Positions 1-64,000 of a DNA stretch of 64,000 nucleotides are shown one piece after another. Within the stretch, counting starts at the first letter, position 1. The number at the start of each line of letters is the position of its first letter. The translations under genes were made by a program, and so were the position numbers. The notes beneath the pieces are model-generated. The model did not search any database and had not been told where the DNA came from. It saw only the letters and a program-made list of their open reading frames with translations. The stretch covers positions 1-64,000 of the forward strand of contig JAMFRU010000060.1 of assembly GCA_026224875.1 (NCBI GenBank), in the 5' to 3' direction. The stretch is from Acidocella sp. (GTDB lineage: Bacteria; Pseudomonadota; Alphaproteobacteria; Acetobacterales; Acetobacteraceae).

Positions 1-56
1 AAAAAAGAGGCCTGCCACTTTGGTGTTTGAAACACCTCGGAGGCAGGCCTCTTTTT
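1..56. terminator. Bidirectional Rho-independent terminator
   Basis: A 10-bp stem (7-16 with 42-51) encloses a second small stem and is flanked by A6 on the left and T6 on the right, so it can work in both directions. It lies downstream of the minus-strand SDR gene and of whatever lies left of the window. Confidence 0.85.
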
Positions 57-77
57 TATGTCTTAAGTAGTGGGGGT

Positions 78-145
78 CTGGGGCCTCAGGCCCCAGCGGG
101 GGTCGAGGGGGCAGAGCCCCTCGCCTTTTCCGTGCCACACCCCGG
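78..145. repeat. GC-rich hairpin element after a stop codon (dispersed, copy 1)
   Basis: A near-perfect 19-bp palindrome (78-96) is followed by a second hairpin built on GAGGGGC/GCCCCTC and by the string CGCCTTTTCCGTGC, directly beside the stop of the minus-strand SDR. The same core occurs at about 22503-22556 beside the stop of tmm. It looks like a dispersed 3'-end element that may stabilise mRNA or help termination. Confidence 0.5.
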
Positions 146-898
146 CTACGGCGATGTGTCGATGGTTGGGCGTATGGAGATCAGGTCTATGTTGACGCGT
201 TGGGGTTGGCTTACGATGAAGACGATGGCGTCGGCTATTTCGCTGGCCGCTACGGCGCCGTCTTTGGTGACGTGGGTTTGGATTGCGGCGCGGAAGTTGG
301 GGTCTGAGATGCTTGTTGCTACTTCGGTTGTGGTGGCGCCGGGCATGAGGACGCAGACGCGGATGCCGTGGCCGCCGACTTCCTGGCGCATGGAGTCTGA
401 CATGGCGTTGAGGGCGTGTTTGCTGGCGGAATAGGCGCCGACCATGGGGCCGGTTTTGCGGCCGGCCTGGGAGGAGATGTTGATGATATCGCCACGGCCT
501 TGGGCTTTCATGGGCGCGATGGCCGCTTTGCAGGTGTAGACGGTGCCTAGCAGGTTCACGTCCATGACGCGGCGGAATTCGGCGAGGTCTGTGCCTTCGG
601 TGGTGCCCATGTGCATGATGCCGGCGGAGTTGACGAGGATGTCGAGTTTGCCGAAATGGGCGACGGTTTTTTCCACCGCTTCGGTAGCGATTTTTTCGTC
701 CACCACGTCGCCCGGGAGTGCCAGGACTTTAACGCCCAAAGCTTCGATCTTGGCTTTGAGCACTTCCAGCCGGTCGGCGCGGCGGGCGGAAATGGCGATG
801 TCGGCACCGGCTTGCGCCAAAGCGATGGCGGCGGCTTCGCCTATGCCGGATGATGCGCCGGTGACGAGGGCGACGCGCCCTGTCAAAGTTTTCGTCAT
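146..898 (-). CDS. SDR family NAD(P)-dependent oxidoreductase
   Basis: A 250-residue classical short-chain dehydrogenase. The cofactor motif TGASSGIG is at residues 13-20, an NSAG strand motif near 90, and the catalytic Ser and YSASK motif near 140-160. I start it at the ATG at 898 because AGAGGA sits just upstream; an upstream in-frame ATG at 940 lacks this. It probably oxidises or reduces a small alcohol or ketone in the cytosol; the substrate cannot be read from sequence. The terminator at 1-56 closes the unit. Upstream lies the broken selC/UGSC region, so it is not clearly in an operon. Confidence 0.9.
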   Translation of the reverse strand: MTKTLTGRVALVTGASSGIGEAAAIALAQAGADIAISARRADRLEVLKAKIEALGVKVLALPGDVVDEKIATEAVEKTVAHFGKLDILVNSAGIMHMGTTEGTDLAEFRRVMDVNLLGTVYTCKAAIAPMKAQGRGDIINISSQAGRKTGPMVGAYSASKHALNAMSDSMRQEVGGHGIRVCVLMPGATTTEVATSISDPNFRAAIQTHVTKDGAVAASEIADAIVFIVSQPQRVNIDLISIRPTIDTSP

Positions 899-953
899 GT
901 TCTGTTCCTCTTTGCAGCGTGATTTAGGCACCCGCAACATGCGGCGGCATCGG

Positions 954-1370
954 CTATGTTTGATGCAGCGTTATGGAAGCGATTGAAGTCTGGTGGCTTC
1001 CTTGGTCTTCAAAACCAATGGCCCGCGGCACGGCGGGCGTACAAGAGCCTCAACAAGCCATCGATGAGATCGTGGCATCGACCCCTAGGTCTTTGAAGCG
1101 CTGCGGGAGAGAGGCCAGAAGCTCGCGCTCGTTGATGGTATGGGTGTTGCCGAATTCGCGCCAGCTGACGAATTTCACGTCCAGGTGTTGCTTGCGAATC
1201 TCGTCTTCCAGCGTGGCGTAAACCTCGTCGCCCATGAAGAGATAATCCCAGAGCTGGGCAATGGTTTTGCCGTTGAGCGTGGGGAGGCGCCGGGCTAGCG
1301 GTTGGATTTTCTGGCGGCGTTCGCCGCTGGGCCATACGACTTCGTATTGGGTTTCGGTTGTTTTCGCCAT
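954..1370 (-). CDS. UGSC-family selenoprotein gene with in-frame UGA, apparently truncated
   Basis: Starts at the ATG at 1370 behind GGAGGA. Codons 1-106 encode a small cytosolic domain that ends in [10 protein letters not shown]. The next codon is UGA (1052-1050), followed by GSCTPAV, so reading UGA as selenocysteine gives the C-U-G-S-C-T signature of UGSC-family (seleno)proteins. From memory, Cys homologues have GCCGSCTPAV here and continue for tens of residues. Here family resemblance stops after PAVPRA (residue 117). The frame then runs 21 more codons, antisense to a tRNA-Sec 5' part, to TAG at 954-956. The function of the family is unknown to me. With selC broken here, the UGA probably acts as a stop unless another selC exists. 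Confidence 0.75.
975..1038 (+). tRNA. selC: tRNA-Sec (UCA), 5' part only: selC remnant
   Basis: The tRNA-Sec layout is clear up to the variable arm: 8-nt acceptor strand GGAAGCGA (975-982), a 6-bp D stem (985-990 with 995-1000) closed by the 4-nt loop TGGT, and a 5-bp anticodon stem (1002-1006 with 1014-1018). The anticodon loop is CTTCAAA with anticodon TCA at 1009-1011. A hairpin at 1021-1038 sits where the long variable arm belongs. No T arm with TTCGA and no TCGCTTCC 3' acceptor strand follows; the sequence is instead the UGSC gene on the other strand. The long D stem and UCA anticodon are specific to tRNA-Sec. As it stands it cannot make a functional tRNA. Confidence 0.75.
1021..1038 (-). 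promoter_or_regulatory. Possible bacterial SECIS hairpin (ambiguous)
   Basis: In the UGSC transcript a 6-bp GC stem with a 6-nt loop containing GU begins 11 nt after the UGA. This is the place and size of a bacterial SECIS, which lies just 3' of the UGA. On the other strand the same hairpin sits where the tRNA-Sec variable arm would be, so it may be only a product of the junction. Confidence 0.3.
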
Positions 1371-1447
1371 GCGGAAAATCCTCCGGAAAATGCAGTGTGA
1401 TGATACGGCGCCGGGCAATCCGGCACAACGATTATGCTGTGAGGCGC

Positions 1448-1648
1448 ACGAACGGCACCTGCGGCGAAGATGCGGGGGTTGGAGGTGGCGACATCCTGGC
1501 CGCGGAAGAAGCCGCCATCGCAAGTGGCGCAGCGCGAGATGCCGCGGCCGGTGAATTCTTCCTCTCCAGGCACGCCGAGTTTTTTGAGAGAGGCACCCGA
1601 GGCGATGATGATGACCTCGGGCTTGTAGGTTTTACCTTCGCCATCGGT
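1448..1648 (-). pseudogene. Thioredoxin reductase (TrxB-like) remnant, two fused fragments
   Basis: Translation gives a TrxB-like segment: a strand ending in VIIIASGA, then LGVPGEEEF, then RCATCDG with the redox CxxC. This passes at about 1486 straight into [13 protein letters not shown], which resembles the C-terminal FAAGDVR motif of the same enzyme. The whole NADPH-binding domain between the two is missing. There is no N-terminal FAD motif either: the frame continues upstream into a ferritin-like sequence. It is a deletion remnant and cannot be an active reductase. Confidence 0.7.
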
Positions 1649-1985
1649 GATGCTGAGGAGGAAGGAGGCAAGCGCGACGTCAGGCTCATCCAGGAGGGGT
1701 TTCAGCGAGGCCTGGCCGCCGATGGTGGAGAGGCCGAGGGTGTCGGACGCGGCGGGTGAAAACCTGCACGTGGCGGGCTTCGTCGGCGGCCTGGATGGCG
1801 AGGATTTGCATGACCTCGCGAAAATGCGGGTGCAGCCTTGCCAGCATGCGCGCGGGGACCAGCAGAGCCGCCGTTTCGTTCTCGATGAGATAGGTCATGA
1901 TCTGGACGACGGCGCCCCGGATGAGAGGTTCGGTCAGCGCGGCATCTCCGTGCCCGTTTGCAGCAACCGAGTTTGCTTCATCCAA
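1649..1985 (-). pseudogene. Ferritin-like (diiron) protein fragment, frameshifted and fused
   Basis: The frame from 1985 encodes a helical segment with [14 protein letters not shown] and then [10 protein letters not shown], the E-x-x-H pattern of ferritin-like diiron helices. Near 1750 similarity moves to another frame ([13 protein letters not shown], then LLDEPD), so there is a small indel. At about 1649 that second frame runs without a stop into the thioredoxin-reductase fragment. N-terminal helices and start are not evident. Which ferritin-like family this was cannot be decided. Confidence 0.6.
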
Positions 1986-2047
1986 GCCTGCATCATCCGC
2001 ACCCGGTCATCCTGGCGCGGCCCTCCCAAGGATGCACTTAGTTCCGC

Positions 2048-2899
2048 TTAATTAGTCGGTTCCAGACCGGCGATGGAGGTGCGGTGCATGGTGCGGCCGC
2101 TGTCCGCCGGGTAGGGGATAACGCGGTGCAACGCGCCGCCATTATCCCATATGGCGAGATCGCCCTCCTTCCAGTCGTGGCTGTAGCAGAAGCGCGGCTG
2201 TGCCGCCCATTCCAGCAGCCGGGCCAAAAGCGCGCGGCCTTCCGGCTTGGTCATGCCGACGATGTAATCGGCCGAATAGCCGATCATCAGCGATTTGCGG
2301 CCATTCTTGCGGGTCCACACCAGCGGCTGCTCCTGTGCGGCGCCGCGCTTCATCGAATCCAGCTGTTCGGCGGATACAACTTCGCGCACGGCGGCAACAA
2401 CGCTGTGCATCACGCGCAGGCCTTCGAGGGCTTTTTTCTCTTCCTCGGGCAAAGCCTCGTAGGCGGCATAGGTGTTACAGAACTGCGTCTGCCCGCCGGT
2501 GGGCGAGGTTTTGCGGCTGGACAGCACGGAGGCTTTCGGCACCGGAATGTTGATGGTGGCGCCATCCATATGCCAGAAGAAAGTGCCGAGCACATATTCC
2601 GGTTCCGGGTTTTTATCCTTGTCCAGCGTGATCTTATACACATCACGCGTCTCGGCATCGCCGCCGGGCACGGTTGTGGTGAAGTTCACGCGGGCACCCA
2701 GGCCATCGGTGAAAGCCAGCTGTTCCTTGTCGCTCAGGTTGATCTCCGGAAAGACCAGCGCGTCGTGGATTTCGAGCAGTTCCATGATGCGGTGCGCCAC
2801 GGCGGGCTCGAAAATGGCGTTGCGGTCGATATGCACGATCGCGCCGATTTCCAGTTTGATGACTTCCACTCTGACGGCGGTTTCAACATTGATATCCAC
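2048..2899 (-). CDS. TfdA/TauD-family Fe(II)/2-oxoglutarate dioxygenase
   Basis: A 283-residue non-heme iron dioxygenase. The facial triad is visible: WHMD near residues 109-112 (H110, D112) and the distal histidine in GALHRV near 258, with the 2-oxoglutarate-binding arginine in RTMHRTS near 269-273. I chose the GTG at 2899 because AAGGGGAA precedes it; the longer ATG at 2974 has no such site. It probably hydroxylates an aromatic ether or acid, coupled to 2-oxoglutarate decarboxylation; the substrate is unknown. A TetR gene lies just upstream on the same strand and is a plausible regulator. It is a paralogue of the broken gene at 12839. Confidence 0.85.
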   Translation of the reverse strand: MDINVETAVRVEVIKLEIGAIVHIDRNAIFEPAVAHRIMELLEIHDALVFPEINLSDKEQLAFTDGLGARVNFTTTVPGGDAETRDVYKITLDKDKNPEPEYVLGTFFWHMDGATINIPVPKASVLSSRKTSPTGGQTQFCNTYAAYEALPEEEKKALEGLRVMHSVVAAVREVVSAEQLDSMKRGAAQEQPLVWTRKNGRKSLMIGYSADYIVGMTKPEGRALLARLLEWAAQPRFCYSHDWKEGDLAIWDNGGALHRVIPYPADSGRTMHRTSIAGLEPTN

Positions 2900-3024
2900 G
2901 GCGGTTCCCCTTTGTGTTCGGTTCTTGCTCCGGCTTGCTTCAATGGTGCTGACGCAGGTTTGCCGGAGGTGCAAATGCTGAACACCTTATTAGCATCGCC
3001 GGGGGTCGGCGGTCAATTGCCTTA

Positions 3025-3621
3025 TTAGGGGGCGGTCTGTTTTGGGGTGCTCAGCCGGTCCAGCATCTGTTCCACGATAACCAGCGCTTCGGCATGGCCG
3101 TCAGTCAAACCAAGGGCGGCTTCAGAGACGATCATGCGCGCCAGCGCCACCGCGATCATGACGATGCCGGCGGCGGAGCGGCTGCCGTCCGGGACGAGCA
3201 GGCGGCTCACGGCCTCAATCTGCAGGGCGCGGAAGTTCTCGGCGGAGCGGACGATCTCGGCGCGGATGGCCTCGCGATGCGTGGCGATCGAGCTTAATTC
3301 ACTGGCCAGAGCCGCACCCGTGGGGTCGCTGTTGAGCTCCCAAAGGGCGCGTAGCGGCTCGGGGGCGGCCAAAGCCGCCTCGAAACGCACCAGCCGGCGT
3401 TCATTCACCCGGCGCACCAGGGCGAGGATAAGATCGTCCATGGTGCGGAAGTAATAGTACAGGAGCTGGGTTTTCAGCCCGGCCTTGGCGGCCACCTGGC
3501 GGGCGGTGAGCGCGGGCAGGCCTTCGTCGCGCAGCACCTCTTCGGCGGCGTCGATAAAGCGGGCACGCGTCTGCGACCCTTCCAAACCCAATCTGCGCGT
3601 TTGCACCACTGTATCCATCAT
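3025..3621 (-). CDS. TetR family transcriptional regulator
   Basis: A 198-residue protein with an N-terminal TetR helix-turn-helix (about residues 12-58), including LTARQVAAKAGL and LLYYYF, followed by a variable helical ligand domain. The start at 3621 (MMDTVV) follows AGAGGTGC; earlier in-frame ATG codons have no clear site. It lies 125 bp upstream of the dioxygenase and points the same way, so it probably controls that gene and itself. I did not find a convincing operator. Confidence 0.85.
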   Translation of the reverse strand: MMDTVVQTRRLGLEGSQTRARFIDAAEEVLRDEGLPALTARQVAAKAGLKTQLLYYYFRTMDDLILALVRRVNERRLVRFEAALAAPEPLRALWELNSDPTGAALASELSSIATHREAIRAEIVRSAENFRALQIEAVSRLLVPDGSRSAAGIVMIAVALARMIVSEAALGLTDGHAEALVIVEQMLDRLSTPKQTAP

Positions 3622-3697
3622 GCACCTCTGACGCTGTTTGGAGTGCGATTGCAACTCTACTTCAGTATGTTTCAAAACGAAGTCTTAGACATTTTGT

Positions 3698-3749
3698 GGA
3701 GATGACAAAAGAGCCGCTAGCGCGGAGATGACAAAAGAGCCGCTAGCGC
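3698..3749. repeat. Tandem direct repeat, 2 x 26 bp
   Basis: Two identical adjacent copies of a 26-bp unit beginning GGAGATGACAAAAGAGCC, each containing GCCGCTAGCGC. It lies in the gap between the TetR gene and the 3' end of the esterase gene. Confidence 0.9.
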
Positions 3750-3773
3750 GGCGGGGGGTGCCGCGCCTGCACG

Positions 3774-4703
3774 TCAGCTGAGCTGCTGCCTGAGCCAGGC
3801 GCCGCAATTTTCGATGGCCTCCTTGCCCATCGGCACCGGGAAGGAGAGAAAACCGTGGATCGCGCCTTCATAATTCACCAGCTCGACCAGCACGCCTGCT
3901 TCCGCCAAGCACTTGGCATAGGCGTGGCCCTGGTCGCGTAGCAGGTCGTATTCGGCGGTGAGAACCAGAGCGGGCGGCAAATTAGCGAGCGATTGCGCGC
4001 GCAAGGGCGAAATATACGGGCTGCACGCATCGGCACCAGCGATGTAACTGGCATGGTTGAAATCCATCATTTCCTGACTGATGTAGAACCCCTCCCCTGT
4101 TTCGGCCATCGAGCCACGCGGGGCCCCTTCACGCCGGCCGGCGGGATCGGTGCCCGGGTAGATGAGCAGTTGCGCCGAGAGTTTTGCGCCGTTGTTGTCG
4201 CGCAGATACTGCGCCGTGACAGCCGCGAGATTGCCGCCGGCACTGTCGCCCGCAACTGCCAGACGGGTGGCATCGGCGCCGATTTCGGCGGCGTGCGACA
4301 CAGCCCAGTCGATGGCGGCCAGGCAGTCGTGCAGCGCTGCCGGGAAGGGATGCGCCGGTGCAAGGCGGTACGAGACGGAGACGACAACACAATCCGCCGC
4401 GATAGCGAGCTGGCGGGTAATTTCATCATGCGTGTTCACATCGCCCGAGACGAAGCCGCCGCCATGGAAGAACATGACCAGCGGCAGAGCCACACCCTGG
4501 CGCGGCGCATAAATGCGAATGGGGACCAGGCCTTCCGGGGTCGATAATATGCGGTTCTCGACATGGGCGACCGGCGTGATGGGGCCCATGGCGGCCGGTG
4601 GCATGTCGATGGGCAGCACTTTGCCCTCGGCGATGGCGCGGGACATGGCAACAGCTTCCTGCAGACGCGGCAGGGTTATGGAAAATTGCGGATTGACAGG
4701 CAT
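3774..4703 (-). CDS. Alpha/beta hydrolase, hormone-sensitive-lipase type (esterase)
   Basis: A 309-residue esterase of the HSL/acetyl-esterase class. The oxyanion-hole motif FFHGGG is near residue 80, the nucleophile elbow GDSAGGN near 150, and the catalytic Asp and His fall in the C-terminal third (EYDLLRDQ and AIHGF). The start at 4703 follows GGGGAGGTAAAA. No signal peptide is seen, so it is cytosolic and would hydrolyse short-chain esters. It is divergent from the cupin gene at 4901, with about 200 bp between them that could hold both promoters. Confidence 0.9.
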   Translation of the reverse strand: MPVNPQFSITLPRLQEAVAMSRAIAEGKVLPIDMPPAAMGPITPVAHVENRILSTPEGLVPIRIYAPRQGVALPLVMFFHGGGFVSGDVNTHDEITRQLAIAADCVVVSVSYRLAPAHPFPAALHDCLAAIDWAVSHAAEIGADATRLAVAGDSAGGNLAAVTAQYLRDNNGAKLSAQLLIYPGTDPAGRREGAPRGSMAETGEGFYISQEMMDFNHASYIAGADACSPYISPLRAQSLANLPPALVLTAEYDLLRDQGHAYAKCLAEAGVLVELVNYEGAIHGFLSFPVPMGKEAIENCGAWLRQQLS

Positions 4704-4900
4704 TTTTACCTCCCCATTTGTTTTTAAGCGCCTCACCGGCAGCGGTTTGTGCCAGCGTAGTTCACAAACAGTTACGAAACCAGACCTGATGGCGGGTGCA
4801 TTCATGAACTCAGATCATAAGGCCATGCGGATTACCGGCACTAATGGCGCTGGCAGGCTGACACTAAGTAAGCACCGGCCGCAGATTAAAGGAACCGCAT

Positions 4901-5329
4901 ATGCGCATCACACGAATTGGCTCTCAACCCTCGAATAAAGGGCCAGCGGATTGGTTCACCGGCACGGTCCGGGTTGACCCGCTGTTTCAGGCGGAGTTGC
5001 CGGCGCGGGTTGGCGGCGGGCATGTAACCTTCGAGCCGGGCGCGCGAACCGCCTGGCATACGCACCCGCTGGGCCAGACCCTGATTGTAACCTCGGGCTT
5101 TGGCTATGTGCAGCTTGCCGGCAGCCCGGCGCAGGAGATCCGGCCCGGCGATGTGGTGTGGATTGCCCCCCATGAGCGGCATTGGCACGGCGCTTCGCCG
5201 CTGACAGCCATGACGCATATCGCCATCCAGGAGCAGCTCGACGGCAAGGCGGTCGATTGGCTGGAGCATGTGACGGACGACGAATACAGCACTGGCATAG
5301 CGGCTGGCATCACGGGAGATAAAATCTGA
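4901..5329 (+). CDS. Cupin domain protein
   Basis: A 142-residue single-domain cupin. Metal-ligand motifs are visible: [14 protein letters not shown] (cupin motif 1, near residues 48-61) and the second histidines in [18 protein letters not shown] precedes the ATG. Such small cupins often accompany carboxymuconolactone decarboxylase genes, and here the stop overlaps the start of exactly such a gene (now only a fragment). An accessory or isomerase role in ring-cleavage-type pathways is possible but unproven. Confidence 0.8.
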
Positions 5330-5481
5330 TGAGCGAGAAAACCTTCCGCAGCCCGCTCGGCGATATTGCCCCAGCACTGGCGGGCTATACCGATGAGGTG
5401 CTGTTCGGCGATGTGTGGAAACGCCCGGAGCTTTCGCCGCGCGACGCCGATGGTCACCAGCATGCTGGTGAAACAGGCTGA
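5329..5481 (+). pseudogene. Carboxymuconolactone decarboxylase-like N-terminal fragment
   Basis: The ATG overlaps the cupin stop (ATGA). The first 39 codons resemble the start of carboxymuconolactone decarboxylase-like proteins ([19 protein letters not shown]). After SPRD similarity ends; the frame closes at 5481 after 50 residues, without the CxxC-type active site. At about 5444 the DNA changes into the 3' end of an SDR gene in another frame. This is a deletion product. Confidence 0.65.
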
Positions 5482-5632
5482 TGCCATCAAGGAGATTTTG
5501 CGCGACCAGCCGATCGGCAGACTCGACCGGCCGGAGGAGATTGCCTCCGCCGTGCTGCTTCTGTGCAGCCCCGCGGCCAGCTTCATCATTGGTCACGCCC
5601 TCGCCGTGGATGGCGGGTATACCACGCATTAG
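5444..5632 (+). pseudogene. C-terminal fragment of an SDR oxidoreductase
   Basis: In the frame that begins about 5444 the translation [11 protein letters not shown] followed by [16 protein letters not shown] and [13 protein letters not shown] is the typical last 60 residues of a classical short-chain dehydrogenase. Cofactor and catalytic segments are absent. It is joined directly to the decarboxylase-like fragment, so the deletion removed the 3' part of one gene and the 5' part of the next. Confidence 0.75.
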
Positions 5633-5712
5633 CCCGCTTTGAAGATTACTACCGATCGGACATACTGGGTGCGCGCGCTGTTTGCGCGGCGCCTGATCAA
5701 TAAGGATTTCCC

Positions 5713-6762
5713 ATGACTGTACTTGCTTATGGCACAAACGCCGGCGACAAACCGCTGGCGCCAATGAACATCAGCCGCCGCGCGCCTGGCGCGCATGATG
5801 TGCAGATAGAGATTGATTATTGCGGCGTGTGCCATTCCGATCTGCACCAGGCCCGCTCCGAATGGCCGGGGACGTTATACCCTTGCGTACCGGGGCATGA
5901 AATTATCGGCCATGTCAGCGCCGTGGGTGCTGGGGTGACGAGATTTGCCGTGGGCGAGACGGTGGGCGTTGGCTGCCTGGTGGGCAGCTGCCGCAGTTGC
6001 TTCTCGTGTGACGACGGGATGGAGCAATATTGCGAGCACGGGTTTATCGGCACGTATAATGGCCACAGCACGGAGCCGCCGGGCCATACGCTGGGCGGAT
6101 ATTCGCAGCGCATCGTGGTCGAGGACCATTTTGTGCTGAAGATCGCGCATAAGGAGAATCTCGCCGGGGTGGCGCCACTGCTGTGCGCGGGCATCACCAC
6201 CTATTCGCCGTTGCGCCATTGGGGTGCGGGGCCAGGCAAGAAAGTCGGCATCGTCGGGATTGGCGGGCTGGGGCATATGGGCATCAAGCTTTCCCATGCC
6301 ATGGGGGCGCATACGGTGGCGTTCACCACTTCCGAGAGCAAGCGCGAGGACGCCAAGGCACTAGGGGCGGATGAGGTTATTGTTTCCAAGAATGCGGATG
6401 AGATGAAGGCGCACGGAAGGTCTTTTGATTTGATCATCAACACCGTGGCGGCGAGCCATAACCTGGACGTGTTCGTGAATTTGCTGAAGCGCGATGGCAC
6501 AATGGTGATGTGCGGGGTGCCCGATCATCCGCATCCGGCGTTCAATGTGGGCGGGCTGATTTTCAAGCGCGGCACGATTGCGGGATCGCTGATTGGCGGC
6601 ATTGCCGAGACGCAGGAGATGCTGGATTTCTGTGCCGAGAAGGGGATTTGGGCCGAAATCGAGATGATCAAGATGCAGGAGATTGAGGCAGCGTTTGAAC
6701 GGATGCGCAAGAGCGATGTGAAGTATCGGTTTGTGATTGATAATTCCACGATTGCTGAGTGA
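5713..6762 (+). CDS. Zinc-dependent NAD(P) alcohol dehydrogenase (CAD/YahK type)
   Basis: A 349-residue medium-chain dehydrogenase. Catalytic zinc ligands are in CGVCHSDLH (Cys) and GHEIIGHV (His-Glu); the structural zinc loop carries the four cysteines from CLVGSCRSCFSCDDGMEQYC. The Rossmann motif GIGGLGHMG follows near residues 180-190. It fits the cinnamyl-alcohol/YahK-like group that reduces aldehydes with NADPH. It stands alone after the decayed fragments, followed by a long inverted repeat. Confidence 0.88.
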   Translation: MTVLAYGTNAGDKPLAPMNISRRAPGAHDVQIEIDYCGVCHSDLHQARSEWPGTLYPCVPGHEIIGHVSAVGAGVTRFAVGETVGVGCLVGSCRSCFSCDDGMEQYCEHGFIGTYNGHSTEPPGHTLGGYSQRIVVEDHFVLKIAHKENLAGVAPLLCAGITTYSPLRHWGAGPGKKVGIVGIGGLGHMGIKLSHAMGAHTVAFTTSESKREDAKALGADEVIVSKNADEMKAHGRSFDLIINTVAASHNLDVFVNLLKRDGTMVMCGVPDHPHPAFNVGGLIFKRGTIAGSLIGGIAETQEMLDFCAEKGIWAEIEMIKMQEIEAAFERMRKSDVKYRFVIDNSTIAE

Positions 6763-6810
6763 CGCCCTCGGGCCGTTTAGCGTCGCTTCTGGCGCTGGCG
6801 GTGTACATAT

Positions 6811-6892
6811 GGCCGGGGCGGAGAAACGGCCTTCAACCGAACCAAGAAACATTTCCTTGTTCGGTTAAACGGGCCATTTCCTCGCCCCGGCC
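6811..6892. repeat. Long imperfect inverted repeat (about 41 bp per arm)
   Basis: Arm 6811-6851 and the reverse complement of 6852-6892 both begin GGCCGGGGCG and both contain AACCGAAC, with a few mismatches and a 2-nt bulge. The arms abut, so the transcript could form one long hairpin between the alcohol dehydrogenase and the convergent CoA transferase. There is no T tract. Confidence 0.8.
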
Positions 6893-6903
6893 AAATTCAG
6901 AAA

Positions 6904-6933
6904 CGCGTCTTGCGGCACGCGCCGCAAGACGCG
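6904..6933. terminator. Perfect 13-bp stem-loop between convergent genes
   Basis: CGCGTCTTGCGGC (6904-6916) pairs perfectly with 6921-6933 around a 4-nt loop, just before the stop of the convergent CoA transferase gene. It is terminator-like in position but lacks a U run. Confidence 0.6.
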
Positions 6934-6957
6934 ATGCTTGGACGAACGGGGCCTGAA

Positions 6958-8172
6958 CTACTGAACCACAGTGTCCGTTCGAAGCCGGGCGATCTCTTCT
7001 TCCGGAAAACCGATGCCTTTAAGCACCTCATCCGTATGCTCGCCGAGATGCGGGGCGCGGCGCGGGTCTATGGGGGCGAACTGGCCGTTGAAACCAACCG
7101 GGCCGGAAGCGAGTTTGACGCGGGTGCCGTCCTGCACCTCGACCTCGAAAATCTGGCCATTGGCGATCGCCTGCGGATCGCTGGCGACTTCGTGGATGGT
7201 TTTCACCAGCTCCCATGGCGCATCCCATGCCTCGAAAATCGGCTGCCAATGCGACCAGGGGTGTTTGCCCACGGCGGCGGAAAATTCGGCCACGAGCAGG
7301 GCGCCATTTTCCGTGCGGCCGGCGACGCTGGTGAAACGGGCATCCTGCAGCAGCTCATCACATCCGAGCATGCGGCAAAGCGGCGGCCAGTAACGCTCCG
7401 GGTCCAGCAGCATCAGCTGGATGTAGCGGCCATCCGCCGTGCGGTAGGCGCTGGTGAGGGGGAAACGGGCGGCGGCGGTTGTCGCCATCATCTGCTCGGG
7501 CGCCTGAGTCTGGCTCAGCACTATATCGGCCGAGAGTATCCACATGGCTGATGCCAGGAGCGAGATGTCAACGACCGAGACCTCGCCGGTGTTGGCGCGT
7601 TTGAACAGAGCGCCGGCGATGCCATAGGCGACCGCGACGGAGGAGGCGTGATCACCCAGGGCCGCGCGGGGGCTCAAAGGCCTGTCATAACCCGGCGGGC
7701 GCAGCACGTTGGCGAAGCCGCCGCGCGCCCAGAAGGCGGAGGCGTCATAGCCGGCCTTGTTGGACTCAGCACCCTTGAAGCCGAGCCCGTTGCCGCGAAC
7801 ATAGATGAGCTTGGGGTTGCGGGCGCGCAGGTCTTCCACGTCCAGCTTCAGCGCCGTGATGGCTTTGGGGCGCAGGCTGGTGAGGAAAACATCGGCGGTT
7901 TCGATCAGGCGCAGAAACACCTCGCGCCCCTCGGCGGATTTCAGGTCGATGCTGATGCTCTTCTTGCCCCGATTGTTGAGTTCCATGGAGAGATTGGCGG
8001 ATTTGGTGACGCGGCCATCGGCGATTTTGAGGGTGCGGTACGGATCGCCGCCGCCAGGCATCTCGACATGGATGACTTCCGCGCCCTGGTCGGCGAGCAG
8101 CGCGCCGGCGGCCGGAACGAAAACGAATTGCGCCAGCTCTACGACCCTGACGCCCGTAAATGTTCCCTGCAT
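6958..8172 (-). CDS. CaiB/BaiF family (class III) CoA transferase
   Basis: A 404-residue class III CoA transferase that would move CoA between carboxylic acids in the cytosol. The N-terminal VRVVELAQFVFVP and ADQGAEVIHVE strands are typical, and the conserved aspartate that forms the acyl-anhydride intermediate is likely D143 in GYDASAFWA. Length matches the family. A 14-bp palindrome lies 53 bp upstream of the start, between it and the divergent TetR gene, so it is probably controlled by that regulator. It may activate an acid for a ring or side-chain degradation pathway together with the fumarylacetoacetase-like gene at 9909, which has a matching site. Confidence 0.9.
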   Translation of the reverse strand: MQGTFTGVRVVELAQFVFVPAAGALLADQGAEVIHVEMPGGGDPYRTLKIADGRVTKSANLSMELNNRGKKSISIDLKSAEGREVFLRLIETADVFLTSLRPKAITALKLDVEDLRARNPKLIYVRGNGLGFKGAESNKAGYDASAFWARGGFANVLRPPGYDRPLSPRAALGDHASSVAVAYGIAGALFKRANTGEVSVVDISLLASAMWILSADIVLSQTQAPEQMMATTAAARFPLTSAYRTADGRYIQLMLLDPERYWPPLCRMLGCDELLQDARFTSVAGRTENGALLVAEFSAAVGKHPWSHWQPIFEAWDAPWELVKTIHEVASDPQAIANGQIFEVEVQDGTRVKLASGPVGFNGQFAPIDPRRAPHLGEHTDEVLKGIGFPEEEIARLRTDTVVQ

Positions 8173-8224
8173 GTCCGACCAGCTCCCTTAAGTTTCTTTG
8201 CGATTATCGCCATGTATAAATTTT

Positions 8225-8238
8225 AGCAAGCGCTTGCT
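8225..8238. promoter_or_regulatory. Perfect 14-bp palindrome, probable TetR operator
   Basis: AGCAAGC-GCTTGCT is a perfect dyad in the divergent gap between the CoA transferase (start 8172) and the TetR gene (start 8380). A near copy with the same core CAAGCGCTTG occurs at 10813-10826, upstream of the FAH-family gene. Confidence 0.65.
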
Positions 8239-8379
8239 TGTTATCCCATGACTGGGATAGGGTCAAGGCGAAGCCGCCCCTGCCCCGCTTGACGTGAGAT
8301 TTTGAAGTGAGGTTTTAGTACACGGTCTTTGGGCCGAATCGGGCTGAGCCGCTATTGATGGCGCAGAGGACGGAGCAAA

Positions 8380-9156
8380 ATGATTTTGAAGGTGCCGACC
8401 AACCCCAAGCCTGGCCTGAAACCGCTGCCGGACGAGGCTGACGCCCCGGCCGTGGCCAAGCCGCTTGTGGTGCGCATGGCACAGGCAAAACCCGCCATGG
8501 CCGACCGCCGCACCAGGATATTGGAAGCGGCCACGCGGCGGTTTGCCGAGCATGGCTTCGAGGCCACCACGGTGCGGCAGATTGCCGATGATGTGAGCAT
8601 TCTATCGGGCAGCCTGTATCATCACTTCGCCAGCAAAGAGGCGATGCTGCATGAAATCGTGCGTGATACGGCGGAGACGATGCGCGATAACGTGGTGCGG
8701 ATTTCGCAGGCCCCGGTGGATGCCGAGCACCGGCTGACGGCACTGATCCTGCTTGAGCTGGGCGAAATGACGCGCAACCAGCAGGTACATGCAATACTTT
8801 CGAACGACCGCAAACTCTTCCGGCAGAGGCAAGAGTTTGCCTATGTGATGCAGGCCAAGCGCGAAGCCTATCACGCTTGGTGCGCCACGCTGCAGGACGG
8901 CATCGACGCGCAATTGTTTAAATCCAGCCTCGATTTTTACCTGACCATCAGCACCATCATCAGAATGTTGAGCGCTGCCGCGGATTGGTATCAGAATGAA
9001 GAGAGCTATATGTCGCGCCCGCTCGGTCCCTATACGCTCGATGGGGTGATTGATTTCCACTTGGAATTCACCTTGAGCGCGGTACGCCTGCCGGCGCGAA
9101 CATCCGCGCCGATCCCCCGCCAGGAATGCGAAGAGCTGGCGCGGTTTATCGGCTAG
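8380..9156 (+). CDS. TetR family transcriptional regulator with N-terminal extension
   Basis: A 258-residue regulator. A proline-rich stretch of about 38 residues precedes the helix-turn-helix (TRILEAATRRFAEHGF through VRQIADDVSILSGSLYHHF). The ligand domain is of the kind seen in regulators of acyl-CoA metabolism, which is family inference only. It is divergent from the CoA transferase; the palindromes at 8225 and 10813 are its likely operators. A later start at M33 or M40 would remove the extension and cannot be excluded. Confidence 0.85.
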   Translation: MILKVPTNPKPGLKPLPDEADAPAVAKPLVVRMAQAKPAMADRRTRILEAATRRFAEHGFEATTVRQIADDVSILSGSLYHHFASKEAMLHEIVRDTAETMRDNVVRISQAPVDAEHRLTALILLELGEMTRNQQVHAILSNDRKLFRQRQEFAYVMQAKREAYHAWCATLQDGIDAQLFKSSLDFYLTISTIIRMLSAAADWYQNEESYMSRPLGPYTLDGVIDFHLEFTLSAVRLPARTSAPIPRQECEELARFIG

Positions 9157-9303
9157 GGTCTTTATAGGCTAGTATGTCTATCGGCTAGGACCGGAAACCC
9201 GGCACACTTCGTAACAGTGCCGCTGTCGTATTTTTATATACAGCGCCGAAAAAATTCATATAAATTTCACGGATGCACGGCCTCAGAAGAGAGGAAAGGC
9301 ACC

Positions 9304-9837
9304 ATGAAAGTTTTCGTTCTGGGTGAATCACGGACCGGGACAACGTCAGTACACGAATATTTGGTCCGCAGCGGATTGAAATCTGTGCATTATTTCGTTC
9401 CGCAATCGGGCGTTGCCGAGCCGATTCACAAACATCGAGCTGCCAACTGGAAAAAAGTGAAGGCGTTTATTGAAAACTCCGGTTATGACGCCTTCTCGGA
9501 TTACCCGACCCGCCTGTTCCACCGCGAACTCACGAGCAGTTTCCCCGATGCCTTTTATATTCTAACGGTGCGTAGGGATTTCGCGAAATGGCGTGCCAGC
9601 ATGAACGCCATAATGGGTGAAGAACAGGAAGATTTTAATCTCCTGCAAGCCTATTATCTTTGTTATAATGAAGAGATCCGCAGCAACTGTGTCGATCTCG
9701 GTCTACGCTTTCTGGAACTTACCATCGAGGACGATGCCGATTCCAACGCACGGATTCTCAGTGATTTTCTGGGGCGCGATTACAATGGCCCGCTGTTGCG
9801 GTTGAATACGAGCGAGGAGCTTGCGTTACTCAGGTAA
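9304..9837 (+). CDS. Small sulfotransferase-like P-loop protein
   Basis: A 177-residue protein starting MKVFVLGESRTGTTS: the RTGTTS stretch is the 5'-phosphosulfate-binding loop of PAPS sulfotransferases, and RRDFAKWRASM near residue 91 looks like the 3'-phosphate motif. The ATG follows GAGGAAAGGC. It is shorter than usual sulfotransferases and may lack part of the acceptor domain. Gene and flanks (about 9210-9910) are clearly more AT-rich than their neighbours, with different codon use, which suggests transfer. No functional partner is adjacent. The acceptor is unknown. Confidence 0.65.
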   Translation: MKVFVLGESRTGTTSVHEYLVRSGLKSVHYFVPQSGVAEPIHKHRAANWKKVKAFIENSGYDAFSDYPTRLFHRELTSSFPDAFYILTVRRDFAKWRASMNAIMGEEQEDFNLLQAYYLCYNEEIRSNCVDLGLRFLELTIEDDADSNARILSDFLGRDYNGPLLRLNTSEELALLR

Positions 9838-9908
9838 GCAAACTCCCCGCTTTATTGAATGGATTGATAAATCGTAATTCTATAGATTTTTCTTATAGAG
9901 TTAGGCGT

Positions 9909-10760
9909 CTAACGCACACGGGCGATGGGCGAAACCGAGACCGGGACATCCATGCGGCCGATGCGCGGGATTTCAATCGTCATGACATCGCCGGCAACAA
10001 CCGGGCCTACATCCGCGGTGCCCGACATGATGACATCTCCGGGGTAGAGCGTCATCGCGCTCGAAGCAAAAGCGACGAGCTGGGCCGGGCTGCCGGTGAG
10101 GTCGGAAAAACTGCGCGCGCCGCGCAGCTCGCCATTGACCCAGAACTGGAATGTTAGCGCGGAAGGGTCGGGGATTTCATCGGCGGTGACCATGCAGGGG
10201 CCGAGCATGCCGTAAGTGTCGAAGGATTTGCAGAAGCCGAAGAACTCCTTCTCCTCCTTCATCGTCATGTCCAGCGCGCAGGTGTAGCCGGCAACGTATT
10301 TTAACGCGTCGGCCTCGCTGACATTGGTGCAGGTCTGGCCGATGACGATGGCCAGTTCGGGCTCATGTACGGTAGTGCGGTCGGGCCAGCGCAAGAGTAC
10401 GCCATCGCCCTCCCCGGCTGCGGCGCTGGTGACCTTGAGCAGGAAGCCGAGCATGCCGAGCGGGGCTTTATGGTGCGGCCAGTTGCCGACACCGCAAATG
10501 AATTTGCCGGGGTTGGCGACGGGGGAAAGCAGGCTGACATTTTCCCGCGCGATAACGGGGGCGGAGATGGATAAAGCCTCAAGCTGCGGGCGCAGGGCCG
10601 GAAGGTTGGCAATAAAATGATCGCCGGGCGGCAGCGGCCAGTGCAGCGCCGGCAGGGATGCGGCCACTGAGGTGACATCGCGTATGCCTTGCTCTTCCAG
10701 CAGGCCGAGCCTGGGTTGTTTCGTGGCGTCGCTCTTCAGCGTGAACCGGCATAGCCGCAT
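9909..10760 (-). CDS. Fumarylacetoacetate hydrolase (FAH) family protein
   Basis: A 283-residue FAH-family enzyme. The metal-binding glutamates appear in HEPELAIVIG, and the later KSFDTYGMLGP and MSGTADVGPV motifs are typical of the family. Members hydrolyse C-C bonds or decarboxylate/hydrate dicarbonyl acids in the cytosol using Mg2+ or Ca2+. A palindrome resembling the CoA transferase operator lies 53 bp upstream of the start, so both genes may answer to the TetR protein at 8380. Confidence 0.88.
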   Translation of the reverse strand: MRLCRFTLKSDATKQPRLGLLEEQGIRDVTSVAASLPALHWPLPPGDHFIANLPALRPQLEALSISAPVIARENVSLLSPVANPGKFICGVGNWPHHKAPLGMLGFLLKVTSAAAGEGDGVLLRWPDRTTVHEPELAIVIGQTCTNVSEADALKYVAGYTCALDMTMKEEKEFFGFCKSFDTYGMLGPCMVTADEIPDPSALTFQFWVNGELRGARSFSDLTGSPAQLVAFASSAMTLYPGDVIMSGTADVGPVVAGDVMTIEIPRIGRMDVPVSVSPIARVR

Positions 10761-10812
10761 TCGAATTTCCTTCCCCGTTTTAAGGAGGAAGCTACATCAC
10801 TCTCATTTTTGT

Positions 10813-10826
10813 AGCAAGCGCTTGGT
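10813..10826. promoter_or_regulatory. Second copy of the CAAGCGCTTG palindrome
   Basis: AGCAAGC-GCTTGGT differs at one base from the perfect dyad at 8225-8238 and sits at the same distance from the FAH-family start as the first copy does from the CoA transferase start. Confidence 0.6.
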
Positions 10827-10902
10827 TTTTAGCTGTTGGAGGCTGTTTCAGAAGCCGCTCTTACGAGCTCGACGGCTGCCAAAGTGACTTCTGAGATCGT
10901 CT

Positions 10903-11919
10903 TCAATCTACCTTGAGGACGACGCGGAAACGGGCCTTACCGCTCATCATGTGGTCGTACGCGGCCTGCGCGTCGTCGAGGGCAAATACCTCGTTCATCG
11001 AGGTGATATTGTTAAGCTCGCTGAACAGCAGTGTATCTTCTGAATCCGCGGACGTACCGGAGTACCAGCCGCGCACGGCGGCACTCTTCATCAGCAGCTC
11101 GATGGAATTGATGGTAATGTTGCCGACGGCGCCAATAACCATCATCACGCCATTGGGGCCAAGGCCACCGATAATGGCCTCCATGGCCTGCGGGTTGGTG
11201 ACGGTGGCGATGATGGCTTTGGCGCCACCCATGGCCAACAGGGCCTGGGCCGGGTTATCCGCCGCGCTGTCGATATAATCATGCGCGCCGAGCGAGCGGG
11301 CCAGCGCTTCTTTGTCGCGGCCACGGTTGACCGCGACAATGCGGAACCCCTGATGCGCGGCGAATTGGATAGCGAGATGGCCCAGGCCGCCGATGCCGTG
11401 GATGGCGACGAGATCGCCGGGTTTGGCACCTGAGTTGCGCAGCGCGTTGAAGGTGGTGATGCCGGCGCAGAGCAACGGGGCGGATTCCACTGAATCCAGC
11501 GTGTCCGGCACATGCGCCAAAGCCGAGGTCAGGGCCAGCATATGGGTGGCGTAGCCGCCGTCGCGGGTAACGCCCGTAGCGCCGTGTACGTTCTCGCAGG
11601 CAAAAGCCATATTGCGGCGGCAATTGCCGCAATAGCCGCAGGCGCCGCCATGCCAGCCCACGCCAACGCGCATGCCGGGCTCCCAGCCCTGCACATCCGG
11701 GCCCAGAGCATCGATGATCCCAACGACCTCGTGCCCGGGAATACGCGGGTAGGTGAGATTGGGGAACAGTCCCTGCACGGTGATGGAATCGCTATGGCAG
11801 ACACCGCAGGCCTGAACGCGGATGCGGACCTCGTGCTGGCCGGGGATGGGTAGCTCGCGCTCCTCCAGCCGGAAGGGGGCATTGACTGCAGGAACTACCA
11901 TTGCGCGCATTTTTGACAT
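10903..11919 (-). CDS. Zinc-dependent alcohol dehydrogenase
   Basis: A 338-residue medium-chain dehydrogenase (AdhP-like). Catalytic zinc ligands lie in CGVCHSDS and GHEVVG; structural cysteines are in CGYCGNCRRNMAFAC; the Rossmann motif is GIGGLGHLA. I start it at 11919 (MSKMRAM) since GGAGG precedes that ATG, not at 12042. It would interconvert an alcohol and aldehyde with NAD(P). It is divergent from the GST gene. Confidence 0.88.
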   Translation of the reverse strand: MSKMRAMVVPAVNAPFRLEERELPIPGQHEVRIRVQACGVCHSDSITVQGLFPNLTYPRIPGHEVVGIIDALGPDVQGWEPGMRVGVGWHGGACGYCGNCRRNMAFACENVHGATGVTRDGGYATHMLALTSALAHVPDTLDSVESAPLLCAGITTFNALRNSGAKPGDLVAIHGIGGLGHLAIQFAAHQGFRIVAVNRGRDKEALARSLGAHDYIDSAADNPAQALLAMGGAKAIIATVTNPQAMEAIIGGLGPNGVMMVIGAVGNITINSIELLMKSAAVRGWYSGTSADSEDTLLFSELNNITSMNEVFALDDAQAAYDHMMSGKARFRVVLKVD

Positions 11920-12101
11920 GCCAGCCTCCGTTATGTGGATCGAATATGTGCGGTATCTTGGGATTAAAAATGGACAATCAATGAGCCATGCGGAACGGTC
12001 ATCATGGTTTCGCATGAGGCGCGTAAGTTTGACGCTCTTCATTTGACACGCGAGCGCAGGCGCTTAGCCTTTGCACAAACCCACGTGAGAGGAATAGCCC
12101 C

Positions 12102-12716
12102 ATGATTACCATCCACCACCTGCTCGTTTCACAATCGGAGCGGGTGATCTGGCTGATGGAGGAGCTTGGGCTTCCCTACGAGCTAAAATCCTATCCGCGC
12201 CAGCCGAACTATATGGCCGCACCGGAGTTTCTGGCGCTGCATCCGGTCGGCCAGGCGCCGGTGATTGAGGATGGGGAGGTGCTGCTGGCGGAATCTTTGG
12301 CCATCGTCACCTATATTCTGGAACTCTACGGCAATGGCGCGTTGCGCATCGCCCCCGGCGAGAAGGGCTATGCCGATTATTTGTATTGGATGGCCTATTC
12401 GATCGGCGGGCTGGCGCCGCAGGCCATGCAATATATGACCGCTTTGCGTATGGGAACCGAGAGCGGGCCGTTTGCTGCTATGGCGCAGGAGCGCCGGGCC
12501 CGGCATCTGGGCATGATGGACGCGCGGCTGGCGGGTAATGAGTGGCTGGCGGGGGAGAAATTCACCGGCGCGGAAATCATGTGCCAGTTCCCCTTCGGCA
12601 CCATGAGCAAATTCGGCGCCATGGATATTTCCGCCTATCCCAATATCGGCCGCTGGCTGGAGCGGATCAGCGCGCGCCCGGCCTATCAGCGGGCGATGAA
12701 GATCGCGGGGAACTGA
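12102..12716 (+). CDS. Glutathione S-transferase family protein
   Basis: A 204-residue GST. The thioredoxin-like N domain (ITIHHLLVSQSERVIWLMEE, with the ESLAIV glutathione-binding segment near residues 63-68) is followed by an all-helical C domain. GAGAGGAATAGCCCC precedes the ATG. It conjugates glutathione to, or isomerises, an electrophile in the cytosol; the substrate is unknown. It is followed after about 120 bp by the frameshifted dioxygenase. Confidence 0.88.
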   Translation: MITIHHLLVSQSERVIWLMEELGLPYELKSYPRQPNYMAAPEFLALHPVGQAPVIEDGEVLLAESLAIVTYILELYGNGALRIAPGEKGYADYLYWMAYSIGGLAPQAMQYMTALRMGTESGPFAAMAQERRARHLGMMDARLAGNEWLAGEKFTGAEIMCQFPFGTMSKFGAMDISAYPNIGRWLERISARPAYQRAMKIAGN

Positions 12717-12838
12717 GAGGCCTCTGAGAGAAGGTACGCCAAAGTACCGCACGCTTGAGGAAATAGGGGCGGCTGCTATGATGGTGTTCAGCCAGGGTAA
12801 CTGGCGGCGCGCGCGAGCCGGCGCCAATGGAGGAAAGC

Positions 12839-13680
12839 ATGAGCACGACAGAGCAAACCCGGCTGGAATACCGGAAGATCAAGCCGTCCATCGGCACTGA
12901 GATTCTGGCCGACAAGGCCACGCTGCTGCGCGGCGAACATGCGGCGGAGATCCGGCGGCTGCTGGAGGAAACCGGCGTGCTGGTATTTCCCAAGATCGAT
13001 TTTACCGATGAAGAGCAGATCGCCTTTACCACCACCCTCGGCAAATTCGCCAAGGAGCTGAAAGGCGAGGAGATCTATAAGGTCTCGCTCGATAAAGGGC
13101 AGAACTCCACCGCCGAATATCTGAAGGGCGCGTTTCTCTGGCATATTGACGGCACGATGTCGCCGATGCCGATCCTCGCCTCGCCTCGCTGCTGGCCAGC
13201 AAGGTGCGCGCCCCCGAAGGTGGCGACACTGATTTCTGCAATACCTATGCGGCGTACGATGCGCTTTCCGATGCGGATAAAGAGATGCTCGCCGGCAAGC
13301 GCGCCATCCATACTCTGGCTGCCTCGCAGCTCGACGTTGAACCGGAACCGAACGTCGCCAAGCTGCGCGAATGGCTCTCTTACGGCAAGAATGAGTTGCC
13401 TTTAGTGTGGACGCATCGCTCGGGGCGCAAATCGCTCGTCATCGGTGCGACCGCGCATTTCGTGGTTGGCATGGGCACGCTGGAGAGCAAGGAACTGCTC
13501 GTGCGCCTGCGCGACCATGCGACACAGCCTGAATTTTCCTACCGCCATGTGTGGTCGGATGGGGATGCGGTGATGTGGGATAATACCGGCACCATGCATA
13601 GGGCCACAGCCTATGCTCTGGATAGCGGGCGTATGCTGCACCGGACCAAATTAGAGGGCGAGGAGCCGTTTGCTGCTTGA
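12839..13680 (+). pseudogene. TfdA-family Fe(II)/2-oxoglutarate dioxygenase, frameshifted
   Basis: A paralogue of the 2048-2899 dioxygenase, starting at 12839 behind GGAGGAAAGC. The first frame carries the HxD motif (LWHIDGTMSPMP) and then shifts; the rest continues in the next frame from about 13190 (RAPEGGDTDFCNTY) to 13680, with the distal His and Arg (TMHRATAY and RMLHRTK). The shift lies in three tandem copies of CTCGC at about 13168-13182. Removing one copy restores ILASLLASKV and a full protein of about 279 residues. It may be an inactive gene, a reversible slippage state, or an assembly error. The 118-bp gap after it contains GC-rich inverted repeats. Confidence 0.85.
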
Positions 13681-13798
13681 GGCTTGCCAAGAAAAAGCAG
13701 CCGTTTTTTTGTAAAAAAGGATCACTGCTCCGCGCGCTCGAACCAGTGGCGCGCGCTGCGCAGACCAAAAAACTTTTGACTCTGGGGGGGCATATGCC

Positions 13799-14260
13799 GT
13801 GACGGATGTTGAGCGGCTTAAGGCCATTGAGGAAATTCGACTGGTGAAATCACGCTATTTTCGTGGTGTGGATACGGCGGATAGCGAGTTGGTGCGGGGG
13901 ATTCTCGCCGAGGATTGCGTGCTGGATTATATGGGCTGCTGCACCGATCCAGCCACGGGGCGTGATTTTCTCCCGGCCATGAATGTGGTGATGCGCGGCA
14001 GCGCGGGCTGGTCGTCAACCGGGCTGCGTTCGGCTGGGATTGTGAGCGTACACCATAGCCATAACGGCGAGATCGAAGTGGACGGTGAAAGCAGCGCGCG
14101 GGCCATATGGTCGATGACCGACCGGTTGTTTATGCCCGCGGGCGGCGTTTATGCGGTAATGACCGGCTATGGCTATTACCGTGAGACCTACGAGAAAATT
14201 GGCGGGGCCTGGAAGATCAAGACTCTGCTCATTGAGCGCATTCGCGTGGAGGCCCACTGA
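13799..14260 (+). CDS. SnoaL/NTF2-like protein
   Basis: A 153-residue protein with the cone-shaped SnoaL-like fold: N-terminal helices (IEEIRLVKSRYFRGVDT), then LAEDCVLDYMG and the C-terminal GYYRETYEKIGGAWKIKTL strands. I use the GTG start at 13799, since the ATG eight bases upstream reads ATG-CCG-TGA. Relatives act as dehydratases, isomerases or hydroxylases on ring substrates, but many have no known role. It overlaps the DUF1330 gene (TGATG), so the two form an operon. Confidence 0.8.
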   Translation: MTDVERLKAIEEIRLVKSRYFRGVDTADSELVRGILAEDCVLDYMGCCTDPATGRDFLPAMNVVMRGSAGWSSTGLRSAGIVSVHHSHNGEIEVDGESSARAIWSMTDRLFMPAGGVYAVMTGYGYYRETYEKIGGAWKIKTLLIERIRVEAH

Positions 14261-14562
14261 TGCCCGCCTATATGATTGCGACACGCATCGGCCCGGTGCG
14301 CGATGCCGCGGCCCTTGCCGAATACAGCCGGCTGAACCGGGAAAATGCCGCAATTTTCCAGGCACAATATAGCGTGAAGCCGCTGGTGGTGTACGGCGCT
14401 TTGGAGGCGGCCGAAGGACCCGCGCCGGACGGGATCGTCATCCTGCAATTTCCGACCATGGCGGATGCCAAGGCATGGTACGACAGCCCAGGCTATCAGA
14501 AAGCGCTGCCGCACCGCCAGAGAGCCGCCGACTATAGCATGGTTTTTGTCGAGGGGCTGTAA
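14260..14562 (+). CDS. DUF1330 family protein
   Basis: A 100-residue ferredoxin-fold protein of the DUF1330 family (dimeric alpha-beta barrel type): it begins PAYMIATRIGPVRD, and ends with the conserved AKAWYDSPGYQKALPHRQRAA stretch followed by the FVEGL strand. The start codon overlaps the stop of the SnoaL-like gene. The function of the family is unknown; it may be a small-molecule binding or isomerase-like subunit of the same pathway. Confidence 0.85.
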   Translation: MPAYMIATRIGPVRDAAALAEYSRLNRENAAIFQAQYSVKPLVVYGALEAAEGPAPDGIVILQFPTMADAKAWYDSPGYQKALPHRQRAADYSMVFVEGL

Positions 14563-14691
14563 CCGTGACGGAATGACGCGCTATTGCGCGGATTTTGGCC
14601 TTTTATGCCTATTTATTAAGCATTTTTGCATCCAAAAACAGCAGCCTCTCTCGCTGCGCTCGCCTTTGCCTCATTTTTAGTGTTTATTAAG

Positions 14692-14707
14692 TGGCATTAT
14701 TATTGCT
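14692..14707 (+). promoter_or_regulatory. Sigma-54 (-24/-12) promoter candidate for tmoP
   Basis: TGGCAT-TATTA-TTGCT matches the sigma-54 consensus TGGCAC-N5-TTGCW except for one base of the -24 box and has the exact spacing. It lies 68 bp before the permease start. A GGTTAA-ATCG-TTAACC dyad follows at 14712-14727. Confidence 0.5.
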
Positions 14708-14711
14708 TGTC

Positions 14712-14727
14712 GGTTAAATCGTTAACC
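14712..14727. promoter_or_regulatory. Dyad GGTTAA-N4-TTAACC upstream of tmoP
   Basis: Six-base perfect arms with a 4-bp spacer lie between the sigma-54-like promoter and the permease gene, near the expected transcription start. An operator role is possible; the regulator is unknown. Confidence 0.35.
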
Positions 14728-14774
14728 CGACGCGCGATGCGTGCCCTTCTATTCACCGGATCTGAGGAGTTGTT

Positions 14775-16391
14775 ATGAGCGACGTGACATTGCCCATCGG
14801 GGCATCGACAACGGAATCAGGCTCGCTGAAGCGCGCCATTAGCTGGAAAGGCGCGTTCTGGGTTGCCAGCGGCGTGCCGGCACTGGTGCTGTTCTCTATC
14901 GGCGGCATCTCCGGCATGGTCGGCAACCTCGCCTTCCTCATCTGGACCGCCTCGATCTTCATGGGCTTTGTGCAGTCCTTCACCTACGCGGAAATCGCCG
15001 GGCTGTTCCCGAATAAATCCGGCGGTGCCTCGGTTTATGGCGCGGCCGCCTGGGTGCGCTATTCCAAGTTCATCGCGCCGCTCTCGGTATGGTGCAACTG
15101 GCTGGCGTGGACGCCGGTGTTATCTCTCGGCTGCTCCATCGCCGCCTCTTATATTCTCAACGCCATCGGCTCCACCAAGCTGACGAACTGGACCCTGTTC
15201 GCCCATACGCTCGGCCCGGTGAGCTTCTCCTTCGGCTCCACCTTCTTCATCGGTGCCATCATCATGCTGGTGGTGTTCTCCATCCAGCATCGCGGTATTC
15301 TCGGCACCGCCAGCGTGCAGAAATATGTCGGCCTGCTGGTCATCATTCCCATGGCGATCGTCGGCGTCATCCCGCTGTTCAACGGCCATGTTCATTACGC
15401 CACCAGTTTTGCGCCGCTGGTGCCGCTGGCCAGCGCCGGCGCCCCCGCTTTGGGCAGCTGGAACGTCTCCGGCTGGACACTGGTGCTGGGTGCGATGTTC
15501 ATCGCCGCCTGGTCCTCCTACGGGTTTGAGACGGCGGTGTGCTACACCTCCGAATTCCGCAATCCCGGCACGGATACTTTTAAAGCCATTTTCTATTCCG
15601 GCCTGCTCTGCATCGCTTTGTATATTCTCGTACCTTTCACCTTCCAGGGCGCGCTGGGCCTGACCGGCATGCTCGACCCCTCGATTGCCGCCGGCTCCGG
15701 CGTGGCGAAAGCCATGGCCGACATGGTGGGCGGCAACGGCCTCATCAACGGCGTCATGCAGTTGCTGATGATCCTGGCGCTGATCCTCTCCATCATGACC
15801 GCCATGGCGGGCTCTTCGCGCACGCTCTACCAGGGCTCGGTCGATGGCTGGTTGCCGAAGTATCTGACCTTCGTGAACGAGCATGGCGCGCCGACGCGGG
15901 CGATGTGGACGGATCTCGTGTTCAACCTGTTCCTGCTTGCCGTGGCCTCGGCCGATGCCACGAGCTTCTTCTTCATCCTCGCCATCTCCAATGTCGGCTA
16001 TATCATCTTCAACTTCCTCAACCTCAATGCCGGCTGGATCCACCGTATGGACTCCGGCATGACCAACCGCCCCTATAAGGCGCCAACCTGGCTGTTGGGC
16101 CTGGGTGCGGTGTTCGCCTTCGTTAACGCCACCTTCATGGGGGCGGGTGCGAAAACCTGGAACCCGATGGCGCTTTGGGCCGGGTTGATCGTCGCAGCGC
16201 TGATCCTGCCGGTGTTCTGCTTCCGCCATTACTATCAGGACAAGGGCAAATTCCCTGAGCAGATGCTGGAAGACCTGCATGTCGGCGGCTCCGGCGATAC
16301 GACCACGAAGAGGGCTGGGATACTGCCTTATCTGACTCTGGCCGGCGGTGTGATTGTGGTGCTGGCATCGAACTGGTTCTTCCATCTCTGA
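14775..16391 (+). CDS. tmoP: APC-family permease, probable TMAO permease
   Basis: A 538-residue inner-membrane amino acid/amine permease of the APC superfamily with about 12 hydrophobic segments. The N-terminal GVPALVLFSIGGISG and the GGASVYGAAAW segments are typical. The ATG follows TGAGGAGTTGTT. It lies immediately upstream of the TMAO demethylase gene; in Methylocella silvestris an APC-type TMAO permease is encoded beside Tdm, and I assign the same role by context. It ends in a strong terminator (16415-16448), so it is transcribed apart from tdm. The substrate could also be another methylated amine or amino acid. Confidence 0.75.
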   Translation: MSDVTLPIGASTTESGSLKRAISWKGAFWVASGVPALVLFSIGGISGMVGNLAFLIWTASIFMGFVQSFTYAEIAGLFPNKSGGASVYGAAAWVRYSKFIAPLSVWCNWLAWTPVLSLGCSIAASYILNAIGSTKLTNWTLFAHTLGPVSFSFGSTFFIGAIIMLVVFSIQHRGILGTASVQKYVGLLVIIPMAIVGVIPLFNGHVHYATSFAPLVPLASAGAPALGSWNVSGWTLVLGAMFIAAWSSYGFETAVCYTSEFRNPGTDTFKAIFYSGLLCIALYILVPFTFQGALGLTGMLDPSIAAGSGVAKAMADMVGGNGLINGVMQLLMILALILSIMTAMAGSSRTLYQGSVDGWLPKYLTFVNEHGAPTRAMWTDLVFNLFLLAVASADATSFFFILAISNVGYIIFNFLNLNAGWIHRMDSGMTNRPYKAPTWLLGLGAVFAFVNATFMGAGAKTWNPMALWAGLIVAALILPVFCFRHYYQDKGKFPEQMLEDLHVGGSGDTTTKRAGILPYLTLAGGVIVVLASNWFFHL

Positions 16392-16414
16392 TACGGACTG
16401 GATGACATAATGGG

Positions 16415-16448
16415 AAAGAAGCCGGGACGCTCTCCCGGCTTCTTTTTT
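16415..16448 (+). terminator. Rho-independent terminator after tmoP
   Basis: GAAGCCGGGA pairs with TCCCGGCTTC around a 5-nt loop (CGCTC), followed by T6. Confidence 0.9.
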
Positions 16449-16458
16449 GCCGTGAGGT

Positions 16459-16486
16459 TTGACAAAAGTGTATTCCTATGCATAAC
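16459..16486 (+). promoter_or_regulatory. Possible sigma-70 promoter of tdm
   Basis: A perfect -35 box TTGACA (16459-16464) with CATAAC 16 bp downstream as a weak -10, in a strikingly AT-rich stretch 35 bp before the tdm start. Confidence 0.4.
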
Positions 16487-16520
16487 TTATTTTTATTATT
16501 AGGAATTTTTATGGGGAGTT

Positions 16521-18656
16521 GTGGTGCAGCCAGTTGATGAATTGCATCAGATAAACGCAGCAGCGCCACGCCCGGATATCTTATATCTGCGCGGTGGGGA
16601 GGCATTGTCCTTGCAGCTACAGCCTGGTGATTCTGTGACTGTGCGCGATGAGCAGGGCGGCCAGGCTTGCGATATTGCGCTGGATGGTGCGACACCTCAC
16701 CGGGTGTTTGATGTTTCGGCGCCTGGCAGCTCTTACGATTTGGTGGCGGATACTTTGCAAACGCTGGTGATTGCCGCCCCTGGTGCGCCGATGCTCCCGC
16801 ATGAGCAGAACCCGCCCACGGATTTGCGGCTAGAAATTTTTCGCCGCGCAAAGGTTTTGCCCGCGCCGCTGGCGCCGGTGAAGGCGGAGATTTTGGTGCG
16901 CGCCGCCACGGCCGAATCTTACATCGTGCAGGCTGGTGATTACATACAGATTATCGATCTCGACGGCCAGCAATGTTCGGATTTTCTGGCCTTTGATTTG
17001 GCCGCACCGCAACATGGTTTGGATGCAACGGCGACACGCACTTTGGGCGGGCGGATCTATCCGGGACCGGGGCTGCATGCAAAGTTTTTCGATGACAGGA
17101 TGCTGCCGTTTGTTGAGGTAATCCGCGATACCTGCGGGCGGCATGATACATTTGCCTTTGCCTGCAGCGCGAAATCCTACGATGACGCCGGCTATCCGGG
17201 CCATGCGAATTGCTCCGATAATTTCAACGATGTTCTCGCACCGCATGGCATCGCATCGCGCATTGCCTGGCCGGCAATCAATTTTTTCTACAACACGCAG
17301 GTTGCACCTTGCGGCACCATCACCGCGGATGAATCCTGGTCCCGCCCCGGCGATTACGTGCTGCTACGGGCGATGCGCGATTTAATTTGTGCAAACTCCT
17401 CCTGCGCCGATGATGTGTTCACGACCAACGGCTATAATCCAACTGATATTCTGGTCCGGGTGTATAATGGAAGCGAGAGTTTCTCGAAAGGGATTGCACA
17501 GCGCATGACGGCCGATGCTGAACCGCGACTGACCCGTGAGAGCGGGTTTTATCCTGCTACCTCGGCGCTCACCCGGCATTTTATTGAGAGCAATGGGTTT
17601 TGGCTGCCGGATTTTTTCACGGCTGGCGGCGCCGTGGCGGAGTATGCCGCATGCCGCGAGGGCGTGGCACTCATTGACCTTTCGATGCTCCGCAAATTTG
17701 AAGTGACCGGGCCCGATGCCGAGAATTTACTGGCGCTGGCGCTGACCCGCAATGTGCGCAAGCTGAGCATCGGCCAGGTGGTTTATACCGCGGTTTGCTA
17801 TGAGCATGGCGGGATGATTGACGACGGCACGGTGATGCGGCTGGGGCCGAATAATTTCCGGTTTATTTGCGGGTCTGATTATACCGGCGTGTGGCTGCGC
17901 GAGCTGGCGGCAAAACACGAGCTGCGGGCGTTTGTGCGCAGCTCCACCGACCAGCTGCATAATGTGTCGCTGCAAGGCCCGCGCTCTCGCGCGCTTCTGG
18001 CGCCGCTAATTTTTACGCCGCCGGCGCAAGCCAGCATCGCCGAGCTGAAATGGTTCCGGTTTACAATTGGCCGGCTTGGCGGGCCCGAGGGGATACCGCT
18101 GGTGGTCTCGCGCACCGGTTATACGGGGGAGCTTGGATACGAGATTTGGGTGCATCCAAGCAATGCCGTAGCTTTGTGGAATGCGTTGACGCAAGCTGGG
18201 GCTGTGCCAATGGGGCTGGCGGCGCTGGATATGCTGCGCATCGAGGCCGGGTTGATTCTGGCCGGGCGCGAATTCTCTGATGAGACCGATCCTTACGAGG
18301 CGGGCATTGGTTTTGCAGTGGCCGACCGCGATGAGGATTTTATCGGCCGGGACGCACTGCGCCGGCGTGCCGCCAACCCGCTACGCAAACTCGTGGGGCT
18401 GGTGATTGAAGCTGGCGAGGCCGTGAACCATGGCGATTGCGTGCATGTGGGCCGGGCGCAGATTGGGGTGGTGACGAGTGCGATGCGCTCTCCGGTGCTG
18501 CATCAATCCATCGCTCTGGCGCGGATCGATGCGCATTATGCGGCACTTGGGACGGCCGTGGAAATTGGCAAGCTCGATGGCCAGCAGCGGCGGTTGCAGG
18601 CAACCGTGGTGCGCTTTCCGCATTATGATCCGGACAAGACGCGTGTGCGAAGTTAG
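16521..18656 (+). CDS. tdm: Trimethylamine-N-oxide demethylase (DUF1989-GcvT fusion)
   Basis: A 711-residue cytosolic enzyme that would split TMAO into dimethylamine and formaldehyde, the latter passed to tetrahydrofolate. The N-terminal half is DUF1989-like and looks duplicated: residues 28-55 (LQPGDSVTVRDEQGGQACD) and 132-160 (VQAGDYIQIIDLDGQQCSD) mirror each other. Candidate Zn ligands are cysteines in HANCSDN (C231) and VAPCGT (C264). Residues 345-711 are a GcvT-like folate-binding domain (DLSMLRKFEVTGPDA, SLQGPRSR, SRTGYTGELGYEIWV). This architecture is that of Tdm from Methylocella silvestris. The start is GTG at 16521 after GGGGAG. Neighbouring tmoP and dmm genes support the call. Confidence 0.85.
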   Translation: MVQPVDELHQINAAAPRPDILYLRGGEALSLQLQPGDSVTVRDEQGGQACDIALDGATPHRVFDVSAPGSSYDLVADTLQTLVIAAPGAPMLPHEQNPPTDLRLEIFRRAKVLPAPLAPVKAEILVRAATAESYIVQAGDYIQIIDLDGQQCSDFLAFDLAAPQHGLDATATRTLGGRIYPGPGLHAKFFDDRMLPFVEVIRDTCGRHDTFAFACSAKSYDDAGYPGHANCSDNFNDVLAPHGIASRIAWPAINFFYNTQVAPCGTITADESWSRPGDYVLLRAMRDLICANSSCADDVFTTNGYNPTDILVRVYNGSESFSKGIAQRMTADAEPRLTRESGFYPATSALTRHFIESNGFWLPDFFTAGGAVAEYAACREGVALIDLSMLRKFEVTGPDAENLLALALTRNVRKLSIGQVVYTAVCYEHGGMIDDGTVMRLGPNNFRFICGSDYTGVWLRELAAKHELRAFVRSSTDQLHNVSLQGPRSRALLAPLIFTPPAQASIAELKWFRFTIGRLGGPEGIPLVVSRTGYTGELGYEIWVHPSNAVALWNALTQAGAVPMGLAALDMLRIEAGLILAGREFSDETDPYEAGIGFAVADRDEDFIGRDALRRRAANPLRKLVGLVIEAGEAVNHGDCVHVGRAQIGVVTSAMRSPVLHQSIALARIDAHYAALGTAVEIGKLDGQQRRLQATVVRFPHYDPDKTRVRS

Positions 18657-18671
18657 GTGCGCTCTTTTGCA

Positions 18672-18701
18672 TTGACAGTTATTCTTCGTGCAAATTATCT
18701 T
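18672..18701 (+). promoter_or_regulatory. Possible promoter of the dmm operon
   Basis: TTGACA at 18672-18677 with TATCTT 18 bp downstream, in the 115-bp gap between tdm and dmmD. The -10 match is weak. Confidence 0.3.
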
Positions 18702-18771
18702 TCTTCCCAACGGGAATTTTTAAGGCACAGCATTTCGACCGATTATTTCTACAACCAATGAAAGACCTTGT

Positions 18772-19893
18772 ATGACCCGCTCCTGGCGCCACGCCGTTCT
18801 TGCCTCCCGCCACCGCGCCCTTGGTTCCAAATTGGAAGACTGGAACGGCATGCCGACCGCCTGGTCCTATGCCTCCGATCTGCAGGGCGACCATGTAGCG
18901 ATCCGCACCAAGGCCGGGCTGATGGATGTGTCGGGGCTGAAGAAAGTGCATCTGCACGGGCCGCATGCTTCGGGTATTCTCGATTATCTGACGACGCGCG
19001 ATGTGGCGAAAATCACACCGGGGAAATCGGCCTATGCGTGTTTTTTGAATGAGGGCGGCAAGTTCATCGACGACGGGATTTTATACCGTACCGGGCCGAA
19101 CTCCTGGTTTGTTGTGCATGGTTCGGGCGCGGGGCATCAGGCGCTGACCAGCGCGGCGTACGGGCGCAATGTGGCAATGCTGTTTGATGACGATTTGCTC
19201 GACCTCTCGCTGCAAGGGCCGCTGGCGGTGGATTATCTGGCAAAGCATGTGCAGGGGATTCGCGAGCTTAAATATTTCCATCACATGGGCACGACTCTCT
19301 TCGGCAAACCGGTGACGATTTCGCGCACGGGTTATACCGGCGAGCGCGGCTATGAGATTTTCTGCAAGGCGGAAGACGCCACGCTGATCTGGGATACGAT
19401 CCTCGATGAAGGCAAGGAGATGGGGATTATTCCTTGCGCCTTTACGGCACTCGACCTGTTGCGAACCGAGAGTTATCTGCTGTTCTATCCGTATGATAAT
19501 TCGGAGATGTATCCTTTCGAGAATGAAAGCCCCGGCGATACGTTGTGGGAGCTGGGACTCGATTTCACCGTGAGCCCAGGCAAGATTGGGTTTCGCGGGG
19601 CAGAAGAACATTACCGGCTGAAGGGCAAGGAACGTTTCAAAATCTTCGGCGTTCTTCTGGAAGCTTCCGAAGCGGCAGCACCGGGCGACAAATTGCTTGC
19701 TGACGGGAAAGAGGTTGGCGTTATCACCTGCCCGATGGTTTCTACCCTCACTGGAAAATCCATGGCCATTGCGCGGGTCGATGTGTCTCATGCCGTGCAT
19801 GGTACGCCGCTGACAGTAGCCGGTGTGCCGGCGATAGCGCATAGCCTACCGTTTGACGATCCGAAAAAACTGAAGCGTACAGCGGTGGGTTGA
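18772..19893 (+). CDS. dmmD: GcvT-like aminomethyltransferase, DmmD
   Basis: A 373-residue folate-binding protein of the GcvT family (TKAGLMDVSGLKKVHLHGP; GGKFIDDGILYR; SLQGPLAVDYL; SRTGYTGERGYEIF). In dmmDABC operons this protein is thought to take the formaldehyde released by dimethylamine monooxygenase onto tetrahydrofolate. It is not part of a glycine cleavage operon here: no gcvH or gcvP is present, and dmmA follows 2 nt after its stop. There is no strong ribosome site before the ATG. It is homologous to the C-terminal half of the preceding Tdm protein. Confidence 0.82.
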   Translation: MTRSWRHAVLASRHRALGSKLEDWNGMPTAWSYASDLQGDHVAIRTKAGLMDVSGLKKVHLHGPHASGILDYLTTRDVAKITPGKSAYACFLNEGGKFIDDGILYRTGPNSWFVVHGSGAGHQALTSAAYGRNVAMLFDDDLLDLSLQGPLAVDYLAKHVQGIRELKYFHHMGTTLFGKPVTISRTGYTGERGYEIFCKAEDATLIWDTILDEGKEMGIIPCAFTALDLLRTESYLLFYPYDNSEMYPFENESPGDTLWELGLDFTVSPGKIGFRGAEEHYRLKGKERFKIFGVLLEASEAAAPGDKLLADGKEVGVITCPMVSTLTGKSMAIARVDVSHAVHGTPLTVAGVPAIAHSLPFDDPKKLKRTAVG

Positions 19894-19895
19894 GC

Positions 19896-20453
19896 ATGGG
19901 CAATAAGAGCCGCCCGATTTATGCCCCGTTCAAACTGGATGTGACCGGAAGGGCGCATCTGATTGTAACCAACCTGGCCGAGCCGCCGCTGGAGCTTGCA
20001 GAGGGATTTGACGATATTACGGTTTGGACCGTGAAAACCATCGGCCGCGGCATACCGGCGCCGGCGGCGCCAGGCCTGCGGCCGTTCCGCGCCGTGGCGG
20101 AGCTGCTGCCTCAGCTCGCGGTTCGGTTAGCGCAGGCAACGGTGGGGCTGCGGCTCTATGCCATTGGGTCCGAGGCGTTCATCTGGGATGCGTTTAACGT
20201 TGCGATTACGGCGGGGCTCGATAAGGCCGAAATTTTTGTGCACCATGCCGGGCCGCTGGTGCGGCGCGTATATTGCACCCATTGCCGTACGATGATCGAG
20301 GATGTTGCGGCCGACATCACCCCCTGCCCTGCTTGCGGCGCGCATTTGTTCGTACGCGATCATTTTTCGCGCCGCCTCGCCGCCTTCATGGGGGTGATCG
20401 TGGATGCGGAAGTGCCCGGCGAAGTCCCTGCCGCGGAGGCACTGACATCATGA
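19896..20453 (+). CDS. dmmA: Dimethylamine monooxygenase small subunit, DmmA family
   Basis: A 185-residue protein. The N-terminal two thirds is a globular domain without obvious cofactor motif; the end carries a zinc-ribbon-like CTHCRTMIEDV...CPACGAHL pattern and then RDHFSRRLAAFMGV, typical of the DmmA family. It would be the small subunit of the heme-dependent, NADPH-using dimethylamine monooxygenase, perhaps linking reductase and oxygenase. I use ATG 19896 over TTG 19890. It overlaps dmmB by 4 nt. Subunit letters follow the published gene order D-A-B-C. Confidence 0.8.
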   Translation: MGNKSRPIYAPFKLDVTGRAHLIVTNLAEPPLELAEGFDDITVWTVKTIGRGIPAPAAPGLRPFRAVAELLPQLAVRLAQATVGLRLYAIGSEAFIWDAFNVAITAGLDKAEIFVHHAGPLVRRVYCTHCRTMIEDVAADITPCPACGAHLFVRDHFSRRLAAFMGVIVDAEVPGEVPAAEALTS

Positions 20454-21361
20454 AGTTGATCTTGGCGAAGATCAAAGTACTGAGCCCCAGCATCAGGCAT
20501 TTTACGCTGGCCCCCGTGTCCGGTACGCTACCCGTGGCGGGTGCTGGCGCGCATGTGGTGCTGGAAATTGCGGGGCCTGGGCGGGTTTGGAAGAACGCGT
20601 ATTCCATCATCTCCGCACCTGGCGCTGCCACCTATGAGATCGTCGTACGGCGAGTGGAAATGTCCCGTGGCGGTTCCGCCTGGCTGCACGACCATGCGCA
20701 GATTGGCAAGGTGATCGAGGTTCAGCCGCCGCAGAATTTATTCACACCGCCACGTACGGCCCGCAAACATCTGCTGCTCTCGGCCGGCATCGGGATCACG
20801 CCGTTTCTCTCCTATTTGCATGTGCCTGGATTGAATTATGAGTGGCACCATTGCGGCAAGGCGGAGGATGCAGCGGCGTTTAAGGCACTCCTGCCGGATG
20901 CGGCGCATGTGACGCTGCATACGGGCCGTAATGCATTGAATCTCGCGGCACTGCTGGCGGCCCAAAAGCTCGATACGCATTTGTCGCTGTGCGGGCCGGA
21001 GGCTTTTATGGATTTTGCGTTAGCCACGGCGGAGCACGCCGGCTGGCCCGCGCAGAAAATCCACAAGGAGAGTTTTGGCGGAGCTACGGGCGGCGAGCCT
21101 TTCACCGTGCATCTACGCCGCTCCGGCCACACCATCAATGTCGGGGCGGATCAGTCTCTGCTCGACGCGCTTGAAGCTGCCGGGCTTGCTCCCCCTTGCC
21201 TGTGCCGAGGCGGTGCCTGCGGGGAATGCAAACTGCCGGTGCTGGCAGGCGTGCCGGCGCACCACGACCACTACCTCTCCGCCACCGAACGCGCTGCCAA
21301 TGATGCGATCATGATCTGCGTCTCGCGCGCGCAAACACAAGAACTAGTGTTGGATTTTTAA
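20450..21361 (+). CDS. dmmB: Dimethylamine monooxygenase reductase subunit (ferredoxin-reductase type)
   Basis: A 303-residue electron-transfer subunit. The N-terminal flavin-binding barrel (VWKNAYSIISAPG), the NAD(P)-binding domain (HLLLSAGIGITPFLSYL; SLCGPEAFMDFAL) and the C-terminal plant-type [2Fe-2S] ferredoxin (PPCLCRGGACGECKLPV plus a final Cys in MICVSR) are in the phthalate-dioxygenase-reductase order. It would carry NADPH electrons to the heme subunit DmmC. It overlaps dmmA by 4 nt and dmmC follows 3 nt after its stop. Confidence 0.88.
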   Translation: MKLILAKIKVLSPSIRHFTLAPVSGTLPVAGAGAHVVLEIAGPGRVWKNAYSIISAPGAATYEIVVRRVEMSRGGSAWLHDHAQIGKVIEVQPPQNLFTPPRTARKHLLLSAGIGITPFLSYLHVPGLNYEWHHCGKAEDAAAFKALLPDAAHVTLHTGRNALNLAALLAAQKLDTHLSLCGPEAFMDFALATAEHAGWPAQKIHKESFGGATGGEPFTVHLRRSGHTINVGADQSLLDALEAAGLAPPCLCRGGACGECKLPVLAGVPAHHDHYLSATERAANDAIMICVSRAQTQELVLDF

Positions 21362-21364
21362 GCC

Positions 21365-22420
21365 ATGAACCTCATCATCAAGCCGGCGGAAACATTCCGT
21401 GGCGATTATACCTACACCAATTCCGACGAAGCTATTCTACGCTTCCCCTTCCCCTTCCCCGAAGATATCTACATGTACGCCGTAAACGTGGAACCGCATG
21501 TGCGCGGCGGCCCCACTTCGGCCTATGATGCGGTGTTCGATATCGACGAGCATTACGTGGGCGATATGGAAGACCGCGCCATTACCCTGGCCGAAGACCC
21601 GCTGCGCTGCCAGGTGTTGCCGCATATGAACGAGGCCGAATGGGATACGCTGGAATTGCTGATGGAAAGTCTCAGCTATGATTACCCCGAACATTTTACG
21701 CTGACCAAAAACGGCGATGAATGGCATTGGGTCAACCGGCCGCTGAACATCGACCAGCATTTCACCTTCGGCCGGCGTGAGACACTTCCCTACGGTCCGT
21801 TCGAATATATCACCCGCCAGGTGCAGGGCGATTTCTCAGTGCAGGACCAGCGCGACGGCACGCTGTACATGGACGGCGGCATGGTTACCTCGCAAGCCGA
21901 TTGGTCGCTTAACTTCGACGTCGGCATGACCTTCCACGAATGGCACGGGCCGGTGCCGCTGGCGCATGAGGCCGGGGTATTCGACCGTGCTTTGCAATAT
22001 TTGTTGCGGCTCCAACACGGCAAACCCGTGCGCCGTCTCAACTGGACCATCACCGCCAACCCGCGCCTCGATACCTCGCCCGAAAACTATCCAATCTGGG
22101 GCCCCGAAAAAGCCGAAATCAACCCCGCAAACGTCGCCCACCGGATGTGCCTGCGCGTGGAAGTGCAAACCCTCACCCGCCTGCCCCGCTCAAACGCCAT
22201 TCTGTTCGGTATCCGCGGCTATCTCATCCGCCTGCAAGAACTGGCCCGCGTGAAAAAATGGGCCATCCGCATGCACCGCGTCATCCGCGACCTGCACCCG
22301 CAAATCGCCGAATACAAAGGCATGCCCCGCTACCGCCAATTCATAATCGACTACCTCGCCTCCTACGACGACGGCAGCCACCTCAACTCCGGCACAGCCC
22401 CCGAGCAGGACGCGCTCTGA
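21365..22420 (+). CDS. dmmC: Heme-dependent oxidative N-demethylase subunit (DUF3445)
   Basis: A 351-residue DUF3445/heme-dependent oxidative N-demethylase family protein, the likely oxygenase subunit that converts dimethylamine to methylamine and formaldehyde. The family core is evident in MEDRAITLAEDPLRC, the WSLNFDVGMTFHEWHGPVP stretch, and the RRLNWTI and RVEVQTLTRLP segments near residues 230-280. Histidines at H200 and H203 (FHEWHG) are possible heme or substrate contacts, but I cannot assign the axial ligand. It is the last gene of dmmDABC, convergent with tmm. Confidence 0.85.
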   Translation: MNLIIKPAETFRGDYTYTNSDEAILRFPFPFPEDIYMYAVNVEPHVRGGPTSAYDAVFDIDEHYVGDMEDRAITLAEDPLRCQVLPHMNEAEWDTLELLMESLSYDYPEHFTLTKNGDEWHWVNRPLNIDQHFTFGRRETLPYGPFEYITRQVQGDFSVQDQRDGTLYMDGGMVTSQADWSLNFDVGMTFHEWHGPVPLAHEAGVFDRALQYLLRLQHGKPVRRLNWTITANPRLDTSPENYPIWGPEKAEINPANVAHRMCLRVEVQTLTRLPRSNAILFGIRGYLIRLQELARVKKWAIRMHRVIRDLHPQIAEYKGMPRYRQFIIDYLASYDDGSHLNSGTAPEQDAL

Positions 22421-22443
22421 GAACAAACGGGTTGGGCCTGGGG

Positions 22444-22556
22444 CGTTTCATGGAAAAGGCCAGGGCTCTGTCGTCGTGCGAAGCACGCTTCCGCGTGACG
22501 ACCCGGCAAGGGCCGAAGGGCGGAGCCCCCGCCTTTTCCGTGCAAACACCCAAGAC
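22444..22556. repeat. Large imperfect inverted repeat between dmmC and tmm
   Basis: ATGGAAAAGGCCAGGGCTC on the plus strand near 22450 is mirrored by CACGGAAAAGGCGGGGGCTC on the minus strand near 22543, with an inner GTCGTC/GACGAC stem. It lies between the stops of two convergent genes and shares its core with the element at 78-145. It probably serves as a bidirectional terminator-like structure. Confidence 0.5.
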
Positions 22557-22560
22557 CTAA

Positions 22561-23901
22561 CTATTTGTTTGCCAAGAACGCCTCCAGGCTGTCGTCGAGG
22601 GCTTCTAGCCAGGGGGTGTGGTGGATGGGGGCTGCGTTGCCGGTGATGACGCTGGGGAAGCTGTGGTCGCGGTAGGAGAGCACGTTTTCTTCCTTGTGGT
22701 GTTTCCATTCTTTGAATTGTTCGGCCATGATTTCGGGTTTGAAGTCGGGGTAGTCTGTTAGGGTGAGGAGGTCGCGGATATAGGCGCATTGGTAGTCTAT
22801 GTCGTAGGAGGGGCCGTCGCTGGCTTCTTCTTTTTCGCGCCAGGCTTGGGAGTCGGCTTGCATTTGTTCTAGCAAGGGTATGGGGGTTTTGCCCATGATA
22901 ACGTCGCGCGCGTACCAGGCCTGGGCGTCGAACATATTGAATGTGTAATATTGATCCTGCATGCCGAGGTAGAGGAGTTTCGGGTTTTTCTCCCATACCA
23001 CGCCTTTGTACAGGCCGAGCGGCCAGAGGCGGTTTTTGGTTTTCAGGCGCAGGTCGTCTGGTAGGAAGGGGAAGTGGTGCTGGTAGCCGGTGCAGAGGAT
23101 GATGGCGTCTATTTCGCGCTGGGTGCCGTCCTTAAAACTGGCGAGTTTGCCTTCGACTTTCATAAGGAGCGGGAGTTCTGAGAAGGCTTCTGGGAGTTCG
23201 AAGTCCATGGGGCTGGTGCGGTAGGAGAAGATGACTTCCTTCGCACCGTATTTATAGCACTGGATGCCGATGTCTTCGGAGGAATAGGAGCTGCCGACGC
23301 AGAGCACGCGTTTGCCGGCAAACTCGGCGGCATCGCGAAAGTCATGGCTATGCAGCACGCGGCCGGGGAATTTTTCAAGGCCAGGGAAATAAGGAACGTT
23401 GGGGACGGAGAAATGACCTGATGCAACCACGACATAATCGAATGTTTCGGAATAGGTGTGGTCGTTGGTAAGGTCGCAGACTGTGACCGTGAATTTTTCC
23501 GTGGCATCGTTGTAAATGATTTCGCGCACTGGTGTGCGGAAGCGGATGAAGCGGCGCAGATCGGCTTTTTTTACACGGCCGACAATGTAGTCCCACAACA
23601 CGGCACGCGGCGGATAGGAAGGGATGGGGCGGCCGAAATGCTTCTCGAAGGAATAGTCGGCAAACTCCAGCGCTTCCTTGGGGCCGTTGGACCAGAGGTA
23701 GCGGTACATCGAGCCGTGCACTGGTTCGCCATATTCATCGAGCCCGGTGCGCCAGGTGTAGTTCCAGATACCGCCCCAATCCTCCTGTTTTTCAAAGCAG
23801 ACGATCTCGGGGATAGCTTCGCCCTTCCGCGCGGCTGAATCGAAGGCCCGGAGTTGGGCGAGGCCGCTGGGCCCGGCGCCGATGATCGCAATTCGTGTCA
23901 T
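22561..23901 (-). CDS. tmm: Trimethylamine monooxygenase, FMO type
   Basis: A 446-residue bacterial flavin-containing monooxygenase that oxidises trimethylamine to TMAO with FAD and NADPH. The FAD motif GAGPSG is at residues 8-13, the FMO fingerprint [11 protein letters not shown] near 165, and the NADPH motif GSSYSSED near 190. The [29 protein letters not shown] and [17 protein letters not shown] stretches are characteristic of Tmm. I start it at 23901 (MTRIAI) behind AAGGG. It is convergent with dmmDABC and supplies the substrate of Tdm. Confidence 0.9.
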
Positions 23902-24009
23902 GAGCAACCCTTGTGTCTGTCCTTAGAAGAAACTTTGTTTCTTATAGATTGCTCTGTCAAGCCGTTCACGCTACACTGCGCAACATGCCGCCATGAGGAG
24001 TGCAGGCCG

Positions 24010-24429
24010 ATGCAGAGCGTTGAGACCGTGCTCCCGCTGCAAACATTGCGATCTACCATGCCGGTGTACCGGGTTTTTATCCGCGATCTGGTGCTGGCGG
24101 CCAGCATCGGCGTGCACTCGCATGAGAAACATGCGCCGCAGCGTGTGCGGGTTAATGTGGAGCTGGACGTGCAGACTGGGGCAGCGCGGCTGGATGATAA
24201 TCTGCGGAATGTGGTTTGTTATGACGAGTTGATCCAGGCCATCCAAAAGCTCACCGCGGGGCCGCATATTCAACTGGCGGAGACGATGGCGGAGCGGATT
24301 CTGGAGCTGTGCCTGGCGGATGAGCGGGTGCGGCGGGCCAGCGTGACTGTGGAGAAGCTGGATGTTTACGAGAATGCCGCGGCTGTGGGGGTGACGATGG
24401 TGCGGGAGAATGTAACGCTACTTCAGTAA
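24010..24429 (+). CDS. folB: Dihydroneopterin aldolase
   Basis: A 139-residue FolB-type protein: FIRDLVLAASIGVHSHEK, then RVRVNVELDV, VCYDELIQAI and the active-site LAETMAERI segment. It cleaves dihydroneopterin to hydroxymethyl-dihydropterin in folate synthesis, or epimerises it. The start ATG at 24010 follows GAGGAGTGCAGG; an internal ATG at 24058 would give a more usual length. It is divergent from tmm. Other fol genes are absent, so its place beside three folate-dependent or folate-binding demethylation genes is suggestive. Confidence 0.85.
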   Translation: MQSVETVLPLQTLRSTMPVYRVFIRDLVLAASIGVHSHEKHAPQRVRVNVELDVQTGAARLDDNLRNVVCYDELIQAIQKLTAGPHIQLAETMAERILELCLADERVRRASVTVEKLDVYENAAAVGVTMVRENVTLLQ

Positions 24430-25948
24430 CGACCCCAGCACACCGCGGATCACCGAGCGGCCGATGCGTGTGCCTATTTGACTGCTGGCGCTGCGTACCA
24501 CGGATTTAGCCATCGATTCCACCAGGCCCTGACGGCGCCCATCGCCCAGGAATATATTCGTCAGCAAGTCTCCCGGCGGTGCCTGTGCAGCCCTGGCGGG
24601 ATCTGCGGTTTGCGGCGGCGTTGACGGCACGGACGCCCTAGGATTCGCGGGAAGGCTGGCCGGGGCTGTGGCACACTTGTTCAAAAGTTCGTAGGCGGAT
24701 TCGCGGCCGATCACCGTTTCGTATTTTCCGGCCAACGGGCTGGCGGCCATCACCATTTTACGTTCCTACAACGTAATGGCGCCGATACGGCTGCGCGGCG
24801 GGCAGATTTTGGCGCGGTCCACCACGGCAGGCGTACCGTCCGCCTCGAGCAGAGAGACAAGCGCCTCACCCACTTTCAACGCGGTAATCACGATTTCGGT
24901 ATTCAGTTTTGCATTGGCCCGAAAGGTCGATGCCGCCGCCTTCACGTTTTTTGGTCGGCGGGCGAGAAAGCGCGCAGTGCATACTGCACGCGATTACCCA
25001 GCTGACCCAGAACCGTGCCGGGCAAATCCACCGGGTTCTGCGTTATGAAATATACGCCGACACCTTTAGAGCGGATAAGCCCTACAACCTGCTCGATTTT
25101 TTCAACAAGGGCTTTCGGCGCGTCCTTAGAAAAGGAGATGTGCCTTGTCGAAAAAGAACACGAGTTTTGGCTTGTCGAGATCCCCCACCTCGGGAAGCTG
25201 CTCGAACATCTCGCTCATGAGCCAGAGCATGAAAGTTGCGTAGAGGCGGGGCGAATGAATGAGTTTGTCCGCCGCGAGCACATTTACGACTCCTCTGCCA
25301 TTGGGCGCCTGCAGCATCAAATCCGTGAGGGATACAGCGGGCTCGCCGAAAAATGCGGCGCCGCCGGCTTGTTCGAGGGAAAGCAGCTTGCGCTGGATGG
25401 TACCGATGCTGGCTTTGCTGACATTGCCATAGGCGGTGGTGAGCTGCGGCGCGCTCGCCCACATGGCTCAAAATCGCGCGCAAATCCTTGAAATCCAGCA
25501 GCAGTCGGCCATCCTTGTCGGCCAGCGCAAAGGCGATCGTCAGTACGCCCTCTTGCGTATCGTTAAGCTCCAGCATCCGGGTAAGCAGCACCGGTCCCAT
25601 TTCGGCGACTGTCGCGCGGATCGGGTGACCGCTCTGGCCGAACACATCCCAGAAAATCACCGGCATCGCATCGGGCCGGTAATTTTCCACGCCGAGCGCG
25701 GCGGTGCGTGCCGCCAGTTCCGGTTTCGGCTGGGCCGGCTGGCTGATGCCGGATAAATCGCCCTTAATATCGGCACAAAACACGGGCACGCCGGCCAGCG
25801 AAAACCCTTCCGCGATTTCCTGCAGCGTAACCGTTTTGCCCGTGCCGGTGGCGCCTGCGATCAACCCATGCCGGTTGGCCAGCCGCAACAATAAAGTTTG
25901 TGGGGCATCACCTTTGCCGAACAAAACGCCGGTTTGCGCTTGGTCCAT
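24418..25948 (-). pseudogene. HerA-like DUF853 ATPase gene, multiply broken
   Basis: The DUF853 (HerA-like, bipolar helicase) protein can be followed along the whole span but not in one frame. It starts at 25948 with a Walker A loop GATGTGKT and shifts frame near 25455. It then runs through a Walker B that reads [10 protein letters not shown] in place of the expected FFFDEAH, shifts again near 25126, and shifts in an A6 run near 24917. It meets TAG at about 24765, then continues to the C-terminal SAYELLNKC and IGRSVIRGVLGSLLK. Five independent lesions, including loss of the catalytic Glu, indicate a dead gene. The C-terminal end overlaps the 3' end of folB by 12 bp. Confidence 0.85.
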
Positions 25949-26037
25949 ATAATTATTTAGCGCCGGAATGTTCGACCGCGCAATCAAGATCGGCAGGCGG
26001 CCGGCGCGCGGTGGCGCCACGAACCGGCACCACAAAC

Positions 26038-26074
26038 AAAAAACCCCGGGCGATTGCTCGCCCGGGGCTTTTTT
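26038..26074 (-). terminator. Rho-independent terminator of the ThDP enzyme gene
   Basis: CCCCGGGCGA (26044-26053) pairs with 26058-26067 around a TTGC loop and has A6 on one side and T6 on the other, so it can act in both directions. It lies just after the stop of the gene at 26086. Confidence 0.9.
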
Positions 26075-26085
26075 AGTGCAACGCC

Positions 26086-27822
26086 TTACTGGGTGCCTTC
26101 GGCATACCAGGTGCGGAATTCGGCGTATTTCGGCATTTCTTCCGAGTTCGCCTTCGGGTCGATGACAACATGCACCACGCCGACCTTGCCGCTGGCGTAG
26201 GCGCGGGCGATGGCGGGTTTGATGTCCTCAACCTTGGTCACGTATTCGCCGTGGCAGCCGAAACCTTCGCCGACCTTGTCGAAGCGGACATCCTTGCTCC
26301 AATGCGTGCCGGTTTCCTGCGTGCCCTGGCCGAAGGTGCGCTTGTAAACGCCGACCTCCAAGCCCCACTGGTTATCCACGCCAACGACGCAGACCAGCGG
26401 CAGTTTGCAGCGCACGGCTGTTTCCAGCTCGGCGATGTGGAACATGAAGGAGGAGTCCGAGGTGAGCAGCATGCCCGGGCGGGATTTGCCGGTGGCAGCC
26501 TTGTCCGCCAGCATGGCGCCGGTGGCGTAGGGCAGGCCGGTGCCGATATGGCCGAAATTCTGGTTCCAGATCACGTCATGCGGTTTGCACTGTGAATAGG
26601 TCCACTGGAAAATCACCGTGGCCCCGCCGTCGCGGATCATGATGCCATCCTTCGGGAAAGCCTGGGTGGCTTCCACGACGAAACGGGAGGTATGGATTCC
26701 GACATTGCCGTGACCGTCGGACTTCGTGAGGGACTCAGCGGCCAGCGAGTCAAGTTCGGCCTGGCCGTCCTTCATGAACTTGGCGAGGCCCGGGGCCGGC
26801 GCGCGCGGCGTGGCCTTGAGGGCGGCAACAAGCTGCGGCACCACACCGCGCAGGTCACCGACCAGCGGCACGTCGATGGGGCGGTTCACGCCGATGGCGG
26901 AAGGGTCCTGCTCGACATAGATCCACTTGCGGATGGCCTCGTTCTTTTGCCAGTAGCGCCAACGGCCGTAATGCACCGGCTCGCCCAGCTCGGTGCCAAG
27001 TGCGAGGCAAAGGTCGGACTCGGTCACCGCCTCGATGGAGGCATTGGAGAAAACATACTGGAAGGTACGGTCTTCGAGGCCGGGGATGTAGGAGGTGCCG
27101 CCGGAGGTCTGGATGACCGGGCAGTTCATCAGCTCGGCCAGCTCCTTCACCGCGGCGCCGGAGCGCGTGGTGTGTACGGCATGGCCGACCAGCAGGATCG
27201 GGTTTTTGGCGGCGAGGATAAGCTTTACGGCTTCGGCCACCTGGTCGATATCCGCACCCTGGTTGACGAGGCGGTAGCGCGCGGGCGGCAAAGCCTCCGG
27301 CACGTCCAGCTCTTCGGTGATGATATGCGAGGGGTATTCGATATAGACCGGGCCCGGTGTGCCGCCCAGCGCCTGACGGATGCCTTCGCGGATGATCTCA
27401 TCGGTCTGGTCGGCATACTCGATCGAAGCGGCGTATTTCACCGAATTCTCGAACAGCGGCATCTGCTTGACGAACTGGATGCGGCCGCGGCGGACGCGCT
27501 GTTCGGTCACACGGGCACGCTGGCCGGAGAGGAAGATGACCGGCGAATTCTCGACCAGGCAGCACTGAATGGCGGGGGCGGCGTTGGCAATTCCAGGCCC
27601 GAGCGTGCCGATGCACACGGCGGCCTTGCCGGTCATGCGCGAGGCAGCCTCAGCCATAAAGCCGGCGGCGGCTTCGTGGTGCGGGGCGATGACGGTCCAG
27701 CCGCGGCGCTCGGCGGCCAGGAACATGTGAACGAAATTCGGGTCCGGGATACCGAACAGCGTGTTGATCCCCTCGGCCTCGAAGAGCTGCAAAATACGTT
27801 CATAGACGGGAACCCTCATCAT
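26086..27822 (-). CDS. Thiamine diphosphate-dependent enzyme (acetolactate synthase-like)
   Basis: A 578-residue enzyme of the ThDP-dependent decarboxylase/synthase class. The N-terminal PYR domain shows FGIPDPNFVHMF and the HHEAAAGFMAEAASRMTG segment with the activating Glu; a central nucleotide-fold domain follows; the C-terminal PP domain has LLTSDSSFMFHIAELETA and VGVDNQWG. The usual GDG of the ThDP motif is replaced by SDS. AAGGAG lies just before two adjacent ATG codons, so the start may be 27822 or 27819. The reaction (2-oxoacid decarboxylation, carboligation or another) is not readable. It stands alone, divergent from the formate dehydrogenase operon. Confidence 0.8.
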   Translation of the reverse strand: MMRVPVYERILQLFEAEGINTLFGIPDPNFVHMFLAAERRGWTVIAPHHEAAAGFMAEAASRMTGKAAVCIGTLGPGIANAAPAIQCCLVENSPVIFLSGQRARVTEQRVRRGRIQFVKQMPLFENSVKYAASIEYADQTDEIIREGIRQALGGTPGPVYIEYPSHIITEELDVPEALPPARYRLVNQGADIDQVAEAVKLILAAKNPILLVGHAVHTTRSGAAVKELAELMNCPVIQTSGGTSYIPGLEDRTFQYVFSNASIEAVTESDLCLALGTELGEPVHYGRWRYWQKNEAIRKWIYVEQDPSAIGVNRPIDVPLVGDLRGVVPQLVAALKATPRAPAPGLAKFMKDGQAELDSLAAESLTKSDGHGNVGIHTSRFVVEATQAFPKDGIMIRDGGATVIFQWTYSQCKPHDVIWNQNFGHIGTGLPYATGAMLADKAATGKSRPGMLLTSDSSFMFHIAELETAVRCKLPLVCVVGVDNQWGLEVGVYKRTFGQGTQETGTHWSKDVRFDKVGEGFGCHGEYVTKVEDIKPAIARAYASGKVGVVHVVIDPKANSEEMPKYAEFRTWYAEGTQ

Positions 27823-28279
27823 TAACTCCTTGTTTTAAATTGCTTTGTACGTTTGCTTTGAGTACGCACCCACCGGCGGCGGCGTGGCTGTCAGCCTTCA
27901 GGCTTTGTCGTACTTTGGCCCTATGCCTTCGAAAACAGCCCTTCCCCCTAAACGCCGGTTTTAGCCGCGAGCGTGTGATGATTTGTCAGGACATTCTCCT
28001 AACGCGGGCAAGCTATAGCGTCACTTTCCGCTCTGGTCGAGGTATTGAACGGTATGATAGCATGAATTCTGCGCGCCGAATACGCCGCAGCGCAGCATAG
28101 GTTTGCGCCCGTTGGCAGCCCCCGAGGTTGCTTATCACGGCGTGGCCATACCGAGTTAGCAATTGTCCGGACTGCTGGATTATGGGCGGCTCCACACTTG
28201 AAATGGCCGGGCCGGCATGGAACTTATAGTCCCGCGTGCCTGGCACTGCTTCCGGCACCGCCATATGGAGGACCTCGCC
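27823..28279. other. 457-bp divergent intergenic region
   Basis: It separates the ThDP enzyme gene and the formate dehydrogenase operon. I see no coding potential of its own, no RNA gene and no convincing promoter. The long minus-strand open frame crossing it is antisense to the dehydrogenase gene. Confidence 0.6.
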
Positions 28280-30565
28280 ATGACATCTCGCATTGTACCA
28301 GGCGTAAAGCCTTATAAGAGTGCCGCGGGCGGCTGGGGGGCGTTGCGGGCCACCGCCAACGCGGTGCGTGAGCAGATGGACCTCACCGAGGCGCCGCTGC
28401 TGCTGTACCGCACCAACAAGCCGGCGGGGTTCGACTGCCCCGGCTGCGCCTGGCCGGATAAGGCGCATGGCTCCACCTTTCAGTTTTGCGAAAACGGCGC
28501 CAAGGCAGTGACCTGGGAAGCCACGAAAAAACGCGTGACGCCGGATTTTTTCGCAGCCCATACCGTGTCTGAACTGCTGGGCTGGACGGACCATGATCTG
28601 GAGGATGAGGGGCGGCTGACCCACCCCATGGCCTATGATGCGGCCAGCGATACGTACCGCGAAGTGGGTTGGGACGAGGCGTTTGGCCGCATTGGGGCGG
28701 CGCTGCAGGCACTGCCTGATCCGAATATGGCGGAGTTTTATACCTCCGGCCGGACCTCCAACGAAGCGGCGTTCATGTACCAGCTGTTCGCGCGGGAATA
28801 TGGCACGAATAATTTTCCCGATTGCTCGAACATGTGCCACGAGGCGACCAGCGTCGGCCTGCCGAAATCCATTGGCATTGGCAAAGGCACCGTGTCCCTC
28901 GATGATTTTGACCATTGCGAGCTGCTGATCGCAATCGGGCATAATCCGGGGACCAATCATCCGCGCATGATGGGCACGTTGCATGAGGTATCGCGGCGCG
29001 GTGTGCCCATCATCGTGTTCAACCCGCTGCGGGAGCGGGCACTGGAGCGGTTTACCGACCCGCAAAATCCGGTCGAGATGGCGAGCATGGGCTCGACGCC
29101 GATTGCGTCGTCCTACTACCAGGTGAAGGTGGGCGGCGATGCCGCGGCGCTGAAAGGCATTATGAAGGCGTTGCTGGCGCTGGATGAGGCCAATGGTGAC
29201 GCTTTGGATCATGGGTTTATTGCAGAACACACCAATGGGTTTGATGAGCTGGCCAAGGATTTGCGGGCGACCGGCTGGGCGGAGATTGAGGCGGCCAGCG
29301 GGTTGCCGCGCGCGGCACTTGAGGCGGTGGCTGCGGCCTATGCCAAGTCCAACGCCACCATCGTGAGCTACGGCATGGGGGTGACGCAGCATAGCAAGGG
29401 CACCTCCACCGTGCAGCAGATTGCGAATCTGCTGCTGCTGCGCGGTAATTTTGGCAAACCGGGGGCCGGTATCTGCCCGTTGCGCGGGCATTCCAACGTG
29501 CAGGGTGACCGCACAGTGGGGATTACCGAGAAGCCCGGCAAAGAATTGCTTGAGGCGATCGAGCGCAGTTACGGTTTTACCCCGCCGCGCGCGCATGGGC
29601 ATGATGCGGTGCAGGCGATGCAGGCCATTGTGGCCGGCGAGTCGAAAATTCTGATTTCGCTTGGCGGCAATCTGGCCGTAGCACTGCCGGACCCGGAACA
29701 ATGTTTTGCGGCGATGCGCAAGCTCGATCTGGCCGTGCATATCGCGACGAAACTGAACCGCTCACATCTGCTGATCGGCAAGGATTCCATCCTCCTGCCC
29801 TGCCTGGGCCGCACGGAGCAGGATATTCAGCTTTCCGGCGCGCAATCGGTAACCGTTGAGGATTCAATGTCGATGGTGCATGCCTCCGTGGGTAAACTGC
29901 CGCCGGCGTCCGAAGCTTTGCTATCGGAGCCCGCCATTGTGGCCGGCATGGCACATGCCACTTTGCCTCACAGCAAGGTTGATTGGTCCGGGCTGGTCGC
30001 GGATTATGATTTGATCCGGGATGGGATTGAATCCGTATTTCCGGATTTCAAGAATTATAATTTGCGCATCCGCGTGCCGGGCGGGTTTCGTTTGTCCTTG
30101 CCGCCGACGGAGCGGGTTTGGAAAACCGCCTCCGGCAAGGCCGAGTTTTTGGCACTGACAGGTCTTGAGGTGGATATGCCCATGACAACGGAAGCACCGT
30201 TCCGGCTGACCACGATACGCAGCCATGACCAGTATAACACCACCATCTACGGGCTGGATGATCGCTATCGCGGCGTGTTCGGCAGGCGGGACGTTATTTT
30301 CATGAGCAAAGATGACTTAGCGGCGCAGGCGCTGGAACATGGCGATGTTGTGGATGTGGAGACCGTGATGCCCGGGGAAACTGTCCGGCGGCTGGCAGGG
30401 TTTACCGTGATTGCCTATGATATCGCGCCCGGTTCCGTGGCGGCTTATTATCCCGAAGCCAATGGGCTTGTGCCGCTTTCCTATCATGATGCGCAGAGCG
30501 GCACGCCGTCCTACAAATCCGTGCCGGTTAAAATTTCGCGGGCGCTGCTGCCTGCCGCACTCTGA
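28280..30565 (+). CDS. Molybdopterin oxidoreductase, FdhF/YdeP type formate dehydrogenase
   Basis: A 761-residue Mo/W-bisPGD enzyme of the FdhF/YdeP family, cytosolic (no signal peptide). FDCPGCAWPD near residue 53 lies at the N-terminal cluster region and SNMCHEATSVGLP near 180 carries the cysteine that would bind molybdenum; it is Cys, not selenocysteine. C-terminal MopB-like domain motifs (FRLTTIRSHDQYNTTIYG) are present. The ATG at 28280 follows GGAGG. It heads an operon with mobB, mobA and fdhD, the genes that mature such enzymes, supporting a role in formate oxidation. YdeP-like members of unknown substrate exist, so formate is inferred. Confidence 0.8.
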   Translation: MTSRIVPGVKPYKSAAGGWGALRATANAVREQMDLTEAPLLLYRTNKPAGFDCPGCAWPDKAHGSTFQFCENGAKAVTWEATKKRVTPDFFAAHTVSELLGWTDHDLEDEGRLTHPMAYDAASDTYREVGWDEAFGRIGAALQALPDPNMAEFYTSGRTSNEAAFMYQLFAREYGTNNFPDCSNMCHEATSVGLPKSIGIGKGTVSLDDFDHCELLIAIGHNPGTNHPRMMGTLHEVSRRGVPIIVFNPLRERALERFTDPQNPVEMASMGSTPIASSYYQVKVGGDAAALKGIMKALLALDEANGDALDHGFIAEHTNGFDELAKDLRATGWAEIEAASGLPRAALEAVAAAYAKSNATIVSYGMGVTQHSKGTSTVQQIANLLLLRGNFGKPGAGICPLRGHSNVQGDRTVGITEKPGKELLEAIERSYGFTPPRAHGHDAVQAMQAIVAGESKILISLGGNLAVALPDPEQCFAAMRKLDLAVHIATKLNRSHLLIGKDSILLPCLGRTEQDIQLSGAQSVTVEDSMSMVHASVGKLPPASEALLSEPAIVAGMAHATLPHSKVDWSGLVADYDLIRDGIESVFPDFKNYNLRIRVPGGFRLSLPPTERVWKTASGKAEFLALTGLEVDMPMTTEAPFRLTTIRSHDQYNTTIYGLDDRYRGVFGRRDVIFMSKDDLAAQALEHGDVVDVETVMPGETVRRLAGFTVIAYDIAPGSVAAYYPEANGLVPLSYHDAQSGTPSYKSVPVKISRALLPAAL

Positions 30566-31059
30566 TGCGGATGCTGGGATTTATCGGCAGCAGCGGCAGC
30601 GGGAAGACCGAGCTGGTGACGCGGATTTTGCCGTTGTTGCGCGGGTATGATCTGCGTGTGTCCGCGGTAAAGCATGCGCATCATGGTTTCGATATCGACA
30701 AGCCCGGCAAGGATAGTTTTAGATACCGCGAGGCCGGGGCGGAAGAGGTAATGCTGGTGGCGGACGGCCGCTGGGCACTGCTGCGCGAGGAGCCGGAGGA
30801 GATGTCGCTGCCGGCGCTGGTGGGGCGGATGGCGCCGGTGGATCTGGTGCTGGTCGAAGGTTTCAAGCTGGCGCAGATTCCAAAAATAGAAGTTTACCGG
30901 CCGAGTCTTGGGAAACCGGCTTTCTTTCATGATGACCCGGGCATTGTTGCCGTGGCCTGCGATGAGGAAATCGAGACAGGCGGCAGGGTGTTTTTACCGC
31001 TGAATGAGCCGGAACAGGTGGTGGAATTCATTCTATCCTATGTGATGGCGGGGTCATGA
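30565..31059 (+). CDS. mobB: Molybdopterin-guanine dinucleotide biosynthesis protein MobB
   Basis: A 164-residue P-loop GTP-binding protein: GSSGSGKTELV at residues 8-18, VKHAHHGFDID, and LVLVEGFKLAQIPKIEVYR. It assists MobA in attaching GMP to molybdopterin. The ATG overlaps the dehydrogenase stop by one base (TGATG) and its own stop overlaps mobA by 4 nt, so translation is coupled. Confidence 0.9.
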   Translation: MRMLGFIGSSGSGKTELVTRILPLLRGYDLRVSAVKHAHHGFDIDKPGKDSFRYREAGAEEVMLVADGRWALLREEPEEMSLPALVGRMAPVDLVLVEGFKLAQIPKIEVYRPSLGKPAFFHDDPGIVAVACDEEIETGGRVFLPLNEPEQVVEFILSYVMAGS

Positions 31060-31643
31060 TCCCTGGTGTTATCCTGGCCGGCGGCAGCTCGCGGCGGCTG
31101 GGCGGGGGCGATAAATGTCTGCTGCCGTTGGGGGAGGGTTCGATCCTCACCCATGTCATCTCCTCGCTGCGCCCGCAGACAAGCGCGCTGCTGATCAACA
31201 GCAATAGCGATCCGGCTTTGTTTCAACATACCGGCCTGCCGGTGCAAGCGGATGTGCTGCCGGGGCGGCTGGGCCCACTGGCGGGCATTCACACCGCCAT
31301 GCTGTGGGCGCGCGCGATTGGCGCCGATGCCGTGCTGACCACGCCGGCGGATACACCGTTTCTGCCCGCTGATCTCGTTATCCGGCTCAATACGGGACGG
31401 AATGCGGGCCAAGCCGCCTTCGCGTTGAGTGACGGAGAATTGCATCCCGTGGCCGGGATATGGCCCAGCGCGCTGGCAGAGCAATTGCAGGACCATCTGG
31501 CCAATGGCGTGTACCGGGTGCGGACATGGCTTGGACAGATATCGTTTAAAACTGTGGAATTCGAGGCCGGCGGCATCGATCCGTTCTGGAACATCAACAC
31601 ACCGGATGATCTGGCGGTTGCCCGCGCTGCCGTGGCACCATGA
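31056..31643 (+). CDS. mobA: Molybdenum cofactor guanylyltransferase MobA
   Basis: A 195-residue nucleotidyltransferase. The GTP motif VILAGGSSRRLGGGDK is at residues 5-20, and LGPLAGIHTAM and TTPADTPFLP (metal-binding Asp) follow. It makes the bis-MGD cofactor that the upstream dehydrogenase needs. It overlaps mobB and fdhD by 4 nt each. Confidence 0.92.
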   Translation: MIPGVILAGGSSRRLGGGDKCLLPLGEGSILTHVISSLRPQTSALLINSNSDPALFQHTGLPVQADVLPGRLGPLAGIHTAMLWARAIGADAVLTTPADTPFLPADLVIRLNTGRNAGQAAFALSDGELHPVAGIWPSALAEQLQDHLANGVYRVRTWLGQISFKTVEFEAGGIDPFWNINTPDDLAVARAAVAP

Positions 31644-32506
31644 GCGGCGTCCCCTCCCCTGTTGCGCATGCCCCCGCCACTTCCTGGCGCGGCAATGTTC
31701 AGGCCGAGAGCGAAAGAGCATTGCCCGAGGAAGTCGCGGTGGCGCTGAGTTATGATCGCGAGACTTTTGCCGTGATGATGGCGAGCCCTGCGGATTTACA
31801 GGATTTCGCGATCGGATTTTCGCTGTCCGAAGGGATTATCGGCAAGGCTGACGATATCACCCATTTCGAAGCGATCGTGGTAGATGAGGGCATCGAGTGC
31901 CGCATGACTCTGGGACCGCAGTTGCGCGAGTCCTTACAGGCAAGGCGGCGGCGCATTGCCGGGCCGGTGGGGTGCGGGCTGTGCGGGTTGGATAGTTTGA
32001 AGGAGGCCTCCCGGCCTTTGCCAACAGTACAGGCTACAACGCAAATCTCCGCCACGGCCATCGCCGACGCTTTTAAATCCATGGCGCGACAGCAGCTGCT
32101 CAACAACGAAACGCGCGCGGTGCACGCCGCCGCTTTTTTCGCACCCGGAAAAGCGCTTCTGGTGCGGGAAGATATCGGGCGGCATAATGCGCTGGACAAG
32201 TTGATCGGCGCCGCCGCCCTGCGTGGCGATGATGCCGCAACGGGTGTGCTATTGCTGACCAGCCGTGTCTCACTGGATTTAATCCAGAAGGCGGCAATAT
32301 TCGGCGCCGGTATTCTGGCCGCTATTTCAGTCCCCACGGCCCGCGCCGTGCGCGAGGCACAGGCCGCCGGCATCACGCTTATCGCCGTGGCGCGTGATGA
32401 CGGGTTCGAGGTTTTTACCCACCCGGCGCGGATATTGTTTCCAGAGCAGAAGGGGACAGTGAAATGGCTGGCAAGGACGCTGCAGGATATTGTCGATGAA
32501 ACATAG
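31640..32506 (+). CDS. fdhD: Formate dehydrogenase accessory sulfurtransferase FdhD
   Basis: A 288-residue FdhD. It delivers sulfur from a cysteine desulfurase to the Mo-bisMGD of formate dehydrogenase. The active cysteines are in VGCGLCG near residues 112-118; EEVAVALSYDRETFAVMMASP, DFAIGFSLSEGII and VREDIGRHNALDKLIG are family hallmarks. It ends the four-gene operon and is strong evidence that the first gene is a formate dehydrogenase-type enzyme. Confidence 0.93.
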   Translation: MSGVPSPVAHAPATSWRGNVQAESERALPEEVAVALSYDRETFAVMMASPADLQDFAIGFSLSEGIIGKADDITHFEAIVVDEGIECRMTLGPQLRESLQARRRRIAGPVGCGLCGLDSLKEASRPLPTVQATTQISATAIADAFKSMARQQLLNNETRAVHAAAFFAPGKALLVREDIGRHNALDKLIGAAALRGDDAATGVLLLTSRVSLDLIQKAAIFGAGILAAISVPTARAVREAQAAGITLIAVARDDGFEVFTHPARILFPEQKGTVKWLARTLQDIVDET

Positions 32507-32534
32507 CTTCGGTCGTTGAAATGTCATTATTTTG

Positions 32535-32566
32535 GCCGCGGCTTTGGCTCAGGCCAAAGCCGCGGC
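32535..32566 (+). terminator. Perfect 14-bp stem-loop after fdhD
   Basis: GCCGCGGCTTTGGC pairs perfectly with 32553-32566 around a 4-nt loop, 29 bp after the fdhD stop. No T run follows; it may still end the operon or protect its 3' end. Confidence 0.6.
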
Positions 32567-32657
32567 GGCTTGATTTACGGCATGGGCTCGGCCAGAACAG
32601 CAGGCAGCGGCGGGCCACGGCCCCTTCGTTTAAAACCATGACTGGCGGGGGTTTATA

Positions 32658-33626
32658 ATGCGCGTCCTGGTTACAGGTGCCGCGGGGTTCATCGGCTACC
32701 ATGTGGCACAAGCGCTGCTGGCCCGGGGCATCGAGGTGGTGGGGGTGGATGACCTCAACCCCTATTACGATGTGCGGCTGAAACAGGCGCGGCTGGCACG
32801 GCTGGGGGCGGGATTTACCTTCCATCACCTCAACATCGCCGAGCATGAGGCGGTGATGCGGCTGGGCGACGGGGTGGAAGTGATCGTGCATGTCGCGGCC
32901 CAGGCCGGGGTGCGCTACTCGCTGGAAAACCCGTTTGCCTATGCCACCTCCAACCTCACCGGGCATCTCTCCATTCTGGAGCTGGCGCGGCATACGCCCA
33001 GCGTCAAACACCTCATCTATGCGAGCTCGTCTTCCGTGTACGGCACCGGCTCCACCCTCCCCTATGCGGAGAGCGAGCGCGCCGACCGGCCGTCATCGCT
33101 CTATGCCGCGACCAAAAAGGCGGACGAGCTGATGAGCGCCTCCTATACGCATCTGTTCGGGTTGAAGCAGACAGGCTTGCGCTTCTTTACGGTTTACGGG
33201 CCCTGGGGCCGGCCGGACATGGCCTATTTCAGTTTTGCCGAAGCAATCAGCGCCGGCCAGCCCGTGACGATTTACGAGGGCGGGCGGCTGCAACGGGATT
33301 TCACCTATATCGACGATATCATCGCCGGGATTCTCGGCGTGTTTGACCATCCCCCCACCGATGCCACACCGCACCGCCTGTTCAACATCGGCAACAACCG
33401 GGCGGAATATGTAACGGATCTGGTGCGGCTGCTGGAAGAGGGCCTGGGCCGTAAAGCCATCACGGTGAACAGACCCAAACCCGAGGCCGACCCTGAGAAA
33501 ACCTGCGCCAATGTGGATGCGCTGCACGGGCTGTGCGGGTATGTCCCTTCAACCAAACTGGCGGACGGCATTCCGCGTTTCGTTGAGTGGTACAAGCAGT
33601 GGCAGGAAGTTCGCGAGACACTTTAG
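32658..33626 (+). CDS. NAD-dependent epimerase/dehydratase (UDP-glucuronate 4-epimerase-like)
   Basis: A 322-residue extended SDR. The cofactor motif GAAGFIG is at residues 7-13; ASSSSVYG and YAATKK carry the catalytic Ser, Tyr and Lys; TGLRFFTVYGPWGRPDMA and the DFTYIDDI segment are typical of UDP-glucuronate 4-epimerases. It would make UDP-galacturonate for surface polysaccharide. No polysaccharide genes are adjacent. The ATG follows GGGGGTTTATA. Confidence 0.88.
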   Translation: MRVLVTGAAGFIGYHVAQALLARGIEVVGVDDLNPYYDVRLKQARLARLGAGFTFHHLNIAEHEAVMRLGDGVEVIVHVAAQAGVRYSLENPFAYATSNLTGHLSILELARHTPSVKHLIYASSSSVYGTGSTLPYAESERADRPSSLYAATKKADELMSASYTHLFGLKQTGLRFFTVYGPWGRPDMAYFSFAEAISAGQPVTIYEGGRLQRDFTYIDDIIAGILGVFDHPPTDATPHRLFNIGNNRAEYVTDLVRLLEEGLGRKAITVNRPKPEADPEKTCANVDALHGLCGYVPSTKLADGIPRFVEWYKQWQEVRETL

Positions 33627-33650
33627 GCCAGCTGTTTTACCAGGCGCCGG

Positions 33651-33683
33651 GTTTGCGCATATCTCCGGGAGATATGCGCAAAC
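33651..33683. terminator. Perfect 15-bp stem-loop between convergent genes
   Basis: GTTTGCGCATATCTC (33651-33665) pairs perfectly with 33669-33683 around a 3-nt loop, in the 68-bp gap between the epimerase and the convergent small exported protein. There is no T run. Confidence 0.65.
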
Positions 33684-33694
33684 TTCCGGCTGGT

Positions 33695-34009
33695 TCAGGA
33701 GGCTGGCCGCACCTGAATCGACATCGCCTGCAAATATTCCACCTCGACATTATCGCCCGGCTTCAGTCTGCTGGCGAATTTCCGCATCTCGGGGGGTTGC
33801 ACCACAATCGCACCGTTGCTGCCATCCGCACGGGTGAAGGTAACGGTATGGGTCTTCTTGTCTACGACAACGACTTTCACATGCACGTCAACCACCGTAT
33901 AGGCGGCACCAGCATGTGCCATGCTGAGCACCACGGCGGCAGCCAAAAGCCCGGCTGCTTTCGAGAGACGCATCGCCCCCGCTTGAACGAGAACTGCATT
34001 AGGTTGCAT
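33695..34009 (-). CDS. Small exported protein, CusF-like beta-barrel (unknown function)
   Basis: A 104-residue protein starting at 34009 behind GGGGAG. A signal peptide is evident (MRLSKAAGLLAAAVVLSMAHA), preceded by 12 residues that a later start at M13 would remove. The mature part of about 70 residues (VVVVDKKTHTVTFTRADGS, then LKPGDNVEVEYLQAMSIQV) looks like a small periplasmic five-stranded barrel similar to CusF-like proteins, but the copper-ligand Met/Trp/His set is not obvious. The role is unknown. Confidence 0.7.
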   Translation of the reverse strand: MQPNAVLVQAGAMRLSKAAGLLAAAVVLSMAHAGAAYTVVDVHVKVVVVDKKTHTVTFTRADGSNGAIVVQPPEMRKFASRLKPGDNVEVEYLQAMSIQVRPAS

Positions 34010-34091
34010 CGTTCTCCCCTTCCCGTACTGAACCGCGGGCATAGCACCGCACTCAGGCTACATTTAATGAGGGTTGGGTAAAGGCCAGCCC

Positions 34092-34322
34092 TCAGGAAAT
34101 TTTGCCGATCAGGGTGCCTACGTCGTAGGTTTGGCCTTTGGCGGCAATCTGCGTCAACGTGCCAGAGGCGGGGGCCGCGATATCCTGCGTCGCCTTGGCC
34201 ATTTCGATGGTGTAGATCGGGTCGCCCTCTTTTACGGTGGCGCCGTCTTCCACCAGCCATTCGACCAGATCGGCTTCGGTCATCGACATTTCGAGGCGGG
34301 GAATGAGCAGTTCTATTGTCAT
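34092..34322 (-). CDS. Free-standing lipoyl-domain protein
   Basis: A 76-residue protein that is just one lipoyl/biotinyl domain: PRLEMSMTEADLVEWLVEDG, then the hairpin with IEMAKATQDIAAPASG, whose lysine (about K43) would be lipoylated. A normal E2 protein would continue with a subunit-binding and a catalytic domain; here the stop follows at once. It starts 11 nt after the stop of the E1 gene and so forms an operon with it. It may shuttle acyl groups like a carrier protein or work with an E2 encoded elsewhere. Confidence 0.82.
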   Translation of the reverse strand: MTIELLIPRLEMSMTEADLVEWLVEDGATVKEGDPIYTIEMAKATQDIAAPASGTLTQIAAKGQTYDVGTLIGKIS

Positions 34323-34332
34323 GAGTTCTTTC

Positions 34333-36366
34333 TCAGCTTGCAATGATTTTGCGGACACGCGCGGCGATGGAGCCGGCGTTGGGGATCTGGTTGGTCTCAA
34401 TTTCGCGCGAATAGGCAATCGGCGCAAATGCCGCGCCAAAACGTGTGGCCGGGGCTTTCAGCGTGGTGAACAGCTCCTCGTTTATGGTGCTGGCGATTTC
34501 GCCGCCAAAGCCGCAGAACTCGGTGGCGGCATGCACGACCAGAGCACGGCGGGTTTTCTTCACGGAATCCAGCACACGGTGGTAGTCGAGCGGCACCAGC
34601 GAGCGCAGGTCGATGACCTCGGCGCTGATATCCTCCTTCGCCAGCTCATCGGCGGCTTTCAGGCATTGGGCAACCTGCCAGCCGTAGGTGATCAGCGTAA
34701 TATCCGTACCCGGGCGGCGGATTTTGGCCACACCCAGCGGGATGCGGTAATCATCGACCGGAACCTCGCCTTTGAGCGAACGCAGCAGCGCCATGGGCTC
34801 CAGATGAATGCACGGGTCTTCGTCGAAAATGCAGCTCAGCAGTAGGCCTTTGGCGTCGAACGGGGTGCTGGGGTAAACCACTTTCAACCCCGGCGTGTGC
34901 AGCAGCCAGGATTCCAGCGATTGCGAATGCTGCGCGCCGGTACCGCCAAGGCCACCACCCACGATCATGCGGATGGTGAGCGGCACATGGGTAGCGCCAC
35001 CGGACATATAGCGCTGCTTGGCGGCATGGTTGAAAATCTGGTCCATGCAGACACCGGCGAAATCGTTGAACATGATTTCCGCCACGGGGCGCATGCCGGC
35101 AATGGCCGCCCCGGTGCCGGCGCCGATGATGGCCTGCTCGGCAATCGGCGTGGGGCGTACGCGTTTGCCGAACTCGGTCTGCAAGCCCCGCGAGGTGGCG
35201 AACACGCCGCCCGGCGGGTCGCCGATATCCTCACCCAGCAGGAAAACCTCGGGGTCTTTGAGCAGGGCCGTGCGCTGGGCATCGCCGATGGCTTCGGCCA
35301 TCAGCATCACCTTGGTCTCGCCAGTGGGCGCCGCCTCTTCCGCGCGCACCGGATAAATTCCGGGCTGCGGCGGCACGGTGGGGTCAGCATAGACATCGAG
35401 GAGGGTTTCCTCGACCGGGGTAATTTTGCAGGCCAGCGCGCGGACGATGGCATCTTCAACCTCCGCCGCGGCGGCTTCCTCAATCGCCGTCAGCTCAGCC
35501 TCGGTGCAGATGCCGGCATCCAGCAGCAATGTGCGCGTGCGCGGCACCGGCCATTCTTCCTTGGCGATAGCAAGCGCCTCGGCCGTGATGTCCTTGCTGT
35601 CGCCCACGCCGGCATGCGGACCGTGGCGATGGGTAATCGCTTCGACGAAGACCGGGCCATTGCCTGCCCTGATCTGCTCGACCACCTTTTTCATGCCATT
35701 GTAGAAGGCAATGGGGTCGCGGCTGTCGAGTTTTACGCCCGTAAAACCGTAACCGGCGGCACGGCCGGCGAAGTCCGGGCTGGCCGTGTAATCTGGAATA
35801 AATGTGTATTCGGCGATCTGATTGTTCTGACACATGAAGATGACGGGCAGCTTCCAGGCGCCGGCCAGGTTCATCGCCTCATGCACCGCACCGATGCTGG
35901 TGGCACCATCGCCAAAGTTCACAATCGTCACCCTGTCCTCGCCACGCGACTGGGCGGCAATGGCCAGGCCGTTGGCGATGGGAGCACCGGCGCCAACGAT
36001 GGCGGTGGTGAGCATGGAGCCGGAGGCGGGGTCGGAAATATGCGGCGCGCCGCCTTTGCCCTTGTTCACGCCGTCGATCCGGCCCATCGCCTCGGCGAAA
36101 AGCTTGAACAGATCCACGCCCTTGGCGACCTGGTCATGGATGCCGCGATAGGTGGTGACCATGTAATCACGCGTGGTGGTGAGTTGGGCGACGACTGCGG
36201 GGATCGCCTCTTGTCCGGTCATCGGCCAATAGGTGAAGAAGAAGCGGCCGCTCATCAGCCCGGTCTGAATGGCTTTATCCGTGGCACGGATGCGGGCCAT
36301 CTGCCGGTATATGTTCGTCAGCACAACTGGATCGATGGCTAGATTTGTCTGGATGCGTTCCTGCAT
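34333..36366 (-). CDS. 2-oxoacid dehydrogenase E1, alpha and beta subunits fused
   Basis: A 677-residue ThDP enzyme. Residues about 10-320 are the E1 alpha part (MTGQEAIPAVVAQL; ThDP motif NFGDGATSIGAVHEAMN...NNQIAEYT), and about 350-677 the E1 beta part (LLGEDIGDPPGGVFATSRGL; EIMFNDFAGVCMDQI; VDLRSLVPLD). It would decarboxylate a 2-oxoacid or acetoin-like substrate and pass the acyl or acetaldehyde group to lipoate on the following small protein. E2 acyltransferase and E3 genes are absent from the locus. Acetoin or branched-chain substrates are both possible. Confidence 0.85.
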   Translation of the reverse strand: MQERIQTNLAIDPVVLTNIYRQMARIRATDKAIQTGLMSGRFFFTYWPMTGQEAIPAVVAQLTTTRDYMVTTYRGIHDQVAKGVDLFKLFAEAMGRIDGVNKGKGGAPHISDPASGSMLTTAIVGAGAPIANGLAIAAQSRGEDRVTIVNFGDGATSIGAVHEAMNLAGAWKLPVIFMCQNNQIAEYTFIPDYTASPDFAGRAAGYGFTGVKLDSRDPIAFYNGMKKVVEQIRAGNGPVFVEAITHRHGPHAGVGDSKDITAEALAIAKEEWPVPRTRTLLLDAGICTEAELTAIEEAAAAEVEDAIVRALACKITPVEETLLDVYADPTVPPQPGIYPVRAEEAAPTGETKVMLMAEAIGDAQRTALLKDPEVFLLGEDIGDPPGGVFATSRGLQTEFGKRVRPTPIAEQAIIGAGTGAAIAGMRPVAEIMFNDFAGVCMDQIFNHAAKQRYMSGGATHVPLTIRMIVGGGLGGTGAQHSQSLESWLLHTPGLKVVYPSTPFDAKGLLLSCIFDEDPCIHLEPMALLRSLKGEVPVDDYRIPLGVAKIRRPGTDITLITYGWQVAQCLKAADELAKEDISAEVIDLRSLVPLDYHRVLDSVKKTRRALVVHAATEFCGFGGEIASTINEELFTTLKAPATRFGAAFAPIAYSREIETNQIPNAGSIAARVRKIIAS

Positions 36367-36522
36367 GATGCCCTCACCTGAATTATCGCGTTACTATGCT
36401 CTGTAGACGATTTTATAGCACCGGACAGGGCGAGCTGGCCGGAAATTTGTCCCAGCGTGATGTGTGAGTTTACTGCATTAGGCAAACCGCCCGCGCGATG
36501 AATTTTAGCCCGGTATGGCCGG

Positions 36523-36550
36523 TTGACTGTGGGCCGCGCGTGGATATGAT
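36523..36550 (+). promoter_or_regulatory. Sigma-70 promoter candidate for the SDR at 36647
   Basis: TTGACT (36523-36528) and TATGAT (36545-36550) each match consensus at five of six bases with a 16-bp spacer, about 97 bp before the start codon. Confidence 0.5.
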
Positions 36551-36646
36551 CCATTGTATATCAAAAAATACCACATCGCCAAAGCTGCGATGCGGCAATC
36601 GCTGCCTAAGCGCACAGCATAAGCGGCAAACTGGAGGGAACGACAA

Positions 36647-37387
36647 ATGGGTATGTTGGATGGCAAGATCGCCGTTATCACGGGTGCCGGCTCGGGCATG
36701 GGCAAGGCTTCCGCAAAACTGTTTCACCGCGAGGGCGCGAAACTCATCGTGGCGGATATGAGCGGGGCGGAGAAGACCACGGCTGCCGATCTGGGCGAAA
36801 ATGCGGTTCCGTTTTCCTGCAATGTGCTGAAGGAGGCCGAAGTTGAGGCGCTGATGGCATTTGCCGTCGAGACATACGGGCGGATGGATATTCTGCTCAA
36901 TGTCGTCGGCATCGGCCATGGCGGGCAGCTGCATAACATCGAATCAGCTGATTACGACAACATGATGGATATCAATCTGCGTGGGATTTTCTATGGGCTG
37001 AAGCACGGCATTCGCCAGATGCTGAAAACCGGCGGCGGGTCGATCGTCAACTGGTCCTCGGTGGGCGGCATCATGGCGTCGCCCTATACCTCAACCTATA
37101 CGGCATCGAAACATGGTGTCGTGGGGCTCACCACCGTGGCAGCGGTGGAATATGGCAAGCAGAATATACGCGTGAATGCCGTGTGTCCGGGCTTTATCCA
37201 TACCGAAATCATGGGGGCGACGGGGCTGGCGAGCCAGCCCGATCTGGTGGACAGGGCCGCGATGGGACGTGGCGGACAGCCGCATGAGGTGGCGGAAGTC
37301 GCCTGCTTCCTGGCCTCCGATCGCGCGTCTTTCGTGACCGGTGCTGTGATACCGGTTGATGGCGGCTGGTCGGTATGGGTACGTTAG
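36647..37387 (+). CDS. SDR family oxidoreductase
   Basis: A 246-residue classical short-chain dehydrogenase: TGAGSGMG at residues 12-19, LLNVVGIGHGG, the catalytic Ser in IVNWSSVGG and Tyr-x-x-x-Lys in YTASK, and the C-terminal FVTGAVIPVDGGWSV. TGGAGGGAACGACAA precedes the ATG. The substrate is unknown. It is divergent from the E1 operon and its end overlaps the end of the convergent mocA-like gene by 4 bp. Confidence 0.9.
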   Translation: MGMLDGKIAVITGAGSGMGKASAKLFHREGAKLIVADMSGAEKTTAADLGENAVPFSCNVLKEAEVEALMAFAVETYGRMDILLNVVGIGHGGQLHNIESADYDNMMDINLRGIFYGLKHGIRQMLKTGGGSIVNWSSVGGIMASPYTSTYTASKHGVVGLTTVAAVEYGKQNIRVNAVCPGFIHTEIMGATGLASQPDLVDRAAMGRGGQPHEVAEVACFLASDRASFVTGAVIPVDGGWSVWVR

Positions 37388-37971
37388 TTATTACGGAATG
37401 ATGCATAGGCCTCTGGCGTGTCGATATCCATCAGCACGCCAGGGCCGGCCGGCACTTCCACCACCAGCGCTGCGTGTTTTTGAATGATGGTTTTTGCGCC
37501 TTGATCGCCGGATATGCAGGCCAGATCTGCAAAGATTTGGCGGCCGAGTAATACAGGATTTCCCCGCCGTCCGTCATGCACGGGAATGCAGATGGCGCGG
37601 CCTTCTTCCGGCGCGAAAGCGGCGCATAGCGCAAAAACATCATCCAGAGTGATGCGTGGCATATCGCCCAGGCAGACCAGAACCGCTGGCGCATCAGCTG
37701 GGAGTGCAGCGAGGCCGGTGGTGAGGGAGCTTGCCATCCCGGTGGCAAAATCCTCGTTCAGCACGCAACGCACCGGCAGGTCCGCCAGGGCCTGTTCGAC
37801 TTGCGCCGCCTGGTGCCCGAGCACGGCGATGATGGGCGAGAGCCCGCCCGCCTGACACAACACGGCGGCACGGCGGACCATGGGCTGGCCTTCGGCCTGG
37901 AGCAGTAATTTGTTGTCCCCCATGCGCCGCGACGAGCCAGCCGCGAGCAAAATGGCCGCGATATTGTTCAC
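37384..37971 (-). CDS. Nucleotidyltransferase, MocA-like (Mo cofactor cytidylyltransferase)
   Basis: A 195-residue MobA/MocA-family nucleotidyltransferase: LLAAGSSRRMGDNKLLL near residues 8-24, VLVCLGDMPRI with the metal-binding Asp, and the GNPVLLGR substrate motif. It most likely adds CMP to molybdopterin to form the MCD cofactor used by xanthine-oxidase-family enzymes such as the one encoded divergently at 39948-43989. Its start overlaps the xdhC-like gene by 4 nt. Confidence 0.82.
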   Translation of the reverse strand: MNNIAAILLAAGSSRRMGDNKLLLQAEGQPMVRRAAVLCQAGGLSPIIAVLGHQAAQVEQALADLPVRCVLNEDFATGMASSLTTGLAALPADAPAVLVCLGDMPRITLDDVFALCAAFAPEEGRAICIPVHDGRRGNPVLLGRQIFADLACISGDQGAKTIIQKHAALVVEVPAGPGVLMDIDTPEAYASFRNN

Positions 37972-39053
37972 TCTTTGGCGCGCAGAATCTGCGTAATCTG
38001 TGCAAGGATCGCGCCCGCGATTTCCGGCGGCGAAACCGCACCGATGTTCAAGCCCACGGGCCCGTGGATGCGCGCGAAAGCCGCATCATCAAAACCCGCC
38101 TCGCCCAGCCGCAGGCGGCGCGCCTCATGGCTTTTGCGCGAACCCAGGGCCCCGATGTAGAACGCCTCCGAACGCAAAGCCGCAATCAATGCCGGGTCAT
38201 CGATTTTAGGATCATGCGATACGGCGATGACGGCGGTTGCGGCATCCGGCCGCAACGCCGCCAGCGCCTCACCGGGCGCGTCCGGCATAAGTTTTTTCGC
38301 GGCAAACCGCTCGGCGGTAAGGTAGGCCGCGCGCGGGTCGATGATGACGACATCGTAACCGTACAAACCAGCCATGGCGGAGAGCGATTGCGCCAGATGT
38401 GTCGCCCCTATAATCATCAGGCGCAGCGCCGGGCGATGCACATCGATGAACAGCTCCCCGCCTTCCGCCGAGATCAATTGCGTGCGCCAGGCGCTGGAGG
38501 CTTCCGGCCAAACCTCCAGCGCCTGGCGCAGGATTTCGGCATCGCCCGATGTGCTCTGTCCGGTCATCTGCGCATATACTCCGGTTTCCAGATTGGTGAT
38601 GGATGCGATAACATGGCCCTGGTCACGGGCATATAACGCAGCCGCGAATTTGGCGGAAAGCATTTCCACATAAACCCGGATGGTACCGCCGCACGGCAGA
38701 CCAACCTCCCAGGGAAATTTCGCATCGCCCGCATATTCCAGCACGCGCGGCGCACCGTCGGCGATACAGGCGAGCGCCGCCGTGATCACCGCATTTTCCA
38801 CGCAGCCGCCGGAGACCGAGCCCGTAAAATCACCATCCTCCGCCACCGCAAGCTTGGAGCCCACCGGCCGGGGCGCGGAACCCCAGGAGGCAATAACCGT
38901 GGCGATGGCGACACGCCTGCCCTGCTGCTGCCAGCGCAAAGCCAGGCGCAAAACTTCCGCACCGCCGGCATCCTGCAGCGCCTGGGCCAGTTTTGCTTTG
39001 CTGCCCGCTGCATTAAGCGTGGGGCGGGCGGCGATAACGCTTCCTTCCATCAT
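37968..39053 (-). CDS. XdhC/CoxI family accessory protein
   Basis: A 361-residue XdhC-family protein: the N domain has ATVIASWGSAPRPVGSKLAV and SGSVSGGCVENAV with the conserved Cys; the C domain is a Rossmann fold (LMIIGATHLAQSL, VIIDPRAAYLT, AVSHDPKIDDPAL, YIGALGSRKS). It inserts or protects the sulfurated Mo-MCD cofactor of xanthine-oxidase-type enzymes. It is divergent from the coxG-like gene, so cofactor supply and enzyme are encoded back to back. Confidence 0.9.
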   Translation of the reverse strand: MMEGSVIAARPTLNAAGSKAKLAQALQDAGGAEVLRLALRWQQQGRRVAIATVIASWGSAPRPVGSKLAVAEDGDFTGSVSGGCVENAVITAALACIADGAPRVLEYAGDAKFPWEVGLPCGGTIRVYVEMLSAKFAAALYARDQGHVIASITNLETGVYAQMTGQSTSGDAEILRQALEVWPEASSAWRTQLISAEGGELFIDVHRPALRLMIIGATHLAQSLSAMAGLYGYDVVIIDPRAAYLTAERFAAKKLMPDAPGEALAALRPDAATAVIAVSHDPKIDDPALIAALRSEAFYIGALGSRKSHEARRLRLGEAGFDDAAFARIHGPVGLNIGAVSPPEIAGAILAQITQILRAKE

Positions 39054-39063
39054 TGAAAACCTT

Positions 39064-39105
39064 TTAACTCCGAAAAACGCCTCGTTAACTCCGAAAAACG
39101 CCTCG
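39064..39105. repeat. Tandem direct repeat, 2 x 21 bp
   Basis: Two identical copies of TTAACTCCGAAAAACGCCTCG just upstream of the xdhC-like start, in the gap to the coxG-like gene. It may carry paired regulator sites. Confidence 0.85.
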
Positions 39106-39219
39106 CAAGCGTCCGGGCAATGTTCAAACTGTGCTCGCCAGGCTTACGGAGCCCGGCGCACTATGATATATAATGGATCAAACGCATGGATCAAAGAGCG
39201 GGGAGGAACAGTTCATATC

Positions 39220-39951
39220 ATGAAAATGACCGGTGAGCAGAGGATTGCCGCCCCGCGCGCAAAAGTCTGGGACGCGCTCAACGATCCCGCGGTGCTGCGC
39301 CAATGCATTCCCGGCTGCCAATCGCTTGAAAAAGAAGCGGATGGGCGGCTGAAGGCAATTGTGGCGATCAAAATCGGGCCGATCGGCGCGCGGTTTTCCG
39401 GGGCGGTGACGCTCTCGGAGCTGGACCCGCCGAATGGCTACACGATTACCGGCGAGGGCCAGGGCGGCACGGTTGGTTCCGCCAAGGGGGGCGCCAAGGT
39501 ACGGCTGGTGGATGATGGCGGCGGGACACTGCTCTCCTACGAGGTCGATGCCCAGGTGGGCGGGCGGCTGGCGCAATTGGGCGGCCCGATCATCGACGCC
39601 ACCGCCAAGCAGCTGGCGGGCAAGTTTTTCGAGCAATTCAGCAGCGTTCTGGGCGGGCCGGCGCAGGCTCCCACGGCTGCGGGCGTTGCCGCTCCGGTTG
39701 CGCGTGCCCCCGCCCCTGCGGCCGCGCGCGGTTTTCCGGCGGCCTGGGTACTGGCTTTGGCCGTGGCGGCACTCACCGGCTATCTGGTTGGCCATTCGGG
39801 GAGCGGGCAAACGGAGTGGATGGGGCTGGCCATCGGCCTGCTGCTGATGGTCGTGGCGGCGGTGGCGTTCGACTACGGCAGGCGCAGCGCCGCCCCCGTG
39901 CTGGTGCTGGACCAGGCAGTGCTCGCGCGGCTCGCGGGCAGCGGGCCATGA
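39220..39951 (+). CDS. CoxG/SRPBCC family protein with membrane anchor
   Basis: A 243-residue protein. Residues 1-148 are the CoxG-type SRPBCC domain (TGEQRIAAPRAKVWDALND; CIPGCQSLE; GGAKVRLVDDGGGTLLSYEV). A Pro/Ala-rich linker and two hydrophobic helices (about 170-190 and 197-215) follow, which fits the known role of CoxG in holding CODH-type enzymes at the membrane. The ATG follows GGGGAGGAACAG. Its stop overlaps the next gene by 4 nt, starting a four-gene operon. Confidence 0.85.
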   Translation: MKMTGEQRIAAPRAKVWDALNDPAVLRQCIPGCQSLEKEADGRLKAIVAIKIGPIGARFSGAVTLSELDPPNGYTITGEGQGGTVGSAKGGAKVRLVDDGGGTLLSYEVDAQVGGRLAQLGGPIIDATAKQLAGKFFEQFSSVLGGPAQAPTAAGVAAPVARAPAPAAARGFPAAWVLALAVAALTGYLVGHSGSGQTEWMGLAIGLLLMVVAAVAFDYGRRSAAPVLVLDQAVLARLAGSGP

Positions 39952-40817
39952 AGGCCGCACCGTTCGACTACCAGGCGCCCGGCAGCATCGAGGAGGCCTG
40001 CGCCTTACTGGCCGATGCCGGCGGCGGAGCCAGCGTACTGGCCGGCGGGCAGACGCTGATGCCGTTGCTGGCCTTGCGCATGAGCCAGCCGTTCGTCCTG
40101 CTCGACATCAATAAAATCCCCACGCTGCAAGGCGTCAGCCGCATCGAAGGAGCCACCCGCATCGGCCCGATGACGCGCCAATGCGAGGCGCTGACCAACG
40201 ACACGCTGGCCGGCCGTCTGCCCGTGCTGGTGCAGGCTTTGTCCCACGTCGGGCACCACCAGACACGCAACCGCGGCACCATCGGCGGCTCCATTGCTCT
40301 GGGTGAGCCGGCAGCGGAAATGCCCGCGACGGCGGTGGCGCTGGGGGCGGTCATCGAAGCCCGTTCAGTGCGCGGCGTACGGCGGATTGCGGCGGAGGAT
40401 TTCTACCTCGGCCCCTATATGACCGTGCTGGAGCCAGATGAGCTAGTGACGGCGATCGACTATCCGGATTGGCCCGCCGGGCACGTCACGATTTTCCGCG
40501 AGGTGGCACAACGCCCCGGAGATTTTGCACTGGTCGGACTCGTGGGCGCTCTGGTGCTGGAAAGCGGCAAAATCACCCGCGCCGGGCTGGCCTGGTTCGG
40601 CATGGGGCCAACGCCCGTAAAAGCGCGGCAAGCCGAAGCCGCTTTGCTGGGGCAGAATCTGGACGGACTGGATATCGAAGGGCTGGCGGCACTCGCCATC
40701 GCCGATACAGCACCATTCGATGACCACCACGCCACCGCCGAATACCGCCGCACGGTCGGGCGCCGCATTTTTAGCCGCACCTTGCGCGAGGCGCTGGGCC
40801 GCAAGGAGGCTGCATGA
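39948..40817 (+). CDS. Xanthine dehydrogenase family FAD-binding subunit (CoxM-like)
   Basis: A 289-residue medium subunit. FAD-binding motifs are AGGQTLMPLLALRM near residues 31-44 and TRNRGTIGGSIALGEPAAEMP near 105-125, both typical of CoxM/CutM. It passes electrons from the 2Fe-2S subunit to an acceptor. It overlaps both neighbours by 4 nt. Confidence 0.9.
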   Translation: MKAAPFDYQAPGSIEEACALLADAGGGASVLAGGQTLMPLLALRMSQPFVLLDINKIPTLQGVSRIEGATRIGPMTRQCEALTNDTLAGRLPVLVQALSHVGHHQTRNRGTIGGSIALGEPAAEMPATAVALGAVIEARSVRGVRRIAAEDFYLGPYMTVLEPDELVTAIDYPDWPAGHVTIFREVAQRPGDFALVGLVGALVLESGKITRAGLAWFGMGPTPVKARQAEAALLGQNLDGLDIEGLAALAIADTAPFDDHHATAEYRRTVGRRIFSRTLREALGRKEAA

Positions 40818-41287
40818 GCAACCATGATATCGAACTGACCATCAACGGCCGCCGCTTTGCAGGCTCTGTCGAGGCGCGCAAAACACTCTCGGATTTTCTG
40901 CGCATCGATGCCGGCTATACCGGCGTGCATGTCGGCTGCGAGCACGGGGTGTGCGGCGCCTGCACGGTTATCGTCGATGGCCGCGCCGTGCGCTCCTGCC
41001 TGATGCTGGCCGTGCAGGTGAACGGCGCCGAGGTGAAGACGGTTGAGGGGCTGGCAGCCCCCGATGGCACGCTGCACCCGGCCCAACAGGCATTGCGCGA
41101 TGAGCACGGGCTGCAATGCGGATTTTGTACGCCGGGCGTATTGATGACGATGGCGGTGCTGACCGCCGGCAATGCGAAACCGAGCGAGGAATCGCTGCTC
41201 GCCGCACTCTCCGGGCATATCTGCCGCTGCACCGGCTACCAAGGCATACGCCGCGCCGTAAAACGCCTGGCCGGAGAAAATTTATGA
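40814..41287 (+). CDS. Two-[2Fe-2S] subunit (CoxS-like)
   Basis: A 157-residue iron-sulfur subunit. The N-terminal plant-type cluster has its cysteines in VGCEHGVCGACTVIVDG (about residues 42-58) and RSCLML; the C-terminal helical cluster has CGFCTPGV and ICRCTGYQ. Length and motif spacing are standard. It links the Mo subunit with the flavin subunit. Confidence 0.93.
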   Translation: MSNHDIELTINGRRFAGSVEARKTLSDFLRIDAGYTGVHVGCEHGVCGACTVIVDGRAVRSCLMLAVQVNGAEVKTVEGLAAPDGTLHPAQQALRDEHGLQCGFCTPGVLMTMAVLTAGNAKPSEESLLAALSGHICRCTGYQGIRRAVKRLAGENL

Positions 41288-43989
41288 ACGCCCCAGGCAT
41301 TGGTGCAACGCGCTATATCGGCCAGCGTGTACCGCGTAAGGAAGACCCCCGCCTGCTCACCGGACGCGGGCAATTCGTCGATGACATCACTTTGCCCGGC
41401 ATGCTGCATGTCGCCTTCGCGCGCAGCCCCATCGCGCGCGGCAAAATCCTTTCCATCGACACCGCCGCCGCGCTCGAGCTGCCCGGTGTACACGCGATTT
41501 ATACCAATACGGAGCTAGCCGCCATCAAAGTGGAGATGCTGAGTTTCTATCTCACCCCACCCACTGTCCCGATCACGCCGCTGGCAAATGGCAGCGTCGC
41601 TTACGTCGGCGACCCGATCGCGCTGGTCATCGCCGATGACCGCTATATTGCCGAGGACGCGGCCTCACTCATCGAAATCCAGTATGAGGAAGAAGATCCG
41701 GTCGTTACCATCAGCGACGCCAAAACCGGCGCGCCGGTGCATGCTGGCACCGACAACAACATCGCCGCGATAATGGGCGTTGAAGAGCCGGACGAAGACC
41801 TCGAAGCGATACTGCATTCCGCCCCGTGCCTGGTGACGCACCGGGTAACCCACCAGCGCATCGCGCAATCGCCTATGGAGACGCGCGGCGTGATCGTAAC
41901 CCGCGAGGGTGCCGAAGAGCTGACGCTCTACATCACCTGCCAGAGCCCGCATATGATCGCGCGCTACGTCTCGCTCGCCCTCGGCCTGCCCGACACCAGC
42001 ATCCGCGTGATCGCAAAAGATGTCGGTGGCTCCTTCGGCCTTAAGAACCACCCCTGGCGCGAGGAAATGTCGGTCATCATCGCCGGGCTGCTGTTCGGCC
42101 GGCCGCTGAAATGGATCGAGGACCGGGTCGAGAACCTCACCTCTGCCAACCAGGCACGCGAGCAGGAGTTTCTGGTCCGCACCGCTTTCGATGCCAACGG
42201 AAGACTGATTGCCTCGCATGGCGATTACAGCGTGAACAACGGTGCCTACCCGCAAGGGGCGGACTGCAACATCGCCGTCCACATGTTCATGTGGGCCGCC
42301 TATAAAATGCCGGCATATGCGTTTTTAACGCGCGGCTGGTACAGCAACACGGTCGGGCTTGCGGCCTATCGCGGCCCCTGGGCGATGGAATCCCTGGCGC
42401 GCGAAACCGCACTCGATATTGCCGCACGGCGGCTGGGACTTGAGCCGATCGAGTTGCGGCGCCGCAATCTCGTAACGCTGACGGATCAGCCGCTGACCAC
42501 ACCGTTCGGCATACCTTTGGGGGATATCACCCCGGCCGAATGCCTGGAAAAACTGCTCGAAACGCTGGACGTTGCCGCATTCCGTGTGGAGCAGGCCGAA
42601 GCGCGCAAACAGGGGCGCTACCTCGGCCTTGGCGTGGCTGCCTACATCGAACCCACGGGTTCCGCCGGCAGCATCGCCACGATGACGGGCGAGCTGGCGC
42701 AATTGCGCATCGAGCCGACCGGCAAGGTAACGGCGACCATGAGCACGCACAGCCAAGGCCACGGCACCCAGACCACCATGGCGCAAATTATCGCCGAAAA
42801 ACTTGGCGTGGCCTACGAGGATGTAACCGTGTTCGAGGGCGACAGTTCTCGCGGCGGGTTTTCACCCGGCGCGGCTGGCAGCCGCCAGGGGGTTATCGCG
42901 GGGGGGGCGACGATCAAAGCCTCCGAATTGCTGGCGGAAAAAGTAAAAACCCTGGCCAGCCATTTGTTCAACGCACCCGTGGAGAGCATCACAATCGAGA
43001 ACGGCATGGTGCATATCGCCGGCGCCAAGGAGATGACCCGCAGCCTGCGCGCCATTGCGGAAATCGCCTATGGCGAGCCGGCACGCCTGCCGCCAGGGTT
43101 CGAGGCCGGGCTGGAGGCGCAATACCGCTACACTCCGCCGCCAATGACGTTTACCAGCGCCGCCCATGCCTGCATCGTGGAGGTGGATACCGATACCGGC
43201 TTCGTTAAAATCCAGCGCTGGATCTCCTGCGAGGACTGCGGCACGATCATCAACCCCGCCGTGGTCGAGGGGCAGATCGCGGGCGGGCTGGCGCAGGCCA
43301 TCGGCACGGTGCTGCTGGAGGAAATGTCGTTCGATGCGCGCGGCAATCCCACGGCGGTGACGTATAAGGATTACCTGCTTCCGTCGATTTCCGACATTCC
43401 GGATTTTGAATATCTGCACGCCTGCACGCCGTCGCAATCGGTGGGCGGCATTCGCGGCGTGGGCGAAGGCGGGGCGATTATCGGCCCGCCGACGCTGGTA
43501 AACGCGATTGCCGATGCACTCGCCCCGTTCGGCGAGGTGCCTGTTGAACTGCCGCTGACACCCGTAAAACTTCTGGGGGTCATCGAAGGCCGCTCACTGG
43601 CACATAAGGCGCCGGAGCCGGTTGCGGTGGCCGCGGCAGCGCCCCTGCCCGCCGCCGCTCCCCCTGCTCCTCCTCCTTCCGCCCCATCTTCCGCAGCCGC
43701 CGATGGCATGTGGAAGATGATCCTTTCCACCCCCATGGGTCCGCAGGAGATGAAAGGGCAGTTCATCACCAACGGTACGTTGCTCACAGGCACGTTGTTC
43801 AGCGATGTCGGCGACCAGGAATTTGAGGGCAGCATCACCGGCAACAGCCTGAAATGGGATTTGAAGGTCAAAAAACCCATCTCCCTGACGCTGAAATACG
43901 ATGTTCAAATCGACGGCGACAATCTGACCGGCAAGGTTAAAATGGGCTTCTTCGGCAATGCCAAGCTCACCGGCGAGCGTCTGCCTTAA
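41284..43989 (+). CDS. Molybdenum hydroxylase large subunit (CoxL-like) with extra C-terminal domain
   Basis: A 901-residue xanthine-oxidase-family large subunit; the usual CoxL length is near 780-800. The substrate loop reads AYRGPW, not the AYRCSFR of form I CO dehydrogenase, so CO is not a safe substrate. The catalytic Glu region GVGEGGAIIGPP is present near residue 727. Beyond residue about 775 a Pro/Ala-rich linker leads to a beta-rich module of about 95 residues (STPMGPQEMKGQF...GSITGNSLKWDLKV). The overlapping coxG, coxM and coxS genes and divergent mocA/xdhC complete a hydroxylase locus; an aldehyde, purine or N-heterocycle substrate is possible. Confidence 0.88.
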   Translation: MNAPGIGATRYIGQRVPRKEDPRLLTGRGQFVDDITLPGMLHVAFARSPIARGKILSIDTAAALELPGVHAIYTNTELAAIKVEMLSFYLTPPTVPITPLANGSVAYVGDPIALVIADDRYIAEDAASLIEIQYEEEDPVVTISDAKTGAPVHAGTDNNIAAIMGVEEPDEDLEAILHSAPCLVTHRVTHQRIAQSPMETRGVIVTREGAEELTLYITCQSPHMIARYVSLALGLPDTSIRVIAKDVGGSFGLKNHPWREEMSVIIAGLLFGRPLKWIEDRVENLTSANQAREQEFLVRTAFDANGRLIASHGDYSVNNGAYPQGADCNIAVHMFMWAAYKMPAYAFLTRGWYSNTVGLAAYRGPWAMESLARETALDIAARRLGLEPIELRRRNLVTLTDQPLTTPFGIPLGDITPAECLEKLLETLDVAAFRVEQAEARKQGRYLGLGVAAYIEPTGSAGSIATMTGELAQLRIEPTGKVTATMSTHSQGHGTQTTMAQIIAEKLGVAYEDVTVFEGDSSRGGFSPGAAGSRQGVIAGGATIKASELLAEKVKTLASHLFNAPVESITIENGMVHIAGAKEMTRSLRAIAEIAYGEPARLPPGFEAGLEAQYRYTPPPMTFTSAAHACIVEVDTDTGFVKIQRWISCEDCGTIINPAVVEGQIAGGLAQAIGTVLLEEMSFDARGNPTAVTYKDYLLPSISDIPDFEYLHACTPSQSVGGIRGVGEGGAIIGPPTLVNAIADALAPFGEVPVELPLTPVKLLGVIEGRSLAHKAPEPVAVAAAAPLPAAAPPAPPPSAPSSAAADGMWKMILSTPMGPQEMKGQFITNGTLLTGTLFSDVGDQEFEGSITGNSLKWDLKVKKPISLTLKYDVQIDGDNLTGKVKMGFFGNAKLTGERLP

Positions 43990-44013
43990 GTGAGATCTTC
44001 TAAATTTGGCACG

Positions 44014-44036
44014 GTGCAGAATAATATTTTTTGCAC
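44014..44036. promoter_or_regulatory. Inverted repeat in the AT-rich leader of the tonB operon
   Basis: GTGCAGAA-N7-TTTTGCAC has 7 of 8 matching arm positions and lies in the AT-rich 186-bp gap between the hydroxylase operon and tonB. It might be an operator for tonB-exbBD. I do not see a Fur-box match. Confidence 0.3.
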
Positions 44037-44175
44037 TTTGGGCATTCGCAAGAAAATACGAAAACATTTGCTTAAATCATATATATATCACCATATTCAC
44101 GATAGACTTTAGAAGAATATAGCCATAAAACCCAGCCATCCGGCATGGGCCGGACCAAAATTCCGGAGCCGGGCA

Positions 44176-44796
44176 TTGGATTACGCAGAGAACACCACCT
44201 CGCCGCAGAAACTCGTTGGCATCGCAGTCGTCGTGGTGCTGCATATCGCGATCATCTATGCGCTGCTGAACGGGCTGGGCTCGGCCGTGGTGCAGGTTCT
44301 GCACGCCCCGCTGCAGGCGCAGATCATCCAGGAGGTGAAGCCGCCGCCCGAGGCGCCGCCGCCGCCGCCGCCGCCCGTGATCAACCCGCCGCCGCCCTAT
44401 ATTCCCCCGCCGCTAATCCAGATCGCGCCGCCGCCGGCACCGCCGGTCATAGCCTCCGTCACCACCGTTAAACCGCCCGCCCCAGTGCCCGTGGCCGTGC
44501 CGCGCCCGGTTATCACCAGGCAGGCTGGGCTGGACACCAACCAGAGCTGCACCGCGCCGCAATACCCGGAAGAAGCCGCTGATATGGGGCAGACCGGCAC
44601 CTCGGTGGTGCAATTCCTCATCGGCACGGATGGGGCCGTGGAACAAAGCCGGGTCGCGGCCTCCAGCGGCCATACCGCGCTGGACGACGCCGCTGTGCGG
44701 GCGCTGGGCCAGTGTAAATTCAGACCCGCACTCGGCACCGGCGGTAAGCCGCAAGAAGCCTGGACAAGCATAAGTTACGTTTGGACCCTGAACTAA
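44176..44796 (+). CDS. tonB: TonB energy transducer
   Basis: A 206-residue TonB: one N-terminal membrane helix (LVGIAVVVVLHIAIIYALL, residues about 13-31), a proline-rich periplasmic spacer (about 55-110) and a C-terminal TonB domain (TSVVQFLIGTDGAVEQSRV, then AVRALGQCKFRPAL). It carries proton-motive-force energy from ExbB/ExbD to outer-membrane receptors such as the one at 49005. The start appears to be TTG at 44176; I see no in-frame ATG that keeps the membrane helix. Confidence 0.9.
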   Translation: MDYAENTTSPQKLVGIAVVVVLHIAIIYALLNGLGSAVVQVLHAPLQAQIIQEVKPPPEAPPPPPPPVINPPPPYIPPPLIQIAPPPAPPVIASVTTVKPPAPVPVAVPRPVITRQAGLDTNQSCTAPQYPEEAADMGQTGTSVVQFLIGTDGAVEQSRVAASSGHTALDDAAVRALGQCKFRPALGTGGKPQEAWTSISYVWTLN

Positions 44797-44845
44797 ACAC
44801 ATGAATTAGCACACCAAGATATTGTGCAAAGTTGGAGTACAAGAC

Positions 44846-45796
44846 ATGAAATTCGCAAAAAACCTTCCCGCCGTTCTGCTGGGCGCTGCCCTCCTCGCCA
44901 CCCCGCTAGCAGCAATGGCGCAAACCGCCACCCCGGCACCGGCTGCTGCCTCCGCGGCTCAGGCCCCCGCAGCTCAGAACGATGCGCCGGCCGTACCGGC
45001 GGATAGTAACGTCACACCGGTGGTCAACACCCCGGCCCTGGCCGATGACGCTCCCGCCACCGCCACCATTGGCAACCCGTATGGGCTTTCGGCACTCTGG
45101 GGCCAGGGCGATTTTATCGCCCGCGGCACGCTGCTGGCGCTGGCCATCATGTCCGCCTCCACCTGGTATATTCTGGTCACCAAGCTGATCGAGCAGAACC
45201 GGTTGCTGCGCCAGGCCAAAACCGCCAATGGCAGCTTCTGGAAAGCCGGTTCCGTGGCTGAGGCCGTTGCGGCACTTCCGCCCAAAACCCCGTTCCAGGC
45301 CGTGGCCAGCACCGGGCTCAATGCGCTGGAGCATCATGAAGGCTCGCTGGTGGAAAACATCGATCTCAACACCTGGATCACCCTCTCGATCCAGCGCGTG
45401 GTCGAGCAGATCGTCAGCCGGCTGCAAGGCGGTCTCGCGGTGCTGGCCACGGTCGGCTCCACCGCCCCCTTCGTCGGGCTGTTCGGCACGGTCTGGGGTA
45501 TCTACCACGCGCTCATCGCCATCGGCATTGCCGGCCAGGCGAGCATCGACAAGGTCGCCGGTCCGGTTGGCGAGGCGCTGATCATGACCGCACTCGGCCT
45601 TGCCACCGCCGTGCCCGCCGTGCTGGGCTATAACTGGCTGGTCCGCCGCAACAAGCTGGCGGTTGAAAAACTCCGTGGCTTCGCCAGCGACCTTCACTCA
45701 GTTCTCGTCAGCGGCAAGGTTGTCGGCACGCAGAGTGTCACGACCATCCGCACGGAAACGGCCGCCCGGCCGCTCAACGTCGCCCGCACGGCCTAA
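44846..45796 (+). CDS. exbB: ExbB/TolQ proton channel protein with signal peptide
   Basis: A 316-residue MotA/TolQ/ExbB protein. The start at 44846 gives a clear signal peptide (MKFAKNLPAVLLGAALLATP, cleavage after AMAQ), followed by an Ala/Pro-rich periplasmic stretch to about residue 75. Three membrane helices and the conserved LATVGSTAPFVGLFGTVWGI core follow. The N-terminal extension is typical of proteobacterial long ExbB. It works with the two ExbD proteins encoded next. Confidence 0.92.
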   Translation: MKFAKNLPAVLLGAALLATPLAAMAQTATPAPAAASAAQAPAAQNDAPAVPADSNVTPVVNTPALADDAPATATIGNPYGLSALWGQGDFIARGTLLALAIMSASTWYILVTKLIEQNRLLRQAKTANGSFWKAGSVAEAVAALPPKTPFQAVASTGLNALEHHEGSLVENIDLNTWITLSIQRVVEQIVSRLQGGLAVLATVGSTAPFVGLFGTVWGIYHALIAIGIAGQASIDKVAGPVGEALIMTALGLATAVPAVLGYNWLVRRNKLAVEKLRGFASDLHSVLVSGKVVGTQSVTTIRTETAARPLNVARTA

Positions 45797-45800
45797 AACC

Positions 45801-46226
45801 ATGGCCATCCAATTTTCTCAAAATGGCGAGGACGAGCTCCTCGCCAGCATCAACACCACACCGCTGGTCGATGTGATGCTGGTGTTGCTGATCATCTTCC
45901 TCATCACCGTGCCGGTGGTAACCCACACCGTGCCCGTGCAGCTGCCGAGCGAGCGCAACCAGCCGACGCAGACACGGCCGCAGAACATCAATATCTCGGT
46001 CGATGCGGATGGTAATATCTACTGGAGCCAGGAAAAGCTTTCCGGCCTCGCCGATTTGCAGAAGCGCCTGCTGGCGGTCTCCACCCAGCAGCCGCAGCCG
46101 GAAGTGCATATCTTTGGCGACCAGAACGCGCATTACCAGGCGGTAGGCGAGGTGCTGCTGGCATCCCAGCGCGCCGGCATCCAGAAAGTCGGCTTCATTA
46201 CCCAGCCGGTGCCGGGAGGCAATTGA
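45801..46226 (+). CDS. exbD: ExbD/TolR biopolymer transport protein, copy 1
   Basis: A 141-residue ExbD: INTTPLVDVMLVLLIIFLI at residues 17-35 holds the single membrane helix and its conserved proton-carrying Asp. The periplasmic domain ends FGDQNAHYQAVGEVLLASQRAGIQKVGFIT. It starts 4 nt after the exbB stop. Confidence 0.92.
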   Translation: MAIQFSQNGEDELLASINTTPLVDVMLVLLIIFLITVPVVTHTVPVQLPSERNQPTQTRPQNINISVDADGNIYWSQEKLSGLADLQKRLLAVSTQQPQPEVHIFGDQNAHYQAVGEVLLASQRAGIQKVGFITQPVPGGN

Positions 46227-46229
46227 GCC

Positions 46230-46652
46230 ATGTCGATTAATTTTTCCACCAGCGACGAGCCGGAAGTTCTCATCGATATCAACACCACGCCGTTGATCGA
46301 CGTGATGCTGGTGCTGCTGGTCATGCTGATCATCACCATTCCCATTCAGACCCATGCGGTGAAGCTGAACCTGCCGCAAGCCAATGCGAAGCCCGCCACG
46401 GTGCAGCCCCCGGTGGTTGAGATCGACATTGATTTCGACGGCACGATTCTGTGGGATGGCGCGGTGGTACCGACGCGTGAAGCGTTGCAGGCCCAGCTTG
46501 CCGCATTGGCGGCACAGCCGACCCAGCCGGAGCTGCACATCCGCCCAGACAAACTCACCGATTATAAATACGTGGCCGAGGTTCTCGCCACGGCGCAGCG
46601 CCTGGGCATCCAGAAAATCGGCATCGTCGGCTACGAGCAATTCGCACAATGA
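46230..46652 (+). CDS. exbD: ExbD/TolR biopolymer transport protein, copy 2
   Basis: A 140-residue second ExbD (INTTPLIDVMLVLLVMLII near residues 17-35, same Asp), clearly diverged from copy 1 in the periplasmic part. Two different ExbD proteins beside one ExbB occur in some proteobacteria, where the second can serve a subset of receptors. It follows copy 1 by 3 nt and overlaps the next gene by 4. Confidence 0.92.
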   Translation: MSINFSTSDEPEVLIDINTTPLIDVMLVLLVMLIITIPIQTHAVKLNLPQANAKPATVQPPVVEIDIDFDGTILWDGAVVPTREALQAQLAALAAQPTQPELHIRPDKLTDYKYVAEVLATAQRLGIQKIGIVGYEQFAQ

Positions 46653-47698
46653 AACAATACCTGCTTCCCTTGTCCTTGGCCCTCCTGCTGGCTCCCGGCG
46701 CGGTTCTCGCCGCGCCGATGCGCCCGGAGGTGGCAAAACATCTGCTCCAGGCCGAGAGCGATCTGCAAAAGAAAAATTTCACCGGCGCATTAACGCAAGT
46801 GAACGCGGCGCAGGCCGTCGGCAGTCTCTCGCCCGATGAGGCGCTGGCCATTGCGCAATTGCGCGGTACCGCCGCCAGCGGTGCGGGCAATTACATACTC
46901 GCGGCGCAGTCCTACGAGACCGTTCTGGCCAGCAGCAGCACACCGGCGGCAACGCGCCTGCCGCTAACCCAGGCGATTGCGGGTTTTTACGCGCATGCGG
47001 CGGATTACCCGCATACGGTGACCTGGGTGAATAAATATGTCGCGGCCGGCGGCACGGATGCGCAGACGCGCGCTCTGGCCGCACAGGCTGAATATGCGCA
47101 AGGCCATTACGCCGCGGCATTGCGCGATGCGCGGCATGATAACGCCACCGGCACAGCGCCGGTGGCGGAGCTGCAACTGGCCGTGAGTGCCGCGCAAAAA
47201 TCCGGCGACAACCAGGCCTATTTCGAGACATTGCAGACTCTGCTTGTGGCCTCACCGACACCCGACGTATGGAATGCCGCCATCGCCTTGGTACAGGCAG
47301 CACCTGGCTTCCCGGATGGTTTGACGCTGGATGTTGAAAGATTGCGCCTGGCGACCGGCACGCTGACCGCACCAGGCGATTACGAGGATTATGCCGAGCG
47401 CGCGCTCATCGCCAGCCACCCGGCCGAAGCCAAGAGCGTGCTCGATGCGGGGTTTGCCAATGGCACACTCACCACCGAAACCGATGCCGGCCATGCCACG
47501 CGGCTGCAGACATTGGCGAACAAGCAGGTGGCGCAACCGCAAAATGCGAGCGCCACACCCGCGACGCCTCTGGATGCCGCCATTGCCAACGGCAAGGGGT
47601 TTGAGACCGTGCCCGGCTACAGCACGGGAGATTTGAACGACGCCCCGGCGGCTCTGGCGCGGCTATGGCAGATTGAGAGCAAAGCCGCTCCTAAATAG
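46649..47698 (+). CDS. Exported TPR-like repeat protein of the tonB operon
   Basis: A 349-residue protein with a signal peptide (MKQYLLPLSLALLLAPGAVL, cleavage near AAP). The mature part is Ala-rich and built of helical pairs resembling TPR/Sel1-type repeats (YILAAQSYETVLASS; LAAQAEYAQGHYAAALRDA), so it is a likely periplasmic scaffold. It overlaps exbD copy 2 by 4 nt and so is part of the operon. A role in organising the Ton complex is inference from position only. Confidence 0.75.
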   Translation: MKQYLLPLSLALLLAPGAVLAAPMRPEVAKHLLQAESDLQKKNFTGALTQVNAAQAVGSLSPDEALAIAQLRGTAASGAGNYILAAQSYETVLASSSTPAATRLPLTQAIAGFYAHAADYPHTVTWVNKYVAAGGTDAQTRALAAQAEYAQGHYAAALRDARHDNATGTAPVAELQLAVSAAQKSGDNQAYFETLQTLLVASPTPDVWNAAIALVQAAPGFPDGLTLDVERLRLATGTLTAPGDYEDYAERALIASHPAEAKSVLDAGFANGTLTTETDAGHATRLQTLANKQVAQPQNASATPATPLDAAIANGKGFETVPGYSTGDLNDAPAALARLWQIESKAAPK

Positions 47699-48031
47699 GG
47701 CGCGGCCGCTTCCATAATCAACGCGCCGGGGCGAGAATAAAACCGCCACCGCTGCCGGAATGCTGGCAGGCCATATATGCTCCACAATCGTTGAGTTTCT
47801 CCGGTTGTGCCAATGGCTTCATTAATGCAGTGGATTTGCGCAGCTGATATCCTCTGTGCATCACGACGCTGCCCAGGCAGCGCCGGGGGATATCCATGAC
47901 CGTGTCCCCCTGTCTTTCCCCCGCGCGCCGTGCGCGCCGTAAATAAAGGCGGCACACGACCATCCGGAATACCACGCATAAAAAAGGGGCGCGGTTGCCC
48001 GCGCCCCGGTAGAATTATCGCACCGCCCGAA
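47699..48031. other. 333-bp gap between convergent genes
   Basis: It holds the terminator at 47981-48009 near its right end. No coding sequence or RNA gene can be supported in the rest. Confidence 0.6.
47981..48009 (-). terminator. Rho-independent terminator of the TauD-type gene
   Basis: Read on the minus strand, a 9-bp GC stem (47987-47995 with 48000-48008) with a 4-nt loop is followed by U6, 22 bp after the stop at 48032. Confidence 0.88.
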
Positions 48032-48976
48032 TTATTCGGCAGCCTGCGCCTCAGGCTGCGGGGTGGTTTTTTTAAGAAGACGGCTCACCGAACCGTCAAT
48101 CCCCACCGGCGACTTGCCGGCGATGGTGACACGGCGCAGATGGCGCTTCTGGGGGCCGAAATCCGCAATGGCGCGGTGCTGCGTGGCGCGGTTGTCCCAG
48201 ATCGCGACATCGCCCTTACGCCAGTTCCAACGCACCGTGTTTTCCGGCTTGGTCACGTGGTCCTGCAGAATGTTCAACAGCCGGGCGGAATCAACACCGT
48301 TGAGGCCGACGAAGTTCTTCACGAAATGGCCCAGGAGCAGATTGCGCTCGCCACTCTCGGGATGCACATGCACGACCGGATGTTCCGTCTCATAAACGGT
48401 CGAGGTAAAGACGTTGCGATAATGATTTTGTATCTCCGAACCGGCGCCGGCGAAGGCGGCCGCATAGTCATACAGATTGGTATGAACGGCGCGAAGGTCG
48501 TTGACGAGGAGCTTCAATGGCGCCGGAAGTTCTTCGTAAGCCGAGGCAGTATTGGCCCAGAGCGTATCACCACCCGCTTCCGGCACATCGATCGCGCGCA
48601 AAATCGAGGCTTCCGGATAGGCCGGCACAAAGGTGACGTCAGTATGCCAGGAAGAAGCGGCATAGCCGTCGCGGGAGTTCAGCTCCAGCAAATAGCTAGA
48701 GCCATCGGCCACCGGCACTGTGGGGTGGGCTACCGGCGTGCCCAGAATGCCAGCAAAGGCTTCCTGGCCGGCATCGTCCAGCTCGTTTTGGTCCCGAAAA
48801 AATACGACCTTATGCCGCACAAGGGCTGCACGAATGGAGGCGATGGTGGCAGCGGAAAGCCTATCGGACAGCTGTACGCCGCGGATTTCGGCACCGATGC
48901 GGCCCGCGACGGGGACAACATCCAGTGCGATCGAAGCATCCGGCTTATTAACGAAAATCTGCTGTATGTTGGTCAT
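48032..48976 (-). CDS. TauD/AtsK-type Fe(II)/2-oxoglutarate dioxygenase
   Basis: A 314-residue TauD-family dioxygenase. The iron ligands are in SWHTDVTFVPAYP (His near 110, Asp 112) and in WDNRATQHRAIADF; 2-oxoglutarate is bound by the Arg in RRVTIAG near 290. AGGAGATAAAC precedes the ATG. Relatives release sulfite from taurine or sulfate esters. The next genes upstream are a TonB-dependent receptor and a sulfonate-type ABC transporter, so it likely desulfonates an imported organosulfur compound in the cytosol. Confidence 0.88.
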   Translation of the reverse strand: MTNIQQIFVNKPDASIALDVVPVAGRIGAEIRGVQLSDRLSAATIASIRAALVRHKVVFFRDQNELDDAGQEAFAGILGTPVAHPTVPVADGSSYLLELNSRDGYAASSWHTDVTFVPAYPEASILRAIDVPEAGGDTLWANTASAYEELPAPLKLLVNDLRAVHTNLYDYAAAFAGAGSEIQNHYRNVFTSTVYETEHPVVHVHPESGERNLLLGHFVKNFVGLNGVDSARLLNILQDHVTKPENTVRWNWRKGDVAIWDNRATQHRAIADFGPQKRHLRRVTIAGKSPVGIDGSVSRLLKKTTPQPEAQAAE

Positions 48977-49004
48977 GTTTATCTCCTGTGAGTTTTGAAG
49001 TTGG

Positions 49005-51395
49005 TTAGAATTTGCCCGAGAGCGTCACACCCCCGGTTATCGGGTCACCAACCTGGCCAGCGATGAGGTTATAGGTGGGGAACGTCCCACTTGCGCTTCT
49101 GTAGAGGTAGTACTGTGCATTCGTAACGTTATGAATCCAGCCCGAGAGATCCCAGGCGCCACTCGCGGCTTTGACGCCGAACGTCACATTGCCAAGGCCG
49201 TAGCCCGGGACATAGCTATATTTCGACGTGTCCGCCGCCGAATAGAAGCCGGATTTGAAGATCGCATTGCCGCCGAAATAAGCGACCAGATTATGCCCAT
49301 AAGCGGGGGGCAGAGGCTGATCAAATTCACCGCCGACGGAACCGGTCCAGGTGGACACGCCAGCGACCGGGTGACCGGTAAGGTTGCAGGATTTCGCCGC
49401 GCCACCAAGTTCAAGCGGGCATGGCGCCGAAGGGTTCGATTCGTCATAGGCGTCATCATAAACACCTGAGGCGAACAGATTCAGGCCGCTGGTCACCTGC
49501 GCCTGGCTGTCAATCTCGAAGCCGCGTGACTGAACTTTCGGGATACCGGCGATATAGGTGTAGGGCGAACCGCCAGCGGTGTAGCCGATCAGCGTGCTTT
49601 GGTAATCCTTGTCTTCATCCCAGAAGGCATCACCATTGAAGAGAAGCCGGTCGTCCAGCAGTGTCGTTTTAAATCCTATCTCGTAATTATCGATAGATTC
49701 GGGAGAGACGATTCTAGGAGCGATCGCACTTGCCACGAGATTGATACCGGCCGATTTCGACCCATGCGAATAGGTGACATAGGTGAGGATATTGGCGTCC
49801 GGCTTATAGGACAATGTAATCAGCCCCGCCGGCAGCCCATTATCCGTATGCACGCTATAGGGGGCGACGGCGGGGCCAAAACTGTTGCGTAACGCCGTAA
49901 CAACACTTGCCGCGGCGGCCGGCAGTGAAGACGTGGCCACCCCGCCTTGTTGGACCTGCTTGAAATAGCCATCCTTGATTTCATAAGTATAGCGCAAGCC
50001 CCCGGTGAGATCGAACTGGGGGTTGATATGCCATGTCGCCTGGCCATACGCCGCAAAGCTATTGGTATCGTACACGCCATTGCTGTCCGAGGCAAAGCCA
50101 TTCAGCGCGGCGTTGTAAACGCCCGCAGTCGCGGACGTATTGCTGCCTGCCAGAAGCGAGCCAGCTTGCGAACCATATTGGATCAGCGTCTGATTATCGA
50201 TGGATTGGTACAAATAATAGAGCCCTGCCGTATAATCCACCGGGCCGCCGAGCGGTGAGGTAACACGCAATTCCTGGCTGACCTGGCGCTGATAATCAGT
50301 CGTGTTGCCCGCGGTAAATACGGACAATGCCGAACTGTCGAGATCGTTATGCGGGTACCAGTTCCAGTAGCGCACAGCCGAGATGGAAGTGAGCGTATAA
50401 CCGGTGAGATTGTAATCGGCCTGCAGCGACGCACCACCCGTTTCCATATCGTAATATGTTGGGCTGTCGAGATCGGTCTTGCGCGCAAACGCGTCTATGG
50501 TCGGCAAAGTATAGCCGATCGCTGCATAAGATGCGACGGCATTCCCGCCGGTCGGCGCCTGACCGGCGAAGAGATTGACGCAGCAATCCTCTTTCTGGTG
50601 GCTGTAATCGATGATGGCGCGCAAGGTCAGGTCCGGCGTGACATTGGCCAGAATCTGCAGGCGCACGCCCTTGTCGTCCTGGTTGCCATAGCGCTGACCA
50701 TCAACGATGTTGCTTGTATAGCCTTCATGCTGCGTGCCCTGGATGGACAGGCGGAACGCCACCTTGTCACCACTGCCAATGGCGCTGGAGGCGCTGGCTT
50801 TCAACTGCACGTAATTTTGCGTGCCCAACGAAATCGAACCGTCGGCCTCAGGCTTGAAGCTTGGCAGCCTGGTCGTGATATTCACGGCACCTGACACGGT
50901 ATTCTTGCCGAACAACGTGCCCTGCGGGCCACGCAATACCTCGATATCCTGCAGATCCGGCAGATCGAAAACATCCTGCGCCGGGCGGGCGAGCAACACG
51001 CCATCGAGATAAACGCCGACACCGCCTTCAAGCCCGTCATTGGCGAGGTTGGGCACCGCACCCAGGCCACGAATATTAAGCGATGTATTGCGCGGATTAA
51101 AAGCTTCCACCGTGAGGCTGGGCACCAGCTGCTGCAGTTTGGTAAGGTTGGAGGACCCCACTGTTTTAATCTGCTGGGCGCTGACCGTGGTGAGCGACAC
51201 CGGCACCGATTGCGCGCGCTCGGCACGGTGGCGGGCGGTGATGATCACCTGCTTCAACTGCACAATCTGACCAGGTGCTGGCGGCGGTGGAGGCGGCGGT
51301 TCGGTTTGCGCGCGCGCTGCCGGCCCCCAGGCCGCGGCGGCAGCCAGGCTGGAAATGCCGAGTAACAGCACTCCCGAATATCTGATAGACTTCAC
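49005..51395 (-). CDS. TonB-dependent outer-membrane receptor
   Basis: A 796-residue receptor. I prefer the GTG at 51395 because GGAGAG precedes it and it gives a good signal peptide (VKSIRYSGVLLLGISSLAAA); an ATG at 51428 has no ribosome site. The TonB box is near VIITARHRAERAQSVPVSL, then the plug (GVGVYLDGVLLARPAQDV; EVLRGPQGTLFGKNTVSGA) and a 22-strand barrel ending in GGVTLSGKF. Its gene neighbours suggest import of a sulfonate or sulfate ester across the outer membrane. Confidence 0.92.
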   Translation of the reverse strand: MKSIRYSGVLLLGISSLAAAAAWGPAARAQTEPPPPPPPAPGQIVQLKQVIITARHRAERAQSVPVSLTTVSAQQIKTVGSSNLTKLQQLVPSLTVEAFNPRNTSLNIRGLGAVPNLANDGLEGGVGVYLDGVLLARPAQDVFDLPDLQDIEVLRGPQGTLFGKNTVSGAVNITTRLPSFKPEADGSISLGTQNYVQLKASASSAIGSGDKVAFRLSIQGTQHEGYTSNIVDGQRYGNQDDKGVRLQILANVTPDLTLRAIIDYSHQKEDCCVNLFAGQAPTGGNAVASYAAIGYTLPTIDAFARKTDLDSPTYYDMETGGASLQADYNLTGYTLTSISAVRYWNWYPHNDLDSSALSVFTAGNTTDYQRQVSQELRVTSPLGGPVDYTAGLYYLYQSIDNQTLIQYGSQAGSLLAGSNTSATAGVYNAALNGFASDSNGVYDTNSFAAYGQATWHINPQFDLTGGLRYTYEIKDGYFKQVQQGGVATSSLPAAAASVVTALRNSFGPAVAPYSVHTDNGLPAGLITLSYKPDANILTYVTYSHGSKSAGINLVASAIAPRIVSPESIDNYEIGFKTTLLDDRLLFNGDAFWDEDKDYQSTLIGYTAGGSPYTYIAGIPKVQSRGFEIDSQAQVTSGLNLFASGVYDDAYDESNPSAPCPLELGGAAKSCNLTGHPVAGVSTWTGSVGGEFDQPLPPAYGHNLVAYFGGNAIFKSGFYSAADTSKYSYVPGYGLGNVTFGVKAASGAWDLSGWIHNVTNAQYYLYRSASGTFPTYNLIAGQVGDPITGGVTLSGKF

Positions 51396-51493
51396 GAAAC
51401 TCTCTCCATCGAATAGTTTTGATATCATTATTTATTAGCGTCCCAGCCGCGGTCACAATCTTCAACACATCATAAAACTCACAAGCGCTCCCT

Positions 51494-52258
51494 TCAGGCG
51501 GCTTCGGCGAAGTCATCGAGCCCTTGCAGAATCAGCGTTTTCAGCGCGGCAACTTCGGCGCTGTTGCGCAAACGCGGGCGCGGCAAAGTAATATCCACCG
51601 CGGCCTGAATGCGGCCGGGATTGGCGGCCAGCACGATAACGCGGTCGGCAAGCAGCACCGCCTCCTCGACATCATGGGTAACCAGCAGCATGGAATTGCC
51701 CTCATGCGCCCAGATGCGCAGCAGCTCGGTCTGCAGCCTGGCGCGGGTAAGGCTGTCGAGCGCGGAAAAAGGCTCGTCCAACAGCAGCAAGGGCGGCCGG
51801 TTGACCAGGCCGCGCGCCAGCGCCACGCGCTGCGCCATGCCGCCGGAAAGCTGGCGCGGAAAGGCGTTGGCGAAATCGGCCAATCCAACCAGATCGAGGC
51901 TGGCCTGGCTGAGTTTTTGCCGCGCCTGTGCCGAATGCGTGGTGCCGGACAGCGCCAGTTCTATATTCTGCAACACGCTCAGCCATGGCAGCAGCCGGTG
52001 GTCCTGAAATATCAAGCCGCAATCGCGCGAGGGGCCGCGCACCTGTGTGCCATTCAGCAAAATCTGCCCGGCATCCGGCGCATCAAGCCCGGCGATAAGC
52101 CGCAATAAAGTCGATTTGCCGCAGCCGCTGGCGCCCACCAGTGCCGTGAACTCACCCGGGCGCAAAGCGAGGTCGATGCCCCGCAGCGCCTCGACCTTGC
52201 GGCCGTCCACGGCAAAATGTTTAGCTACGGCGTTCAAGGTCAAAATATCTTGGGTCAT
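51494..52258 (-). CDS. ABC transporter ATP-binding protein (SsuB/TauB type)
   Basis: A 254-residue ATPase: Walker A GASGCGKST near residues 38-46, signature LSGGMAQRVALARGL, Walker [13 protein letters not shown] and the H-loop in LVTHDVEEA. It powers the two permeases encoded upstream, with overlaps of 4 nt. The family imports sulfonates, taurine, nitrate or related molecules. Confidence 0.93.
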   Translation of the reverse strand: MTQDILTLNAVAKHFAVDGRKVEALRGIDLALRPGEFTALVGASGCGKSTLLRLIAGLDAPDAGQILLNGTQVRGPSRDCGLIFQDHRLLPWLSVLQNIELALSGTTHSAQARQKLSQASLDLVGLADFANAFPRQLSGGMAQRVALARGLVNRPPLLLLDEPFSALDSLTRARLQTELLRIWAHEGNSMLLVTHDVEEAVLLADRVIVLAANPGRIQAAVDITLPRPRLRNSAEVAALKTLILQGLDDFAEAA

Positions 52259-53055
52259 GGAGAAGAATCCTCACGCCAGCGGAGTAGAAATTTTTCGATA
52301 CGGCCAAAACCGAGGTCGAAAATAATGCCGACCAGGCCGATGGCCAGCATGTCGGCGACCACGAAATCGAGGGCGTACAGCTCTTTAAAACCGTTAATAT
52401 TGGTGCCCATGCCGTTACCGGCTTCGAACAGAAACTCAGCGCCGATGGTCGCGAGCCAGCCGAAGAGCACCGCCTGGTGAACACCGCGCAAAATGGCGGG
52501 GCCGGCACCGGGCAGAACCACGCGGCGGAATGTCGTCAGGCGGCCGAGATGGTACAGGCGGATCAGTTCGAGGTGGCGAGCTTCCAGGGACCGAACCCCC
52601 TCGGCCGTGTTGAACAAAACCGGCAGGGCGGTCACGAGCGTGATGAAGGCGATCTTCCCTTCCTCGCCGGAGCCGAGCCAGACCGCGAGCAGCGGCACCC
52701 AGGTGAAGATCGGCACGGCTTTGGCCGCATCCAGCGTGGGGCCGAAGAAATCCCGTGCCAGTGCGGAGCGGCCGAGGGCCAGGCCGGCGCCCAGACCCAG
52801 CAGAATGCCCAGTACCGTGCCCTGCGCATCCCGCCACAGGCTGGCGCCGAGGTCCGACCAGAATTGCGGGTCCCGCACCTGCGTGGCCACGGCCTTGGCC
52901 ACCAGCCAGGGCGAGGCCCAGACGCTGGAGTCGATGATGCCTTTGGCCGCCGCACCCTGCCAGACGAGCGCCAGCGCCGCGGGAAAGGCCAAACCAAGAG
53001 CCAGCGTACCCCAGCGGGAGTCATGCCAGTGCCGCGCGCTCATGCCGCCGCTCAT
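52255..53055 (-). CDS. ABC transporter permease (SsuC/TauC type), first
   Basis: A 266-residue inner-membrane permease with about six helices and the EAA loop motif (LGRLTTFRRVVLPGAGPAI near residues 155-175) that contacts the ATPase. It differs from the permease encoded just upstream, so the importer probably has a heterodimeric channel. It overlaps both neighbours by 4 nt. Confidence 0.9.
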   Translation of the reverse strand: MSGGMSARHWHDSRWGTLALGLAFPAALALVWQGAAAKGIIDSSVWASPWLVAKAVATQVRDPQFWSDLGASLWRDAQGTVLGILLGLGAGLALGRSALARDFFGPTLDAAKAVPIFTWVPLLAVWLGSGEEGKIAFITLVTALPVLFNTAEGVRSLEARHLELIRLYHLGRLTTFRRVVLPGAGPAILRGVHQAVLFGWLATIGAEFLFEAGNGMGTNINGFKELYALDFVVADMLAIGLVGIIFDLGFGRIEKFLLRWREDSSP

Positions 53056-53870
53056 GCCACACCGCCAAAATTGCGGGCCAGTTGGCGTTCAACCACGCCC
53101 AGGGCACGGTCCAGCGCGAAGCCGGCCACACCGACCACCACCATGAGGGCCAGCATCGTGTCCAGCTGGAAGAGCTGGCGGGCCATGGTGAGCTGGTAGC
53201 CAATGCCGTTGCTGGAGGCCAGCAGCTCCACGAAGATCAGCATCTGCCAGGACTGCATCAGCCCCAGGCGCAGGCCGGTGAACAACGGCAATATGGTGGC
53301 AGGGAAAAGAATGCGGCGCAGGGTAAGCCAGGGAGAAAGCCGGTACAGCCGGCCAAGCTCACGCCAGCCCGATGGAATGCCGCGAATCGCCAGCTCGGTA
53401 TTGATGGTCACCGGCATCATCACGGCCTTGGCGATGATGACCAGTTTCAGCGCCTCGCCAATGCCAAACAGCATCATGAGGAAAGGGATCCAGGCGGCCG
53501 GCGGTACACGAACGATAAACCAGAAGGTCGGGGCGATGAGTTTGCGCGCAACCGGCGACATCGCGAATGCCAGGCCGAGCGGCACGGCCAGCACCACACC
53601 CAGCGCATAGCCGGTGGCCAAACGCCACAGGCTTATTTCAAGCGCCGAGGCGACCGTGCCATTGGTGCAAACAACGTGCAACGCCGCCCAGGTTTGTAAA
53701 GGCGAAGGCAACACCAGCAGCGAAACAAGTCCGTAGCTGGCCGAAATCTGCCACAGCAGGAGCAGGAACACCGGCAGCGCAATAAAACGCAGGCGCCAGA
53801 CCCAGGCAAGGTCCGGCCCGCCGCGCCGCGCGGGTTGAATGATGAGAGCTCTTTCAACCACGCCGGACAT
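53052..53870 (-). CDS. ABC transporter permease (SsuC/TauC type), second
   Basis: A 272-residue permease with about six membrane helices and the EAA-type loop (LGRLYRLSPWLTLRRILFP near residues 190-210). Its start overlaps the stop of the binding-protein gene, so the four genes are one operon: binding protein, two permeases, ATPase. Confidence 0.9.
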   Translation of the reverse strand: MSGVVERALIIQPARRGGPDLAWVWRLRFIALPVFLLLLWQISASYGLVSLLVLPSPLQTWAALHVVCTNGTVASALEISLWRLATGYALGVVLAVPLGLAFAMSPVARKLIAPTFWFIVRVPPAAWIPFLMMLFGIGEALKLVIIAKAVMMPVTINTELAIRGIPSGWRELGRLYRLSPWLTLRRILFPATILPLFTGLRLGLMQSWQMLIFVELLASSNGIGYQLTMARQLFQLDTMLALMVVVGVAGFALDRALGVVERQLARNFGGVA

Positions 53871-54949
53871 CAGCTAAGCACCGTCGTGCCGTCAGCGGCA
53901 TAGCGCGCCCAATAGCCGGTGAGGTTCGTTGCCACCAAAGCGCGTTGCAGCGGCGCGGCGTTGACCCAGCCCGGCACGGTAACCGGCGTGCGGATCAGTC
54001 CGAATTTGACGCAATCCGATGCCGAGCGTGCGAGCTGTGCCGTGGCAAAATCATCCCAGAGCGGGGAGTTGAATTGCTTGAGGTCGAAACCTCCGAAAAT
54101 CGATTGGATAAATTCGGGCGGATAGCCGGTTTTATCGAAAACCGCATAGAGTGCCTGGCGATTCTGCTCCTGCGAGGACCAATAGGCGGCCTCAACCGCC
54201 ACGCGCGCCACACGGTCCACGGCATCAGGATGGGCAGTGATAAAATCATTCGTGACGATGAAAGAAGATTGTGCCGTGAGCACCGGGGTTTGCGGCCCGG
54301 AGGTGAAGATGACTTTCAATAGCCGGGCAACGCGCGGCGGCGGCAGGAATTCGGCGACACTTGCGTCGATCTGCCCTTGCGCCACCGCCTCGACCGAGGT
54401 GAGCGGGTCAAGATTGACCAGTTTCACATCGCTTTCGGTCAGACCCGCCGAGCCGAGGATACGGTCTGCGGCAAGCTGCAAGTTGGTGCCTTGGAAGTTG
54501 GCGACAGACTTGCCTTTGAGATCAGCCAGCGTGGCAATACCCGATTTTTTATTCGTGATGACCGAAATCGGCAGGCGGTTGCTGGTGACGAGCAGCTGCT
54601 GCGTTGCCAGACCACGCGAACGTGCCACGATTTCCGGCAGATCGCCCTGCCAGGCAAAATCCAGTGCCCCACCCGCCAGCGCCTCGTTAACCGCCGGGCC
54701 GGCACCGGTAAAAAAATGCCACTCGATGGACGTGCCGTCCTTGGCAAATTCTTTCTCCAGCAACCCCTGCACATGGATGACGGAGATATAACTGCCCATG
54801 GAGAAGGGGCGGCCGCCGAGCCCCGTCATCGGCACGCCGATGCGGATTTTCGCAGGCGGGGTGGAGGCCAGCGCGGGGCAGGCCGCCAGCACGCTGCCAA
54901 GGGCCGGCAGGCCGGCGGTAAGGGCGGTAAAGCGGCGGCGGGTCAACAT
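53870..54949 (-). CDS. ABC transporter substrate-binding protein (SsuA-like), Tat signal
   Basis: A 359-residue periplasmic binding protein of the SsuA/NrtA/TauA group. The N terminus MLTRRRFTALTAGLPALGSV has the twin-arginine pattern RRRF and a hydrophobic stretch cleaved near ALA, so export through Tat is likely. The mature protein shows VANFQGTNLQLAADRIL and LVNLDPLTSVEAVAQGQIDA, typical for aliphatic sulfonate binders. It is the first gene of the minus-strand transporter operon. Confidence 0.88.
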   Translation of the reverse strand: MLTRRRFTALTAGLPALGSVLAACPALASTPPAKIRIGVPMTGLGGRPFSMGSYISVIHVQGLLEKEFAKDGTSIEWHFFTGAGPAVNEALAGGALDFAWQGDLPEIVARSRGLATQQLLVTSNRLPISVITNKKSGIATLADLKGKSVANFQGTNLQLAADRILGSAGLTESDVKLVNLDPLTSVEAVAQGQIDASVAEFLPPPRVARLLKVIFTSGPQTPVLTAQSSFIVTNDFITAHPDAVDRVARVAVEAAYWSSQEQNRQALYAVFDKTGYPPEFIQSIFGGFDLKQFNSPLWDDFATAQLARSASDCVKFGLIRTPVTVPGWVNAAPLQRALVATNLTGYWARYAADGTTVLS

Positions 54950-55189
54950 AGATTTCTACTCCAAAGCGTGGCCTGCGGGCGGCGGGCAGCCGCCTTTCCC
55001 TCACATCAATGAGCAGTAGTATCAATAGTATTTATATTGTAAATATAGACTTTTAAATCATGCTGTAATTTAGTTCAATGTTCCAAATACACCGAACTCA
55101 ACGCAAAGCTATTTCCCGAAAAACTCAGGAAATAGATTTTCTACCCGTGCCCGCCGCCTGCCCTACGGCCGCACCATGGCCGGAGGGGG

Positions 55190-55831
55190 TCAGGGCGGTG
55201 TCAGAGCCGGGCCCTCGGCAATCGCGCACAGGCTGGCGATGTCCTGGGCGATCCGCTCATCGCCGCGCGCCTGGGAGGCGTAAAAAATACCGTCAAGCTG
55301 CAAGCTGAAGGCGCGCGCAGTTTGCACCACATCCACCGGGCGGAAGAGTTTCTGCGTAATGCCCCTGCTCAGGCAATCTTCCAGAAAATTCTGCTCGCGC
55401 GAGTAGAACGCCATAATCAACTGGTCGGTTTTTTCATCCCTGATGCTGGAGACCGCATAATCCGCCATAATCTTCGCCATGCTGGTCAGCATCGGCGCAA
55501 TCGGCACATGCATCTGCAGCCAGGCCGTTAATTCCTGCGCCGGATTCAGGTTGTGGCGCTGGCCGATATCATAGCCTAAATGCAGTTGTTCGATGGCATG
55601 GGCCAGCGCGCGGCGCAGCAGCTCGTCCTTATTCTCATAGTAATAATAGATCAGCCCGGCATTAATGCCACAGGCCTCGGCAATGTCGCGCATGGAGACG
55701 GTGTTGTAGTTGCGCGCCGCAAACAGCTGCAGCGTGATGGCAAGAATATGCTCCGCGCGCGCCGCCGGGGCGAGCCGTTTACGCGCCGGCCTGTCTCCCA
55801 AATCCGGCTCTTTTGCCCTTACCCGCGCCAT
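55190..55831 (-). CDS. TetR family transcriptional regulator
   Basis: A 213-residue TetR protein: the HTH lies at about residues 25-72 (HILAITLQLFAARNYNTVSM; INAGLIYYYYENKDELL). It sits between the two organosulfur transporter loci, divergent from the flavin monooxygenase gene, so that gene is a likely target. GGAGCG precedes the ATG at 55831. The 240-bp gap to the transporter operon on its 3' side is AT-rich and shows no gene. Confidence 0.87.
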   Translation of the reverse strand: MARVRAKEPDLGDRPARKRLAPAARAEHILAITLQLFAARNYNTVSMRDIAEACGINAGLIYYYYENKDELLRRALAHAIEQLHLGYDIGQRHNLNPAQELTAWLQMHVPIAPMLTSMAKIMADYAVSSIRDEKTDQLIMAFYSREQNFLEDCLSRGITQKLFRPVDVVQTARAFSLQLDGIFYASQARGDERIAQDIASLCAIAEGPALTPP

Positions 55832-55950
55832 GCATCACGCTCCGATTCTAATTGCACACATAATTTGCAGCACACTGCCTATTAAAATTTCATCTGACCA
55901 AATCCCCAACATATCACCCAAAATTCAAGCATTTTTTACGCGAGTTTCGC

Positions 55951-55980
55951 TTGACGGGGATAATTGAACCACCGTTTAAT
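55951..55980 (+). promoter_or_regulatory. Sigma-70 promoter candidate for the flavin monooxygenase
   Basis: TTGACG (55951-55956) and TTTAAT (55975-55980), each five of six matches, with an 18-bp spacer, 65 bp before the start codon in the divergent region shared with the TetR gene. Confidence 0.5.
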
Positions 55981-56044
55981 AAGATGCAAGCCGCCAGTCT
56001 GGCGGAACATTATTTGTGACTCATGCGAGATCGGAAGCATAGCG

Positions 56045-57358
56045 ATGTCAGGTAAAAAATTTCATCTTGGCTGGTTCATGAACTTCACGCCCGACGAATG
56101 GCGCGAGCCCTTCGGCCAGGGCGGCCAGCCGTGGGATGGGCAGTTCTACATCGAGATGGCGCGCGCGCTCGAACGGGCATGTTTCGATTACATCATGATC
56201 GAAGACAAATTGATGGTCTCCGAAACCTATGGCGGCTCGCGTGAAGGGGGGCTGCGCAGCGGCGTGATGGCGCCCAAGCACGACCCCGTGCCGCTGGCCG
56301 TGGCCATGGGCATGGCAACCCAGCGCCTCGGCGTCATCGCCACAATGTCCACCCTCGGCTACCCGCCGTTTCTACTGGCGCGCCTGGCTTCCACGGTGGA
56401 CAGCCTGACGCAGGGCCGGTTCGGCTGGAATGTCGTAACAAGCGCCGAAGACCTGGCCGCACAGAATTTCGGCCTGGAAAAACTGCCCTCGCGCGAGCAG
56501 CGCTACGCCATGGCGGAAGAGTATATGGAGGTCGTCGGAAAACTTCTTGACTCCTGGGATGCGGATGCCGTGGTGCTGGACCGTGAGGCGGGTGTTTACG
56601 CAGATCACAACAAGATCCACCCGATCAACCACAAGGGCGAGTTCTTCAAAGTCCGCGGCCCGCTTAACACGGTACGCTCGCCGCAGGGGCGCCCGATCTA
56701 TGTCCAAGCCGGCGCCTCGCCACGCGGGCGGGATTTCGCGGCACGCCACGCGGACTCCATCGTGTCGGTGGCCAGCGGTGTCGCCAGCATGAAAGAATTC
56801 CGCGACGACATCCGCGCCCGCGCCGTAGCAGCCGGGCGCGATCCGGATACGATAAAAATTCTGTTCTGCGTTACCCCCACCGTGGCGGAGACTGAAGAAG
56901 AGGCGCACACCAAGCACAAGCGCATGCTCAACGCCCCGCATTTCATCGACGATATGCTGGCCTCCGTCTCCGCCATCACCGATATCGATTTCGCAAAATT
57001 CGACCTCGACAAACCTTTGCCCGAACGGCTGGTAACAAACGGCGAGCAAGGTTCACTCGACAAATTCCAGCAACACGGCAGCGGCAAAACACTCCGCCAG
57101 CTGGTGGTCGATGGCGCCGGCGGCATTGTCTCCTCCGTCGAGCTGATCGGCACACCGGACTCGGTCGCCGCACGCATGGAAGAGGTAATGGCGGAGGTCG
57201 GCGGAGATGGATTTCTCATCACCACACCGGTGCTGCGCGTCAGCCGCCGCTATGTGGTGGACATCACCGATGGGCTGATCCCGGCACTGCAGAAGCGCGG
57301 TCTCACCCGCACTGAATATGCGCATAAGACTTTGCGCGAAAACCTTCTCGCCTTCTAA
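56045..57358 (+). CDS. LLM-class flavin-dependent monooxygenase (NtaA/SnaA/DszA type)
   Basis: A 437-residue bacterial-luciferase-like monooxygenase of the NtaA/SnaA/DszA group, which uses FMNH2 from a separate reductase. Family motifs are FDYIMIEDKLMV, the TLGYPPFLLARLASTVDSLT stretch, RFGWNVVTSAED and PIYVQAGASPRGRDFAARHAD. Members cleave C-N or C-S bonds (nitrilotriacetate, dibenzothiophene sulfone) . The next three genes are a sulfonate/nitrate-type ABC importer on the same strand, which suggests oxygenolytic use of an imported organosulfur compound. No flavin reductase is encoded here. Confidence 0.87.
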   Translation: MSGKKFHLGWFMNFTPDEWREPFGQGGQPWDGQFYIEMARALERACFDYIMIEDKLMVSETYGGSREGGLRSGVMAPKHDPVPLAVAMGMATQRLGVIATMSTLGYPPFLLARLASTVDSLTQGRFGWNVVTSAEDLAAQNFGLEKLPSREQRYAMAEEYMEVVGKLLDSWDADAVVLDREAGVYADHNKIHPINHKGEFFKVRGPLNTVRSPQGRPIYVQAGASPRGRDFAARHADSIVSVASGVASMKEFRDDIRARAVAAGRDPDTIKILFCVTPTVAETEEEAHTKHKRMLNAPHFIDDMLASVSAITDIDFAKFDLDKPLPERLVTNGEQGSLDKFQQHGSGKTLRQLVVDGAGGIVSSVELIGTPDSVAARMEEVMAEVGGDGFLITTPVLRVSRRYVVDITDGLIPALQKRGLTRTEYAHKTLRENLLAF

Positions 57359-57464
57359 CCCCCCTTCCTCCCTGGCACTATTCTTGCTTCCCAATTACCG
57401 TATCATCGCAACCGCCACGTAGCGCCATTGAAATTCGCATCCCACCCTAACCGAGGTTCATATC

Positions 57465-58463
57465 GTGAGAATTGCACTCAAAAAAATCTCCAGCATCGCT
57501 TTGGCCATCGCCATCGCCGTCACCGCCGCCTCCGGCATGAGCACAAATGCTAAAGCCGAAACACCGCTACGCATCGGCTTCAGTGACTGGCCCGGCTGGA
57601 CCCCCTGGCAGATCGCGATCGACAAAGGCTGGTTCAAGGAAGCCGGCGTCGATGTCGATATGCAGTGGTTCGATTATTCGGCCTCGCTTGATGCCTTCTC
57701 CGCAGGCAAGCTCGATGGCGATTTCATTGCGAATGGCGACGGTCTTGCCATCGGCGGTGGTGGTGCAAAAAATGTGCTGATCCTGCTCACCGATTATTCA
57801 AGCGGCAACGACATGGTCGTCGGCAAACCTGGCATCACCAGCATCAAACAGCTGGCCGGGCAAAAAATTGGCGTCGAGGTCGGGCTGGTCGATCATTTGC
57901 TCTTAGAACATGCGCTGACAAGCAATGGCATGGCGATCAGCTCCGTCACGCTCGTAAACACACCCACCAACAACACGCCGCAGGTGCTGGCCTCCGGCTC
58001 CGTCGCCGCCATCGCCGCCTGGCAGCCTATCTCCGGCCAGGCCATGATGCAGCTGCCGGGTTCGCGCCCCATCTATACCTCCGCGGAAGCGCCCGGCCTG
58101 ATCTTCGACGGCCTGGCCGTGTCGCCGGAAAGCCTGAAGGAGCGGCCGCAGGATTGGGCCAAGGTTATTACGGTATGGTACCGCGTACTCGCCTATTTCA
58201 ACGACCCCAAAACGCATGCCGATGCGCTCGCCATCATGGCCGCGCGCGATGGTGTGACGCCGGCGTTGTATGTCCATTACGTCAAAGGCACGCATCTGCT
58301 CAGCCGTGCCGAAGCGGAGAAAGCCTTCATCAAGAGCACCGAGATTTCCTCGATCTATGGCTCGGATGCGAATGCGGATTCCTTCAACGTGCGCAACGGC
58401 GTGTATAAAACCCCGCAGGATATTTCCGACTATATCGACGCCTCACTGATGGCGAGCCCCTGA
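57465..58463 (+). CDS. ABC transporter substrate-binding protein (SsuA/NrtA-like)
   Basis: A 332-residue periplasmic binding protein with a signal peptide (MRIALKKISSIALAIAIAVT, cleavage near AKA). RIGFSDWPGWTPWQIAIDKG is the typical start of the mature NrtA/SsuA-like fold. The start is GTG at 57465 behind CCGAGGTTC. It begins the second ABC import operon and follows the monooxygenase by 106 bp. Confidence 0.88.
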   Translation: MRIALKKISSIALAIAIAVTAASGMSTNAKAETPLRIGFSDWPGWTPWQIAIDKGWFKEAGVDVDMQWFDYSASLDAFSAGKLDGDFIANGDGLAIGGGGAKNVLILLTDYSSGNDMVVGKPGITSIKQLAGQKIGVEVGLVDHLLLEHALTSNGMAISSVTLVNTPTNNTPQVLASGSVAAIAAWQPISGQAMMQLPGSRPIYTSAEAPGLIFDGLAVSPESLKERPQDWAKVITVWYRVLAYFNDPKTHADALAIMAARDGVTPALYVHYVKGTHLLSRAEAEKAFIKSTEISSIYGSDANADSFNVRNGVYKTPQDISDYIDASLMASP

Positions 58464-58477
58464 GTGCGGGGCGTCTC

Positions 58478-59494
58478 GTGCTAAACGTTTCCGACGCCAC
58501 GATCCGTCCGGCATCCACTGGTGAAACTGGCCAGGCCGTGCCTGGCCAGTGGTTCCGTGTGCGCGCCCGGCTTAGCCGGCGCGCCCGCATCCTGCTCGCG
58601 TTCGCCTCCATCCTGCTCCCTCTGGGCCTGTGGTCCGCCGTCAGCTACGTGCCTTTCATCTGGCATCCGGACATGCTGATCAGCGACCCCGGCGACGTTG
58701 ATTATTTCCAGCCCGGCATGCGCGTGGACAAGGCAATGTTCGCCTCCGAAATCGCAAATGCCAAGACCGGCGGCACCGCCCCGCCTGTCGGCACCGCCGC
58801 CAACCCGGTCTATCTGCCGGCACCTGGCGATGTGCTGATGGCGTTCTACACCTCCTTCACCACCCCGCCCATGGATCAGAACGGGCTATGGCTGCACCAA
58901 AGTCTTTGGCGAAGCATCCAGACCATTTTCTGGGGGTTTGTGATCTCCTCCATCATCGGCGTGCCGCTTGGCATTCTCTGCGGCGCGAACAGCGCTTTCT
59001 CGCGGCTGATAGAACCATTTGTGGAATTTTTCCGCTATCTGCCGGCACCGGCTTTCAGCACGCTGGCCGTGGCCGTACTCGGCATTTACGCGGGGCCAAA
59101 AATCGCCATCATCGTCATCGGCACGCTGTTTCAGCAAATCCTCATCATCGCCAACACCACGCGCAAGGCGGATTTCTCGCTGGTGGAAGCCGCCCTCACC
59201 TTGGGCACCAAAAATCTACGGCTGCTGACCAAAGTCGTCATCCCCAGCGTGTTGCCGGACCTCTACCGTGACCAGCGCGTGCTGCTCGGCTGGGCCTGGA
59301 CCTACCTCATCGTCGCCGAACTCGTCGGCGCCACCTCGGGTATTTCGCTCTTCATCACGCAGCAATCGCGCTACCAGCATTTTGCCAATGTCTACGCCGC
59401 CATCGCCATGATCGGCATTCTGGGCCTCGGCACGGATCTGATCCTGGCCGCACTTGCCCGCAAACTATTTCCCTGGGACCGCGCCGCAGCCTGA
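58478..59494 (+). CDS. ABC transporter permease (SsuC/NrtB-like)
   Basis: A 338-residue permease. After a charged N terminus and a first helix (about residues 38-57) there is an unusual hydrophilic insert to about 120 ([19 protein letters not shown]), probably periplasmic, before five further helices and the EAA loop ([20 protein letters not shown]). The start seems to be GTG at 58478. Its stop overlaps the ATPase start. Confidence 0.87.
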
Positions 59495-60402
59495 TGACAC
59501 AACTCCCCATGCAAGACCCAAGCTATCTCGATCAATCCGATGCCGTTCGCGAGCGGCTGGACCGTCTCAAAGCGCGCGATGTTATTTTGCGCGTGGACCG
59601 GCTGACCAAGCGGTTCCAGGCGGGCAAAAACGAGATCACGGCGCTGGATGAAATCTCCTTCGAGACGCATCGGCGTGAGTTTCTATGCATCATTGGGCCA
59701 TCCGGCTGTGGCAAATCCACGCTCATCCGCATCCTCGCCGGGCTGGAAACTTTAAGCGATGGCCAGGTACTTTTGGACAACAGGCCGGTGAACGGCCCGG
59801 GCCGTGAGCGCGGCATGGTGTTCCAAGGCTATACTCTGTTTCCCTGGCTCACGGTGCGCAAAAACGTGATGTTTGGGCTGCGCATGAATAATGTCAGCCG
59901 TTTCGATGCGCAGAAACAGGCCAACGAATGGCTTAACCTGATCGGGCTGGAACAATTCGCTGATTGTTACCCGCATCAGCTGTCCGGCGGCATGAAGCAG
60001 CGCGTCGCCATTGCCCGCGCGCTGGTCAATCATCCGCGCATTCTGCTGATGGACGAACCATTCAGCGCGCTCGATGCGCAGACCCGTGCGAAGATGCAGG
60101 CCTATCTGCTGGAAATCTGGAAAAAGATCGATATCACGGTGATCTTCATCACCCATGATCTCGACGAAGCGATCTTTCTGGCCGACCGCATTCTGGTGCT
60201 CTCCGCCCATCCAGGACGATTGCAGGAATTGATCGAAGTGCCGATGGAACGCCCGCGCAAGCCTGAGCATTTTTTATCGCCCGAATTCGCCGCGACCAAG
60301 GCACGGCTGGAAGCGCTGATCCATCCGCCCACGGAAGACACCGAGGAAGAATCCTACCCCTCCGTGCCGCTGCTGACGGATGTGCGCGATAGCGTGGAGT
60401 AG
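59494..60402 (+). CDS. ABC transporter ATP-binding protein (SsuB/NrtD-like)
   Basis: A 302-residue ATPase: Walker [10 protein letters not shown], signature [15 protein letters not shown], Walker [14 protein letters not shown]-loop FITHDLDEA. An N-terminal extension of about 30 residues and a C-terminal tail of about 50 residues exceed the core domain. It completes the second import system; here one permease gene is present, so the channel would be a homodimer. Confidence 0.93.
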
Positions 60403-60412
60403 GCAAAAGAAA

Positions 60413-60533
60413 GCCCTTCTTTTTGTGAACAAAAAGAAGCAAAAAAACTTTTGGACTTAAGGCTGAAGCCGTTTCACGGCTTCAGCCTTAAGTCCAAAAG
60501 TTTTTGCGCGCTTTTTTCAAAAAGCGCTGCTTA
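60413..60533. terminator. Triple hairpin region with a perfect 30-bp palindrome
   Basis: The central stem pairs 60443-60472 perfectly with 60476-60505 around a 3-nt loop and begins and ends with A5/T5, so it is a strong bidirectional terminator between convergent genes. It is flanked by TTCTTTTTG/CAAAAAGAA on the left and a GCGCTTTTTT/AAAAAGCGC stem on the right. Confidence 0.85.
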
Positions 60534-60542
60534 CTTTTTTTC

Positions 60543-62048
60543 TCAAACATGCTTGCGCCCCGCTTCCTCGTAAAACCATTCATCCGGGTAAGGGTACCAC
60601 CAGCCCTGGATTTGCGGCCTATGGTCAATCACCACCATCTTGCTGCGCCTGAAAACATCCAGCCCAAGTTTCGAGAGTTCCCGCCCCAACCCTGATTGTT
60701 TCCAGCCACCGAACGGCAGCGCGTCATTATCAATAAGCGGGTTATTGACCCAGACCATACCGGATTCCAGGCGCTCGGCGGCCTCCATCGCCTCCTCCAG
60801 CGAGGTGGTGAAGATGGATGCGCCGAGGCCGAAGGGGCTGTCATTGGCTTTTTCGATGGCCTCATCGAGATCACGCACCCGGCATACCGCTGCAACGGGC
60901 CCGAAACACTCCTCTTGCATGATCGCCATATCCGGCGTGCAACCGGTGAGGATGGTTGGCTCGTAAAACCAACCCACGGGGTGCTCAGGCGGAATGCGCC
61001 CGCCGGTAACGAGCGTGGCACCTTTGGCCAAAGCATCATCGACCAGGCGAATAACTTTTGCGCGCGCAACTTCCGAAATCAACGGGCCGATTTCCGATTT
61101 TTCCAAGCCATTGCCGACACGCAAGCGCCGTGTCCGTTCCGCGAACAAAGCCAAAAATTCATCATGCACTTCGTCCTGTACAAAAAACCGTTCAGCCGAG
61201 GTGCAGACCTGGCCGGTGAGGTGAAACGCAGCGGTAACGGCACCGGCCGCGGCCACCTCCAACGGCGCAAAAGCGGTCACGATAAACGGGTCCGAGCCAC
61301 CAGCCTCGATCACGGCCGGCTTCATCTGTGCCGCTGCCGCCATGGCCACGGATTTGCCCGCCGCCACGGAGCCGGTGAACGCCACGGCATGGGTGAGCTT
61401 TGAGGCGATGAGCGCGGTACCAAGTTCAGCCCCGCCGGGCAGGCAGGCGATGAGTCCGGCCGGCAAATCAGCAAACACCTGCATGAAGTCGAGCGTACAC
61501 AGGCTTGCAACCGGCGCGGGTTTGACGATGCAGCCATTGCCGGCGGCAAGCGAGGCTGCAACCGTCCAGCACATCAGCAAAATGGGAAAATTAAACGGCA
61601 TAATGTGGACGGACAAACCAAGCGCCTCGTAGCGGGCGAATTGGAACGATCCCGCCTGGGTGGAGCCCGCCACCTTGCCGGCCTCATCGCGCGCCATTTC
61701 GGCAAAATAGCGAAATACACCGGCACAATTGGCCAACTCGCCTATGGCATCCGGATAGGGCTTGCCGGTCTCGCGCGACATCAGCTCGGCGCAGCGGCGC
61801 ATGTCGGCCGCCTCAATGCGGCTGGCGACGCGGTGCAGGATTGTAGCCCGGGTTTTAGCATCCAGCCTTGCCCAGCCGCGCTGTGCGGCGCGGGCGTCGG
61901 CCAAAGCCGCGGCGCATTCCTCCGCGCCAGTCTCGGCGATGTATCCTACAATTTCCAGCGTCCCAGGGTCGATTACCGCCTGCCCCTGGCCGCCGCAGTC
62001 GCGATAAATACCGCCTGAAAAATGCATAGGCTGTGCGGAATCGAACAT
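60543..62048 (-). CDS. Aldehyde dehydrogenase (succinate-semialdehyde dehydrogenase-like)
   Basis: A 501-residue aldehyde dehydrogenase. I start it at 62048 (MFDSAQ) behind GAGG; longer starts add an implausible N terminus. The NAD(P) region has MPFNFPILLM and FTGSVAAGKSVA; the general base Glu is in VIEAGGSDPF and the nucleophile Cys in GQVCTSAERF; the C-terminal MVWVNNP and LPFGGWKQSGLGRE are typical of GabD-like enzymes. It oxidises a small semialdehyde or aldehyde to the acid. It is divergent from the glycosyltransferase operon. Confidence 0.88.
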   Translation of the reverse strand: MFDSAQPMHFSGGIYRDCGGQGQAVIDPGTLEIVGYIAETGAEECAAALADARAAQRGWARLDAKTRATILHRVASRIEAADMRRCAELMSRETGKPYPDAIGELANCAGVFRYFAEMARDEAGKVAGSTQAGSFQFARYEALGLSVHIMPFNFPILLMCWTVAASLAAGNGCIVKPAPVASLCTLDFMQVFADLPAGLIACLPGGAELGTALIASKLTHAVAFTGSVAAGKSVAMAAAAQMKPAVIEAGGSDPFIVTAFAPLEVAAAGAVTAAFHLTGQVCTSAERFFVQDEVHDEFLALFAERTRRLRVGNGLEKSEIGPLISEVARAKVIRLVDDALAKGATLVTGGRIPPEHPVGWFYEPTILTGCTPDMAIMQEECFGPVAAVCRVRDLDEAIEKANDSPFGLGASIFTTSLEEAMEAAERLESGMVWVNNPLIDNDALPFGGWKQSGLGRELSKLGLDVFRRSKMVVIDHRPQIQGWWYPYPDEWFYEEAGRKHV

Positions 62049-62190
62049 AAGGACCTCAAAAACCGGATTATGAATGGTACCAGGGAAAAAATATGTTGGG
62101 CAATGCCAGCACATTGTTGTCCAGGGTCAACCAGGTTGACGTAATATTTTTTTAAAGAGTACCGTAACATGGAATTACAGCGGGAGCCGC

Positions 62191-63471
62191 ATGCCAAAAA
62201 CCATTGCCTTCTTTCCGGAGGCCGCCTTCGGCCCGGCGCTCAATTCGGTTGGCATTGCCCAGGCCGTAGCAGCCTTGGGCCACAGGCCGGTGTTTCTCTC
62301 CGATCCCGGCTTTACCGCCGTATATGAAGGCTATGGTTTCGAAGCCCATCCGGTCAGCCTCTCCGCACCAATGCCACCCGAGCAGATGGCGAAATTCTGG
62401 GAAGATTTCATCAACGGCCACATCCCGAATTTCCGCAAATCGCCTTACGGCCAGATCGATAATTACGTGAAGGATTGCTGGGCCGCGGTCGTGGACAGCG
62501 CCAAATGGGCGCAAAAAGATCTGCCCAGCGTACTGGCAAAAATCCAGCCGGACCTCATCTGCGTGGATAACGTCATATTGTTCCCCGCCATCAAGCAGTT
62601 CGGAAAACCCTGGGTGCGGATCATCTCCTGCTCGGAGAATGAGATCGAGGACCCGGAAATCCCGCCGCATCTTTCAGGCTGCGGCGCGAAAGATTTCGCC
62701 TGCCATGCGGCGTTCCGGGAGCGGTTCAACGAGGTCATCAAGCCGATCCACGATGATTTCAACGATTTTCTGAGCAGCAACGGCGAAGCGCCTTATCCCA
62801 TCGGGCAATTTTTCGAAGCCTCGCCTTTCATGAACCTGCTGCTCTACCCGGAGCCTGTGGCGTTCGAACGCAAACACCCTCTGCCCCCCAGGCAGTTCCA
62901 ATATCTCGAAGGCTGCGTGCGGCGCGAAAAACCCTACGAGATTCCGCAACTCGCACAGCACAACGACAAGCCACTCATCTATGTCAGCTTCGGCAGCCTG
63001 GGCGCCGGCGATACGGATTTGCTCAAACGCATCATCTCCGTGCTCGGCACCCTACCCTACCGGGCCCTGGTGAATGTCGGCGATTATAGGGATGCCTACG
63101 AGAACCTGCCGGACAATGTGTTCATCGACAGCTGGTTCCCCCAGCCCTCCGTCATCGCCCAGGTAGATGCGGCCATCCACCACGGCGGCAACAACTCCTT
63201 CACGGAATGCCTGTATTTCGGCAAGCCCGCCATCATCATGCCCTATGTCTGGGACGGGCACGACAACGCGACTCGCGTGCAGGAAACCGGCCATGGTTTC
63301 AAACTGCCGCGCTACGACTGGACCGACGGCCAACTCGCGGCCCGGCTGCATGACTGCCTGAACGACCCCGCCATACAGGCCAGGCTCGCGGCAACTTCGG
63401 CGCATATGCAGGCACATAATGGGCAAGAAAAAGCCGCGGCGATCTTGCACGGGCTGCTCGGCCATGACTGA
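62191..63471 (+). CDS. Glycosyltransferase family 1 (UGT/MGT type)
   Basis: A 426-residue GT-B fold transferase that would use a nucleotide sugar to glycosylate a small lipophilic molecule. The C-terminal sugar-donor signature is clear: YVSFGSLGAGD near residue 265, FIDSWFPQPSVIAQVDAAIHHGGNNSF near 310-336, and PYVWDGHDNATRV. No membrane segment is seen. Its stop overlaps the start of the cupin gene, so the two are co-transcribed. The acceptor is unknown. Confidence 0.87.
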   Translation: MPKTIAFFPEAAFGPALNSVGIAQAVAALGHRPVFLSDPGFTAVYEGYGFEAHPVSLSAPMPPEQMAKFWEDFINGHIPNFRKSPYGQIDNYVKDCWAAVVDSAKWAQKDLPSVLAKIQPDLICVDNVILFPAIKQFGKPWVRIISCSENEIEDPEIPPHLSGCGAKDFACHAAFRERFNEVIKPIHDDFNDFLSSNGEAPYPIGQFFEASPFMNLLLYPEPVAFERKHPLPPRQFQYLEGCVRREKPYEIPQLAQHNDKPLIYVSFGSLGAGDTDLLKRIISVLGTLPYRALVNVGDYRDAYENLPDNVFIDSWFPQPSVIAQVDAAIHHGGNNSFTECLYFGKPAIIMPYVWDGHDNATRVQETGHGFKLPRYDWTDGQLAARLHDCLNDPAIQARLAATSAHMQAHNGQEKAAAILHGLLGHD

Positions 63472-63838
63472 AACGACAACTGACACGCTAACCGCCACCG
63501 CCCCGCACATCCATAACGCCCGGCACTTTGCCGGTCTCAAAAACTGGGGCCCGCAGCCGGACATGCTGGAAGGCCAATCCCATTCCTCGGGCCGGCTGCT
63601 CTATAAAAACCCGGACACCGGCTCGGAAAGCGGGCTATGGGTATGCACACCCGGCCGCTGGCGGCTGACCATCCCGCGCGACGAATTCTGCCATTTCATC
63701 GCAGGCCGCGCGACCTACCGCAGTGACGAAGGCGAGACCATCGAGATCACCCCCGGCACCGCCGTGCTGTTCCCCGCCGGTTGGCACGGCGAGTGCATTG
63801 TCACCGAGACCATCCGCAACCTGTATATGCTGAGCTAG
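63464..63838 (+). CDS. Cupin domain protein (DUF861-like)
   Basis: A 124-residue small cupin: WVCTPGRWRLTIPRDEFCHF is the first half of the barrel and ITPGTAVLFPAGWHGE the second, as in ethanolamine-utilisation-type/DUF861 cupins. Its ATG lies within the end of the glycosyltransferase gene (8-nt overlap). A related cupin follows 8 nt after its stop. Function unknown. Confidence 0.82.
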   Translation: MTETTTDTLTATAPHIHNARHFAGLKNWGPQPDMLEGQSHSSGRLLYKNPDTGSESGLWVCTPGRWRLTIPRDEFCHFIAGRATYRSDEGETIEITPGTAVLFPAGWHGECIVTETIRNLYMLS

Positions 63839-63846
63839 CGAGACAA

Positions 63847-64000
63847 ATGCCCACTACCCCTTATCTTCGCGCCCCCCTGGCCCAGACCGCGCTTACCGAT
63901 TGGGGCGCGATCCCAACCATGGTGGAGGGGGTCAGCCGCACCTCCGGGCTGCTGATCCATAAAGGTCCCAACGGGGAGTCCGAATGCGGGCTCTGGGTCT
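63847..64000 (+). CDS. Second DUF861-like cupin, cut by the window end
   Basis: The frame from ATG 63847 encodes 51 residues to the window end without a stop. The SGLLIHKGPNGESECGLWV segment mirrors SGRLLYKNPDTGSESGLWV of the preceding cupin, so the two genes are tandem duplicates. Only the N-terminal part is visible. Confidence 0.75.
   Translation, partial: MPTTPYLRAPLAQTALTDWGAIPTMVEGVSRTSGLLIHKGPNGESECGLWV

Follow-up and report, generated by a model that had tools for sequence, protein, structure and literature searches.

Remnants of selC and a UGSC selenoprotein gene, joined at a short repeat, in a probably wrecked selenocysteine island of Acidocella sp.

Introduction

Did a single deletion cut the gene of the selenocysteine tRNA (tRNA-Sec, selC) together with a selenoprotein gene, and was selenocysteine (Sec) decoding thereby lost from an Acidocella lineage? 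The question arises from a joint about 1 kb from the start of contig C128, at which the 5' part of selC meets, on the opposite strand, a fragment of a gene of the UGSC selenoprotein family. The window analysed here is the whole stretch of bases 1-64000 of this contig, which belongs to a draft genome of 145 contigs, 3.87 Mb in size and 95.1% complete. The original prediction took the first fragment for a truncated tRNA-Sec gene, ascribed both truncations to one probable event and, provided that this is the only selC, read the UGA of the selenoprotein gene as a true stop, naming a false join in the assembly as the alternative. At the very start of the contig, positions 1-60 hold an inverted repeat resembling a terminator (AAAAAAGAGGCCTGCC...GGCAGGCCTCTTTTTT), at which the assembly may have broken.

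Loss of Sec decoding is an already known kind of event in bacteria. The available part of PMC1273633 describes a recent loss by a selB frameshift in Yersinia pestis CO92/Mediaevalis, and that of PMC4607533 a loss in Helicobacter pylori and H. acinonychis before their split. No case of a bacterium with a selC remnant fused to a selenoprotein gene was found in the literature covered, which includes the available parts of PMC4607533, PMC5330540, PMC1273633, PMC13188914, PMC5029168, PMC1794560, PMC2830990 and PMC2398784, subscription journals lying mostly outside this scope.

Results

Two gene fragments abut in the window.

975-1027, forward strand: 5' remnant of selC (tRNA-Sec), matching in 53 of 53 letters the whole selC genes that four genomes of the genus carry; RF01852 at 35.1-38.3 bits
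1028-1370, reverse strand: N-terminal part of the UGSC selenoprotein gene; PF24696, 83% DNA identity to the relative G013 over 1016-1360

The complete identity of the first fragment to selC in all four same-genus genomes that carry the locus (G013, G018, G021 and G033) is the decisive check of its homology, and bears out the prediction of a truncated tRNA-Sec gene. As predicted for its structure, too, the remnant comprises the 5' strand of the acceptor, a D arm with a 6-bp stem and a 4-nt loop, and the anticodon arm with the loop CTTCAAA (UCA anticodon in the RF01852 alignment), and lacks the T arm and the 3' acceptor strand, the sequence after 1027 being that of the UGSC gene. It also includes the 5' strand of the variable arm. 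The covariance model RF01852 matched 976-1051 at 35.1 bits (E 9.8e-4, 20 kb searched) and 975-1045 at 38.3 bits (E 8.1e-7, 106 bases given, the match cut at its 3' end). Both scores lie under the gathering score of 47 bits, as is expected because the remnant is a fragment. ARAGORN reported no tRNA gene in the window. Since the deletion joins selC to the UGSC gene, the variable arm that the remnant seems to form is chimeric: only its 5' strand stems from selC, and from 1028 selenoprotein letters pair with it by chance. Elsewhere in the window, 6818-6933 matched the Pseudomonas sRNA P6 of Rfam at 35.1 bits, under the gathering score of 50, mostly through a hairpin.

The UGSC remnant starts with an ATG at 1370 and keeps its reading frame intact up to an in-frame TGA at 1052-1050, the Sec codon, which lies within the UGSC motif; the joint follows after the motif. 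PF24696 scores 26.9 bits (cut-off 25) on the stretch of open frame that precedes the UGA and 42.5 bits on the remnant read through its single TGA, the latter over profile positions 1-125 of 172. The homology then stops at the same joint as the selC remnant, as the prediction had it, leaving an incomplete domain whose C-terminal part is gone. The copy in the window shares the UGSC motif with its TGA with the family (PF24696, NF041046) but ends shortly after the motif, unlike the full-length genes of the relatives, which have about 580 codons with the motif in the first third. NCBIfam gave no match of the UGSC open reading frame of the window to NF041046 (curated cut-off 125 bits), and the intact UGSC protein of G013 also stays under that cut-off (33.9 vs 125 bits). 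A fusion of UGSC with Unknown_1 is a known arrangement in this selenoprotein family, according to the available part of PMC2398784.

Comparison with close relatives, as suggested with the prediction, revealed a complete island in the same gene context in four genomes of the genus. Its order is SDR - selC - UGSC - TrxR - TauD - TetR - selB - selA - selD - esterase in all four, that of G018 having been pieced together from a pair of contigs that end in TetR and selB. The tRNA-Sec of each is complete (78.5 bits, anticodon TCA), and SelA, SelB and SelD of G013 pass the NCBIfam cut-offs.

1019-1026: TGGCCCGC, the repeat at the deletion joint between selC and the UGSC gene; in the four relatives a copy stands on either side of the missing stretch
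1021-1038, reverse strand: hairpin after the UGA, a probable SECIS, whose 3' strand is now part of the shared repeat; stem recovered in a consensus fold from 30 distinct UGSC sequences

In the four relatives both selC and the UGSC gene are whole around the stretch that is missing here, and the copies of TGGCCCGC lie 1,434, 1,433, 1,433 and 1,436 bp apart, one in the variable arm of the tRNA and the other in the hairpin that directly follows the UGSC UGA. The window has the same arrangement minus the 1,433-1,436 bp between these 8-nt repeats, in agreement with the claim that one event cut both genes. Base 1027 is still a selC letter, differing from the UGSC gene of all four relatives, and from 1028 the window follows the UGSC gene on the strand opposite to selC; the deletion took the remainder of selC and almost everything that follows the Sec codon in the UGSC gene. 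By itself, an 8-mer repeat is not rare, and this counts against the deletion between short repeats as the main explanation: in G013, selC and the next 1.5 kb have 8-mers in common at nine positions vs 2.5 in 1000 shuffles, one of the nine being a 10-mer elsewhere, away from the joint. The likeness at the joint is longer than the 8-mer, extending as TGGCCCGC-loop-GCGGGCG on both sides, because each side is a hairpin.

The finding of UGSC in only 5 of the 38 genomes of the genus, cut short in the own genome and full in G013, G018, G021 and G033, suggests that the Sec island may have been acquired by transfer. The same count could be taken to mean that there was no ancestral Sec island here and that the selC piece arrived next to the UGSC gene by insertion or transfer; this is largely refuted by four relatives in which the whole island stands among the same genes, and we consider it barely credible. 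SelA was matched in 27 of 120 genomes, the only same-genus ones being the same four. In an rpoB tree (about 720-800 bases, 27 of the 38 genomes, G033 being left out for lack of an rpoB match) the own genome pairs with G013 (support 0.968), and the tree favours neither a single clade nor several for the Sec-carrying genomes (support 0.000). The island (L066, L067, L068 and L070) is patchy in the genus, and tRNA-Sec genes of other family members have different variable arms.

The fold of the hairpin was derived from 32 UGSC loci (28 plus four overlapping stretches), of which 35 matches reaching the query end gave 30 distinct stretches, all carrying the TGA. The consensus places a GCCCGC/GCGGGC stem directly after the TGA. 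When folded singly, all rows except L100 form the hairpin; one pair is kept through changes on both sides in L094 and L098, and L097 has one match with one pair fewer. The hairpin is likely a bacterial SECIS, a role that we can only infer because a conserved peptide is encoded by these letters too. The variable arm of the tRNA in the four relatives has the same stem as the UGSC hairpin. Among 17 other genomes examined, 15 yielded a tRNA-Sec; none of these 15 genes contains TGGCCCGC, and the shared repeat therefore appears local to the clade, a stem common to tRNA and SECIS in general being rejected on this count.

The genes around the joint divide into intact and broken ones.

146-940, reverse strand: SDR gene flanking selC, intact and kept; PF00106, same position in four relatives
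1446-1660, reverse strand: thioredoxin-reductase-like (TrxR) gene, two fused fragments, about 345 bp between them being absent; aligned to G013 by blastn and tblastn, partial NCBIfam TRX_reduct match
1634-1922, reverse strand: AurF-like gene, a frameshifted fragment foreign to the relatives' island; two tblastn pieces, PF11583 at 32.2 bits
2048-2974, reverse strand: TauD-family dioxygenase gene, intact and kept; PF02668, same position in relatives
3025-3675, reverse strand: TetR-family regulator gene, intact and kept; PF00440, same position in relatives
3676-3773, no strand: site of the missing selB, selA and selD, which relatives carry as selB-selA-selD at the same place
3774-4805, reverse strand: esterase (alpha/beta hydrolase) gene, intact and kept; PF07859, same position in relatives

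Hence TrxR is broken and the non-selenium neighbours SDR, TauD, TetR and esterase are intact. The AurF-like fragment sits between the TrxR remnant and TauD, and its G013 homologue lies on another contig (L071:1737-2990). Between TetR and the esterase, where relatives have selB, selA and selD, the window has a gap of 98 bp, and a 26-bp unit repeated 2.1 times with no mismatch (3698-3751) lies exactly at this site.

The rest of the own genome holds no replacement. RF01852 gave 11 matches, one of them the remnant in the window; the other ten all overlap ordinary tRNAs (Ser, Leu, Gly, Tyr, Met and Cys), and an intact selC elsewhere, on which the prediction of lost decoding hinged, is thereby rejected for the draft genome. 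SelA had no match in the draft, 95.1% complete as it is. The SelB model gave seven hits, the best at 99.2 bits vs a cut-off of 242, and all seven are other proteins (IF-2, CysN/C, TypA, LepA, EF-G, PrfC and Der), each over its own curated cut-off; likewise, the three hits of the SelD model (best 64.5 bits vs a cut-off of 125) each pass the curated cut-off of another family, being ThiL, PurL and an sll0787-type AIR-synthase-like protein. The genome thus does not hold the set of selA, selB, selC and selD needed for Sec decoding, and we infer that the machinery is lacking also in the unassembled part, about 5% of the genome possibly being missing. Since the only trace of a tRNA-Sec is broken, SelA is absent and the SelB and SelD hits belong to other families, the UGA is now most likely a real stop. 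Judged from the draft sequence, the predictions of lost decoding and of a UGA turned stop are supported, the latter as most likely right.

These results also bear on a false join, in which pieces of an intact island, or two strains of a metagenome, were wrongly assembled and Sec is still decoded. The draft state of the genome with its 145 contigs, the position of the joint 1 kb from the contig start and the existence of close genomes with an intact island would all suit such an artefact. However, SelA, genuine SelB and SelD and the missing UGSC half were not encountered in the rest of the assembly, although for the UGSC half, searched at E 0.01 with no control genome, the empty answer shows little. 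In addition, the same contig lacks selB, selA and selD at the site where they belong, TrxR carries further, separate lesions, and the 8-nt overlap is shorter than those on which assemblers usually rely. The artefact named in the prediction is accordingly very unlikely.

Other selenoprotein candidates gave negative results. Formate dehydrogenase was rejected as a further selenoprotein, none of the rows listed for five genomes having an in-frame stop and none scoring over the family cut-off; with FdhA as the sole other family searched, the lack of such stops suggests that UGSC may be the chief selenoprotein or even the only one. In the window, a formate-dehydrogenase-like gene at 28601-30535 has no in-frame stops and falls under the FdhA family cut-off. 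The TauD gene of G033 seemed to carry a TGA in frame, which was likewise rejected, as it lies upstream of a likely start codon.

As to the age of the loss, the selC remnant has no change in the 44-52 letters freed of their job, giving a 95% upper bound of 0.058-0.068 substitutions per site. dS to G013 is 0.39-0.83 for the UGSC remnant and five neighbours, and dN/dS is 0.165 for the remnant and 0.13-0.21 for the neighbours. The unchanged tRNA remnant and the low dN/dS of the UGSC remnant suggest that Sec decoding was probably lost recently in this lineage. dN to the other three relatives is 0.15, 0.19 and 0.24 for the remnant and 0.13, 0.15 and 0.19 for G013, the slightly higher values being at most a hint of relaxed constraint. 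An open UGSC frame with a neighbour-like dN/dS fits a recent loss and also some kept function. The remnants might accordingly have been retained for a new job, the selC part for example as the source of a small RNA or the UGSC part as a truncated protein that stops at the UGA, which would explain the unchanged tRNA part, the open frame and its dN/dS of 0.165 vs G013. Yet the unchanged tRNA part and the open frame are expected of a recent loss as well, the UGSC motif is placed at the stop and beyond it, the adjoining TrxR gene is broken, and dN of the remnant to the other three relatives is slightly above that of G013; we give a new job hardly any weight.

Discussion

Based on the joint, the comparison with intact relatives and the searches of the own genome, we propose that the locus is very probably a wrecked Sec island, in which a deletion between short repeats cut selC and the UGSC gene together, Sec decoding was lost and the UGA became a stop. 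The ancestor would have had the order SDR - selC - UGSC - TrxR - TauD - TetR - selB - selA - selD - esterase, with the UGSC gene facing selC. A deletion of about 1.43 kb between the repeats, presumably by strand slippage or short-homology joining, would have removed the 3' part of selC and almost all of the UGSC gene past the Sec codon in a single step. The removal of selB, selA and selD and the breaking of TrxR would be events separate from this deletion. The present organism would then no longer insert selenocysteine, and the UGA of the UGSC remnant would be read as a stop.

In the available part of PMC1273633, Y. pestis resembles this genome in that the loss is recent and has left remnants, among them a selenoprotein gene still carrying its UGA, but there selA, selC and selD are kept, whereas here selC and the selenoprotein gene were cut together and selA, selB and selD are gone. 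The Helicobacter case, as far as covered by the available part of PMC4607533, is alike in that loss of the trait within a genus is traced through relatives; there a functional selA survives, with no other sel gene found, whereas the traces here are fragments of selC and of the selenoprotein gene. Against this background, the fused selC/selenoprotein scar is a new and unusually legible detail, and the stem shared by tRNA and SECIS may be new.

The shared stem offers a testable suggestion for why the deletion fell where it did. In this clade, the variable arm of tRNA-Sec and the neighbouring probable SECIS hairpin share the stem TGGCCCGC..GCGGGCG, and the two copies, imperfect direct repeats separated by 1.43 kb, might form a built-in deletion trap that ends Sec decoding in one step; the stem might be kept since one factor, SelB or SelA, reads both. 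We regard this as an improbable, if specific, proposal.

Loss of Sec decoding is usually inferred from gene absence alone. Here the joint, the repeats and the kept neighbours are legible, and the route of the loss can therefore be followed at single-base resolution. With selC facing the selenoprotein gene, one deletion would have taken the decoder and the selenoprotein together, and a lasting stage with only one of the two genes would thus not be needed.
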